Assembly: GCA_009869945.1 (NCBI GenBank)
Contig: WIXG01000094.1
Coordinates: forward strand, 166,885 to 230,884
Direction of reading: 5' to 3'
Source: Mesaphorura yosii
Taxonomy: Eukaryota; Arthropoda; Collembola; Poduromorpha; Tullbergiidae
Length of the DNA: 64,000 nucleotides
The position numbers and the translations under genes are program-made. Positions within the stretch are counted from its first letter, which is position 1. Each line of letters begins with the position of its first letter. Positions 1 through 64,000 of this stretch are shown piece after piece. Below the pieces are notes generated by a model that saw nothing but the letters and a program-made list of their open reading frames with translations, was not told where the DNA came from and made no database searches.

Positions 1-1007
1 AAATATTCTGGTAGTTATCATACTTCTGTAACACACAGGAGTAGTCGAAGCATATCGGCCCATGATTCGAATCCAGAGATGCTTTTCTAGTTCTTGAGTG
101 AGATTTTGCTTTGATGTTGCAGAATTTATATGAGGCATATGGTGTTGTTTTTACTGACTTTGTCATTTAGGATTCCGACGGCGGAATTCTCGTATTTTGT
201 GGTTTATGAAGCCATAAATTATCATATTCAGTTTTGAGTCAACATTCACTGCTGCCGAATAATTCGGCAGCCGACTGGCGATGGCGACAATCACAAGTGC
301 GACACATGCTGCTAGAAAGCGCATTCCAGACTTTATTGTATTAACAGACTTGGAAAAGGAGGGCATTTTCTCCGGGCTGGCTCCATCGATTCATTTTCAG
401 CTCAGTTATGCCCAATTCCCAATTCTCGGCAATGCACACAGTGACTCGCGTGTACTCCCACATCAATATTGGAAATTACGCCAAGTGGGAACTAGACATT
501 TTGTTCAGCCAATTGCGAGAATGCTAGCGACCGTAAACAACTACTTCTGGAGTTTATCTCAAGTAAACTGCAGTGCCCGAAGTGCGTTGAGCCAAGCACG
601 AAATGCGTGAACCAGGACCAGCCACATTTTGTCTAAATTGCATGGAAGTGCTAAATGCAAAGGAATTGAACTGGAAAACACATGTTGACAACATCGGGAC
701 AGAACGGGGAATATTGCTGCTAACTGTTAACATGTGTTAAGTGTATTTCTTACGCTGCTACATACTCATACTCACAGAGATCTTCTGCAGCCAAGCCAGT
801 AAGCAGTGACTCAATCTTATAGAGTAAAGTAACCCAAGGCGAATTCAGACCAAGCGCAGCAGGATATCGTATCGTATCCATATCTAAAGCACGAATGTAT
901 GTAGTAGTGGAGTAAGTTTCTCTTTACACTCTACACGCTATAAATGCCATGTAAGCTTTCAGTGAGATCTCATTTTCAATTCTCTGTTTGACTGCACCGT
1001 AGAACCG
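1..1007. other. Upstream intergenic region of the FEZ gene
   Basis: No convincing gene is visible here. Open frames on both strands overlap each other around 163-610 and neither shows a recognisable domain; the minus-strand one (start codon at 366 or 324) has a hydrophobic N-terminus and is discussed as a weak finding. The stretch runs up to a TATA box just downstream. Confidence 0.5.
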
Positions 1008-1015
1008 TATAAAAG
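1008..1015 (+). promoter_or_regulatory. TATA box of the FEZ/unc-76 gene
   Basis: A TATAAAAG motif sits about 375 bp before the FEZ start codon. A pyrimidine-CA initiator-like sequence follows roughly 25 bp downstream near 1036. This predicts a leader of about 350 nt that contains an upstream open reading frame (1140-1280). The assignment rests on motif and position only. Confidence 0.5.
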
Positions 1016-1139
1016 GGTTGAAGTACGAGAATTCTACAGTGCACTGCGGAGCGAATCGAGTCAGCGCAGGCGATCCGATCGTGTTTCGAGCGCACTCCGA
1101 CTCGGAACTCGAATCCTATTGAACCGACGGAGAACGTGA

Positions 1140-1280
1140 ATGCAGCAAAACTTGGACTTGGACAAAAAGGAGGTGTTTTCCGAGTTTCAGTTCAGCAACA
1201 CCACTACCCCGGGCTCCGACTGTTTTCCCAGTCCCACATTTCTTCTGGTTCCAAATAAGCAGTACAGGTTGTTTCACTAA
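1140..1280 (+). CDS. Upstream ORF (46 codons) in the FEZ leader
   Basis: An ATG-initiated ORF of 46 codons, starting MQQNLDLDKK, lies between the TATA box and the FEZ start codon and is out of frame with it. It could be a translational uORF that damps FEZ expression, or an alternative first coding exon, since a GTACAG donor-like site lies near its end at 1262. Joining that donor to the acceptor at 1357 meets a stop before the FEZ start, so an N-terminal extension by that route is excluded. It may also be chance. Confidence 0.3.
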   Translation: MQQNLDLDKKEVFSEFQFSNTTTPGSDCFPSPTFLLVPNKQYRLFH

Positions 1281-1389
1281 TTAAGTTAGCATTTAAGTGT
1301 GCGTGACTGTGAACGAGTAAATGATCTCATTGTTGCATGACGTGCCATAGATTGCAGATACAATTTTGTTATAAGAATGCGTTAGTGCG

Positions 1390-4300
1390 ATGGAAGAATT
1401 AAAGTTCGAAGCTCCACTCGCCCAATTTGAGAATGAAGATTTTATTGACCTGTCGTCTTGCTCCGACTACAAAACACTGAGCGAACTGAAGAGCACAATC
1501 CTGCTGTCTCATTCAACAACACACGCCAACAATTGCAACAAAAGACAAATTAACAAGGACTTGGAAGCTCTCAAGAAGTGTTTGGACTACCACAGTCATG
1601 GCGCTCAGGACGAACCAGCAGCGCTGAACATGAACGAATTGCTGAAGAGTGCAAGATCGTCAACGACTGGAAGCAACAGTAAGAATGTCAATAATGGGAA
1701 GGTGGTGAATGACGATGGAAATAACAGCAATGATGGCGGGTCAAGCGGAGACGAGTGCGTTAGCCTAAACGGAGCTTGCGGAGGTCAAGACTCATTGTCC
1801 TTCATGGAGACATTTTCCGGATCTCTAGAAGATTTGGTCAACACATTCGACGAGAAGATTACGACATGCTTCCGCAATTATGACGAGAACACGGAAACAC
1901 TTGCACCGGTTCAAATGAGGTCACAAGAAGAACTTATGAATGACTGCCAGTAAGTGCTTGCAACTTAATTCCGCGCTGTACGCGAAGTTTATGAATTGAA
2001 AAGTGATAATGAGAATTGAGGAACGAAATAATTTGTGCCGCATTAATCTGTAACTCAATATTGGTTTATTACACGCGTGCTCGAGCAGTGATTAAACCAC
2101 GCTAACCTCAAACCAACGTTATGCCCGATAAGCACCTGCAATGCGATGCAGTTTGTGGTTACGATTACGACTCTACACGCTTCAAATAAATTATGCGCAT
2201 AATAACAAATTACGCTACTTCGCATTCACGATGAGCAGCTACCACGTTTAAGACACAGCAAAATCTGCGTCTGGAGTTAGTCAGTTAGTTAGATCAGAAG
2301 TTAAAATCCAATTCGGCTTCCCTATGCAATTATGTCCATGTGCTTTCTAATGACCGACCGCGAGTATCAAGTCCGGCTATCGAGTAAAACAATAGCCTCA
2401 AGCATTGTCATGCAGATTTGATAGATGTACCTTTGTGCTCTGCTTGGTATGAGTACCACGTACGTATCTATTGTGAATGAAATTCCATGCGCTCATCCTG
2501 ACGATTATCACGCACGAAGGTACCATAAAGTGCATCTGCAGTCTGCCTCAGTGGTGTCAGTACACAAATCTCAATGTCATTCAATCAGTCACCAATTTGC
2601 GTGAAGACATACGTAAGCAGTTTAATTAATACCTAGCCCCCTTGCTGCTGTGTCTGCGTCACATACAAGCAGTCAGATGTCGTATCCTTTTATGATAACT
2701 GGCATGCAATAACCAAAAACTCCGGGGCATGGCTGACAGCTCATCCCAAGTTAAATAACATGAATCAAGAAGCAAAAAGGATCAGTATGACGGAAGCTCA
2801 CCGCGCAAATCCACGCTTATCTTATCTAAATTGCTTCCTTCATGTGTCCTCTCTGCTCGGCCACCCGCCCCCCTGTCACATACGTTAATTGAGTATAGAG
2901 TATATTTTCGAGCAAATTGTTCCAATAGGTTGTTTTCACACAATATTTCAAATGCAATATTCGGAGACATCTTCATCGAAGAAAGTTGCTCTCTTCGTCA
3001 TACCAAATCATGCTTCGCCAGTTTAACAAACCAGCTAGTTGGTATTGAGAGAGTGACGGTACGCAATTTGACGTTATTTGAAGGCAGTTTTACTTTACTC
3101 GTTTTGAATTATTGACATGTGAAATGAAGCAGATGCTCCCAATATGGTAAAGATTTCATGTGTACCAGCAATTTAGACCAGTTTTAGAATTTTATTGCAT
3201 GAAATATCCTACGCGTTGGGCTATAACCACGAGGTATTGCGATTGAAACAGGGAAGTACAACAGTGGTTATGATCAGGCTCGCGTTTCGAGAGTTGAAAG
3301 GTGTTCCCAGCCAAGAAAGGTGGGCGACAAAACAGAGAAAGCTCACCTTCAGTGTTTTACTTTGTTCCCTCCAATGTTTTTTTTTAGAAAGTTTGTTTAT
3401 CAGCGGAAAGTCTGGCATTTTCATTAATCGAACGGAATTCTATTGTAATAAAATTCTCTGCGAGGCGAAGGAAAAGCGAGTATGTGAGTGAGTATGTATA
3501 AACAAACTGCTCCGAGAATTTTTACCATAAGGAATTAATTTCAGTGCTGGACATCGGCTACGAAAATGCAACATGGCTTTCTTCATGATGGCCACAGCTA
3601 AGGCTTGGCTGTCGTTTGGAAATATGAAATATGAAACACATAGCCGTGCATAATTCAAGATGTGCCAGCAGGTACGCGCTAATACTGATAGCTTGGTCTG
3701 ATGTTTATGTTCACTCAAGTCTAATTTACAACTCGAAGCGTGAGTTACAGCAGTAATAGGCTTGACACCGGGTGCAGAGGCAATTTTATGATTCCGGCTC
3801 ATTACTACTGCATGCAGTGCAGGACTGCTTCAGCCACTCCTGTGGCTTGCTGGAGCTGCTGCCAGCAGTTGATTACTTCCATAAACTTACAGTGCATCAC
3901 ATTACACTGCATACGGCGACGGGCACGGCACGAAAATTTCTTCCTTTGGGAGTCTTACGCCTGTACTTGACGATCGATAGAACTTATTATTTCCACTAGG
4001 CACAGGCACCGCCAAACGAAGTTGTAACATCCCCTGAATAGAAAAATTATTTGTGTTGGTGAAAACTCGTATGCTATTCCAGTTGCTTTCTTCTGCGTAC
4101 TTTTTCTTGGCACGGTGCTTGTTTTCCAGTCTTTCTTCCCGTAATTCTTTGAGAATTGACATGCCGTGCCGTTGGCGTATCTTGCTGGCTCAGCATAATG
4201 CAGTCAAATCAGAATGAATTGCCAAGAGCAAATGAACGAGAGATCCGCTCTGGAGTCGAGAGAAGATCATTACTTCCCAAGTAGTACTTCAAGCCCTCGT

Positions 4301-7300
4301 TTCCAGCCCGTATCGGAGTAATTTGCAGGATGGTCTTCTTTTTATTGGGGACGTTCTCACATTCAAATACCGTTTGAAGGCCAATATTGCACTGAATGTG
4401 CTCATGCGCCTTGTTAAGTATTCTTGAATGCGAGGGAATCTAAAATTACGCACGCCAAAACACCTTTACCATTTCCTTCGCCTAGGAACTTTCTTTCAAG
4501 TGAAGAATGAGTTCGGAATGGTTACCGTAATTGTAATTTTATAGCTTTGTAGGCCTATCAGAATAAACTTACTGGAGTTTTTATTCTTGGTTTTGCCTGG
4601 TTGTGATACACAACATTACAACCTACTGGCTGGTTATCGCAGAAGTGAGCATGCAGTGAAGAAATTAAGCGGGGATCCATCGCTTTCTGTGAAAATTGAA
4701 TGCTAAAAGCAATTTATTGCTTTATTTAACGAGTTTTACCTGAACTTTCAACACAAGCTAAATTTTCATGAGTTTCATGATGCGGAATGTTTACTTAATA
4801 AAAAAGCTTTAAAAGATCTTGTTAGCGTCTGTAAGAGATGTATACGTCTGTTGAAAAAACTTCGTTCAGCGTGTAGAAATTTTATACTGCTGTGAGTTTG
4901 AGACTTGGAACTTCGGTAATTTTATTATTACATGCTCATTTGTTGACTGTTGAAGTCTTTGTTGACACTGACAAATGCTTCGTGCCTACTATACACGGAT
5001 CAGAAATTTGGAACTGCGTATTTATCTTTCTTACTCGTTGACTTCTAATTGCACTTCACACATTTTCATAACTCTTCAATTAACTTCCACTTGACGTTGA
5101 GTTGAAGACGTGAACGTGAATCTGCTCTTTCAAGACTTGTTATCAAGTCAAGTCTTTTATTTTGCACTTGATCGTGCACTTGCCTCAGTTTGAAGACCAA
5201 CAATTTAATTTAACTCCAATTTCGTGACCGAACTCTTGGCCATATAATGGAATAATCTTGTGGCTTGCCTGGGACAAACTATAAAACGATCCATAAAAGG
5301 AAAAAGTTCAAATTCAGAACCTGCTTGAACTTTGAATTGCACTTAAACTCTTGATTTTTATTAAAGCGCAATTCATAACGAAGCTGGGTCCATTCCGTGT
5401 CCATTGCGTGCGGTATTTCGAAGTTCACGAATGATGCATGACGATGTCATGGCCGGTCCCTCCGTTGTGGGCAAGTGGGCACTGGACTTGGAGCAAGCTC
5501 AGCAAGCTTGGGTGGAAATGATTTAGTGATGACACATAAATACTTGTTCAACATCATGCTCAGTGTGTTAAGAAATCTCAGAGGATAAGATTTCCTTTTC
5601 CGAGAACAAACTTCCGAGTTTAAGCTCTCTACTTAAGGAAATGTCGACAGGCTACACATGCCCATTTATGGCCACGTCTTGAGCATGCTTGTTACAGGTT
5701 ACTCCTAATTAGCATTTACGAGGCACTCAAGTTTGGAGGATGCTTTGTCTATTTTTGAGCCTGTTTGGTTCACATTTGCGTGAAATGATTTACGTGCTCA
5801 CATTTAAAGCAGTTCTACGGCACACCAACGCATAAAATGAATTAAAACAATGCTTTTTAGAGTTTTTCACGGTTCTTGATTAATTTCGAGTCATGATTCA
5901 TTCTGGTGTGAGTAGTGCATAGCAAATTATTTTTCACATTCAGGAGATGAAGGATTGATTACGTGTGGAATTTTTCTTCCATCCTCTCAGAATAATAAAA
6001 TACGCTTGAACACTTTTATCACAGAACAGAAAAGATTGCAATTAATGAAAAAATGGGCTACTATGCATAAACCTTGAGGTGTAGTACGAACGCAAAATTA
6101 GAAATTTGTCAGTGAAATGCAATCTACAATGTTTGCTGTCACATCGGTCCTGTTGGCCATTAAATTAGTACACACCGAAAGAAAAGGCAAGCGTTCTCCG
6201 AAATGATGCTAATCAAATTAATTACATAAACGAGCACCAAAAGCATCAGCGACAGCAACAACAAATCCGAGTCGATCGAAAATATTTACTTTTCTAGCGA
6301 ACCTTATGATGTGTTTTTCAAGCGCAGTCTGCTCGGAAAAGATGTTAATTTAATTTGTCCTGGGCGAAAGTGGGACATGAACATTATGGTTCCATTACGT
6401 CTATTGATACTTTGACGTGTTTGCGTGTAAATAGCACAATAAGAGAGGACGAGAGTGTAACAACATAAACTTTATTGCCGTTTCAGAATGTGGTGGACAA
6501 TTACCGGCAATTACGGCAACATTTTCCCAATCGATTGGTCCAAGACTTACACGAGAAAACTGCAGATTCCAACACTCAACCTGAATGAACAAGTAAGTAG
6601 AACATGGGCTTGTTTGTGTTGTACAATACCTTAGGATTCCTGGGGCGGGCATCGCACGGACATTTCGAATTAATAAACTTAATCTCTTGCCAAATGGATC
6701 TTAGTATTCAGCAAGGCGAGCAGCCATGCAGCGGTGGCATTTCTGACTTCGTGCCTTGTTGTCGTCCATGAATTCAGCTTGACATTTCCATAAATCATTC
6801 CTCACCACGCTACGTCGCGCCGCATTACTAATTGTGACGAAAGTGAAAAGTTGAGCCAAACCACATTTGCACAGGTACACACAACTATGCGGCCACATTT
6901 CGTGTTCCATGGTAGGTTTTTGCATGACATTTATTTGCAGAAAGTTTATAACTTTACTCATCTCTATATGGAAGGAACACGTAAATATCAAATTTCATGA
7001 AATGTAACATACCGCAAACAAACAACAAGGAACAAGAATTATGTTTCTGTTAGTTGTGCAGGATTACTTTCTCAAATAATTCCTGTAAAGACGATATTCT
7101 GCATCAAGCTTTAGCATCAGCTCAGACCCAGTAAGAGTGTAGGCCTTGCGAACAAAGATCGAGCAGGGAGATCTCCATTTTTGCAGACCAGAGAATTAAT
7201 GGAGCACTACAACCGCTGCCCGCCTGGGCCTGGTTTCCTTCAAACCTTTTGTGCTTTTGTCCCACATTTCTGTCTTTCATGGTGCCGTGCCAGAAAAGTG

Positions 7301-9866
7301 AGACGCAACTTTTCCACTTTCCAGTATCGTAAAGAAACGCTAATATCCAGCTGAGCTCCAAACCTCGTCTCAATTCCATACAAAGGCAGAACACACAATG
7401 ACAGAAGACCAGAACTGAAACACAAGGCAATGCGATAAAGATTGTATGACATTTAACAGTTCAATTAGACCCTAGAGAAAACGAGCACTGAAAATATATG
7501 AAACATGACAAGATTTCAACAAAGCGAGCTGGAGATTGTGATCCAAGACTTTTACGACCATTCGGACGAATAATGTATGCCCATCAGGGGACTCTTGCGT
7601 CATATCCACCCGGCTCACTCTGCAATTCTGTCCGTATATTGACACAAAGTCCGTGTTTTTATCAATGATGAAGGCGAAGGCAAAAGCAAAGACTCGCTAA
7701 TGGATAGGATGTTGTTCTTTTATTCGTGCCATTCCAACCTGTACTGCTATAACCGAAACTAACGAAGCAACGGAAGCAGAATAGCACAAATAATTTTTTT
7801 TTCTCTTTTTCAGGCTAAAGAAGAGGAAGAGAACAGTTTCAGCGACGAAGATGAAGCAGTTGCAAGTGATCTGGACATGCATTCCTTGATACTCGGACGA
7901 ACTCACGAACATGAACCAGAACCGCCTACTGCGGACGAAGTTATTAAGGAAATTGATTACATGATGCAGATAAGCGAAGTGAGTACATTTATCTATGCTC
8001 CTACATGTCTTGCTTGGGCAAATTGTGGTTGAATGTGAATTCGCATTCGCGAAATTGGGCATTTCCTGTTTCAATGAAATATTTGCACAACGTGCAGTTG
8101 GAACAAATAAGCATTTTATGAACCCATTACACGTAGAAGTTTTCTATCTCGTGATAGCACGAAGGCGTGAATGAACCCATTCAATTCTAGTTTCCTTCTT
8201 GCTTGAAATTGAATCAATAGATCAAAATGCTGTTTCGTGTGCAAACCTCTAATCTATGCTATATTTTGTATTTTATCCCAGGACTCAACTCCTGCATCGG
8301 AATGCTGCTGTTGTTCCGAAGATTCTGGAATCTGTCATTGTCGTGGGCACGGGGTTAAATTGTCAAATGGGAAAGGAAAACAGTGCTCGGCCCCATTCTA
8401 TCAAGAAAGTAAGAGTTATGGCCACGTCTTAAATTTTCTTATCTATTCCATTGCATCAAAGGAATTTAATGCGATCTACGCAGAACGCCGCGCTGCACTT
8501 ATTTATTCACAGCAATGGGAATGCGAATGGCACATATGCATATTACAGGCAATGTAAAAAATTCGCATGTATTGTTTTAGTCGTCCTTTCATGATATTTC
8601 TTCGTAACGTTCGTAAATGCGCCGAGCAAAAATATGAGTAAAAGCTTCTGGACGCTGGATATATTTTTGAAAGATGGGCCGACATTATAAATATGGAAGC
8701 TCGTTTTCGTTATTGCACAGCTCGTTCTTTAACGTTCATATTACAAAAGAATGGTTTTGTAAGTCTTGAAGTTTGCTTGGAGTGGCTGGGGAGCATGTTT
8801 AATATTACATTAATATTGGTCCAGAGGTACGGTTCTTACATTACAGGCGTACGCTAGCTCTGCTCGCTCTTGTCGCTTTCAGATATTTCATTAGTTTGAT
8901 TCCTCAGGCCTGGCAGTCCGAGAGCGAATTGAGCTTGTTCCTTTTTCCCTGCCATTTTTGACATGAATTATTTCATTATAAAAGCACCCTAGGAGGCATT
9001 CATTAATTTCTGACTGCAAGCGCCCAGGTATTTAAGAAAATCAATTATTGCAAAGCAGCATGGCTTGTGCTGGAATGAAACTCCGAACGAACTGAGAATC
9101 TTGAAGGATGAGAACAGAAAGGGTGACCTTTCATGTGTTTCTGTATATTTCCAAACTAATGCTTTCTTTCTTCCGCTTTTCGTAGAGCTGAATGAGTCAT
9201 CAGTTTACGAACTGAACGAAATTCTGGTGGAACTGGAGGCGCAGATAAAGGAAAACTCTGAAATATTGATTGCCGAACTAGCTCGTCGAGATGAACTGGA
9301 GTACGAGAAGGAGCTCAAGAATTCTTTCATTTCACATCTCCTGGCAGTGCAGAGTAAAAGAAGGCAACTCAATCTGGACAAGAAGAAGAACAAAGTTGGG
9401 GAGAAAGCTTCCCCAACTGAAAATCTTAAAATGAAGGTATAAGCTTTCTTTCTGGGGCTTTTCTCGTACTAAAATGATTTTGACATGACGGCTGGGATTA
9501 ACTTTGCTCATTCATTCATTACTTTGTGGTTTCTCTGATTTCAGTACTTGACAACAGTCATTCCATACCACGCAGCGAAGGGAGCGCCGAAGAATGCCAC
9601 ACTCCAAGTTCTTATAAAAAGTAAGCTTGTTAGAAGTTCAGAGTTGATTCAGAAGCCAGTCATCAAAGAAGTTGGTTAATTAATACATTTGGTTTCTTCT
9701 CGACAGTTTTGACAGCAATTGAGCAAGACAGTCCAGCAGTTCCTACCCTCTTGACAGATTATATCCTGAAAGGTAAAAAGTTTGCCCAACATGCCCTCAT
9801 CATGGCCTTCTGCGTAATGACTGACATCGTCCTTGTACTCATGTTCCAGTTCTCTGCCCAACATAA
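1390..9866 (+). CDS. unc-76: FEZ/Unc-76 kinesin-1 adaptor (fasciculation and elongation protein zeta)
   Basis: Eight exons with consistent splice phases: 1390-1949, 6487-6592, 7814-7978, 8282-8408, 9186-9436, 9545-9620, 9707-9772 and 9850-9866, giving about 455 residues against roughly 380-390 for other FEZ proteins. Visible family blocks are SLEDLVNTFDEKITTCFRN near residue 145, NYGNIFPIDWSKTYTR in exon 2, the acidic stretch ending in EVIKEIDYMMQ in exon 3, and the coiled coil with LARRDELEYEKELKNSFI in exon 5. The last exon is only 17 nt and supplies the conserved VLCPT terminus. FEZ proteins link kinesin-1 heavy chain to cargo in axonal transport and axon fasciculation. Odd features are the poly-Asn/Gly linker in exon 1 and a cysteine-rich exon 4 (residues about 278-319) containing four adjacent cysteines. 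Intron 1 is 4.5 kb and the others are shorter. Identity is secure; the exon 4 boundaries are the least certain part. Confidence 0.93.
1950..6486 (+). other. Intron 1 of FEZ, 4.5 kb
   Basis: This long intron has a clear GTAAGT donor and a TTTCAG acceptor. No nested gene, repeat family or transposon was recognised in it. Short open frames on both strands (for example 3195-3491 and 3440-3802) lack domain signatures and overlap each other, as expected by chance. Its length next to much shorter introns suggests it may carry regulatory elements, which is inference. Confidence 0.6.
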
Positions 9867-11095
9867 AGAAGAGACCAAAAGGGAAATGGAGTTTCGAAGA
9901 ATTTGTTCTACATTCTGCAATATTTTTGCAAGCAGCAGCCAGCGTGTGTGGGCTTGTGGATTGTGCTCTTGAATATTCACTACAATAATGCTATTTCATA
10001 CCTGCGACAATTATCTTGCTCTCCAGCCTGTCTCTTGTTCTTGTTGAAGTTTGCCATTTTCTCACCAAAAACGAATTTGGGGATTAGCCATACGTCTGCT
10101 AAGCAAGCAAGCTCGACTTTCTTCGTGACATGACTCTAAGCTAAATCAAGTTCATAAAGTCCTAAAGAAGTGAGGATCAGATTCCTAGGATCTCTCGCTT
10201 GGACTTTCGACAATCGACAACTCACTTCACCGCTCGCGTCTTGTGTTTGTCTTGCCATTTTTGTGTTCTTGTCAAAGCTCTCGTTCCCACCCACAGTTTG
10301 TGTATATGCGCATTATACTCGAAACCTATACGTTTTTCTAGTCATTCGCGTGAACGTCTACTGCTAAGTTTATATCTTCGTTGTGTTACGTTCGTACCTT
10401 TTGAAACTGTTTGCCATACCTTCCTTCCTTAAGTACATCCTAATTTACTGTGGAACTTACTGCCGGAGCCAGAGATAATTCTTCTGCGTTTGTGTGATCA
10501 GAGCTCGTCGTTTTATAAACTGACATCTTTCATTTGTCCTCAGCCAAGCTCATTTTGTCTAGTCAATTCGCACACATTTTACGACGAAGATAGCAATGTT
10601 CATGAATTTTGGACTCAGAAATCCTAAAATAAATTGTAAATTCCAATGCTAGCCAATGCCATTTATGAATTTATTGTCACTCTGCTCGTTAGGGCGGCGG
10701 AGTCGGACAATATGACATCCCATAATTTATAAAAATTGTTCAGCTTGAGCTTCAGTGGAAATAAAACGATCAGTAATGAATCTTGTGATGTTGCTCATTG
10801 TCAATTCCATACCTTGACCAACATTTCTGACATGTCGTGAGTGAAATAATCATACATTCCATAATACTCGGACGACTCGTGCGAATGAAGAGAACAGAAC
10901 ATCCACTGCTGAATTACGAAAATGTTCGCCTTCCTGGCTTTATTTCTCATGCCATGCCTGTTCAAACACTTAATTTACCATCGATGATGTATTACAAATT
11001 AGATTCAGTTTCATTGCTAAAGTAAGTCGTTAGTCTATTATTACGAAATACAAGCCTAACTAAGAGAGCTTATTGAAATGACATGAAGGCGCATA
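9867..11095. other. FEZ 3' UTR and intergenic spacer before UBXN1
   Basis: The FEZ transcript probably ends just after the AATAAA at 10628. The remaining few hundred bases are the convergent downstream end of the UBXN1-like gene. Open frames at 9903-10432 are shadows without domain features. Confidence 0.5.
10628..10633 (+). terminator. AATAAA polyadenylation signal, FEZ
   Basis: AATAAA about 760 nt after the FEZ stop codon, the first good signal downstream. Confidence 0.45.
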
Positions 11096-12467
11096 TTAAA
11101 ATGCAGTCTTCGTAACCATTAAAACTGCCGATGGGACCAATCCTGTCAAAAGAAGCAAACGAAGTTAGGATGATGACTTTTTAATCGTGAATCATTAATT
11201 TTGACTGCACTGCAGCTGCAGCTCTTACCCAGAGCATCCAGCGGCATGTCATATTCAGCATCTTGAAATGTCCTTTTTGGAAAATTGGTCATCATATTAA
11301 ATGGAGTATCGATTCCATCATCTCGGTTTAGCTGGACGTATAGTCGTACAGCCGCAAGAGACTCCTTGGCGTTGAATATCTTGACCATTGCTTTTCCATT
11401 TGGAAGACGAATCTGTAAATACAATTCAAATTAGTCTGATACGACTCCTTGCCTGATTTCAAGTTAACACAACTACTTAATTAGCACATTACTTGAAGTT
11501 TGGTTTCCGTGTAGTCCTTTTTAGTAGGAGGCTCATCTTGAACTAACTTCGACACGCCGTCAGGGCTTGGAAGACTCGAGACAGAAGAAGTAGTGCTGCT
11601 ACTAGCTGCGTCAGTGGTCGTGGTTCCAGTTCCTGCTTCTTTCGCTTTTCTAGCTTGCCGATCGGCTTCAATTTGTGCCTTAACTCTATCTCGGGCTTGC
11701 TTGTCCTCGATCTTCTCTCGACGACGTGCTTCGGCGAGTTCCTTCATCTGCTGCTCTTCGAACTTTCGCTTGTATTCAGCAAGTTCTTTCCCAGACTTCA
11801 TCCGATTCTTTTCTCTTTCCAAAGCTTCCTGCTTCTCACGAGCTTCCCTCTCTGCTCGCTTTATCTTCAGTTTTTCCTCAATCAAACGTAACTGTTCCTT
11901 CTTTTCCTCTTCTGTGAGCGGCTTCTTCTCTTCAGTCGATTCGCAAAAATCAGAATGCTGGGTCTTCGCAGCGTGCAGTTCCATCTCATCGACATTGCGA
12001 AGTACTTTCTGGCATCTACCAAAACATACCCAATCACGGTTAGTTATAATTGGTCTACGGCTAGGGCTAAGTAAAATACGATTTGCTTACTCATTGCACT
12101 TGTACGATCTCACAACCTCTTCAGTTTCAGTGTCTGGAGGTTTCGATTTACCATTCGGTTCCGATTCGCTCTTATCTTTCACGTCTTCACTAGCCAGCTT
12201 TTCTTCATTATTGAGTATCCTGAAAGGGTGAAGACAGATTGCGTAAATTACATGATTCTTCATACTTTTGTAAACTATTCATACCACTCCATCGCAGATT
12301 GAACATCAGTATTTCCAGTGGCGTCCACAGCCTTTTGGCTGCAAAGCAAATTATTTTATTACTTGCTTCACGTTCTCACGCATCCTTTGCGGCCAGAAGT
12401 TGAAGTTAACTTACGCCTTAGCACGTTCAAAACCCATGTCGACAAGAATTCCGACAAAGTCAGCCAT
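11096..12467 (-). CDS. UBXN1: UBXN1/SAKS1-like UBA-UBX domain protein
   Basis: Six exons read on the minus strand: 12467-12415, 12338-12285, 12219-12091, 12015-11493, 11412-11229 and 11142-11096, giving about 329 residues with all phases matching. Residues 1-40 form a UBA domain (MADFVGILVDMGFERAKA then AMEWILNNEE). A C2-H2 knuckle follows (C77, C80, H93, H99) with the family sequence HAAKTQH, then a long charged coiled coil, a Ser/Thr-rich linker and a C-terminal UBX domain starting IRLPNGKAM, containing FPKRTF and ending ALGLVPSAVLMV. UBXN1 proteins are p97/VCP cofactors that bind ubiquitinated clients and restrain their degradation. The final exon is too short to show as an ORF but restores the conserved LGLVPSAVL terminus. 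It is convergent with FEZ and divergent from the zinc-finger gene. Confidence 0.95.
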
Positions 12468-13122
12468 GACGAGAATATTAGATTAAATGCGGCACAAGTG
12501 CTCGAGTTTCTTGATGAGTAACTTTGTTAACACGATCTAGACGCAGAATCAGTGGAGGAATAAAACGGCTCTAGGACTAAGCTCGATATTTTAGTTAATT
12601 TTGACGCGGTGATGTATTTGTCAATATGACCAAAATTTTGACTAAATTCTCAATATTATAATAATTATTGATGACAACACAGTTTTATCGATGGGAACTG
12701 AACACGATTCGAAATGCCCAAGGCCCAGTTCTTCCTTGCATTTTTGACGAACACGTGAGCCAGAATGTCTATTTTGTACTTTCACTTGTAAGTTGTAAAA
12801 TTCATAACTACTGCTAAAATCTCAAAATAGTCTCACAAATCACAAGCCAAAGAATTAACTGTCCAAGCCAACACACAAATGAAACCTATATTGTGCCTGA
12901 AATTGAGCCTTTGTCTCTTCTGTTGTTGAGTTGGGAAGTGGGCTTAACAGGTAATTTATGCTAATTTCTTGTGTCTTGCGAAACGTGGAGGACCTTCATC
13001 AGCTGTAATGCTTGTGAATCCTTTTTGGTTCAGATCAGAGGCCTTTAGCTGGATTGAGGCCTCCTGTTAAGCTTTCCATGGTCATCGAATAAGAACAGCC
13101 GAAGATTCGACAGATTATCGTG
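12468..13122. other. Shared upstream region between UBXN1-like and zinc-finger genes
   Basis: About 650 bp separate the two divergently oriented start codons. No TATA box or tRNA was recognised. It probably serves as a bidirectional promoter region. Confidence 0.4.
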
Positions 13123-14329
13123 ATGAGTTGGAAGCGTCGAGAGTCACTGAGCGGAAATTGTACTAGAAGAATGAAAAGATCGCGCAAGAGCTCGAGCCTG
13201 ACCCTGGAAAATGTGTTATTCGATACAGAAAGCGAATACGAGTCTCAACAAATCGATCCCTTATCCTTCCCACTGGAAGTACAATTGGAGGAGGATTTTA
13301 TGTCGTCCAACGAAGATGACAAGTCACAAATTGTCCCTTCAGTTCCTGACTCTGATGATGATGACGGTGGATTTGCCTGTGAATTATGTGGCCGACGATT
13401 TCCAAATATCACGGGCTTGAAAACTCACAAACGATCTCACAAAGATGATGTAGTGAACCCCGGGCAGGCTCTGTACAAGTCGCGTCAGTATTCTCTCCAT
13501 GAATACGAAGAGAAGGAAGCTGAATATGCAGGTTTTACCTGTGGCATTTGCAAGCGTTGCTTTCCAAATATTTATGGTCTCCGCACTCATGAACGATTTC
13601 ATGGACATACACCTTGTGAAGGCGAAGATCATGACCGAACTTCTAAACAAAAACTGATCTTACCAAAAATGAAATGTTTCCTTTTGACAAAAGAGACAGT
13701 CAGCAAAACCAAGCACAGAGATGCGAATCTTGCACAGGTAAAAAAAAATGCAACTTTGCTTGATTCACACAAGTTCATCAAAATATTCCATTTTTTAAAC
13801 TTGTCGTTTCCTTCCTCAGGTAGAAGAGACAAGGCGAAGTACTGCCCGACTCAACCCACGCCCAATTCGCCCAAAAGTAGCTCTGAGCCGTGCTTCTCCC
13901 AACTCAAGTGAAAATCCTGTGAAATTATTTAAGTATGAAAGTCAACCACAGCAAGTGAAGACTAATCAGAGAAGTCTGCCGAGAGACCGGACTGATAAAC
14001 CAGATGGACCAAATCTACGGGCATTGCCAACTATGCAAGACAAAAGTGTTCTGTATCTCAACTCAAACCATGGTCCTGAAGATACTTTTGAGTCCAGGGC
14101 GTTGGAGAGCGAACGTGCACACGAAGGGAATCAATTTTCTTTCTCTGTGTCATATGAGAAAGGCCACGGAACGAACTCTTCAGCTTTACAAGAATACCCA
14201 ATTTTTGCGAAAACCGGCATGTTCTATTTGTGCACACTTTGTGATCACCGCAATCTTCATATAAATGGAATCCGATCTCACTGGAATCGACACGTGAGAG
14301 AAGAAAGAGAGAGTTTGAAGACATCCTGA
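13123..14329 (+). CDS. C2H2 zinc-finger protein, three fingers
   Basis: Two exons, 13123-13737 and 13820-14329, join in phase 0 to give about 374 residues. The N-terminus is basic, followed by an acidic stretch with a run of Asp. Two near-identical C2H2 fingers follow (CELCGRRFPNITGLKTHKRSH and CGICKRCFPNIYGLRTHERFH), separated by about 40 residues. A third, diverged finger (CTLCDHRNLHINGIRSHWNRH) lies near the C-terminus. The fingers lack the TGEKP-type linkers of tandem arrays. A nuclear DNA-binding role is likely from the fold; no specific family or target was recognised. The upstream start codon was taken at 13123 because the in-frame codon before it is GTG. Confidence 0.88.
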
Positions 14330-14776
14330 CTTAACAATTCAATATGAAATTATTAAAGAGATTTTGTATGCTCTTTTTTGCCTTGCGTTGAAGTAGTTAA
14401 GTCGAAAAGGTGTCATTGTTCGTACGAATTTCCAATATTTTATTCCAAGAAATAAATCATGTTAATATTAAAATCTTTCCCGTTGCAAAGTTAACGTGAA
14501 ACCCGAAGTTCGCTCAGCCGTATAAACGATGCTGCTCTTCAGGCTCTCATTCCTTTCTTGTCAATCACCAAAACATAAAAATTGAGAAACTGCTTGGCCT
14601 TGTGCAGTGATTCAGTTTAACTATTTGATGCGCTTCTCAAGTATCAATCTCAGACGAATGACGTGATTAGTATGCGAAGTTTGAAGATCACGTCTCGTGA
14701 TTGCTTGCTGTCAAACATTTATCACAAATTCACTGATTCACTTCATAAGAGTCTTGTGTAGACGCGTACCCTGAAC
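14330..14776. other. Spacer between zinc-finger gene and FMO gene
   Basis: It holds the zinc-finger 3' UTR and the FMO promoter region. No further gene was seen. Confidence 0.5.
14451..14456 (+). terminator. AATAAA polyadenylation signal, zinc-finger gene
   Basis: AATAAA lies about 120 nt after the stop codon, a typical distance. Confidence 0.6.
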
Positions 14777-16914
14777 ATGGATTCCTCTGACAAAAAAGTC
14801 GCGATTGTTGGTGCTGGACCGTCGGGGCTCGTTGCTGCGAAGTACATGCTGAGTGTCGGGCTACAACCCACAATATTTGATAAAGCCTCCGACATTGGTG
14901 GAATGTGGAATCCAGAATGTCACCCGTCGTGGAAGTCCTTGAAAACGAACCTGTCTTGCTTCACGACTTGCTACTCCGACTTTCCATGGCCGGACGACTC
15001 ATCAGTATTCCCTACCCAAACCGAAATGCATTCATACTTGAAGAGTTATTCTGCAAAATTTATTCCGCCGCGTTGTTTTCGGTTGCAAACAACTGTGACC
15101 ACCATCAGGCCTGCGGCCGCCGACGGCACAAATGCGTGGTTGGTTGAGTGGACCGGTGCAAGTGGCCGTCATGTGGACTTCTTTGACTACCTCATCATTG
15201 CGACCGGCTTCTTCTCAACGCCTTACATTCCAAAGATCCCACTGGAAACGTTCACTGGAACCATTGTCCACAGTGATCAATATCGCTCACCAGACGAGTT
15301 CCGGCATAAACGTGTAGTGGTAGCTGGCTCATCGTTCAGCGCAGCTGAAATAAGTGCGGAAGTGCACAGTAGCGCAATGGAAGTTGTCAACGTCGTCTCA
15401 ACGCCTTTCTGGGCTATTCCACGTTTCATTCCGTTGCGTCCTGAAGATCCAGCCACTCCATTCTTACCCGTGGACATGGTATTCTACACCCGCACCAGCC
15501 GCGAGTCATTTAAGGAGATCATCATCAAGTCAGCTAATGATTATCGAAGCAGCCATCAGTACTTCAGCAAACTCTGCGGTCGTCAAATAGGTCTATACGA
15601 AGCACATGCTTTCCAACCGCAAGAAATTTCATCCACGCCAACGTTTGTCGCGATTTCTGACGATTACTTGCCAAGTGTCCGATCTGGGTTCGAACAACGC
15701 AACATTTTTGGGTCCAAGATTTGACGGTAAAATTTCATTTTATAAAAACAGGCAAATCAAAACTAGAATCGGACGAATCAAAGCAGCTTCTGGGTCGAAA
15801 GTGACCTTGGAGGACGGGTCCACCATTGCAGATGTGGACACGATCATCTTTTGCACCGGATTTCGGCCGATCTTTCCCTTCTTCCCACCCGAGATTTTGG
15901 AAGCAATTTCCTTCGACCCGAATGATTCCTTCTGCCCCTTCCTCCTACACAAAGCGACATTCTGTGCCAACTTGCCTGGTTTGGCTTTTGTAGGAGTTTA
16001 CCGTGGGCCGTATTTCTTAATTGTTGAGTTGCAGTCAAAGTGGGTCGCTGAGGTCTTCTCCAGAAAAAAAACTATTACGCCCGCTAAGCTGAAGAAAGGC
16101 GAATTGGTCGAAAAGCAAATTCGGGACCAGAGACCGCGTCCGCAATTCCCGCATCCTGACTACGTTGGATTCGCCTGCGACTTGGCTGAAGAAATCGGAA
16201 TTCTTCCTTCGACTTCTTTCACAGAGAATCGTCCGCTTTTTATGCCGGTTGACTTTTCTCCAGAAAATATTTCGTCGTTTCATCGCATGAACGCGGAGAG
16301 AGAAAAGTTCTTGTCGGGCAAAATGGTCGCTGGGGCTGTTTTTAGAGCGCTGGCTGGTAAGCACATTAAATGTCACGTTCTCCTTGCGCATACTTTCCGA
16401 AGTACGAGATATAAAATGCACAGGAAACTGGACAGTAAGCAATGAAACTCGTTCCAAACAAGCGACGGTGACATACACTTATTTTGATGATACCGAGGTG
16501 GACAAGGGAGTCAACTCGGTTCAGCATTTGCGCAGCGTTACTCTATCCGATGGAGGCCAAGCACTTAAAGAAAGCAACCTCGCACAAGGGTGGAGTTATG
16601 ATCACACCAAAGATGAAATAAGTATAAATTTTGCCCACAAGAATGCGTCTGACCGCCACGCCCTTATTTTCTTGCCACCCTCTTCGGAGTGGACAGACAA
16701 ATCTCCGAAACAAATATCAGACAGTGCAGGGTGGAGAGCTGTTTCAGAGTGTGTCGATGATCACAAAACGTGCAAACTCTACTTCCTGTTTCAATTCGCC
16801 GGAATCTTGCTGAGAAAGGTACACATTGAACTTGCAGTTGACGATGATCATGGTTATGGTATTTGTGGCTCATTATACACGTATACCAACACAGATTCCC
16901 AAATGACAAAATGA
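14777..16914 (+). CDS. Flavin-dependent monooxygenase with C-terminal extension domain
   Basis: Exons 14777-15687, 15752-16356 and 16424-16914 give about 668 residues. The FAD-binding motif VAIVGAGPSG is at residues 8-17, the FMO identifier-like motif FTGTIVHSDQY lies near residue 155, and a second Rossmann glycine motif follows as VVVAGSSFSAAEIS, in which the usual GxGxSG is replaced by GSSFSA. An IIFCTGFRP motif follows the first intron. FMO-type enzymes use NADPH and O2 to oxygenate N, S or carbonyl centres. Typical FMOs are about 430-550 residues; here about 165 residues are added after FRALAG, resembling what I recall of DUF6314-type domains (opening F-x-A-L-x-G-x-W, closing near C-x-x-x-Y). 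Intron 1 has a GTTCGA donor. For intron 2 an alternative acceptor at 16402 keeps the frame but would make a 46-bp intron. No N-terminal signal peptide or membrane anchor is evident. Confidence 0.9.
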
Positions 16915-17925
16915 TAACTGAAAGCGTCTTTAATTATTATTCGAATGCAAACACTTTATGATATATAAATCTTCTTGCTTACATTTGTACTACGCGTTTT
17001 GCAGTCATATCAGTTGATAAAGTAGCAAATACTTAGAAAAGTCATCAGCTATCAAACTAAAGGACTTATGTGCTTAAAACTGATTTTCGGCGTTTTATGT
17101 CAGTGTCTGCCGTCGTTTCTTTTCTGCAAGGAAGTATCAAATTCATGAACTCATTCCGCCCTATCACTGCGCAGGAAATAAAAACCTCAAAGTTGACTTG
17201 TTCAATTTTCGAACTTTCTGTGACAAAACTTTCGCAGTGAACTTACTTTCAAAGTTCTTGAAGTACTGCTTGTAGCCTCATTGCCAGAGTTGCTTTCTGA
17301 CGAAATTGTCCGTGGCGAGCAACCGTTCTAAAGGAACAATCAAAGTTATCCTAGGACATTCCAGCTAGCTGAAAGCACAACAGTGATTGAATCCGTCGGA
17401 CGTGTGCCGTAGGAAAACGCGTTTTGCCAATGATTTTTCCACAATGCAGTTGAATGAAATTATGCCCAAATTAAATGTCTTTGTCTAAAATTTTCACGGT
17501 ATCATCCCTGTATTAGTAATCAATTCATGGCAATTGAAATTGAGAGTGCTTGAAAATGCTGGCGCGCGAAAGAATATGAATGCTAAAGAGAAAAGCATCA
17601 TCGATCTTCAGTTGTTTGTTTTGGTTCTACTTGCCAGCCTCAGTTTGTGTGTGTTGCGTGCGAATTGAGCTAGGGGTTTGGAAAGGAATCGATCCGTTTT
17701 TGCTTGTTCGGGGTAGTATAAATAGTATTGTAAGAATCCTAGAAGTTTTGAATCTGATTCAGAGTGGAAATGGGAACACTGGAGACTGGACTCTAAATTC
17801 GCAGAAGAGTTAGGCAAGCCAGGAAGCTGACTGAGCTTAATGGCTTCACATTACAGCTCTGGGAATTTTCTTATCTGTAATTTCCTATCTGTAATATCTG
17901 TGTTGTGCGTTTAATATATGTAAGA
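16915..17925. other. Spacer between FMO and ADAM17 genes
   Basis: About 1 kb without a supported gene. The short frames at 17580-17817 overlap on opposite strands and show no domain. It should contain the FMO 3' UTR and ADAM17 promoter. Confidence 0.5.
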
Positions 17926-20900
17926 ATGATTGGAAAGGTTAAATTACTGCTGCTCTGCCTCACCTTTCTGGACACGTCCGAGGTATTCAAACGCAGTTTT
18001 ATAGGGCTGCAAAGGACCCTAGCATTTGTTGAGAAGCCTGATCTCAGGAAGAACTTACGCTACTATGAACTGCTTAATCCAGTTGATTTTACGCACCATA
18101 TTGTAAAAAGAGGCATTAATTACAGTCCTCATCCGTATAACACAATTAAGGAGCTTCATTTTAACACACAAGGAAGGTAAGCCGAATCTGTGGACCTCTT
18201 TAATCAATTGAACAGCAATAGAATGCGATGACCGCCCTTTTTTTCAGGGACTTTCTGCTGGTCCTAAATCCGAACAAGGGCATTTTTCATCCGCAGTTCA
18301 AAGCATACGAGGTTGGTCGTGATGGACGCGAACTTCCAGTTCTGATTGGTAAGGAAGGAGAGCGTGAATCCTCGTGAACACTAGGCGAAATTGTATATTT
18401 TACTGACTCGATGAATTTGTTTTTGCTGCAGACCGTGACAGCTTTTATGAAGGCCGAGTGTTTGGAGAAGATGATTCAGACGTTCGAGCTCACTTGGAAG
18501 AAAATGGTGTGATGACAGCTACCATTAGAACCAAAAACGAAACCTACCACATCGAGGTATCTTACGCTGCACTTTTCTCTTGAGCCTTGTCTGTTATCCA
18601 ATTACTAAACTAACTTCGTCGTATATATAAAAGCCATCATGGAGGCACTCGACAGATGGTGATCAACTTACAATGATAACCTACAAAGCATCTGACGTCA
18701 AATATTCGTGGGAGCATGAAGCAGAGCCTGAGTCACCTAATTTGCCAGTCTGTGCGTACATAAAGGAAGGAAAGAACTCAAGCGACGAAGGACCCGAACC
18801 GGATTACGATTCTATTCTGAAAAGATGGAAGAGAGATATCTCGATGGAAAGGTATACAAGGTTTAATACAAGGGAGCAAACAATCCTGATGTATTTGAAT
18901 TCAGGTGATTATTGAGTTGTGATTGTTCACAGGCGTGCATCATTGCGACCCCAGAAGACTCGGTGTCCATTGCTTTTGGTAGCGGACTATCGATTTTACC
19001 GTGAAATGGGCGGCTCCAGCAATAAATCCACAATTAATTATCTCATAAGTCTTATTGATCGTGTTACCAAGATTTATGAAGAAACTCAATGGCGAGATAA
19101 AAGCGACGAGCCCGGATTTGATGGCATGGGTTTTGTTATCAAGAAGATCGTAGTTCACAGTGACCCTACAATGACACAGCATGGAGAAATGCATTATAAT
19201 ATGAACGAAATTAAATGGGATGTCAGAACGCTACTTGAAGTTTTCAGTAGAGAATATACTCACAAAGGTAACGTAAAAAATGGAAATGTTAAATTCAGAA
19301 GAATCAATCAATCAGAACAATAACTACTGTGATTCTGATTGTAGATTTCTGTCTGGCGCACTTGTTCACGGATATCAAATTCGAGGGTGGAATACTCGGG
19401 CTTGCCTACGTTGGTTCTCCCAGAAGAAATTCTGTCGGCGGAATATGCACACCAGGTGAATTAACATTAAGAATGCCATTTCGTGCGCGTATGATGACTA
19501 ATATTGGTATTTAATATTTAAATTAGAATACTTCAAGAACGGGTACACTTTGTATCTAAACTCTGGCCTGAGTTCCAGTCGCAATCATTACGGGCAACGC
19601 GTAATAACAAGAGAGGCTGATCTGGTCACTGCACATGAGTTTGGACACAACTGGGGATCTGAGCATGATCCAGACAATCCTGAGTGTTCACCCAGTGCTA
19701 GTCAGGGCGGCTCTTATCTCATGTACACTTACTCTGTTTCTGGCTATGATTTGAATAACAAGGTGAATTGACACATTACCCAGTTGAGTGAATTGGATTG
19801 CAAAATGTATGTTATATCCAATTTCAGAGATTCTCGCCGTGTAGCTTGCGCTCAATAAGAAAAGTGTTGTTAACAAAGTCCGAGCGCTGCTTTTCAGAAC
19901 CGGAGGAATCATTCTGTGGGAACTTACGTGTTGAAGGAAACGAGCAATGTGACGCAGGTTTGCTTGGAACGGAGGACTCAGATTCGTGCTGTCGTCCAAA
20001 TTGTACATTGCGCCAAGGCGCTGTCTGCAGGTACACACTTCTTTCTTTTTTGATCTGAGTTTTGCGCCTAGAAACTTGTGATGATGGAACTAAAATTCTC
20101 TCCAGTGATAAAAATTCTCCATGCTGTCAATCATGTCAGTTCATGGCAGCTGGAGAGAAATGCAGGGAAGCTCAAACAGCGCTTTGTGAGCAGGAGAGTA
20201 GATGCACTGGAGGATCCGCAGAGTGTCCTAAATCTGCTCCCATGCCAGATGCTACCGCGTGTCTCGAGAAAGGGCAGTGCAAGGTAAGAATCACAGTAAT
20301 TTGCCATTCATGTTCGAATGTACTGACGTCTGACCTTGTAATTTGTGGCATTTCAGGGTGGAAGATGCATTCCATATTGTGAAACTCTTGGAAAGCAAAG
20401 CTGCATGTGCGACAAACGTAAGATTTCATTATCTATTTGAGGTTAATCCGATGTTAACTTGATTCCTCATTAATTGAAGTGGAGAATGCATGCAAGCGAT
20501 GCTGTCGTGTTCATCTGAACGCAACGTGCTACCCGGTGGAGCCATTTGAAATTTTACCCGAAGGCACTCCTTGCATTCAGGGAATTTGTAACAAGGTACG
20601 GGCAAATATTCTCATTTTATTTTGCAGCAATCTTCATGCATCTTTGTTCTTTAGGGAAATTGTGAGCGAACGGTGCACGATGTCGTTGAACGTTTTTGGG
20701 ACATCATTGAGGACATCAACATTAATCGACTTATGAAATTTCTCAAGGACAACATAATATTCACCACCATAATGATCTCCGCACTTCTTTGGATCCCCGG
20801 AAGCGCCATCGTTAGCTACATTGACAGACGCAGTCATAAACTTGTAAGATTTGATTCTTTTCTTTAGCAAAGTCAATATGTAACTGAGATTTTGGACCCT

Positions 20901-21030
20901 TTAGGCCATGGAGGAAGATGAGTGGGCAAGGAACAAAACGGATCTCATCCACCCAGGCGATTCACGCCCTGTCATTTACATTAGACCGAAACTTGGCACG
21001 AGTGACCACATTTACGGTGTTAATCAATAG
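17926..21030 (+). CDS. ADAM17: ADAM17/TACE-type membrane metalloprotease
   Basis: Thirteen exons with matching phases: 17926-18176, 18248-18348, 18432-18556, 18634-18851, 18933-19267, 19345-19455, 19527-19762, 19828-20030, 20106-20283, 20357-20417, 20480-20595, 20655-20843 and 20905-21030; about 749 residues against about 824 in human. In order: signal peptide ([15 protein letters not shown]), prodomain with cysteine-switch PVCAY (C199) and furin site RWKR (223-226), zinc site [11 protein letters not shown] (417-427), Met-turn region [10 protein letters not shown], disintegrin-like Cys-rich region ([15 protein letters not shown]), membrane-proximal CxxC-rich domain, the [13 protein letters not shown] juxtamembrane segment, one membrane helix ending WIPGSAIV, and a short tail. 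ADAM17 sheds ectodomains of growth factors, cytokines and receptors. The cytoplasmic tail, about 50 residues, is much shorter than in vertebrates. The start at 17926 is the first ATG that gives a signal peptide. Confidence 0.96.
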
Positions 21031-21958
21031 ACAAGTTCACTGCCGACTAGGACTAGCTGAATTTGTTAGAAATTAGGTTCTAAACGCGAGAAGAAGTTCG
21101 AATGCGAAGGCGTAAAATTAATTGAATTCGTAGGTTACATTGCATTGGTTTGTTCCAATTCCAAGCTGCTCTTGTTTTTCTACGTCTAAACTTTTTACAG
21201 TTTCTTATTTAACCTTGTTTAAGCTTTTTTTGACGAAACTAGTCACCCGCCACCGGAGCACTTGCGATGATACCGCCATACGTGACAAACTTGACTGAAT
21301 TTCATTTGTCCCCAAAATGAATCTCCTGTACTGATATTTGACAATGAAATAAAATATGACTAATTTATAGCTCTGTTCTTGTCTTCTGCCTTGGTCAATT
21401 TATCATTCGAGGAATCCATTTAATCGCCTACTTCAATAATATTATGTAAAGGATGTAAAAAAGAGAGGAGCCATTTACTAATTCTCGTACTGAATTTGGC
21501 AAGTCACTTTGGCTTTGCAAGAAGGTTTCTCACAAAGATGATGATAATGTATGCACTATTCACGGTACATTGACAAATTGTGTTCAGAAGCTATTTAGAC
21601 TTTATATTTTGTACAAAAATAAGGTTGCAATGACAAATGGGTGGTACACATACAGACGAAATTGAAATTGCAGGACCCGTAAGGTTATCGAAGAAATGCA
21701 TGCAATTGCAATGACTCTTGGCTTATGACTTACGGTGATAAATACAAGTGATTTTTAGCATTGCACTGGCATTACAAAGCAATAATCTCGACTCCAGTAA
21801 TATTTAAGTAATTTCGAGACGATTAATCTTAAAGCTCTAGCCAAGTGCGACCAGATTGCAGCAAAACACGTTCCGTAAATTCTCTCAATACTCGATAATT
21901 TAAACTTTATGCCAAACAGCAGCATTTTAACGAGCTTAGGAAGCGTGTACATCATATC
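21031..21958. other. Convergent 3' region between ADAM17 and KLHDC3
   Basis: Both genes end here. The ADAM17 signal is at 21348. Nothing else was recognised. Confidence 0.5.
21348..21353 (+). terminator. AATAAA polyadenylation signal, ADAM17
   Basis: AATAAA about 320 nt after the stop codon. Confidence 0.6.
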
Positions 21959-24090
21959 TTATCCACTAGCAGTGAAAGGTGTTGAAGAAACTTGATTCCT
22001 TAAAGTCATCCAGCTCAGTTCTTGCTTCAGATTATTCGGCAGTCCTGATGCATCTAGCCGCACCTTGTTGGCGAGAATTGACAGGAGGCAGAGTGTCTTC
22101 AATGATGGGGCTAAAATAACACACAATTAGCATGCTTACAACCTCTCCACGAAGTAAATGACTCCGGTCTGTTTTCTAACAGCCTCACCTAAATCTAACA
22201 CATAGAGGTCATCGTGGTCAACCAAGTTACTTTCTTCCATCATGTCATCTCCGTAGTTTACAATGACTACTGAGTCATTTGGGCTTGTACCGCCGAAGAA
22301 GAAAGCTCGACTATCGAGTATGACACAACCTTGTCTTCTCCGGGGAGCTGGTCCACTTCCATATGGTACTATTTTTGTCCATACTCCGTTTTCTAAAAAG
22401 AAAGAATAAAAAGATGCATGTGACATACTAGTTCTTGTCTGAGCTGTTGCAATGAATATAGGAAGAAACCCGATTTCAGTACCTGGGTCATAGCGAAAGA
22501 AGTCATTAAAGTGCTGGTCCGTGGCACCGTTGTACCCTCCAAAAATGTACATGTAGCCGCCTTGCATAACTGAGAATTCAAGTCGTGTATCAAATCATTT
22601 GAAAACAACACGCTACTGTTGTGGGAAGACGCTAATTAGTAATTAATGTTCGTGTGAATACTACGTACATGCTGAGTGTGACCGTCTTCCCGATGGAAGG
22701 TCGCCTGTTATTTTAGGCCGAATCCATTCTTTCCTTTCCACGTCCAAACAAACTAGTGTATTGCAATAAATTTCAGCCCTCGTATGCATGGGTCCATGCA
22801 TGTCGCCCCGGCCTCCGAAGATTAGCATGTACCGATCCTTGAAGGCGGTTGCGGTATGAAAATCTCGGAATGTCGGCGCGGGCCCCTGGAGCAATAGCAG
22901 AATACAGCCAGGTCATAATTGCTGAGTAAAACACTCCGGGGTGATTGGAGTTACCGTTGTAGAAACAAAAGTCCATGTGAGCGTGTTCAGATCTAGCGAG
23001 TACACGTCCTGTGAGAACAAACCCACTTCCTCCTCGTAACCGCCAAAGATGAGCATTTTCTCACGAATGACGCAGGCTGAGTGCCCGTCGCGTGCACCGG
23101 GCGCATTCCCATCTATGGACGGCTTTTCCCATTTAAACGTGCGGGTATCAAACCGATATAGTGTCCGGCACGCTCGATCATCGTTACGACCACCCCACAA
23201 ATACACGTAATTTTTAAATGCGACGACGGTGTGTCCGTAGCGTTGAAATGGTGTGCATTCGTCACTTCTTGCAGGTAGCAACTTCCATCGGTACGTTACT
23301 GCAAAATTATGAATGAGATTTATGAGTTCAATTTCAATAAGTCAAGTCCGTCGCGTTCTTGAAAATACTTCTCCTCAAAATACTTTGGCTCTTTGATGTT
23401 TTGTCACCAAATCTGAGTTATACTCCATAAATCAATGACTTTCAGTTGTTTTAAATGTCAGGATCAAAAGTTGCGAAATTTTGAACACCTTTCTCCACAA
23501 AAACAACTCTCATCGTGATCTTTGTACCAGTGAACGTCATCCGTTGTTGCACACAAAAGTCAAGTTACTGCGAACCTCAGATGACATGGTAAACCACATG
23601 CAACTGTGTGCAGGTAAAGGGCATGAGGAAAACAGGTTTTCGTTATGCAATCAATAGCCTCATTTATTGTTCAAATCAAAAACAATTGCCAAATCATTTG
23701 AACTTGCTAAGCTATCCGAGCATAGAATGGAAAGGGTTTTATGGTGTTCTTATCGAATGTGAGTTGAAAAGAAGGCGATTGCGCATGAAGAAATTGATTC
23801 TTCAATACATGATGGTCATGGTCAGAGTTGCAAAATTAATGTCACTGAAACTGTCACTTTATTCACCAAACACGATCGGGTTCCAGGCTATTGATAAATA
23901 AATGGATAGGACACTCTTTAACTGTTCTATTCTAGTTACCTGGGTTCAGAATGTGAACATCAATGGGCCTCTGAACAGAATAGTTGTCTCCAGTGCAGTA
24001 TCCTCCAAACGAATAAATTAGATTTCCAACAGCTAATGCTGCATGGTTAACTCTTCTTGGACCACCTTCCACGTGGACCGACCAATGCAT
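21959..24090 (-). CDS. KLHDC3: Kelch domain-containing protein 3 orthologue
   Basis: Six exons on the minus strand: 24090-23940, 23298-22955, 22885-22669, 22569-22483, 22392-22189 and 22110-21959. They give about 384 residues, almost exactly the 382 of human KLHDC3. The protein opens with HWSVHVEGGPRRVNHAA and carries successive kelch repeats (YSFGGYCTGDNYS, YLWGGRNDDRACRTLY, GARDGHSACV, MLIFGGYEEEVG, FRDFHTATAF, MYIFGGYN, APRRRQGCV, FFFGGTSP). After the propeller it ends with a conserved helical tail beginning APSLKTLCLLSI. KLHDC3 is a CUL2 ubiquitin-ligase substrate receptor that recognises C-terminal glycine degrons and is testis-enriched in mammals. The last exon is recovered from phase and similarity only. 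Confidence 0.95.
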
Positions 24091-25368
24091 TCTTTAAGCG
24101 ACTTCTGGAAATTCACTTGATTAGTTCCGAAATCCGATTATTGTTAATTTTAGATTTCTTTCAGTGAGCTGAGGGCTTCACCTTTAATTAGCCTCCCTCT
24201 TTTGGAAAACTTTGATCGGAGGACGTGGGCTTAACTTTTGTTTGTCACTTTTCGACTGACAGACAGCCTGGATTCGCCGAAACCTCTTGAATCTTCCTTA
24301 GACAAATCCAACACGGATACTAAACCTACGTATGCACTCACAGCACGGATACCACTGCAGTCCAATTAATTGTGTCGTTTCACACTCACACGGTAATAAA
24401 CCCAAGTTTACGGTGTATTTACTGTTTCCCAGCTTGCCCTTGGCTTATTTTAATCTTTAGTCAGCCGATATTATGTTTATCTTGTTTTGGCTGTGCGAAT
24501 GAACCCGTGTGAATTTATCTGCAATAAAATGTTTCACTCCTGTTTCTTTCGACTGTTGTGTGCGGAGTAGTATCAAAACAATACGATGATAATAATGCAA
24601 TGTGTCTGTGTTCTGAGGAAGGAAGAACAATAGTGAGAGCAAGAACGTGGATTTAAATGTACACCTCGACGGCGTGTTACGGCCTGGGCCAGATGTTGTG
24701 CACGGAAATACAGATGACCAATATGTTTGGACTAAAGCCACTCCATGCAGTGCAATATCTCGAATGAAGTATTCAAGCTTGATTCAGAGATTCGCACGAC
24801 GAATTTAGACATTGCATTCTTGAAACTAGCTGCATATTGGCATATTGTGTGCCAATTGACCATACGAAAGGGTTGAATTGAGTCATGGCTCTCGAGTACG
24901 TTCAATGAATGGACAGTGAAAGGGGTAAGCCGAGACGAAACAAGAATCGCACGAGACCACCACCGTACCGTGGGAAAAAGAAGTGAACTCTCTACTACCG
25001 GTGGTAAACAAAAAACAACTAGTAGCAGGTGATGTGGTTGTGAACGTTAATTTGTTGTTTCTGTTGTACTTTTCCACATGTGGCATTTAGAATTTAGGAC
25101 AGAAGCCGTCAGAAGCGATTCCCTTGATAAGGCGATGTCGACCTTGACCTAGTTGCATGAAGTTACGAAGTACTTAGGATCCGGAGCTAATGACTGGTGG
25201 CCAGGAGGGCAGGAGTTTCTGTGCTGTTGCGATCAGACCGCCAGAAGGTTAGTGTTATTCATTTTGACTTTTGACATCTCATTTGGTCAAGGAAGTCAAG
25301 GTATGGTACATTCACTTGCGCTATAACTTATTTAGGCTCGTTGTTAAGTGGTGTTGGCCTGGCGGACA
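24091..25368. other. Divergent intergenic region between KLHDC3 and TERT
   Basis: About 1.3 kb between two divergent start codons. No ORF with domain features, no TATA box and no RNA gene was recognised. It should hold both promoters. Confidence 0.5.
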
Positions 25369-28300
25369 ATGGAATACGTCAAGCATGAATTGGAGAGGCT
25401 AACCGGGTGCTCGGTCATAGTACACCGTTTCTTCCATTTCATTCACAAGTTTACACAAGAAGCGTCGCACGCAGGTCATAAGAATGTCCGAGAAGAACGG
25501 CAGAAGGACATGGCACAGTTCGAATCTCACTGGAAAGAAGCATTTCCATCAAGTTTGACAAACTGCATCTTGGCCCATGGCGAACGACTTTGGATGCCTA
25601 AACTTTGCTGTAAGTTTCGCACTTCATCAATTTATAAAATAACTTTATGATCGCTTCGTTTTTCGTTTTAGACGATTCTGAGATTATGACCCAAGTGCCA
25701 TGGAGCATTTTCATTACGTACTATAAAAATGGTTCTATACCATCTGCAAACGGCAACTCAGTACCAACACAAGTAGTGCAGCCGGACCAGCCCCAGCCCC
25801 AAAAGGATAACGTTCCAGTAACACCAATGAACTTCGATCAGTTGGTACAGATCAGTTTTTGGAAACAATTGTACGAGCTCTACGGCAATTACATCGTGCG
25901 TTTCATCTTTGAGAAATGTCTGCTGGTACTTCCTATCGAAGAATCATTGTTCTTAGCCATATGTCACAAAAGTACCACGTACAATAAGCGAATTAATGAG
26001 TCCTCGAAGGCTCCAAATCACAGGATTCCAGTCATGCGATCACATAGCCCAATAACAAGAGCTCGAGGCCGCAACCCATATGAGGACGTCATCGACATGT
26101 GTGCTGCAGCTGCTCCTACGAAAAAACGTAAAAGTCGGAAGACCAAACTTGCTGAACCTAGTCGACGAAAAAGAAAGCGTGGACGCATGCTAACCGGAAA
26201 AGATGATTTAGAAATGATTGACGGTGGTGAGAATCCATTGAAAAAGAGAAGATTGGGCGTTGACGACATTGTAGATGATTCTTCGTCCCAATTCTGTACT
26301 TCAACAAGAGAGCCTCTGGGACCATCAATGTCGAAGCCAAGATCTGAAGGGACAGCGTTCACAGAAGACGTAGATGTCACAGTTCCTAGTCCAAGGTGGA
26401 TTACTCCTTCCTCAACTGTGGTACGAAGTATTCAGGAAGAAAGAAAATTGCTCAAGGCTAAGGACGTTGCAGAAGTTCCTGCCGCTTCTTCTCGACCAGG
26501 GCCACCCACCGCTTCCGGTAATTTGCCTGAGACCGGATACACTTTCGTCAACATAATGAAAGACAAGTACTTCAAAGGCAAACTTAGCCTCATAACTAAA
26601 GAAACTCACTTTGTTGTTGGAGCGCAAGAATTAGCGAAGAAGCTGGCTGGACTCAGGCTGCCCAAAGCTATTTCCTCAAGCGAAACACCCGTCGAAATTA
26701 CAGTCCATCGAATGTCTGAGACCGCTGCAAAGGAGTTGGGCATAAGGGTAATTCCAAAGAAGCGAAGACGACTTAGACAACGTAAGCCAGTTGAAAGCGT
26801 TTCCATATTTAGTAAAAGCAGTGGTATGAAATCACGTAGCGGCGTGATAAATCCTGAAGACCCGGACCTGGCTCTTACTCATCCGGCAGTTGGACAACTG
26901 CACATGGGCCAACCCAACAACAAACATGAAGGACTTCCTAGGAGTGTTGACAAACACGCGCCCCCAACTGATACTGTTCCTATTACCGCCGGCGACAAAT
27001 CATTCGAGCCCACAGTCCCACTCACAACATCGTCCATAGTCCACTTCCATTCCAGCGGAAATCAATTGCCTGAGGCATGTGGCATCGGTCAAGCTATATC
27101 TTCACTGCAGGCACAGTCAAGGTCACCGGGAATCAACATTGACAGCCTCCGGAGCAAAATTTTATACTCCTCAGTTGTATGTCCCCGGGATCGCGACAAA
27201 GAAAAATGGAAAAGCTCTGTCGAGAATTTGGAAAGAACTGGACGCCTGCAAAAGCTGGAAGATATTCTGAAGGAAATGGTTCAGTTCCATCGAAGAGCTC
27301 GAGATTTGAACAAACTCATGAAAAATTGTGTATATTTTTGGATATGGAAGTTAGGCTTGAAAGAGCAAGTCAGGGAAGAGCGGAAACAAACTGCTATGAC
27401 ACGCAAGGCTGAAAGAAGTAAACAAAGGCTTCAAAGACAAGCGCAAGCAGCGAAGAAACGAATCGAGGTGATTGACTTGACCGTCGACACATCGAGTGCT
27501 GCCAGCACCACCTTTTCTGGCTCGCCTGTGGTTGGCAGCCACCCGTCAAATGTGTCCGTCATCTTGACAAGTTCTTCCAGTGGACACAAGGATTCTGCCA
27601 ATTCTGTTGGGAAACTAAATCCGGATGCACCGTCATTCTCGTTGCTGTCCACCACTCCGAACAGATCACATTCGCAACGAAAACGGCAAAAATTAGCATT
27701 CTCAAAATTGAAGGAATCGATTCCCCATGCCTGCATCTTGTCAGCACTTTCACAAATATTATTCTTGTCTGGTGCATACAAATTGCTGGACTCAAATGCG
27801 AACAGGAGAGGATTTCTTTCGTTTGTCAGAAAGTCAGTATTTTTAGCTGGTATGAAATCCACACTACACTTGGGCCAGTTAATGGCAATGGTGAATCCTG
27901 GCATTTGCTCGTGGTTATCTGATATCAATGATGAGGGGATGAAGAGGCATTTATTTGCAAATGTTATTCACTGGCTCTACAATGAGTACGTTCTGATGAT
28001 CATCCGAACTTGCTTCTACGCAACGGAAATCAGCAATTGCCGCTTCCAGATGACATTCTATCTACGAGATACATGGAGGAGTATTTCTGATCGAATGAAG
28101 CACCAACTTTTGAGAAAGGGATGTCTTGTGCAGATTAGGAGGACAGAAACTGAATATAAACTTCCAGCAAATGCAAGAATGAGGCTCGTACCGAAACAAA
28201 ATCTACGCATTCGGCCAATCCTCTCCTTGAAACCATCAGTGTGAGTTACTACACGATGATAACGATAACGGTGTAACTAGTCTTACTCCTAACAATATCC

Positions 28301-30200
28301 TTGCATTCTTAGGAACCACAATATCAACATTTCACAATGCAGGCTATTGTTAAACTATGTGTGCGGAAATTTAGCACCTCATGGAATTTGTGACACATCA
28401 TCATTCCGCCACACGTGGAAAAGGTTCTTAAATTCTTGGAGACGGCGAAAAGGCAAACCACTCTACTACATTCGTCTTGATATTCGTGACGCGTATCCAT
28501 CAGTAAAAATTGACAAATTGAGGGAAATATTGCTCGAAACATGCTCCGCAGAAGACCAGTTGACGGCGAAACGATTTATAATAGTTGGGAAAAGATTCCT
28601 GGTAATGCTTCATACAAAAAATTGAACTTCGGAGTGCATAAGTTTGCTCATTGTGTTTTCACACTTTGCAGGCAAAGGCCTCGCTTACCAAACCTGGCGT
28701 GCCGAATATTAATTGGTACACATCATTGTTTAAGCGGCCTTCCATTGTGAAGGATGCCGAAATGGTAAGAGTTCAGTTCATCGAATGTCAAATGCAGACT
28801 CAACCCTACTGAATTCACAATCTTGTTGCTACTATTTGACAGGATTTTCGTTTCGAAAAGGGCAAGATTGTGCAATCGTTGATAACGACCTTGACATCAA
28901 ATGTTGTCCAGATAGGAAAGCAAAAATTTACATTCGCACATGGATTGCCACAGGTATACTTTAATTTTTTACCTGTCATCCATGTTTGACGTTTCCAAAT
29001 ACTTAAATCGATTTGTTTATAGGGTTGGTGTCTTTCCCAGGCCCTGTGTAACTTATATTATGGACACATGGACAAGAAGCATTTTTCACGCTTTTTGAAT
29101 AATGAAGATGAATGTTTTCTGCGCTCGGTTGATGACTACTTTTATATATCTCCAATTCCGGGACGAATTGCAGCGTTCTTTCACAGAATGAAATGTGGCC
29201 TTCCGGACTACAACTGTCATATTAATCCAGACAAATCACTCACAAATATTTTCGCTCGGTCAAACGTTCCAGCTCCCTTAAGTGATTGGGATTGGGTACG
29301 ATTTTGTGGATGGAGATTTTGCTTGACGAGTGGTCATATTGCGAGAGACTTCACTTCATACGCTGGAGCCGACTTTTGTTCTACACTTACTTTTCTGCTG
29401 AATCGAGCAAAGAGCCCTGAAGAGTATGCCACAATTCTCAACCGTTTTAGTAATGGAATTTGCCTTAAGATCTTTACAAGATCTTTCATTTCTACATTTC
29501 AGCTTCATTTATCGGAGAATGGGTATGGTTGCGCCGGTGCGTCTGAAGTTATTGGTCCTGGATCCCTCTATAAATTGCAGAGAACGCATTTTAACTACGA
29601 TTTATGAGGCTGGTTTAGTCATGGCGTTTCGATTTTACGCTGCTTGTCGTGTCCTTTACTCAAATATGACGTCCGTAGCAGACCCAGCTAAAGGGAATAA
29701 CTTATTTCAGTCCATAACTTGGTGCGCCTTATCCTTATCGAGGTTCGCTTATTTATATCGTACTGATTAATGCATGATTTGTCATTGCAAGGCTTGATAA
29801 CTGTATTCTCAGGTTTGTTTGCCGAAATACTGCCCATTTTTATACTGAAGAAAATTTAGCGTTTCACAAGTGTTATCTCAGCATTCACGGATCCACGAAC
29901 TGGTCTGTTGTGCCACAATCCACCCCAAAACGCGATCAACAGAGATCAGAGAAAAATACTTCTAGAGATCCCAAATGTGGTGATCCCGTCACTCCACTTG
30001 AAGTTTCATTCGTTGTGTATCAAGCTTTCCGCAGAAAGCTTTTGACGCACGCCAGCAATTTCAACCATGTTATCCTACCCAAATTGGACGCAAGAATTCG
30101 CACGTTGAAGAAAAGGTTGAGGAATCGTTCTCACTACATCTATTTAAGTCGTATCATTGGCAAAAAGATGCCACCCCATTTTTGTGATATTAAAATATAG
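25369..30200 (+). CDS. TERT: Telomerase reverse transcriptase
   Basis: Eight exons: 25369-25609, 25672-28240, 28313-28601, 28672-28764, 28843-28953, 29023-29423, 29503-29742 and 29813-30200; about 1443 residues. The RNA-binding domain shows a FLHWL-like helix (VIHWLYNEYVLMIIR), the T motif (FQMTFYLRDTW), and motifs 1/2 (MRLVPKQNLRIRPILS). The palm has motif A LDIRDAYPS (Asp near 993), motif B' HGLPQGWCLSQALCNLYYG and motif C SVDDYFYISP (Asp near 1138-1139). Motif D/E (DWDWVRFCGWRF) and a complete C-terminal thumb (MAFRFYAACRVL onward) follow. All three catalytic aspartates are present, so the enzyme looks functional. It extends chromosome ends using an RNA template. Residues about 130-600 are a long Pro/Ser/basic linker with a strong nuclear-localisation-like run (RRKRKRGR), making it about 300 residues longer than human TERT. 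Exon 7 uses donor GTTCGC; exon 6 ends at a GTATGC donor chosen because it restores the thumb frame. Confidence 0.95.
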
Positions 30201-30229
30201 CCATGTTCTACAAAAATCTCCATTGTGAC

Positions 30230-30235
30230 TTTATT
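30230..30235 (-). terminator. AATAAA polyadenylation signal of the minus-strand 197-residue gene
   Basis: TTTATT on the plus strand reads AATAAA on the minus strand, 79 nt past that gene's stop. It lies only 30 bp beyond the TERT stop codon, so the two transcripts must abut or overlap. Confidence 0.5.
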
Positions 30236-30312
30236 TAAGCTAAACTTCGTGAAATGTGCATGCTTCATTTGTACATTTGCCTTTTGCCAAATGTGTTTCG
30301 GTATTTAGAAAT

Positions 30313-30318
30313 ATTAAA
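30313..30318 (+). terminator. Candidate ATTAAA polyadenylation signal, TERT
   Basis: ATTAAA occurs 113 nt after the TERT stop and overlaps the stop codon of the convergent minus-strand gene. No AATAAA is closer on the plus strand. Confidence 0.35.
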
Positions 30319-31048
30319 AGAAATTAAAGTTGGGGTCGTGAACCATCATGTCGTCAACGAATCTGCGAAAAATTACGGCCATTTCATTGAACTCATGATT
30401 AGAATTGGAATCACGTTTGCAACGTTGTCTTACTTTGTGATTTCTCCGCGAACTTGAGGGAATCGTTCTCGAGACGCGTACCATTTAGTTTTGTCCAGCT
30501 CATTTAGATCTCGCGTCCACCAGCCGTAATTCATGTTGTTTGCGATTGGCACGCAGAATCGAACTTCAGCTCCTGCGAAGTATTTACGATTTCGAAATTT
30601 TGGACGGGCGCGGACTATCAAGAACGTGTTTTTGAAGCTTACCTTTTGGATTCCGCGTGTGTCTCATTTTCTGATAATGCAGTCGGTTCCACCTGCCATA
30701 ATTCCGTCCGTCCACCAGTCCAGAGTACACATCGATACTCCGAAAATTTTCAGCAAGCTTGGCATACCCAATATTTGAGTCGTTTTGCAGAAACTGCTCA
30801 ATTTCTGGCCGACCAACGAATTCATCACGGTGACCTGGATTAACCGCTTCGCGAATCGGTTTCTGGTAACCGTGGGCCGTGATTCCCATGAAGAATACAG
30901 GATTGTCAAGTCGAGAACGGGCATCGTCGAGACGCTCCTTTTCAGTGCGATTGCAGTAGTTGCCAAGTGCGATTAAATTACAACACTGAAGCGATGATGT
31001 TGGATTCATGCTGTTATTTGCACAACATTGGCGTTGGTGTTCAACCAT
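30314..31048 (-). CDS. Uncharacterised 197-residue protein, aromatic-rich
   Basis: Three exons on the minus strand, 31048-30643, 30572-30434 and 30362-30314, splice in matching phases with introns of 70 and 71 bp and end in FVDDMMVHDPNFNFF. I do not recognise the family. The sequence is rich in Arg, Asn, Tyr and Trp, with blocks such as DNPVFFMGITAHGYQKP, GRWNRLHYQKMRHTRNPKG and NNMNYGWWTRDLNELDKTKW. It shows no signal peptide, membrane helix or coiled coil. Compact, aromatic, Pro/Asn-containing segments of this kind occur in ciliary microtubule inner proteins, but that is only an impression. A second in-frame Met lies at 31009. It is convergent with TERT and divergent from RPL14, sharing about 470 bp of promoter region with it. 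Confidence 0.7.
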
Positions 31049-31522
31049 GTTGTGCTTAAATTAAAGATCTCGAGCAGGCAAACACGGAAAGGATTCACGT
31101 CTTTCTTCCAGGCTGATTTGCGAAATCTTATCATATCGACAAAACATTTTCGGGAGTCCAATCTTGTTCCGTGATATTCCAATTCTTTTAAGGGTTGAAA
31201 TCTTTGTTTGTGAATTATCGTCTGTCTCGTTCTGTGCTGATTTCCATGTAAATGCGTAAGATGGCTTAGGATGGGAGTTTCGCGAGTTGAAGGCAAGGCA
31301 AGGCAAGGATAGTCCGCTGCTGCTGCGGTGAATGGGAATGCACGGCACGAGGCAGCCATTTCTATGCAATACACGCACACGTTGTGGTGAATAGAATCTC
31401 TTCTGTGCTCTGCCCTGCATGTGCTTCATATGGACGGAAAGGAAGAAAAGCCATAGCCATACCGCAACTTGAAGATATTCGGATCACGCTGTTTGTATTA
31501 GTTAGTTAAAATAACTGGAAAT
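31049..31522. other. Divergent promoter region between the 197-residue gene and RPL14
   Basis: About 470 bp between start codons. Minus-strand frames at 31006-31429 are open but continue into no recognisable protein and were not annotated. A short GGCAA tandem run occurs near 31290-31310. Confidence 0.4.
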
Positions 31523-32448
31523 ATGGTAAGTCTGCACTGACCACTTAACTATAGTTAATTAAGGATCCTTTACTTGTCGGTTGGTCACACTGTGCTAACA
31601 AAATTGGACTCTTATTGTAATTTACAGGCGTTCAGAAAATTTGTTGAAACCGGCCGTGTGGCATTCATCGCTGAAGGACCAGATGAGGGCAAGCTGTGTG
31701 CAATCGTCAACATCATTGATCAAAATCGGGTACGTAAACGGAGATGTGACAACTGACGATGCATTTCCATTTGTCACTGCCTCCGAGGACGGCTGAAGAA
31801 AAAAGTAAAGAGAAGAGATAAAATGATGATCCATTATATAGGAATTGCCGGCTGATCGATATATGAAGCTAATTGCTATACTGATTACAAATTAGTTCTA
31901 ATTTTAAGCGTATGCTGGATTGTATTCGAAAACGGTTGTTCGTCGCTCCAGTCGTATTCAATCTTTCTGTATGACTGTAGGTACTAGTCGACGGACCCAC
32001 AACTGGTATCCCAAGACAAGAAATGCCGCTGAGAAAGCTGCATTTGACAGCACTGTCGATGAAGTATCCATGGACAGCTCCAACTCGCGTCATTCGGAAA
32101 GCCTGGACTGAGGCGGAGATTGATAAGAAGTGGGAAGCATCACGTTGGGCAAAGAGAGTCGAGGCCAGAAAGATTGTACGTTCAAAATTTAGAAACTCAT
32201 CAAGGAGTGTACCTTTGTTGTCTTTCCTTTATTTCATGGTTGATTTCATTGCTTTACAGCGAGCTGGGCTTACAGACTTTGATCGATTCAAGCTGGACCG
32301 TGCACGTCGCACACGAAACAAGATTCGTCGAAATGTCTACCTTCAGCTTCTTAACAACGCAAAATCGAAAGGTGGACTAGTACCTAAGAAGACCAAGTAC
32401 GGAAAGAAGAAGCCGGCGAAGAAAGTAGTGCCGGCAAAGAAGAAATAA
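31523..32448 (+). CDS. RpL14: Large ribosomal subunit protein eL14
   Basis: Four exons: 31523-31525, 31628-31729, 31981-32175 and 32260-32448; 162 residues. The first coding exon contains only the ATG, spliced at ATG|GTAAGT. The protein reads [51 protein letters not shown] and [20 protein letters not shown], all diagnostic of eL14, and ends in a Lys/Pro/Ala-rich basic tail typical of the family. eL14 is a structural protein of the 60S subunit. Intron position after the start codon is common in ribosomal protein genes. Strong, constitutive expression is expected. Confidence 0.98.
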
Positions 32449-32509
32449 ATTAAACTTTAATTTCTTTTCTAAAGTACTGTTACTGTTGCTGGATGTTTTG
32501 AAATTCTGG

Positions 32510-32519
32510 AATAAATAAA
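32510..32519 (+). terminator. Overlapping AATAAATAAA polyadenylation signal, RPL14
   Basis: Two overlapping AATAAA motifs 62 nt after the stop codon, fitting a short ribosomal-protein 3' UTR. Confidence 0.75.
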
Positions 32520-32904
32520 GGTTTAACAAGAGAACGACGTATTTGCTTTCGTTAATGCATTTTTTGGTGATTTTATTGTATGATTTTAGGGTTGTAACTT
32601 TGTAAAACAGTGTTATAAAGGACACGGCCCTAATTAAATAACGGTAGCCATTCAGGCAGACTCCAGTCAACAGCGCTGAAGTCGTTACAAAAAATAAAAT
32701 AAGTAAAGCCTTGATCAGAGCCGAGCCGAAATCTTAAGTCGCACAAAACCGGCCAAGGTTTACTTAAGTCCTGAGTTAAGATTAGAATCAGATTCCAACA
32801 CTATACACTACAAATCGTACAAATATAGTACAAGAATAATCTAACAATTATAGTTGAAAAGGGCAAGAGTCAAGAGACACACAATGCAGCACGCATATGG
32901 CGAA

Positions 32905-32910
32905 TTTATT
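32905..32910 (-). terminator. AATAAA polyadenylation signal, TENT4
   Basis: Minus-strand AATAAA about 290 nt after the TENT4 stop codon. Confidence 0.55.
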
Positions 32911-33202
32911 TTTCCCCCCTGTCTAAAACCGACGCAGTTCTGTTCGAACTCAACGCAAGGCTAAGGCTAAATGTACACAAACTACACCGTTAATTCAAAA
33001 TAGTACATATTACGCTGTGACTAGTAAGTAGTCATATTATCAATAAGAAGTAGCAATAACTCGAATTCGAACTGTCGTAACGATCCTTACTCTTTACGGT
33101 TTTTGTACTCTTTACCTAGCTCATGCGCTTTTGCTTTTATCCCTGCAATGTTAAAATTCAGGAGCCTATCATAAAGTTACAAGTCTACAATCTACACTAC
33201 AT

Positions 33203-36212
<3,010 letters not shown>

Positions 36213-36406
36213 CTTTGCGGTGTTGAATTCTCAAGAATTCATGACTCGTTGTTGCTTTCTTGTAAGCACTTATAACTAAAACAATTTCTTGGAGCTTAAT
36301 TTGACACGAAGACTTGTGTGTACTTGACTTCCAAATATTCTTGAATCGTTCGGCAAAGTTAAGAGAAGTACTTGTTTATCAGGAGCCGCAGCCGGGAGTA
36401 ACAGGA

Positions 36407-37641
36407 ATGGGAGGCGAGGATAAAAGGCAATTTCAAATGAACAATGATAAGTCGCTGGCAGTACAGGCAGGAATCTGGAATTACAAAGTAAACACTGATT
36501 GCTCTCCGAAGACAGGACAAATTCAATCGATCTGAGAGTTCTGAGCTTACCGAGCGTACTCCCTCTAAAGCTGCTAGACGTAGCTTGGCTCTTGATGTGC
36601 GCAGGTTAGTCAGTTTTGTGGTTTCAATAAATTAACAATTAACATACACACGCAACTCAGCTATTTTTGATGAAGCTCCACAACAGCGTGCACAATATAA
36701 AATTTAGCCGAGCTCCAAATTATTGGGAATTAATTACTCAAAAATTAAGACTGGATGAATCAACCAAGAATGATTTGTCTATGAACTTGATATCTGTACA
36801 ATACTTGTATTTAACGCGTGCTTTAACTTTAGTTAAATTGGTTTGGTTTATACTGCTGTAGTGGAAATGTGGTGTACAATTCCATTCATTTTATTTTCAT
36901 TTCATGCAATAAGGATCGTCGATTGTCCTGCCCTTGCAATACTCTCACTCTGCGAACGAGTTGGCTGTGGCTTGGCTCGACGACTGCATATTTGATCTCC
37001 AATACTTTATGGCGAGATGATGTGAACTACACGCACGCTGAATCGCTGAACCTTCGTCGTGCCTCGTCTCATGTGGCCCCACGGCTCCGCGCACGTGGAC
37101 GGTGAACGGAAGCCCGGTTCAAAGTTCAGAGCCTAAATCGGTCGCTCGAAACTGTGCTTCTTCGTTGGAATTCGAATCAGCTTCTCCTCCTAAAGTAGTC
37201 CCATCTCCGTATCGGAATTTTCGGGATCTTAGGCGCATAGCGTAACAATCAATGCTCGCGCAGGTCCGCGACCATGCTGATGTCTTGCAAAATCAATGTC
37301 TCGATCTCGAAGTTGCAACCCGACGAGCGACGAGACATTCTGCCCTCGATAGACTGATCGGCATCGGATTAGGAGTTGAGGACTGAATGTGCTCCTTCGC
37401 GTCAATCATGATTATTATCCCAAGCGTACAATGCTGCTGACCATACAACAACTTGCAATGCAACTCTTACATCCCTTTCAATTTTCAAGAACTCAAGGAT
37501 GTGAATCGCCTCAGTCAAAGCGGCAAACTCTTAGCACTTTCAGCAACACTGTTGAAGACGGTTGGATTTCAGGAAGTTCGGTTTGGACCGCAGATAGCAG
37601 ATTTCTGGCCACTGATAATTCTGAACATCGACTCCTTGTGA
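36407..37641 (+). CDS. Partly resolved multi-exon gene of unknown function
   Basis: The interval between TENT4 and ZW10 contains a chain of coding-like segments with matching splice phases. They are 36407-36460 (MGGEDKRQFQM), 36516-36604 (SELTERTPSKAARRSLALDV), 36708-36795 (APNYWELITQKLRLDE), a segment ending at 37194 (SLEFESASPPK), 37264-37374 (DVLQNQCLDLEVATRRATRH) and 37498-37641 (GFQEVRFGPQIADFWPL, then stop). The part from 36796 to about 37130 could not be joined with confidence. The visible protein has a basic Thr-Pro/Ser-rich N-terminus, a short YW-starting helix loosely like the start of the geminin coiled coil, and a C-terminal helical region. That resemblance is weak. Products of neighbouring genes give no functional hint. 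Coding potential is an inference from frame continuity. Confidence 0.4.
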
Positions 37642-37820
37642 AGTCTCGAAACAATAAGTAATTTCAAAACCATTGTTATTTATCATAGTAAATGCACCAA
37701 ATCCGGCTACGGTACAACATTCCGTCCTGAAGCCAGTAGCCGAATGTGTTTACGATTGAGACTGCCGAAGTTTGACAAGATACTATAACCCTACCCTGTA
37801 CTTGAATCAGTGGGATCAAG

Positions 37821-40800
37821 ATGGCGACGTTTTTGGGAGAGATTCTGAGTGCTCGAGGTAATCCTCTTGGTCTTATCGAAACACCTGCTCCGGGTTCTGA
37901 AGTTCATCCTTATAATGCGTCATTGTTTGTATTTGTGTAACCATCAGATTCTGCGTCCGTGGAGGCGTTCCGAGATATGCTGACCGCCGTTGAAGGAAAG
38001 CTCGGGTCACTAAAGATGGAATTGGTGCAAGCCCTACACTCATGCTTCGTGGCAACTGATCTGGATGTCGACAGGGTGTCTTCTCGCTTGGATGAGTTAA
38101 ATAAGTTAAACGAAGACGTCGGAAAGCTAACAGAAAGTATATCTTGCGAAGTAAGACAAACCTTGCCTAAGTCGTGTGCTCCTCCTGATTGTCCTGATCG
38201 ACATCTTCCTTAATTTATACATAGAAAATAGCTCAAGCAATGTCGGACGAAGAGATTGTGTGCGTGACAGCCGAACTAGACCAGTGTGAGCAAAGTATCG
38301 CTCTTCTGCAATCTCTAATTCGAATAGTTCAGAATCTGGAGAGGTCGGAAGCGGAAATCGATTTCCTGCTGGTAATAAATATTGGGTAAATAGTCCGTTC
38401 CATTCGTGGTTTCTATTGATTTGTCATGCTTTTGGACGTAGGCTTCCAGGCGTCTGAAAAAATGTGAAGATGACCTCGCAGTTGTGAAAGAACGATTTCC
38501 CTTAGTGGAGGATCATGGTTGGATCCGTGGGCTAAAAACAAGTATCAATCAAAAGCTCAAAGAAAATTATGACAGAGCTTTGAAAGAATGGAATGCAAAG
38601 TTTCAGTTTGGCAAGAACACACTGACCGTGGATCCGTACTCCACTAGTTTCAGAAACTTGATAGAGACGTTTAAGAATTTGAATCATTACACGCGAATCT
38701 GGGAAAAGTTCTGTGGTCAAGTGTGGCACGAGTTGTTGTCTAAAGCCAGTGATCCGAATTACTCTGTGGTAATTCAGGAACCGAAGCTCAGTTCTCAACG
38801 AGGCTCCAGAAAGTCAACCTCCGCAAGAATCAGTTCGGAAGATGAAGCAGGTGTACCGCTGGATCGAGGCGACAGCTTGAAAGCCGCATTACAGACTGTG
38901 GTTAAAGCACGCCTGCTGACCACTCCACATGCCACTGTAGATGAAGTATTTAACAATGTCCTGCTCCTTATCACAATATTCGATCAAATTATTGGTGACG
39001 TAAGTTTCGATCCTGACGCAAAACTGGCAATAGTTTAATAAGATATTTTTAAAGATAATGGATTTCTTAGGTCTCCATTATGCAAGACTTCGGAGAATTA
39101 TTGGGACCTAAACTTGTCAGCCAGCTTTATAAGATCTGTTTGCAACCACTAATCTTAGAACATTCAGGCGGGGACAAAGAAAAGGCATTGGTTGACGTGA
39201 GACAACTTCGAAAATTTCGCGAGAGTCTTGCTGAACTAGGTAATTTAATATAACTATCACGATTCAGCGTACAAGTGATACTTTTCTATTCAATTGTTAA
39301 CTGCTTTGCTGGCAATTATCCGACAGGTTTTGAAATTTCTATCGAAGCGGAAGCGATATTAGATGAGTTTGAATCCAATTTTGACGGGCTGTTTATGAAT
39401 CAACTGCGAGAAGATGTGTTGGCAAATATTAGACAACTCATTAAGTCAGATATTCATCAGACAATTCAAATTAGTCCAGAAAATCTCTCCGAGCACGAAA
39501 ATCAAACTTCTGAAAAAATTGCCGAGCTGCAAAGAAACCCCTTTCTCCAACAACCATACAAGATCAGGTACGTACAGTTAGAGTCATAAGTCTTCGTACG
39601 ATCTCGAATTTCGCATTTAAGTTCGCATAGCTTGAGAATGACTGGTCGAAAAAATGAAGGTGATATTTTTTAAACATCTTCAGCAATTAAGACCACGTTT
39701 ATTCGATGACAGATTCCGAACGCTTTGACAGTTATGGCTATTTAAATGAGAAGTTCTCAACCGTGCGAAGACTTGTGACTCTAACTGTATATCTGCTACT
39801 TTTAAGGCAATTCAGAAATTAAATTACCCCGTGGATGTCGGACTCCATAAACGCCCATCTCTTCATTACAGCAATTCCGTCCGTGAGATAGTCGACATAC
39901 TTGTCGATCACTTTACGAAGTATCCAGATGATTCAGTGCTTATAGAAAACGCTTTCAATTTGTTCATTTCGATCGTTGCAATTCCCAAGTACGAAGCGGA
40001 AGCAGCCGATTACATTCCATTAACATCCAGTAAGCTATTCTAATAATTTTCAGCAATCTGCCATCCTCAAGACTAAAAATTTTAAAACTTTTTTTTTGAC
40101 AGTTCTTGTCCACAACAATTGCATGTATCTGTCTCGCCACGCCGAAGTGACATTCCAATTTTGCGAGGACAAAATTTCACTTCTTCATACGAAAGGCAGT
40201 CAAGCATTCGCGTTTATGGTACGAAGTGTTCGTAGTAAAATCAACGGAATGATATCCTCCGCAATGGCTGGATTAGAAAAATTGTCAATTGCGAATGGTG
40301 GGTTTAGGTTGTATTTAGAACTGTAAAGTTGCTGGATGACTTGATGACTCACGCCTTGATTTACAGGCCAAAGTACCCGGAAGTTCCTTGCCGTATCTTC
40401 GGAGTTGGATCGCCTGTACACAGTATTCAGAGATGTTCTGCCCAGGCGAGTGTGCCGTCAAACTCTGTCTACCTTGATTGACCACACAGTCAATGAGATG
40501 TGCACTAAAGTCTTGTCCTGGGACGACATTACTGCAAGTTGTGCAGACGAAGTTGCAGAATCATTCACAAAATTTGCCGTTGCAATTACAGCTACATTCA
40601 AGGTAAACTTTTCCCCTAATTAATGCTGTGTTCTCTAGAGAATTGCTATTCATTCTGGAACCAGCACGCACATCTTTCTGTTCACCTTAATTGAGTTGGT
40701 CCTATATTTATAGAAAGAAGCTCCTGAAAACACTCCCAATCGGGAGATTGAAGTAATGATTTCAAAAGTTGTGCACAAATGGGAAAGATTTCGCCAACTC

Positions 40801-41029
40801 ACTTTCATACTAACCGCATCGATGAAGGACATTCAGGACAAGCAAGTCACATTGTCTGACATTGAGAACGTTCATTTTCCTTCCGATAAGTAACTAATGT
40901 TTTCTATACAGGTGGGTGAACGGTTGTGGACCACTCTCTGTGTTCACTCCTGATGAAATGCGAAAATTGATTCGTGCCTTATTCCAAAACACTGATCGCC
41001 GCGCCGCATTCCTGGCGTCAATTAAATAA
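37821..41029 (+). CDS. ZW10: Kinetochore/Golgi-tethering protein ZW10
   Basis: Eleven exons: 37821-37857, 37948-38150, 38225-38371, 38442-38999, 39071-39239, 39327-39571, 39807-40029, 40103-40297, 40367-40602, 40714-40853 and 40912-41029; about 756 residues, close to 779 in human. Recognised segments are the N-terminal coiled coil ([16 protein letters not shown]), the middle helical region ([20 protein letters not shown]), [12 protein letters not shown], and the C-terminal block [20 protein letters not shown] followed by [10 protein letters not shown]10 acts in the RZZ complex, which recruits dynein and checkpoint proteins to kinetochores, and in the NRZ (Dsl1-like) tether for Golgi-ER traffic. 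The junctions of exons 6-7 and 10-11 are uncertain; the last uses a weak GTCTGA donor in preference to a 22-bp intron. Confidence 0.94.
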
Positions 41030-42077
41030 TGGAAATCAATGCACAAAGCACTAGTACAGGCTTTGTAGCGAAAACTTGTATTTATTATCGAGTTAATTTC
41101 ATTATTATGAGCAAGTTCAAGTAATTATGAGTGTTCATATTTGTTGCCTGAATAAAGTTTGGAGTTTCTAACAAGCCGCACAGTTACTAACTGATAATTA
41201 TCCACTCTGCTCCTTTAATGATTAGTTGCTCTCGCAAGCTGCTAATTTCTCACACATTTTACGATTACATGTGTTGACGCGGGACGGGAACTCGTTAGTT
41301 AGATTGTTTTAGAAATGCATTCATCGTAATTTCGTAATTAAAATACTCTAATGACTGAAGTCAATCCATTATTGTTCAACAGTAAACAGGACCAAGCACT
41401 CTAAAGATCCTTGATTCACAGTCTAAGATCTTCGTGCGTTTCGGCACTTCACTAGATCAATACTCTGAAACAGGCTGTTCGCGCAGAGTTACCCTAAAGT
41501 CTTCAGCTCGTTATTGTTCACGTTTTAAAAATCCTACGTTAAGACAGGAATTAACAGAAGTGGCGTTAGAAACTAAAACTTAAGATAATGAACTCAAGAA
41601 TACGAAAACATATATAAAAGAATTTATAAAAGAATTCTAGTGTACCATGCATAAAAATACGTCAGATCTAAATCATAAATATTACAAAACCATTGTTGCG
41701 AATTCAAACAAAAATATCACATGGAGGAGCTTTACACCTCGCTGACTGCAAACTAAATTGCTACACTAATTCTGAAACCATTTTGCCTGCACTAGTCAGG
41801 TCTTGAATGGCGTATTCACAATGCGCTATAATTTCTTTTACGTTTAGCTCCGTCTCTATTCTATTCTAAAATATAAGTCTTTGCTTCTTGAAGTAAGATT
41901 CTAATAAATATCTTCTGTATCGGGAGACGAGACTCATAAATCTTCATCATGTTTAAATGATCTAACAATTCACAGCTCGTGACCTTAATCCTAATGCTTA
42001 ATCCAAGTAAGTATAATTTTTTATCAGTTTCGCATGCGCCTTAACTTAATTAAACTAAGCCATACGTGTAATAAACA
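41030..42077. other. Convergent 3' region of ZW10 and GALNT2
   Basis: ZW10 ends near the AATAAA at 41151-41156. The rest is AT-rich sequence that may include the GALNT2 3' UTR. No gene was seen. Confidence 0.5.
41151..41156 (+). terminator. AATAAA polyadenylation signal, ZW10
   Basis: AATAAA 122 nt after the ZW10 stop codon. Confidence 0.65.
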
Positions 42078-45000
42078 TTAATTGAATACAAATTTCTGCA
42101 AATAGTCATCTGGGTCACAAATAGCAGTTACTAAGTCCAAATTGTGCGGAGATGCGGAAATGCACAGGCCTATTTTATCTCGACTTTCAATCAAGGATGA
42201 TTGTCCCAGCTTCCATTTACTGGCGTCTTCACACTGTTGTAACAGAATATGAGCACCAATATGTAACGCGTTTGGCATCGATAGACATTGGTCGTCGTGC
42301 TGTACCAACCCATCTTGCATCAAGTACCATTCCTGAAAGGACAGGAGAATGTCAATTTGAATTTGAGGTTTCAGAAGCACGCGTCTTTCGCATGCCCACT
42401 TAGACTTGAACTTGTGCATCAACCGTCTGAGTAAATATTGAGTTGACATTCTCAGAATCCAATTTGGCAGAGAAACTTGAACCAAATTCCAATTCACGAT
42501 TTTTAAGAGTGGAGTCTGTCAGTGATACAGTAACCTCGTTATCTTCGTATTCGTACCTGATTTCCACCTGTTCCATGGCATGTAAACATCTGAGCAACAT
42601 GGTAATCATTTCTCCCCATCGTGTCAATACACCGACTCCCTTGCTGAAGTGCCCCTCGTTTTAATACGATTTCTTTGCTGGGAATCTTCAAGTCGGGGTA
42701 TACATTCTTGAGATACCACTTGAATGGTTTGCAATTTAACTCTCTGCGAATTTTGAGTCGATCTTCAATGCTGCAAAGGAAAGCGCAAACACGACGTGCG
42801 TAAATAAACAAATTACATGGTCTCAATTCAAAATGTGTTGCGACGCAATAACGATGAAATGCGAAATGGCACGTACTCTCCGTAGGGAACTGATCGTGCA
42901 AGAGGCACTTTGTCGTAGTAGAAATTCTTGTATTCGTCCATCCAAACTTCCGCTGTCAAAAATCAGTTTCGAATTATTTCAATCTCATGCTTATATGTGA
43001 TTATGAAACGGTACGACTTGGGTAATTTCTTACCTGCTCGCCGCGTATTCTTTGCTGCAATGAGTAACAGAAATGGAAGAAGTAAAAAATAGTCACTTTC
43101 AATGACTTGTGTAGCTTCATCAAGACTGATCAATGATCACGATCACTTACCGAAGACAGCTCCGGAGCCACCTGGAAATGAGTACGGATGCTGTTTGCGA
43201 AATACGTGACCCACTCGAGAGCAAGGTGCAATCTCTAATGTGCCTCCGCACTGCCACACTCGAAAACTAATTTCCAAATTTTCTCCACCTGTGACCAAGT
43301 GAGCATGTTAATGAGTTACATTCTAGGACAGTGCCTTACAGTCTGGTCCAGTTTGCTTTATTTACCCCAGATGTCCATTTGAGTATCATATTTCCCCAGC
43401 TGATTAAAATAGTGCCGCTCGATTACAAAAAGGCCACCAGCAATCATTGGCGTCCTATGATGAAAGTGAAGTTAAATTCCTGAAATATTTCTCAAGATGT
43501 CATGGCTGTCCGTGCATTCCTTACTTTATGACACGAGTCGGGTCTTTGGCAAACTTTTCTCTTTCGGATCTGCTTAAGTATTCCCACTTGAAGACGAGAT
43601 TCCAATCAAATCCTCCCCGAAGCTCAGATGACGCGGCCACATATCGAAAATCATCCATGTTGATGACATCGATCACGGGGCTTATCACGTTTGTGCGGTT
43701 CTGGGTACAAGAAAATGGAAAGATAAGAATTATCTCCATAATCTGGGAGTAGTGTCAGCTTTTTTTATACGATGAACACTTTTATCCACTCAGAACGAGG
43801 CAACATGAGATTATGGAAATTGAAATTGTGTAAGTGTTACAGATTAATTTTAGCCTTTTGAGGTCAAGTTTAACATTCTAATCGTAGTAATTATGCATGT
43901 GCTCTGCTATGAACATAAATCATAAGGTATTCACTCGCTGTGGCCACTTCGCATGAATTAATGGCACGCAAAGGCAATAAAAACAACAATGATCGAGATT
44001 CTGGTGTCAAGTCTTGCGTGCGAAATATTCATCTAATTGACGCCGACAACTGGCAAATCGTCCATAAACATTATCGCCAAAGCGTGCAGAAAGGCATTCA
44101 AGCGGTTAATTAATGAAACAGAATTGTATGCAAAATGTGACAGGTGCTTGATCGAGAGTTTTGCTTTAACACTGAACGCGAACTTACTTCGTTGATAAGC
44201 TGAAGCAGGGGCTCGAGCCATCCGGTGTTGCACTCACAGTGAGAGTCTAGGAACGTCAAGACTGGGGCAGTTGCTGCGTCGGCACCCTTGACTCGAGATC
44301 GCATTAAGCCTAAAATTACGCCAAAAAGACCACATATTTAATTGTCGTTCTGACTTCATCCATTCATTTCCGTAAACCTTCAATTGTAACGTTTTGCAAT
44401 AGTATTGTATATGCACGTATATGTTTACCGTCTGTCCTCTGCTCCGTCGCTCTTCTCATCAATCACTGCTCATGCCTTTCGTCATTAAAATCCAGAACAA
44501 TGAACTTGTAGCGCATGAGTTAACGCCATTTGTACCTCATAGCAATCGGTTTGTTGACACAAAGTTTGACAGGATTAAAATCTCAAATTTAGAGTCAGAA
44601 AGAAACTTTGGGCGTACAAATATTTTGTAATGTGTTGATAGCTATGTTGTACTATATTGGAATGAAGCACAAGAATAATAGAACTATAATCCACGCTTGA
44701 AGAATTTGGCAAAGTAAGTCAGACAACAAATGCGCTCTCTTCTGCAAAAGGTCCTTCGTTCTGTTCGCATCATTAATGTAACAATCGAAGTATTTAGTGC
44801 TTCAAGTTTGTACGGGCTATAATTAGCTTTTGTCAATGATGCGAGTTTCATTCAAAGAAAGAACCGGATACCAGATAAATCGAGAACAATGAACTACAAA
44901 TTCTAATCTCTAATGAGCAAAGCAAGGACATGCGCAACTCATTTAAAAAACGTATCCTGCAGTACTGTCACTGTCGCCAAAATTGCAAATGTGATTTATG

Positions 45001-48000
45001 CTGCAGCTGCGCAGTGTCGCAATTCGCAAATTAAGTTTAATGAGTCTCACCTTCGCGTTTCTCGTTTCTTAGCACCTTGACTTTGTGAATCTTGGCCAAT
45101 TTGCTGCCATCCTCCGCTGTAATAAAAGTCAACCGTAAATTTTTCTCATAAACTTACGCGTCTACATTTCGAAGTTGATTTGAAAATCATAACTCTACTC
45201 TAGAAAGAATCTTTGCAAGAAGTGCTTTGCGAATGAGGATTAGCCTAATTATACCACTTTAAAACTACGAGTAATAAAGATGATTTAAAACTCACGATTT
45301 GGGGACGCGTCATCAACGAGGATAATTTCATGAATTAAATGCGGTGGACTACGGTTGAGTACACTGTTTGAAAACAACAAACAGTTAATTAGAACGGTTG
45401 ACAAATAAGTAAATAAACATTCAGTGTATGAATTCTGAGCAAGCAGCACACAAAGCAGAGAGTACAGGTGAGTGATACTTAAGGATATTTAAAATATCTT
45501 TGCGCAAGAAATTAAATGATAGCACTAATTTTTATTTCTCTATCCACGAAACTCATAACAAACTTGCCTAAGACTCTAGTTCTAATTTCTGAAAATCTTC
45601 AGGACTGACCTTGCGATTGTGCGCAACAGCGTAGAACGGGCTTCATTGTGGAAGGTAATTACAACCGACGTAGGTTGTAATTGTGACGTGTCGTACTCCT
45701 TCGCTCGACACCTGCGAACATATGAGCCAGAATGTCAAAATTAGTTTACAGAGCGAGTCAGTTAATAGAAATGTAAGTTCTCATTATTTATCTTATTTGC
45801 GTTTCATGTACGATTTAAGAATCGGCATTCGTCTGACAACGTACAAAGGATCATCGATCGATCACGAAATGACTTTCATTTTCCTGCTCGCTTTATAAGT
45901 AGAAGCATGCATCTTATCCCTTGATTGTTAATCAAGTACGTGGCCAGTCAGGACCAAGAAAGCAGCAGCAGAGATCGCTACCTTTATTAATTGAAGATCT
46001 GACTTGATCTGACACATTAATATTCCATAGGGAAATCCAAGTCGATAAAGTTTTTTAATTAAATTCGCGGCATTGCCATTGCCTTCCTTGTCGTGACATT
46101 TTTAATTACATTCGAGAGTAAAAGTTCAATCCACGCACTGAAAACATGAAATAAGGAATTACAAACTTACGCTTGGTTCCTGGTGTCTGGAATGGGTCGA
46201 TCGATTGGAAGCTTATCAGACGCTAACTGGTTGAACTTTGTTTTGGCATATGCATCTTGGCCTTTTCGAATGTAGTCTTCATTCAGGTATGACTCTTGAT
46301 CAAAATTCGCGAACGGATCATCAACGAAAAGATTATTATCATTATTATCACGTGTAATACTATTGAAAGTTTCACTGAAGATTCCGCTGCTCGGTAAATG
46401 CTGCTGGGTATTCTTCGCTGCTCCGTTGGACAACCCGCGATGATTGGTTCCATATTCGTCACCATTGTAGTGGTTGTAATTGTTATTTGTACTGCTGCTC
46501 ATGAGTCTGCCGACGCCACTGCTACTCAGGATTTTGTTCCGTCTTATCGTGGTGAGAATGGAAGATGACCTTTCATTGTTATTGGGACCGCTACTTAAGC
46601 TACTGCTACTACTGCTATTGTTGTTGTGCGTGGAGTACAGGCCACCGCCACCGCTGGTTTGAAAGTGACCTTCTGTGTTGTCGGTGCCGCTTCTTTCTCC
46701 TGCAACAATTGAAATTGTTTAGAAAAGTGAGATAGATCGTGGAGTCTCGCACTCAAACGACATGGCCCCTTGCCGAGTTCGGTACTTCTTCAAATCCTTT
46801 CATTATGAAAATGGCCTTAGTTGGATTGGGCTTTGGGCATACAGCATCATTCAGTTGTGTTCGTTCAACTACGAAAACATGACCTGATACTGAAGTGTCA
46901 GCTTTAACCCCGTTACTGTTGAGCCAGAGTTTGGCACTTTTTTTGTAATATATTATGGCACACTGCGTTGCAGGTTTTGCAACAAAAATTCAAACAGTCT
47001 GTGCGAAAACAATTTGATTAAAGTAAATAAACTGGTAATTGGAATACAATTTGGAGGCTGTAAAGAAAAAACTATGTTAAGATCCTCATGGGATTTAAGG
47101 TTAGCATCAGTTACAGATTTCATAACTACTTTAGTCAGCAGTGCTTGTAATTCAGCCCGACCATCGCTATCTCATCAGAGGACACAAGTGGTAATTTCTT
47201 TCATTTAACGTGTCTCACTAGTGACTCGTGCACACGCACATTTTAAAGTGCCGACACGGCACGAATCAAGTTGACATCTTTAGCGAGGCCTTATGGTGTG
47301 AATGAAATATGCAAGACCGGATTTTGAATTCGCAAATGGTTGTTTATTTGACTTTTCACAACACCGGCAGTCTACACCAGACTTGTTTACTGCATCTATT
47401 AAGCCTAGGCAGTTAATTCAATTGACTTTGGCCAGCTACCAGATTTTATTGAGTACTGCCTTCTACTGTTGCTATAAATTTATCACAATTTCTGTTTGTC
47501 CTATTTCGATCCACCACAATTAATTCAAAACTAGATTAACTGTTCAGTGGATCACAACTGTCACCGTAATCATTTTGTGATTGCACAAAATGATTACGGT
47601 GACCGTGCGTTTTCTTTTCAAATTGTGCACAACAAGAATCACAACGGCGGACAGCAGGAATTAGGTTGCCCGTCAGTTATAAAAAGCATTGGCATCAAAA
47701 GATTTATGCTTTGCGTACCTCTTCGGTGAAGCCTGTAGTCGGTACTCCAACTCTGCTGTTGGCCATTGTTGTGAGAAGCGTCCGGCAAAGGAAATCCAGT
47801 GTCTGAGCTTGTTAATGCGTCGGCTACCACAGCAATCTGTAACAATAAAAGCAATGACCTTAAATTAATGTCATGCATTGCATGTAATGAATGCAACGGG
47901 CAGTGAACAGTATGGCGGATGTGAAATTTAAATGTGAAGAATGGCGGCGGTGTTACTACGACGGGTGAGTTGACGGCATGTAATCAATTTCGCATTAGTT

Positions 48001-51000
48001 TTTAATCAAACTATAACAATACACCATTATTCAGACAAGAACGGATGTCCTTGCCCGCTTTGTTCTGGGAAACATTGCTGCTAATACGCAAACAGGATTC
48101 GCAGTGTTTTATTCGCGAACAACATTGATTACTGCACTTGTTTTACGGTTTGTGCTCTAGTTGTACAAACAGCAGAGCGGATCAACGGTGTGATTTTTGA
48201 CTGTAAATACATTATTTCTGTAATTTCAAACGGCGGTTGTCGCTGGAGTTCATTTTTTCTTAGCAAATGAATTTTGACACACCAAAATAAAAGTCGAAAT
48301 AGACTGCAACACTTTGTTGATGATTAATTACCAAATTCATTCATCCAATTCTCTTGAGAGAGAAGAAATGCGTCTGGAATACTTGCATTGCAAATGCACA
48401 GGGACAGATGCAAGCAAACCTGTCAACAAACCGGCATAGGTTGACAAATCATCCATTAAGTACGCGAAGTAATCGGTTCAACTCCGCGATTGCACTGCAT
48501 GAACCTCAAGCGAAAATGAGTCGTAAGTCTTTTTTGCGATGAATTATTAAGAACTGGTTGATCCAGAATTTGCGAATTGGAAAACACGAAACAAAGAAAA
48601 CGGCAATTTCGTCATCATCTTGTTTGTCTCACCCGTAACTTTGACCTTACGCAAACCTTTACTTTACTGATCCCCAGACTTGACTCAGAATGGTGGGTTT
48701 CATAGTTTACAACGTTATTGATGCTGCTGCTGCTTGTAAGGAAGTCCATCCCAAGTTATAATTCACATATCGAGTCAAAGTAGTCTAAGTAATAACGGGT
48801 TCAGAGAACGAGAGAATGGTTGCAGTTACCAGTTGCGTGTAAAAAAAAAATGAAAATGCAGGCAGTCAAATGTCAATTGGCAAACGGGCAAGGTAGAACT
48901 ACAACGAAGCTTAATGCTATTAAATTGCAAGCATGTCAAACTGCAGTCTGCAGCTTGAAAAGGACACTGACATTGAAGCTCCTTTGTATTCTTTCTCATT
49001 ATTATCACCATTATAAAGACTGATTTCATAAACTGATAAGCCGAGCTTTGTAATAATATAACTTTACTTTGCGTGAGGAATTTTTCTTCATCCTCACTCA
49101 TTTGAACCTGGTTGTCACTTCATTCCTTTTAATAGCAACGATAATGTATGTCTTATGTGAAATCAGAACTCTTTGTTCCATTTAATAAGAAACGACGTTA
49201 AATTTGCAGATACATTTTGAACTCTTGTCCAGCTCTTGACTGGATTCAAGAATATGCCACTTAGTACTACCACCCAGCACAAGCTGAAGCTGCAGAATTC
49301 CCGAAGTCCATGAAGATATGCCAGAGGATGAAGAACTGTGTCATAGTGTTAGGACGGTTCGCCACGTCTTGTGTCTTCCGAACGAAATGGACGATAAACG
49401 CCGCGTCCGTCAATCTCATAATTGAATTCATTGACTGTGAAAGGCTTCACCTAGTAAGAGATTCCTCCTGCATCAGACAAGAGATGCAGTACAATACACA
49501 ATAATCCAAGAAAGAATGAGCTATTAAATCTCCACGATGCCGTTCCAAGCTACTTGACTCGAAGAATAAGATGCATTCAGTGCAAAAAATGAAACTCATC
49601 AATGTTCAAGCATGCGTGAGATCTGTGATTCTAATTCTGACGTTCTGAGGTGGACAAAAAGAAAGCTCTATTCAGCATTCAGCAAATACGGCGAATCTAT
49701 GACGCTGAGACATTCAGATGAAGTCAACTGATTACACGAGTCAAAAAAGCCCACCACACCGGCAACCAAGTAAATGAGATATTGCAAAGTAGTTCAAAAT
49801 CAGGGTGAGCTTAAACCTAAGCAGTCAGAATTATGAGACGAATTCTTTATGTTGCTTTTGCTAAAATAAATAAATATTTAAAGCAGGAGAAACTTCTGTG
49901 CGTGCATGCACTGAACTCTGGGTCTGGGTTCCTCGGTCGCATGCTGTATAATTTCGTGCAATTTGTGAGTCCCATCTGCATTAGCAGCGAAATGAGGACC
50001 GCAAAAAACACAAAACTCCGTCGTAATGACCATGTGTGTCGTACTTTGTATATTTTGACTTGTCATGTCAAAATGCGTACACATAGCAAGATGACTGTTC
50101 GCCACGTGAAAATGTCAGAGATTCTAGTTAAACGTTAAAAATAGCAGAACGATCAAAGAATCTACATTACAAATGTGTGCTGGCGCTGGCTGCCAGGCAG
50201 AATGTACAAATTCTTCATCGTCGTTTGCATTCTTTGTGTGAGATGAGATCTCGATCGTTGATTTGTTCACATGTCCAATTTCGTCTTCGTTTCGGTATTG
50301 AAGTCACCAAAAAACTTTTCCAAAGTCCAACGAACAGCAACAACAAGCTTGACCATTTTTTTTAGAGATTTTCGCTTGAATATCAAACCACCAATCTTCG
50401 AATGAAGAATAAGTTCTTGTGATAATGAACTGCCAACTGCCATTATGTGCTCTTCATCTTACCGTCACATACGGCACGAATTGGACGAGTACAAAAGCGG
50501 TAGTCGCAAGCGAGTAGAGGCAGTAGGCAGGTAGGCATAATAGCACCTTTAGCGTAAATAGGCTGTCATATTTATAAACTCATTTTGCACGCGTTACGGG
50601 ATTCTCACGTTATTATTGTTAAGCTCTTAGAGAAAAGAGGTTCTTGCATTATTATCAGGCAGAAGTTTTCTTTATGGTTAAGAAAACTTGTTTTACTTCC
50701 TCAATGCAATATTAACAATGTGATGCAACGCACAGCAAAAACAGAACAGTCGCGCTCGCATTGAATGTTGATTACGAATTTTGTATTTCAGAAGTTGAGC
50801 CATCATCAATAAATTCAGCATCGAGCATTTCCTATTAGCAAATTCACATACTTGCGTTGATTCTCTGCCAATTACATGCGAATGTTTCGTATCATTGAAT
50901 TAATTTCCGATAACGCAGCACCAAATAGAAAACGGGAATGCAATAACACTGATTATGTAGTAACGTTCCATCGCCTTCCAAGATTGTCATTAATTACATC

Positions 51001-53018
51001 TGAGGTTTGTGTTAAGACAAGACGAAACCCAAGGGAAGGAGAAAGTTAGTAGGCTCGTGCAAATAGCAATCCATTTTTGACACCACAATCACCAAACTTT
51101 TGTAGAATTTGATGAGCCAGTCCAGCGACAATGCGCAATTACGTAAGTCGCACGGGCTTGTTCTGTCGCATAAATGAAACCAGAGACAAGAAAGTGAATG
51201 GAACGGAACGAATTGTTCAGCTTAGGCTTAAACCCGTGCAGTTGATGAAATTATCCACAGTTCAAAGCATGAAATCGGAATATGTGATTATGGTTTTACC
51301 TTTTTGCAAATCCTAATTGAGCATTGGGTTAATTGCGCACCGGCACGGTACAGAATTCGGCATGGCACACACAATTTATTAGCATTTACTGCTGAGAATA
51401 TCATTCCACGTTAGATTTCTGCGCAAAAACGTCAAACCTTATTAAAGCAGAGATCGTAACATTCCTCGTTACTGAGCTAGGGGCAGTCCAACAATAAATC
51501 AGCGTTAATGATTACAATCGCACATTGGGCGAGCATAATTAAGCCCCTACTTTATCATTTGCATAGTCGCAACTGAACTGAAATGATTCATCAACGAGTC
51601 GGGCGTGTGACATTTTGGGGCTCGAGATGACCATCAGACACGGAAAGGGAAACGAGCTGATTCGAATCTAAAATCATCGTCGCGTATCGCTTCAGTGCAT
51701 AACATGAACTTTAATGAATGGGAGGAATGCAGCACTGCATAGCAACTCGGTCGTCGGTTGGAAGCGTCATGATCATAATCATGACTTAGATGGGACAACG
51801 AATTCATACATGCTCAGGCAAAGGCAAAATTACCTACCACAAGATGACAAAGGTGGAACAATCACAAATTACAGCTTTTGACTTTGCCCAATACAAATAT
51901 TTATGAGCACGGACTGGCTGAGCGTCGAAAAACAATGACAGTACCTTGCCTGCGTAATGACGACTAACGGACACGGCATGTTTCAGCTGTCACTTGTTAC
52001 GCACTGGTGATCTCGTTTCCTAGTCTGCTGTCCAGTTTAATTTTCAGCAGCGTTAGTTAAATTTTTGCAGAGTGGGGACGGAAACTTTCTACTCCCACGC
52101 TGCACCCAACGACCCAACTAAAAATATTCAAATTGCGTCAAGGCACCTCGGTTTGGGAACACGCCTGCACAAGTTTCACCTGAACTTGATCCGGGCGCCG
52201 GCCGGAAAACTTTCTAAACGAGACAAGAGTGAATGAAACACTATATTTTAATTAAATCCATGATCGGCTTGGTGAGTTTGGTCCCTGATTCGATTTGCTG
52301 TTGAAATTGAACGCGCGACTTACGCCCCTCAGCGTACCGGCAAAAGTCTGTTTTTGGAAGTATCGTAACTCGATAGCGAAGCGGTTTAAACGAAGATTAC
52401 TTGACAAACTTGCTAATTACACTAACATGTAGACGTTCTCTGGAGAGTCGAGAGTCAAACTACCGCTACCTTTTTATAATTATCGAAATATGTGCGCTGA
52501 AACCGAAGATCTTGAACTTCCATATCGCCTCTTTGTTTCCAGTGTGGGAGATAAAGGAGTTAGTATTGAAGTTAATTAATATGTCGACTAAGTCAGTTCG
52601 CATTTCCTGGAAATCCTGCTGTGGGGAATGTGGGGAGAGAAATAAAAGATTTGGGATTAAGGCTGAAAATTCTATTTTTGATTGTCATTGCAAGAGACAG
52701 AAATGGCGAATAAAATCGCATGCGGTGCTAATTATTCTCGTGACCATGACCGTACGACACGTTGACATTGCCAACTTTGCCTCGGGTATCAGATTTCAAG
52801 ATATAACGCATAAAATGCAGCCAAAAAGCGAGTACTAATGGATTAATGTCAAATATAATGAAACCTAATTTTCAACAGAGTGAAGTAGAAAATCTTACCT
52901 TTGACTTTTTGCCGCTTGAGGTTAGGAAGGTAACTGTCGGACTAGTGAAATAAATAATTCCGAAAAACCAGACGCCAGCAACCAGTAAAAGTATTCGTGT
53001 GTTCCGCTTCAGAAACAT
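42078..53018 (-). CDS. GALNT2: Polypeptide N-acetylgalactosaminyltransferase 2 (pgant/GALNT2 orthologue)
   Basis: Fourteen exons on the minus strand: 53018-52899, 47836-47719, 46699-46171, 45711-45610, 45363-45296, 45116-45051, 44309-44188, 43700-43525, 43454-43366, 43288-43151, 43054-43034, 42952-42877, 42770-42557 and 42332-42078; about 697 residues. Exon 1 encodes a type II Golgi anchor ([20 protein letters not shown]). The GALNT2-type entry [19 protein letters not shown] is followed by the catalytic domain: [27 protein letters not shown], the DxH metal site in [34 protein letters not shown], and [20 protein letters not shown] ricin-B-type lectin domain follows ([24 protein letters not shown]). 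It starts mucin-type O-glycosylation of Ser/Thr in the Golgi. The stem region is expanded to over 150 residues of Ser/Asn/Gly-rich sequence compared with other GALNT2 proteins. One exon is only 21 nt. Confidence 0.96.
47560..47603. repeat. Perfect 20-bp inverted repeat with 4-nt loop
   Basis: The left arm (47560-47579, GTCACCGTAATCATTTTGTG) is the exact reverse complement of the right arm (47584-47603), separated by ATTG. It lies inside GALNT2 intron 2, about 115 nt past the donor of the second exon, so the pre-mRNA should fold into a stable hairpin. No other copy was noticed in the window. Confidence 0.9.
47837..52898 (-). other. Intron 1 of GALNT2, 5.1 kb
   Basis: This intron has a GTAAGA donor and a TTACAG acceptor. 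Open frames inside it, such as 52401-52838 and 49833-50138, show no domain or splice continuity. Nothing else was recognised apart from AT-rich sequence; enhancers are possible but not visible. Confidence 0.6.
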
Positions 53019-56000
53019 GGTGACGGGTATTCCTTCTAGCAGTCACCACACGGGAAGTAATTTGACCTGCAATATGCGATGTCCGAGTGAATACATGCAT
53101 GTTTACTTCACCTTCAATTAGAATCAACTGAGCCGTTCATTTGCGAAATGTCAAACCTCATTAGCAGAAAGCAGGTGCAGTTTGCAAATTAAAGCGATGA
53201 AGCTGGCGATGTATACGCGATTTTAATCATCCTAATTGGATTGCACAAATGACAAATGGAGCCGGAGCTATTGGATCCAATATCTCGGCAACTACAAAGG
53301 TATTTAGCAAGCAGAAGTGCTAATTTCGCCGTACACTCAACACATTTGGCTTGACACTTCGGAAGCGCGAGACTATTTCATGAACCCGATAATTATCGAC
53401 TCAGCATGATTTGGCAAATGGATTCAAAGCAAAATGGCAACATCATTCTGTATGAGGTTGTTGGTAAGAAGCAAACGCAGGTGCAATTTAAGGAGTCCAA
53501 CAGCTGGAGGCAAAGAATTAAAGGCAGGGCAAGCGCTGGACAAGTGACAAGTGTGGCGAAACGGAATTAAGGCGTTACTTGTCTCTGATCTTGATGGCTC
53601 CTCCGTGGACCACTGTGCTTATTCTCCAGATCTTTCACACATGCCAGTGCCAGCTCATTATGTAATTCGTGCAGGCAGGCAATCAGTGCGATTTGATGCA
53701 CTTCCTTTCAGTAATCCTAATTAACACCTCTGATTAGTCTCTTGAGCCTTTGCAGTGTTTGTATCTCATTGTTCCCACAAGCCGGCGCACAAATTAACTA
53801 TGCTTTGTTGTTCTGGTCTTGCACTCATGTGTGACAGCAAACCAAATCGAATTGCACCTTGAAACACTTTTCAGCTCAGCTTCACTTTCAATTCAACCTA
53901 TCTTGACCAATAATAACAGGAGGCCAAAAATGGGTACATGCATGTTCGGCAGCGTAGCAAGTCTTAAATTGAAAATCAATAGTCAATCATCGCAGTCAAA
54001 TGGTCATCACAGTGCGCCATACGGCCAAGAACTTCTTCTCCGAGCCAGGACAAGACCGAATTCAGCGTTATTCCAACATTCAAGTCCGAGTAACCATGCT
54101 GCAGTCGCAATGACGAATGTGAGCTGGGATCGGGACTGTTTGCCAAAAGATGAATGCAAATGCAAACGCAAAACCACAAACTGTTGTTGAGTGACAATGT
54201 GACAATAAAGAAACCGAGACCACGTTGTATTCAGTCGTATCAAATTTCATTCATGTCTTCATGTGCCGTGCCTTGTTGCTGATTTCATTGTCTTCCTGTT
54301 TCATTTCATGTGCTCGCGATTAAATGATACAATTGCGCTGCGCTATTTACACTCGCAATTCGCGCATCTTCAATGTCAATCAGATGTCCACCTTTGCGAG
54401 TGATTGTCCTGCGTGGTGCTGTTTGTCATATCACGTCAAATTCTGCTGCGTACGCAAAAGTTCACGACTATTTTTGTTTACGGAGGCAATTCACAAAAAC
54501 ACAAACGAACACTTGCTATAAATATTTGCACATTTGCTATTTTTAAATCTCAACTTTTGTGATTCCGTTGGGAAAAATGAAAAATGGTTTATAAATAAAT
54601 GTCACCACGTAAATTAGAATCAAGTGCAATGAACACGACACCTTCGTGTGTCCTTATTGGGATTCTTGATTAAATTTTGTCTCTGTCGCAGTGTTTTTGT
54701 ATGATTTTCTAATTAAGAGTTTCTTCCCTTTCTGCAAAGTTTCTGAAAAGTCAATTCCTCACTCTTCTTTTGTCAATACTCAGTACACAAACACATTTCG
54801 ACTGCACTGCAGTCCACGTCGTACTAAAGCGACGGCGCCGTGTCCCATGAGTCTCTCACTGCTGATCACTACGTAACAACATAAACGTAACCAGGCACGG
54901 GCACACGCTCCTGCTCTCACAACTATGCGAATGCTGCCTGCCTTGTCAGTGATCATTTGTACTCCACGGTACGATGGTGAAGGTATGCAGCTAGCCAGCA
55001 GATCATATTCAGTCCTCTCCTTTACGCTATTGTGGAAATGGAAAAAGACGTACTTCACATTCACTCTTGTACTATTGTGCACGAAATCTTATGACACGTA
55101 AGCGATGGGCATCTGGTCGTCTTGTGGCAAAAAAGTACTTCAAATGAAATAATATGCAGAACGAATGACCAGTTCAAGTCATGCCCATGCAGAAGAATGC
55201 AAACAAATAATGAGATTCAAGTTATTTGGATCTTCGAGTTGGTCGCATCGTCATCTCGATCGCGCATTATTGTATAATGGCAAATGCGAAAGGCAGTCGC
55301 AGCAAGCAAAAAGAAGTGTACTCATTGACCGATGGAAGGATATTTCTTATGTTCACACCATAATTGTATAATAAAGTATCGCGTTGTTGGTCTACCATCT
55401 CTTGTGTCGTGTCTGGGAGTCTGTACCATGTAAGAGGCAATTATTACTGTACTCTGGCATTTGGCTTGCTTATTTGCACACACGAAAAGCAACATACATG
55501 AGAAGCAACTTATCACAAACTGGTTTCGTCGCCTGTGGACAATGGATCCAAATCAAACCAGATACGGCAACAGACTACGGATAGTCAAGGGGTTAACAAA
55601 GACCGTTTACCCGTGTCGGTTGAGCTCGGAGAGCCGGATGAGAACTGAGAAGCAGAGTTCTTATATTCTCATACCACAGTAAAATGCAGGGCGTATTATC
55701 CAATTGAAAAATTGCAAAAGTTCGGAGTTCGGGCTGTAGAATAAGAACTAGCGATCCTGATGCACGCCAAACATTAACTCCTTACAACTTCCTCACTCCT
55801 GGACTTCCTTACCACATCGTTTGAATATTCACTTAACCCACATCGTAAGCTTTGTTTAAATAGCATTGCAGAAAAGGAGAACTGTGTTAAGAAGTTAAGA
55901 TGATCGTGAAATTGTTGCTATTGCGCGTTACTGTTACGCGATTACATAATAAGACTCGTGAGTTAATTTCTGGTGCCTCTGAGGCATATTCCTAAATAAA

Positions 56001-59000
56001 TACGCGCGCCGCGTGCGATTACATGCAAGAAAGGAGTAAAGTGAATGTTGTACGAGAGATTACAAGCCTCACACGCCCGCGGTATGCAGGCGTCTTGGAT
56101 ACGATTGTAGAAAGGGAACGTGATTAATTTTAAAATGTAGGTGATGTTTACGGTCGCCGCACCGTTCCTTGTCTTTGAATTGAATGAGCTTCTTATTCAA
56201 TTGTGTCTGTCGTGCCTGCTTGTGCGAGATGAAGACGAGTTCATTACGCTCATTATTATGGGAAGGGACTGCCGCAGAATGCCGACGCTGCGTTGTATTG
56301 CCAAAAATATATTTACTCGATTTAACTTTCAAAATTGTTATTTAATAGACTACAGACACAGTGCGCAATGTGCAGTGTATAGTTTCGTCCTTATTGCCAT
56401 AATCATCGCAATCTCCTATTTGCGTTATACAACAGAAAACCGCGCTGCGAGCATGCCATCGCCAAATTTGACGCATGCTTCCCATTCATCTCGAATTTAG
56501 TTCCGCGTATTTAGTACCGTCTTATAACATCATATCGTATCATACTCGCGAATTCACGCTGTTTGTTCTGTCTTATTCCTTGAGACGTCTGCTATGAAGC
56601 AGTTCTGCATGCGTGATTCGACCATTCAAGCGATTAATATCGCACTCATTCTTGCCGTACTCCGCTATTCGCTTTCTAATCGACGCCAACAATGTCGCGT
56701 GAAATTGTGCTATTGTCAGTCTTAATATTTAAGATTTCCTCAGTTATTTAACTTTACGAGCCGAGCCGGCGATAGACAACAGTCATCCAAGTATTCTGAA
56801 ACTGCATAGTAAACAATGCAAATGCATGGTTTTCAAAAGAAGGCTTCAGCTCAAGCAGAACTTAAGCACGTCTCAAAATTCGTCATTAATGCAATCATGA
56901 CGACTCAAGACTAGACTTCTAGTCTTACAAGGTATTAATTCTTCCAAGAATGATAATGAAAACGACAAACACGCTCACGCCCACGTGCACAGAGGCAAAT
57001 GCGTTGTTCTGTCTTGTAAACTCAGAAGAATTGTACTAATTACATACTAATTATTACTCAACTTCATTAGAGCTCATTTGCACTTGGATTTCAAGAGGGT
57101 TCATAAGATATACTTCTGCGCCTGTAGCTCACGATCTTATTACTTCATTACACATTATGCAGGCTTGCACTTTTCGGTCATTTCACTTTGTGGATGGAGG
57201 TCAGGGTTGTTTAGGTGAACTAATTTAATTTTCACTGTCTAATGACATACATTTCGATGCTTAACTCTTCTCACCGATTTGCCTCACGAAGGTGCAGTGT
57301 TAATGATAATAATGTAACCGCAGATTCAAGTGTTTCAGTCGAGCCTTTACTTATGACGTGGTTGTCCCTTAAGGGTATCTTGGAAGAGAAATTATGCCAC
57401 ATGGCTCAAGGTCTCAGCCCAGCTACAGACCACAACAAGTGAACCATTTTTACTTCTGTGTCAAAGCTTTTGAGAAAGTGAAATTTGAAATTACTCACTT
57501 ACATGAGTCCGAATTTAGGTCGGTTGAATCAAGTCCCCAAAATAGAAGTAGTTCCTTTCCCCAGCAAGCTTTCTAATTTTAAATACACACGTTTCGAGTT
57601 CATTATGTCTGCGCGTACTTCCAGGAAACAACGTCGTATATTGGCTACACAAGAAAGTTAGAACGACGCAAAATGTAGCAAATCATAAACATGATAGAAT
57701 GGACTCTGATAATGATCAAAACAAGGCAAGAAGCTCGAAACAATGGAATCAAACTTTCCTATTTTATTTCGATGTTGTAAACTGAAAGAAAAGTCATTGC
57801 TCGCTCGCATTTGATTCCGTGTTCATTCAGTCAAAGTAAATCATTCATATTTCATGAAAAGCAAATTAAAACTGCTTCCAATCAAAAATTTCAACTTTTC
57901 TTAATAAATGATAATTGATTTACGTGGAGGAAGAAAAATTAATGTCGTAAATGCCAGTAACTTGGCGGGTTCAGTTTGAGGTTGTTGACTGATAATTGTT
58001 TTTCTTTCAATTGCGTTCGCAGTTCGCGTGTCTGAACCCGAGGCAGGTCGCGGTAAATCTACTCTGCATCTGGAAGGATTCTAGCGCGGGTTGGGGAAAA
58101 GGAAAGACTGTAATTACTCAATTCACGATTGAGGATTCATTATATCATGCGCTCCGCTGTGCACGTTATCGCATACATCATGTCATTTCATGGTGACTGG
58201 TAAATATTACACAGTTTGTCCCAGTACCTTGCAATTTCGCAACTGAAATCTGTAAATCTCAGCCGTCTCGACCAAGTTTCACGATCACGATTACAAATGC
58301 GAACTTGCTGAATCATAACAGTAATCAACGCGAATTCATTAATCTCACGATTTCACTTTAATTGTCATCAGTTTCTTTAAACTACCGCACAAGCTGCATC
58401 CGCCCCTCGCGTACTGCACAGATTGCATAAAATGTAAACTTTCTGGCATAATTTTCCGCATTATTAAACTCGAGCTTCCTCTCCTTAATACACCAGTTTG
58501 CATTCGCATTACAAATGCTTATAAACTAACGCAGACAGGTAATTGGACAAGACGTGAATATTAGCAAAACGACTTGAAACAAAATGCTAAGCTCTGGCGC
58601 ATGAATACGTCTGAAATTTAAACGCGTCCTTAAACCACAAAACTCACATAAGCGGCATACATTTCCGACTTCACTTACCTCCCCTGTACCATTTTGAAGC
58701 CGAATTTCAAACAGAGAAAGTTAATTGCTTCATAACTTAACTAACTTCGGCTAAATGGTGAGAACGAAGCTGGACTTTATTTGGTTGCACGACGCACTAA
58801 GACGAGAGTTCAAGTTATTTCTGGTGCGTCTAAACAGAAGCTTTATTTTGACACAAGAAACTGTAAACACATGAATAAAGACTACAATGGAAGCTGAACT
58901 CGTGTCTGAAAACTTTCGCTTTTTGGATTAGCATTTAAGGATTTTGATTCACGGAATTCTTTTAATATCACTGCGCTCGGCCATAATGAAATTTGACGCA

Positions 59001-59991
59001 TCTTCCTATCCAAGCAAGCCAGTATGCCTGTTTACGTTTTCCAAAATAAATACACCAGATTTTAACCCGTAATATTCCTTTTGTGTGCGATCCATTATAT
59101 TTTCGCCCACATAGAGCGGCACACGCGGCAATTCAGCCTAAGCGTACTATTTTTATTTCTCTCTGCATAAATTATACTCGGTCTAAATTAAGCCCTTCAT
59201 CCCGCGAGTGTCCTTGCCACTGCGACTCTATTTCACCAGTGGTCTATACTTGGAATTTTCTGTGTCAGGCTCAGATCTCTTCCCTGGTTCTCGCTTTCGT
59301 TTGACGCAAGTCGGTTAATTAAGGGGATTTAAAATAGGTCATTAGAATACAAAGTGGTTGACATTGGGCAATTGCGGCGAACACTGACACATTTTCAGGC
59401 AGCACTAACTGAGCTCCGAAATCCAATCTGCCCATGCACGCTAAATTGTAATCCGATTTTAGTGGCATTTTCCAGACCACCACGTGCACTTCGAGCCTAG
59501 CTCACATTTCGGGGAAACCAGCACCGGATTTTGTTGGGTGCGCCTTCCCCACCTCCTTCAAACCATAAAAATTGACTTCCATTCATTCATTGCGAGGTGG
59601 CCTAAAAAGTTAATGTATTCCCCGAAGAACACTAAGGTACCCAACACTCCAGTGCAAGGCAATGCAATGGCGACGATGAAGATACAGCAAAATCTTGCCT
59701 TCTTCCTAAACACGCCTAAGACAACTTTATGGGTTTACTGAGAGCGGTTTCATGTTGATTATGTACTTTAAGTTATGGCTTCGTGAAATGTATTTACCGC
59801 CTGCGTAGCTTGTTGCTTCAAAACCTATCACCACGCAAGTTGCTATTGCTAGTTTGCTGTGGGCATAAATTATGACTTGAGCCGTCGTTTCCCGTGCACA
59901 GCTTTCACCACGCGCATAATGGCAGTGGCGTCCCCGTACTTCCTTCCAGGACAGAGGAGACGCATCCGAAATAAGCTGAGATTTCCAGGAG
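53019..59991. other. Gene-poor region of about 7 kb upstream of GALNT2 and the cytokine-like gene
   Basis: No coding region, RNA gene, transposon or long repeat could be supported. ORFs such as 53819-54190, 56141-56500 and 57996-58196 are isolated, compete with frames on the other strand and carry no domain. The stretch lies between two divergent genes and is the longest intergenic gap in the window, so distal regulatory elements may be concentrated here. Confidence 0.5.
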
Positions 59992-59999
59992 TATAAATA
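59992..59999 (+). promoter_or_regulatory. TATA box of the cytokine-like gene
   Basis: A TATAAATA motif lies 159 bp before the start codon at 60151. An initiator-like pyrimidine/CA sequence follows at about 60024. A strong TATA promoter fits an inducible or tissue-restricted gene, which is inference. Confidence 0.55.
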
Positions 60000-60150
60000 C
60001 AGGTGAGAATGATCTCAGGATTCAATCCGGCTCAATCTCGGCTCAGATCTCTTCACCTCACAGCAATAGCGTCATCATATTTGGAATTCTTGTGTTTTTC
60101 ATAATATTTTCAAGTCAACATTTGCATTTTTTGAGGGATATTCTTTCAAA

Positions 60151-61213
60151 ATGGTTTACCGCAACATTCTATCGACTATTTTTCTCACCGGTACAGTCAC
60201 TTCCAGTCGTTGAATCCATTCTAAAGGCTCAATACCATAGCTTTTGTTAATATCCATATTTCAGTCACCGTTTCGTTTCTTGGCGTCTCGATTGCGACCG
60301 CGAGAGAGGTCGCCGTCCAGGGACGAACGTACGAATCCACCGTTGGTGAACTTCCACTTTCGACTCGTGAAGCACTCAGAGACCCATGTGGCACAAGATT
60401 CTCTCAACCCAGGATTCTCTCGAACTACCGGAACAAGAGGAACAGTCAGGCTGGCGAGAATTTCTTTCAACGCATGATGAGCGAAGTGCATCGAGCGGCT
60501 GTTATACTGGAGAAAATTCTACAAACTGACCCGGTAAGATCCCTCAATTCGTAGTACGCACTTTCTTTGAAGTTTCATGAACAAATCTTTAGGATGTGGG
60601 AGCATGCATTGGTCTTGGTCCACTGAAAAGTTTCCCTGCAATTCCTTCTCCAGCAAGTGTCCATTTCGTAAGTTTGAATCGAATTAGACATAGCAAGCAG
60701 AGAAGCCATTAAAATTGAACCTTTTCTCTCTCTTACGAACAGAAGGTACAGTTCAAACGTGATGTGTATCAAATTGGAATAAATTTGGTGGCCCATTTAC
60801 GTGTCATGAGCTTAGATCGACAAATGATTGTCAATAACACTGGAATGAACCAAATAATCCGCTGTGGATCCGAATCAGAGTCGTTGGGTGGACTTTTTGA
60901 CGAACTCACAAGCGTATTAGATGACATTCTTTGTGTCACCATGAACGAGGGCCAGACATCCGAGTCTTCCGAGTCGGATGTCGTTCAGCTTAATTTCATA
61001 CGGGACCTTGAGGAGCTCATGAAGATTCCGATGCTGCGATTTTCGAATGTTTGTTCCAGCATGGAAGTTCGTGACTGCCTGGTCATACATGAACTGCAAC
61101 GTTTTCTTGGTTCTTACATGTACTTTGTTGTTAAGAAGGCTTTGCATCCTGAACAGGGGTCGTTCAATTTATTGCCCTTCGCACAATATAGGATCCCAAC
61201 GTACTCTTATTAA
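60151..61213 (+). CDS. Secreted helical protein, putative class I four-helix cytokine
   Basis: Four exons, 60151-60190, 60265-60533, 60593-60667 and 60743-61213, encode 284 residues. Residues 1-26 form a signal peptide (ILSTIFLTVTVSFLGVSIATA). A candidate helix A is FFQRMMSEVHRAAVILEKIL near residues 81-100, followed by a Cys/Pro-containing A-B loop (CIGLGPLKSFPAIPSP). Candidate helix B is FKRDVYQIGINLVAHLRVM, helix C is GLFDELTSVLDDILCVTM and helix D is CLVIHELQRFLGSYMYFVVK. The spacing, the amphipathic pattern, the B-C-D helices in one last exon and the helix D pattern (LxELQxxL) recall LIF/CNTF/CLCF1-type long-chain cytokines and could correspond to insect Unpaired. This is pattern-based; no direct family match was recognised. 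It could instead be another secreted helical protein. Four cysteines after the signal peptide could pair. Confidence 0.75.
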
Positions 61214-61443
61214 ACTGGAAGTTTGAAACGGTGCTAGTAAAATTAATGGTGCTTGGTCTGTGAGTAATTAATGATTATTGAACATTATTGGGATACAATG
61301 TACCAAGGCATTCCTTAAACTAATTCTCTCATACTGCTTTAAGACGGATTTGTCTTAAAGGACAATGTCAAGATTCGATACGATAATTAGTTATTACAAG
61401 AACAGAGATAAAGGTTAAAGCAGTGCTTAAATTACCAAAATTA

Positions 61444-61449
61444 TTTATT
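61444..61449 (-). terminator. AATAAA polyadenylation signal of the minus-strand membrane protein gene
   Basis: Minus-strand AATAAA 120 nt after the stop codon at 61569. Confidence 0.5.
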
Positions 61450-61461
61450 ACTAATTCCAAA

Positions 61462-61467
61462 AATAAA
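61462..61467 (+). terminator. AATAAA polyadenylation signal, cytokine-like gene
   Basis: AATAAA about 250 nt after the stop. It lies within the predicted 3' UTR of the convergent gene, so the two transcripts overlap. Confidence 0.5.
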
Positions 61468-61568
61468 AAATAGTTGTTTATAAATTATGGGTTCCTTAGA
61501 TTTCTGATAAGTTAGTTTTGTGAGTCTGACGCTCGGGTTGAGCTTTGTACGTAGCCATTACGCTTGCT

Positions 61569-62498
61569 TTACAACAAATAAATAGTCAACATAATTGCAA
61601 GAAACGCTTTTACGACTAATGTCAACAGCAGCCCTAATCCCACTAGGATAATACCTCCGAGGCCAACAGAAGTGGAAACAACAATAAATGCTTGCATCAG
61701 CCCAACTGTGCTTGCCAGTATTAAACCCGTTCTTGACTCAGCTTCCGCTGGAGCTAGTCCTGTTTCATCTTCTCCGCCCGCTGCATAATCATCTAAATCC
61801 GCCCGTTTTAACGCAGTGTCGTTCATCTCGTGTCCACTAAAAAGCGAGTAAGTCTCCGAGTAGATGCTTGACATATTTGGCTTGTTTCCCAGAAGTGACT
61901 TCATTAATTGCTTCGTTAAATCCCCGTAGGTTGTTGAAATCTTTGTTCTCGTCTTCGGTTTTGGAACAACGGATTTCCATCGGTTGGAGTAAATTGGGCG
62001 AAATTTTGGCTTTGGCTTCTTGTAAGCATACTGACTGCTCTTTCCCTTTGTACTGAAATATTTTTGCGGCGAGGGCAACGATGACGAGGAAAACGTGCGT
62101 GCCATCTCCTGCATATTCTCAGAGTTGAGAGACGGTAAGGAAGCTCTTGTGGCCAAATACTTCGCCTCGTGATCTGAGGAGAGTGCAATACTATTCACTG
62201 AAAGCAAAGCAACAATGAGTAAACAATGACATCTTTCGTCCCGTGTCCTTTCCGTACTTACCCTTAACTGGTACCATTTTAAGGCATTTTTAAACCTTAC
62301 CTTCTCTTTTGCTCCTGCTCATAGAATGGTCACCTATTCCTGTTCGCTGACTTCTTGCCAACGTCTATGAGCAAGAGTGTAGAATTTTCTGATTAATTCA
62401 CGCATATCTCGCGATTCGTTATTTCGATTTAACTCTCTTACCTGCTGAGTAAAGGAGCAGTAAACTGTCACCCAAAATATTTTCCAGTAGCACTCCAT
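61569..62498 (-). CDS. Uncharacterised protein with signal-like N-terminus and hydrophobic C-terminus
   Basis: Three exons on the minus strand, 62498-62442, 62364-62301 and 62197-61569, join in phases 0 and 1 to give about 249 residues. The first exon (MECYWKIFWVTVYCSFTQQ) looks like a short signal peptide. The middle is Ser/Lys/Pro-rich and basic (SSQYAYKKPKPKFRPIYSNR, SVVPKPKTRTK), then acidic (DLDDYAAGGEDE). The last 55 residues are almost entirely hydrophobic with Gly/Leu runs (GLGGIILVGLGLLLTLV), enough for one or two membrane helices, and end at the C-terminus. I do not recognise the family. An alternative start at 62277 gives a shorter protein without the signal-like exon. Its stop lies 356 bp from that of the convergent cytokine-like gene. 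Confidence 0.7.
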
Positions 62499-64000
62499 TG
62501 TTGTGGCAAGTTTTGGCTGTACCTGAAACGCAGAAATCGAAAATTGTGCGTAAGAACATCACTCTATTTCACTTCCCCCACTGTTAACTCCTTCTCCGAG
62601 AGTTTCGATCGACGACTGACTCAATACTTAAAACATCTCAATCTCAAAATGCACAACTTGCACAATCGTTGATATGATCAAAACTTTCGCTGCTGAAATT
62701 CAATCCATACCATTTTGATCAATTGCCAGTAAAGATTGTAACAATGTTTCAAGAAGCCATGAATTCTAAAGTGAAGACGCAATGCTATGATAAAATCAGG
62801 AGCCTTGCCTTGTTAATTCAGTTAATTCAATACCTTACTCTATAAATAGAAACATTCTCACCTTGGACGAAGAGAAATCAATGCTTATGTGTAAAAACTC
62901 AATGCGGGCTTCTTGCACTTGGGTGCATTCTTTGCAACTCCAACTAACCTTGAACTTGAAGATCACTAGCGAGTGACCCCATTATTTTCGACCACTTCCA
63001 TTGTCTCACTCACTGCAGATTCACTCAACCAATGTTGATGTAGTAAAGTAAATTATAAACCACACGCGTGAAACTGCAGAGGTCTCCTCACAATTCTTAT
63101 TTGTTTTTGCAAGCCAATTTAGCTTTGCTATTGTGCACCCGGCTGGTTAAAGTTGGTAACTGAAATTAAAATTGATTGTGTCAGCAATATTTATAAAGTG
63201 AGTGCAGATACTTGGCAAAATGCGTTTTACTGAAATGAAATTAATGGTCCCAAAATGCTTTAAGAAGAAGCAGAGGCCTCGCACAAGAAGAATCTCACTT
63301 GTGCATTGTTCACACACAACCTCAACATTTAGAGATTGCGTTGATGGACATTTGTGCACTGCTTTTTTCGGTTGGCTTGTCCTCCACGAAACTCTGTGAT
63401 GAACAAAATGAAGAGATGAAATACAAACATGAGTGATGTGAATTGAGTGACCACTGAGGATCTTAATCTTAGGGAGATAAGTTCGAAGACGCTTCTTGAT
63501 CTTCATTCATGTCATGTGAGTGCAATTTAGATGCACGCGCACGCGAGTACAGTAGAGCTTTTGACAGACGTCCTGCATTAATTTTCATGCAGTGAAGATA
63601 ACAATCCAGTAACATAGTTCACGACGAGGAGCACGTTTTTGTTTTTACAGAAATACTGTAAGCAATGGAATGGAGTACACTCGTAATTAATCGCTTTTCA
63701 AGAAGCACAAGCGTTGGCATCATCATTTTGCGATGATAATGAATTTCGTATACTGTCAACAAACATGTAGTTGTTGAATCAAAATCAAAATGGGCCACGA
63801 CCAATTCGTCTCTGACCGCCCGGGCTTAGGTATCGACTCCTGCTACAACAGACTTCTCAAAGGCGTAACACGACTTTTACCACCCGACAAAATCCACCGA
63901 TACCAAATGCCACCCATTCGTGATGACTTGTGCTCTGCATCAATAAGAAGTAGTGCTTAGTTGAAGTAAGATTGTGCTTGTGCTTATTAGCTTATCATAT
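62499..64000. other. Right end of window, no gene recognised
   Basis: About 1.5 kb with only short competing ORFs (for example 63147-63506 on the minus strand) and no domain. It should include the promoter of the minus-strand membrane protein gene. Confidence 0.5.

Follow-up and report, generated by a model that had tools for sequence, protein, structure and literature searches.

A gene of four coding exons lies on the forward strand at 60151-61213 of the window, by which we mean the whole 64,000-nt stretch of DNA that was analysed and to which all numbering refers (the host genome comprises 93.0 Mb in 1127 contigs). Its introns of 74, 59 and 75 nt are each bounded by GT and AG, and the spliced product has 284 amino acids and no internal stops. 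The gene and the encoded protein show the following features.

59992..59999 (+): TATAAATA, putative core promoter about 150 nt 5' of the start codon (exact match; role assigned by eye)
60151..60190 (+): exon 1, start codon and first 13 signal-peptide codons; ends in phase 1
60265..60533 (+): exon 2, remaining signal peptide, pro-region with Cys55, RNKR and helix A; ends in phase 0
60429..60440 (+): RNKR (R69-N70-K71-R72), motif of a furin-like proprotein convertase site, which may be cleaved
60593..60667 (+): exon 3, A-B loop, residues 104-128, with Cys108 and prolines; ends in phase 0
60743..61213 (+): exon 4, residues 129-284 and the stop codon, with four further predicted helices and four cysteines
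60833..60841 (+): N-glycosylation sequon N159-N-T in the B-C loop, the only sequon counted

The gene model and its product

The start codon at 60151 is surrounded by CAAAATGG. To judge the model, the longest spliced coding sequence within 60100-61300 was determined, allowing up to three introns of 50-110 nt, and by this rule it reached 292 amino acids. In 200 dinucleotide shuffles the longest spliced coding sequence averaged 95 and at most reached 197 amino acids, so that none of the 200 attained 284 or more. An upstream non-genic stretch, taken as 18 tiles (nine places, both strands), yielded 129 amino acids at most, and the reverse strand of the locus 123. The gene is real, and its model lies far above chance. 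The four longest models from the ATG at 60151 (292, 289, 284 and 281 amino acids) vary only at the acceptor of intron 1 (60241 or 60265) and at the start of exon 4 (60743 or 60752, a shift of 9 nt). Four further models of 276-265 amino acids use a donor at 60485 and lose much of helix A. Codon usage did not separate the frames of the candidate gene and therefore speaks neither for nor against it. The putative promoter motif TATAAATA is present in 12 copies in the window versus 2.2 expected from shuffles, and is hence common here; this excess suggests that TATA-type promoters may be common in the genome.

Residues 7-25 have a mean hydropathy of 1.83 and are followed by a cleavage site, placed by eye between ATA and R. 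By hydropathy, this is a typical signal peptide, in line with the original prediction. RNKR stands two residues before the predicted start of helix A. The whole protein contains three dibasic pairs and a single R-x-x-R, and the 212 residues after RNKR are mainly predicted to be helical. The six cysteines are at positions 55, 108, 169, 192, 232 and 240. The A-B loop, described beforehand as a Cys/Pro loop, holds one cysteine and several prolines, and all residues past it belong to the last exon, so that the predicted helices B, C and D share one terminal exon as proposed. Phase 0 introns in the mature region had also been claimed; this is true of introns 2 and 3, while intron 1, left unmentioned at the time, is in phase 1 and falls within the signal peptide (phases 1,0,0). 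A short exon 1 and phase 1 followed by phase 0, as seen here, form the layout that is usual, though not required, for class I cytokine genes.

Several other genes were recognised in the window. These are a flavin-containing monooxygenase at 14762-15721 (+) (E 5.8e-39), a kelch-repeat gene at 22139-22594 (-), a telomerase gene at 25638-28241 (+) with a Telomerase_RBD match (E 2.8e-14) in a long open frame, and ribosomal protein L14 at 31981-32445 (+) (E 4.7e-20). The next long frame after that of telomerase (29023-29604) appears by eye to continue it and had no Pfam matches. A convergent neighbour of the candidate gene, the orphan frame 61572-62318 (-), has 249 open codons and a hydrophobic C-terminal end, and no Pfam match was found for it at E<=0.001. 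The genome as a whole has at least 66 Chitin_bind_4 matches, which mark the host as an arthropod, and four PBP_GOBP matches, which might point to a hexapod. An intronless 362-codon frame of a 2-oxoglutarate oxygenase on contig C759 (best PDB matches E 7.6e-140 and 2.5e-118) perhaps stems from a contaminating bacterial contig or from gene transfer; DIOX_N had 11 further matches on contigs other than C759.

Predicted helices and searches for relatives

AlphaFold2 models were computed from single sequences and exon by exon (exon 2 alone, exon 4 alone). The main helices are listed below.

60447..60524 (+): helix A, residues 75-100, from the AlphaFold2 model of exon 2 alone
60746..60826 (+): predicted helix B, residues 130-156, weak (low pLDDT, amphipathicity not above shuffles)
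60884..60949 (+): predicted helix C, residues 176-197, from the low-pLDDT exon 4 model; amphipathic
60974..61054 (+): predicted helix C', residues 206-232, containing Pro224; weak
61067..61144 (+): predicted helix D, residues 237-262, preceded by Cys232 and with Cys240 in the first turn; weak

Helix A was predicted with mean pLDDT values of 91, 96 and 80 for the 10-residue blocks from residue 77 on. The exon 2 model also contained, at low confidence, two short strands and short helices over residues 45-50 and 62-72. Exon 4 alone gave four helices (mean pLDDT 46.6, pTM 0.35), and the structural matches of this low-confidence model were generic helical bundles, either designed or unrelated. The observed amphipathicity was reached by 26 of 5000 shuffles for helix A (residues 77-101) and by 106 of 5000 for helix C; it was not above shuffles for B (2253/5000), C' (taken as 206-224; 1324/5000) and D (2141/5000). 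In 18-residue windows starting at residues 115-130, the beta moment exceeds the alpha moment (up to 0.52 versus 0.21). The original prediction had named four amphipathic helices. Helices are indeed predicted, but helix A in exon 2 and the four in exon 4 add up to five main helices rather than four, and the amphipathic character applies to A and C but not to B, C' and D. The spacing amounts to 29 residues between A and B, 19 between B and C and 39 between C and D, with C' inside the last interval, and these predicted distances would be compatible with two long crossover loops in the fold.

The whole protein had no match at E<=10 in Pfam, NCBIfam or the PDB sequences, and exon 4 alone had none among the PDB sequences at the same threshold. 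A resemblance of helix D to CLCF1/CNTF (HELQRFL), which had been part of the original prediction, was rejected on these PDB results, obtained with the whole protein and with exon 4. No paralogue was detected, the candidate's own exons being the sole matches in its own genome, and the viral contigs yielded no match to the candidate protein. The Unpaired family (PF15972) was absent among the protein's Pfam matches at E<=10. Its profile also gave no candidates in the whole genome; the control of this search likewise matched nowhere, so that the absence of Unpaired from the genome is not shown. A literature search retrieved no description of such a protein. The orphan status thus relates to Pfam, NCBIfam, the PDB sequences, the own genome and the viral contigs, and orthologues may still exist in related arthropods. 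Taken together, the predictions support a secreted, mainly helical orphan protein as the product of the gene.

JAK/STAT pathway loci in the same genome

The genome profile search returned three above-cut-off STAT matches at two loci, both of which have the linker and SH2 domains. One locus (L005/L007) is on contig C391 and the other (L006) on contig C7. More than one STAT has been reported for chelicerates and some amphipods, and most other arthropods are said to have one, according to the available part of PMC5437397. A search with Jak1_Phl gave two matches, both below the cut-off. L008 was put aside by eye as a JAK candidate. In L009, FERM_F1 (E 2e-12) and part of a kinase domain exceed the cut-offs, with weaker FERM_F2, Jak1_Phl and SH2 pieces alongside, and the FERM part of this locus matched JAK2 among the PDB sequences (E 1.4e-14). 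Judged by this domain content, L009 is the JAK locus.

A receptor was sought in two ways. With IL6Ra-bind, two sub-threshold matches were obtained, on contigs C10 (E 0.04) and C13 (E 3.85); the match on C10 was rejected because by eye it falls in a short frame that lacks receptor features and is flanked by unrelated genes. In addition, 20 regions were hand-picked from among the 148 fn3 matches in the genome and screened with a relaxed class I Cys/Trp pattern, which was found in two of the 20, L019 and L026. L019 was dismissed since its motif lies on the strand opposite its fn3 match, and a WTGWT match in L030 was rejected on the same ground.

L026 (contig C170) has an Ig-like N-terminal part, the arrangement C-x9-C-x-W-x23-C-x11-C and fn3 domains (E 1.2e-11). 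The published pattern is C-x9-10-C-x-W-x26-32-C-x10-15-C, accompanied by fn3 domains and, in invertebrates, by an incomplete WSXWS motif, as given in the available part of PMC10276838. Thus, one spacing in L026 (x23 versus x26-32) is three residues short. No W[ST]xW[ST] was found in L026 by pattern, and FWSEPAVS was taken by eye as the incomplete WSXWS. The first open frame of L026 matched CRLF1 (E 3.7e-4) and IL-23R (E 0.027) among the PDB sequences, two of the nine listed matches (E 0.1 and 1.4) being unrelated to receptors. Pfam matches to the leptin-receptor Ig and LIF-receptor domains were below their cut-offs. We take L026 as a putative Domeless/gp130-like receptor on the strength of its sequence. 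The check for such a receptor was therefore positive, with a gp130/Domeless-like locus present in the genome beside a JAK locus and two STAT loci.

A possible ligand, its alternatives and known systems

The analysis shows the gene itself and, from their sequences, the STAT, JAK and putative receptor loci; hydropathy indicates the signal peptide, and helix A is well predicted. The best specific mechanism, and a plausible one, is that the protein is a cytokine-like ligand, i.e., a helical bundle that binds the Domeless/gp130-like receptor of its own genome and activates JAK and STAT. The protein would be secreted through its signal peptide and potentially trimmed at RNKR just ahead of helix A. 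It would then adopt a bundle of the long-chain class I type, in which C and D are separated by an additional helix, and bind the Domeless/gp130-like receptor, and receptor binding might in turn activate the JAK and STAT of the genome. We consider this ligand role possible, at somewhat less than even chances. In its favour we counted the well-predicted helix A together with the all-helical exon 4 model, a gene above chance, the signal peptide with RNKR, the phases 1,0,0 and the presence of the pathway loci. Counted against it were sequence searches that connect the protein with neither a cytokine family nor Unpaired, the exon 4 pLDDT of 46.6 with its generic structural matches, the helices B, C' and D that are no more amphipathic than shuffles, the beta moment at 115-130 and the low-confidence strands and short helix of exon 2. 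The fact that a genome holds many secreted orphans and that there is no specific tie to the receptor was also weighed against it. Of the JAK/STAT-type ligand originally predicted, the secreted helical orphan, the gene layout and the pathway loci stand, but the label LIF/CNTF-like has no support, and no sequence link to Unpaired, IL-6, LIF or CNTF was found; the JAK/STAT-type ligand itself is a reasonable hypothesis. A narrower version is doubtful. In it, the protein would serve an arthropod lineage without recognisable Unpaired as the endogenous ligand of a Domeless-type receptor, being a class I cytokine that either arose independently or diverged extremely far and whose proprotein is activated by a convertase; if true, it would close the gap that has been reported for JAK/STAT ligands outside flies.

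The strongest competitor is a secreted helical protein that is restricted to the lineage and does an unrelated job (e.g., a seminal, salivary, cuticular or binding protein). Its helices and signal peptide would then be generic features, and the pathway genes would merely be those general to arthropods. In favour of this reading are the absence of relatives in Pfam, NCBIfam and the PDB sequences, the lack of any detected paralogue, an uninformative exon 4 model and JAK/STAT core genes that arthropods generally possess according to the available part of PMC5437397; because of the latter, the presence of the pathway raises the odds of a ligand only a little. The cytokine-like phase layout and the pro-region with a convertase site argue against an unrelated job. 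So does the lack of a second copy in the genome search, as lineage-specific effector genes are often multi-copy. In sum, we rate the unrelated orphan slightly above the ligand, because the pathway genes are general in arthropods and nothing ties the candidate to the pathway, yet it names no single mechanism and itself stays below an even chance.

The RNKR site and the six cysteines would also suit a peptide-hormone or growth-factor precursor that is cut at RNKR to free an active part with a fold other than a cytokine bundle. Such precursors are improbable here, as the protein has no more than three dibasic pairs and a single R-x-x-R, its post-RNKR part consists of 212 mainly helical residues by prediction, and Pfam gave no hormone or growth-factor family at E<=10. 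Still less probable, and in our view quite unlikely, is a helical cytokine-like protein of class II (interferon/IL-10 type) instead of class I. Five helices are predicted and genes of this class have phase 0 introns (available part of PMC8863823), but the Cys/Trp motif of L026 is of the class I type and class I receptors are its best matches among the PDB sequences, in a search that covered the class I type only.

The cytokine-like ligand is of interest in view of what has been published on arthropod JAK/STAT activators. These were called largely unknown in the available part of PMC9195186. Searches for Unpaired homologues in Varroa came up empty, as they had for other mites and ticks, and Apis and Coccidae are said to lack them (PMC12027997, available part), Upd2 homologues were annotated in 12 Drosophila species only (PMC5385356, available part), and IL6 was found in vertebrates only (PMC13203501, available part). 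Since ligands are little known in arthropods and the pathway is present, the candidate is worth testing. With a candidate ligand and a putative receptor in one genome, the question can be addressed by a binding and reporter assay; if this test fails, an ordinary secreted orphan gene is left.

Among known ligand systems, the candidate resembles the Unpaired family (PF15972, Upd1-3) as a secreted protein, helical by prediction, in an arthropod genome with a Domeless-type receptor, JAK and STAT, but has no detectable sequence similarity to it (no Pfam match at E<=10). With class II cytokines (interferons, IL-10 family) it shares phase 0 introns, more than four predicted helices and secretion, again without a sequence match in Pfam. 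Five coding exons and phase 0 introns are usual in class II genes (PMC8863823, available part), whereas the candidate has four and its first intron is in phase 1. In human IFNL2/3, the first intron splits a codon and phase-zero introns follow (PMC2654155, available part). IFN-upsilon was found by a screen with multi-exon, phase-zero, signal-peptide and multi-helix criteria (PMC8863823, available part).

The long-chain class I cytokines (IL-6, LIF, CNTF, leptin, growth hormone) and the candidate have in common a signal peptide, an A-B loop with Cys and Pro, a helix A exon preceding this loop and phase 0 introns in the mature part. The typical phases of long-chain class I genes are 1,0,0,0. The candidate differs from this group by lacking a PDB sequence match at E<=10 and by its RNKR pro-region; long-chain class I cytokines are not known to have a pro-region of this type. 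The predicted helix C' between C and D recalls a helix described at this place in IL-6 (PMC7378365, available part). By analogy, the exon and phase layout of the candidate is in modest agreement with that of helical cytokine genes.
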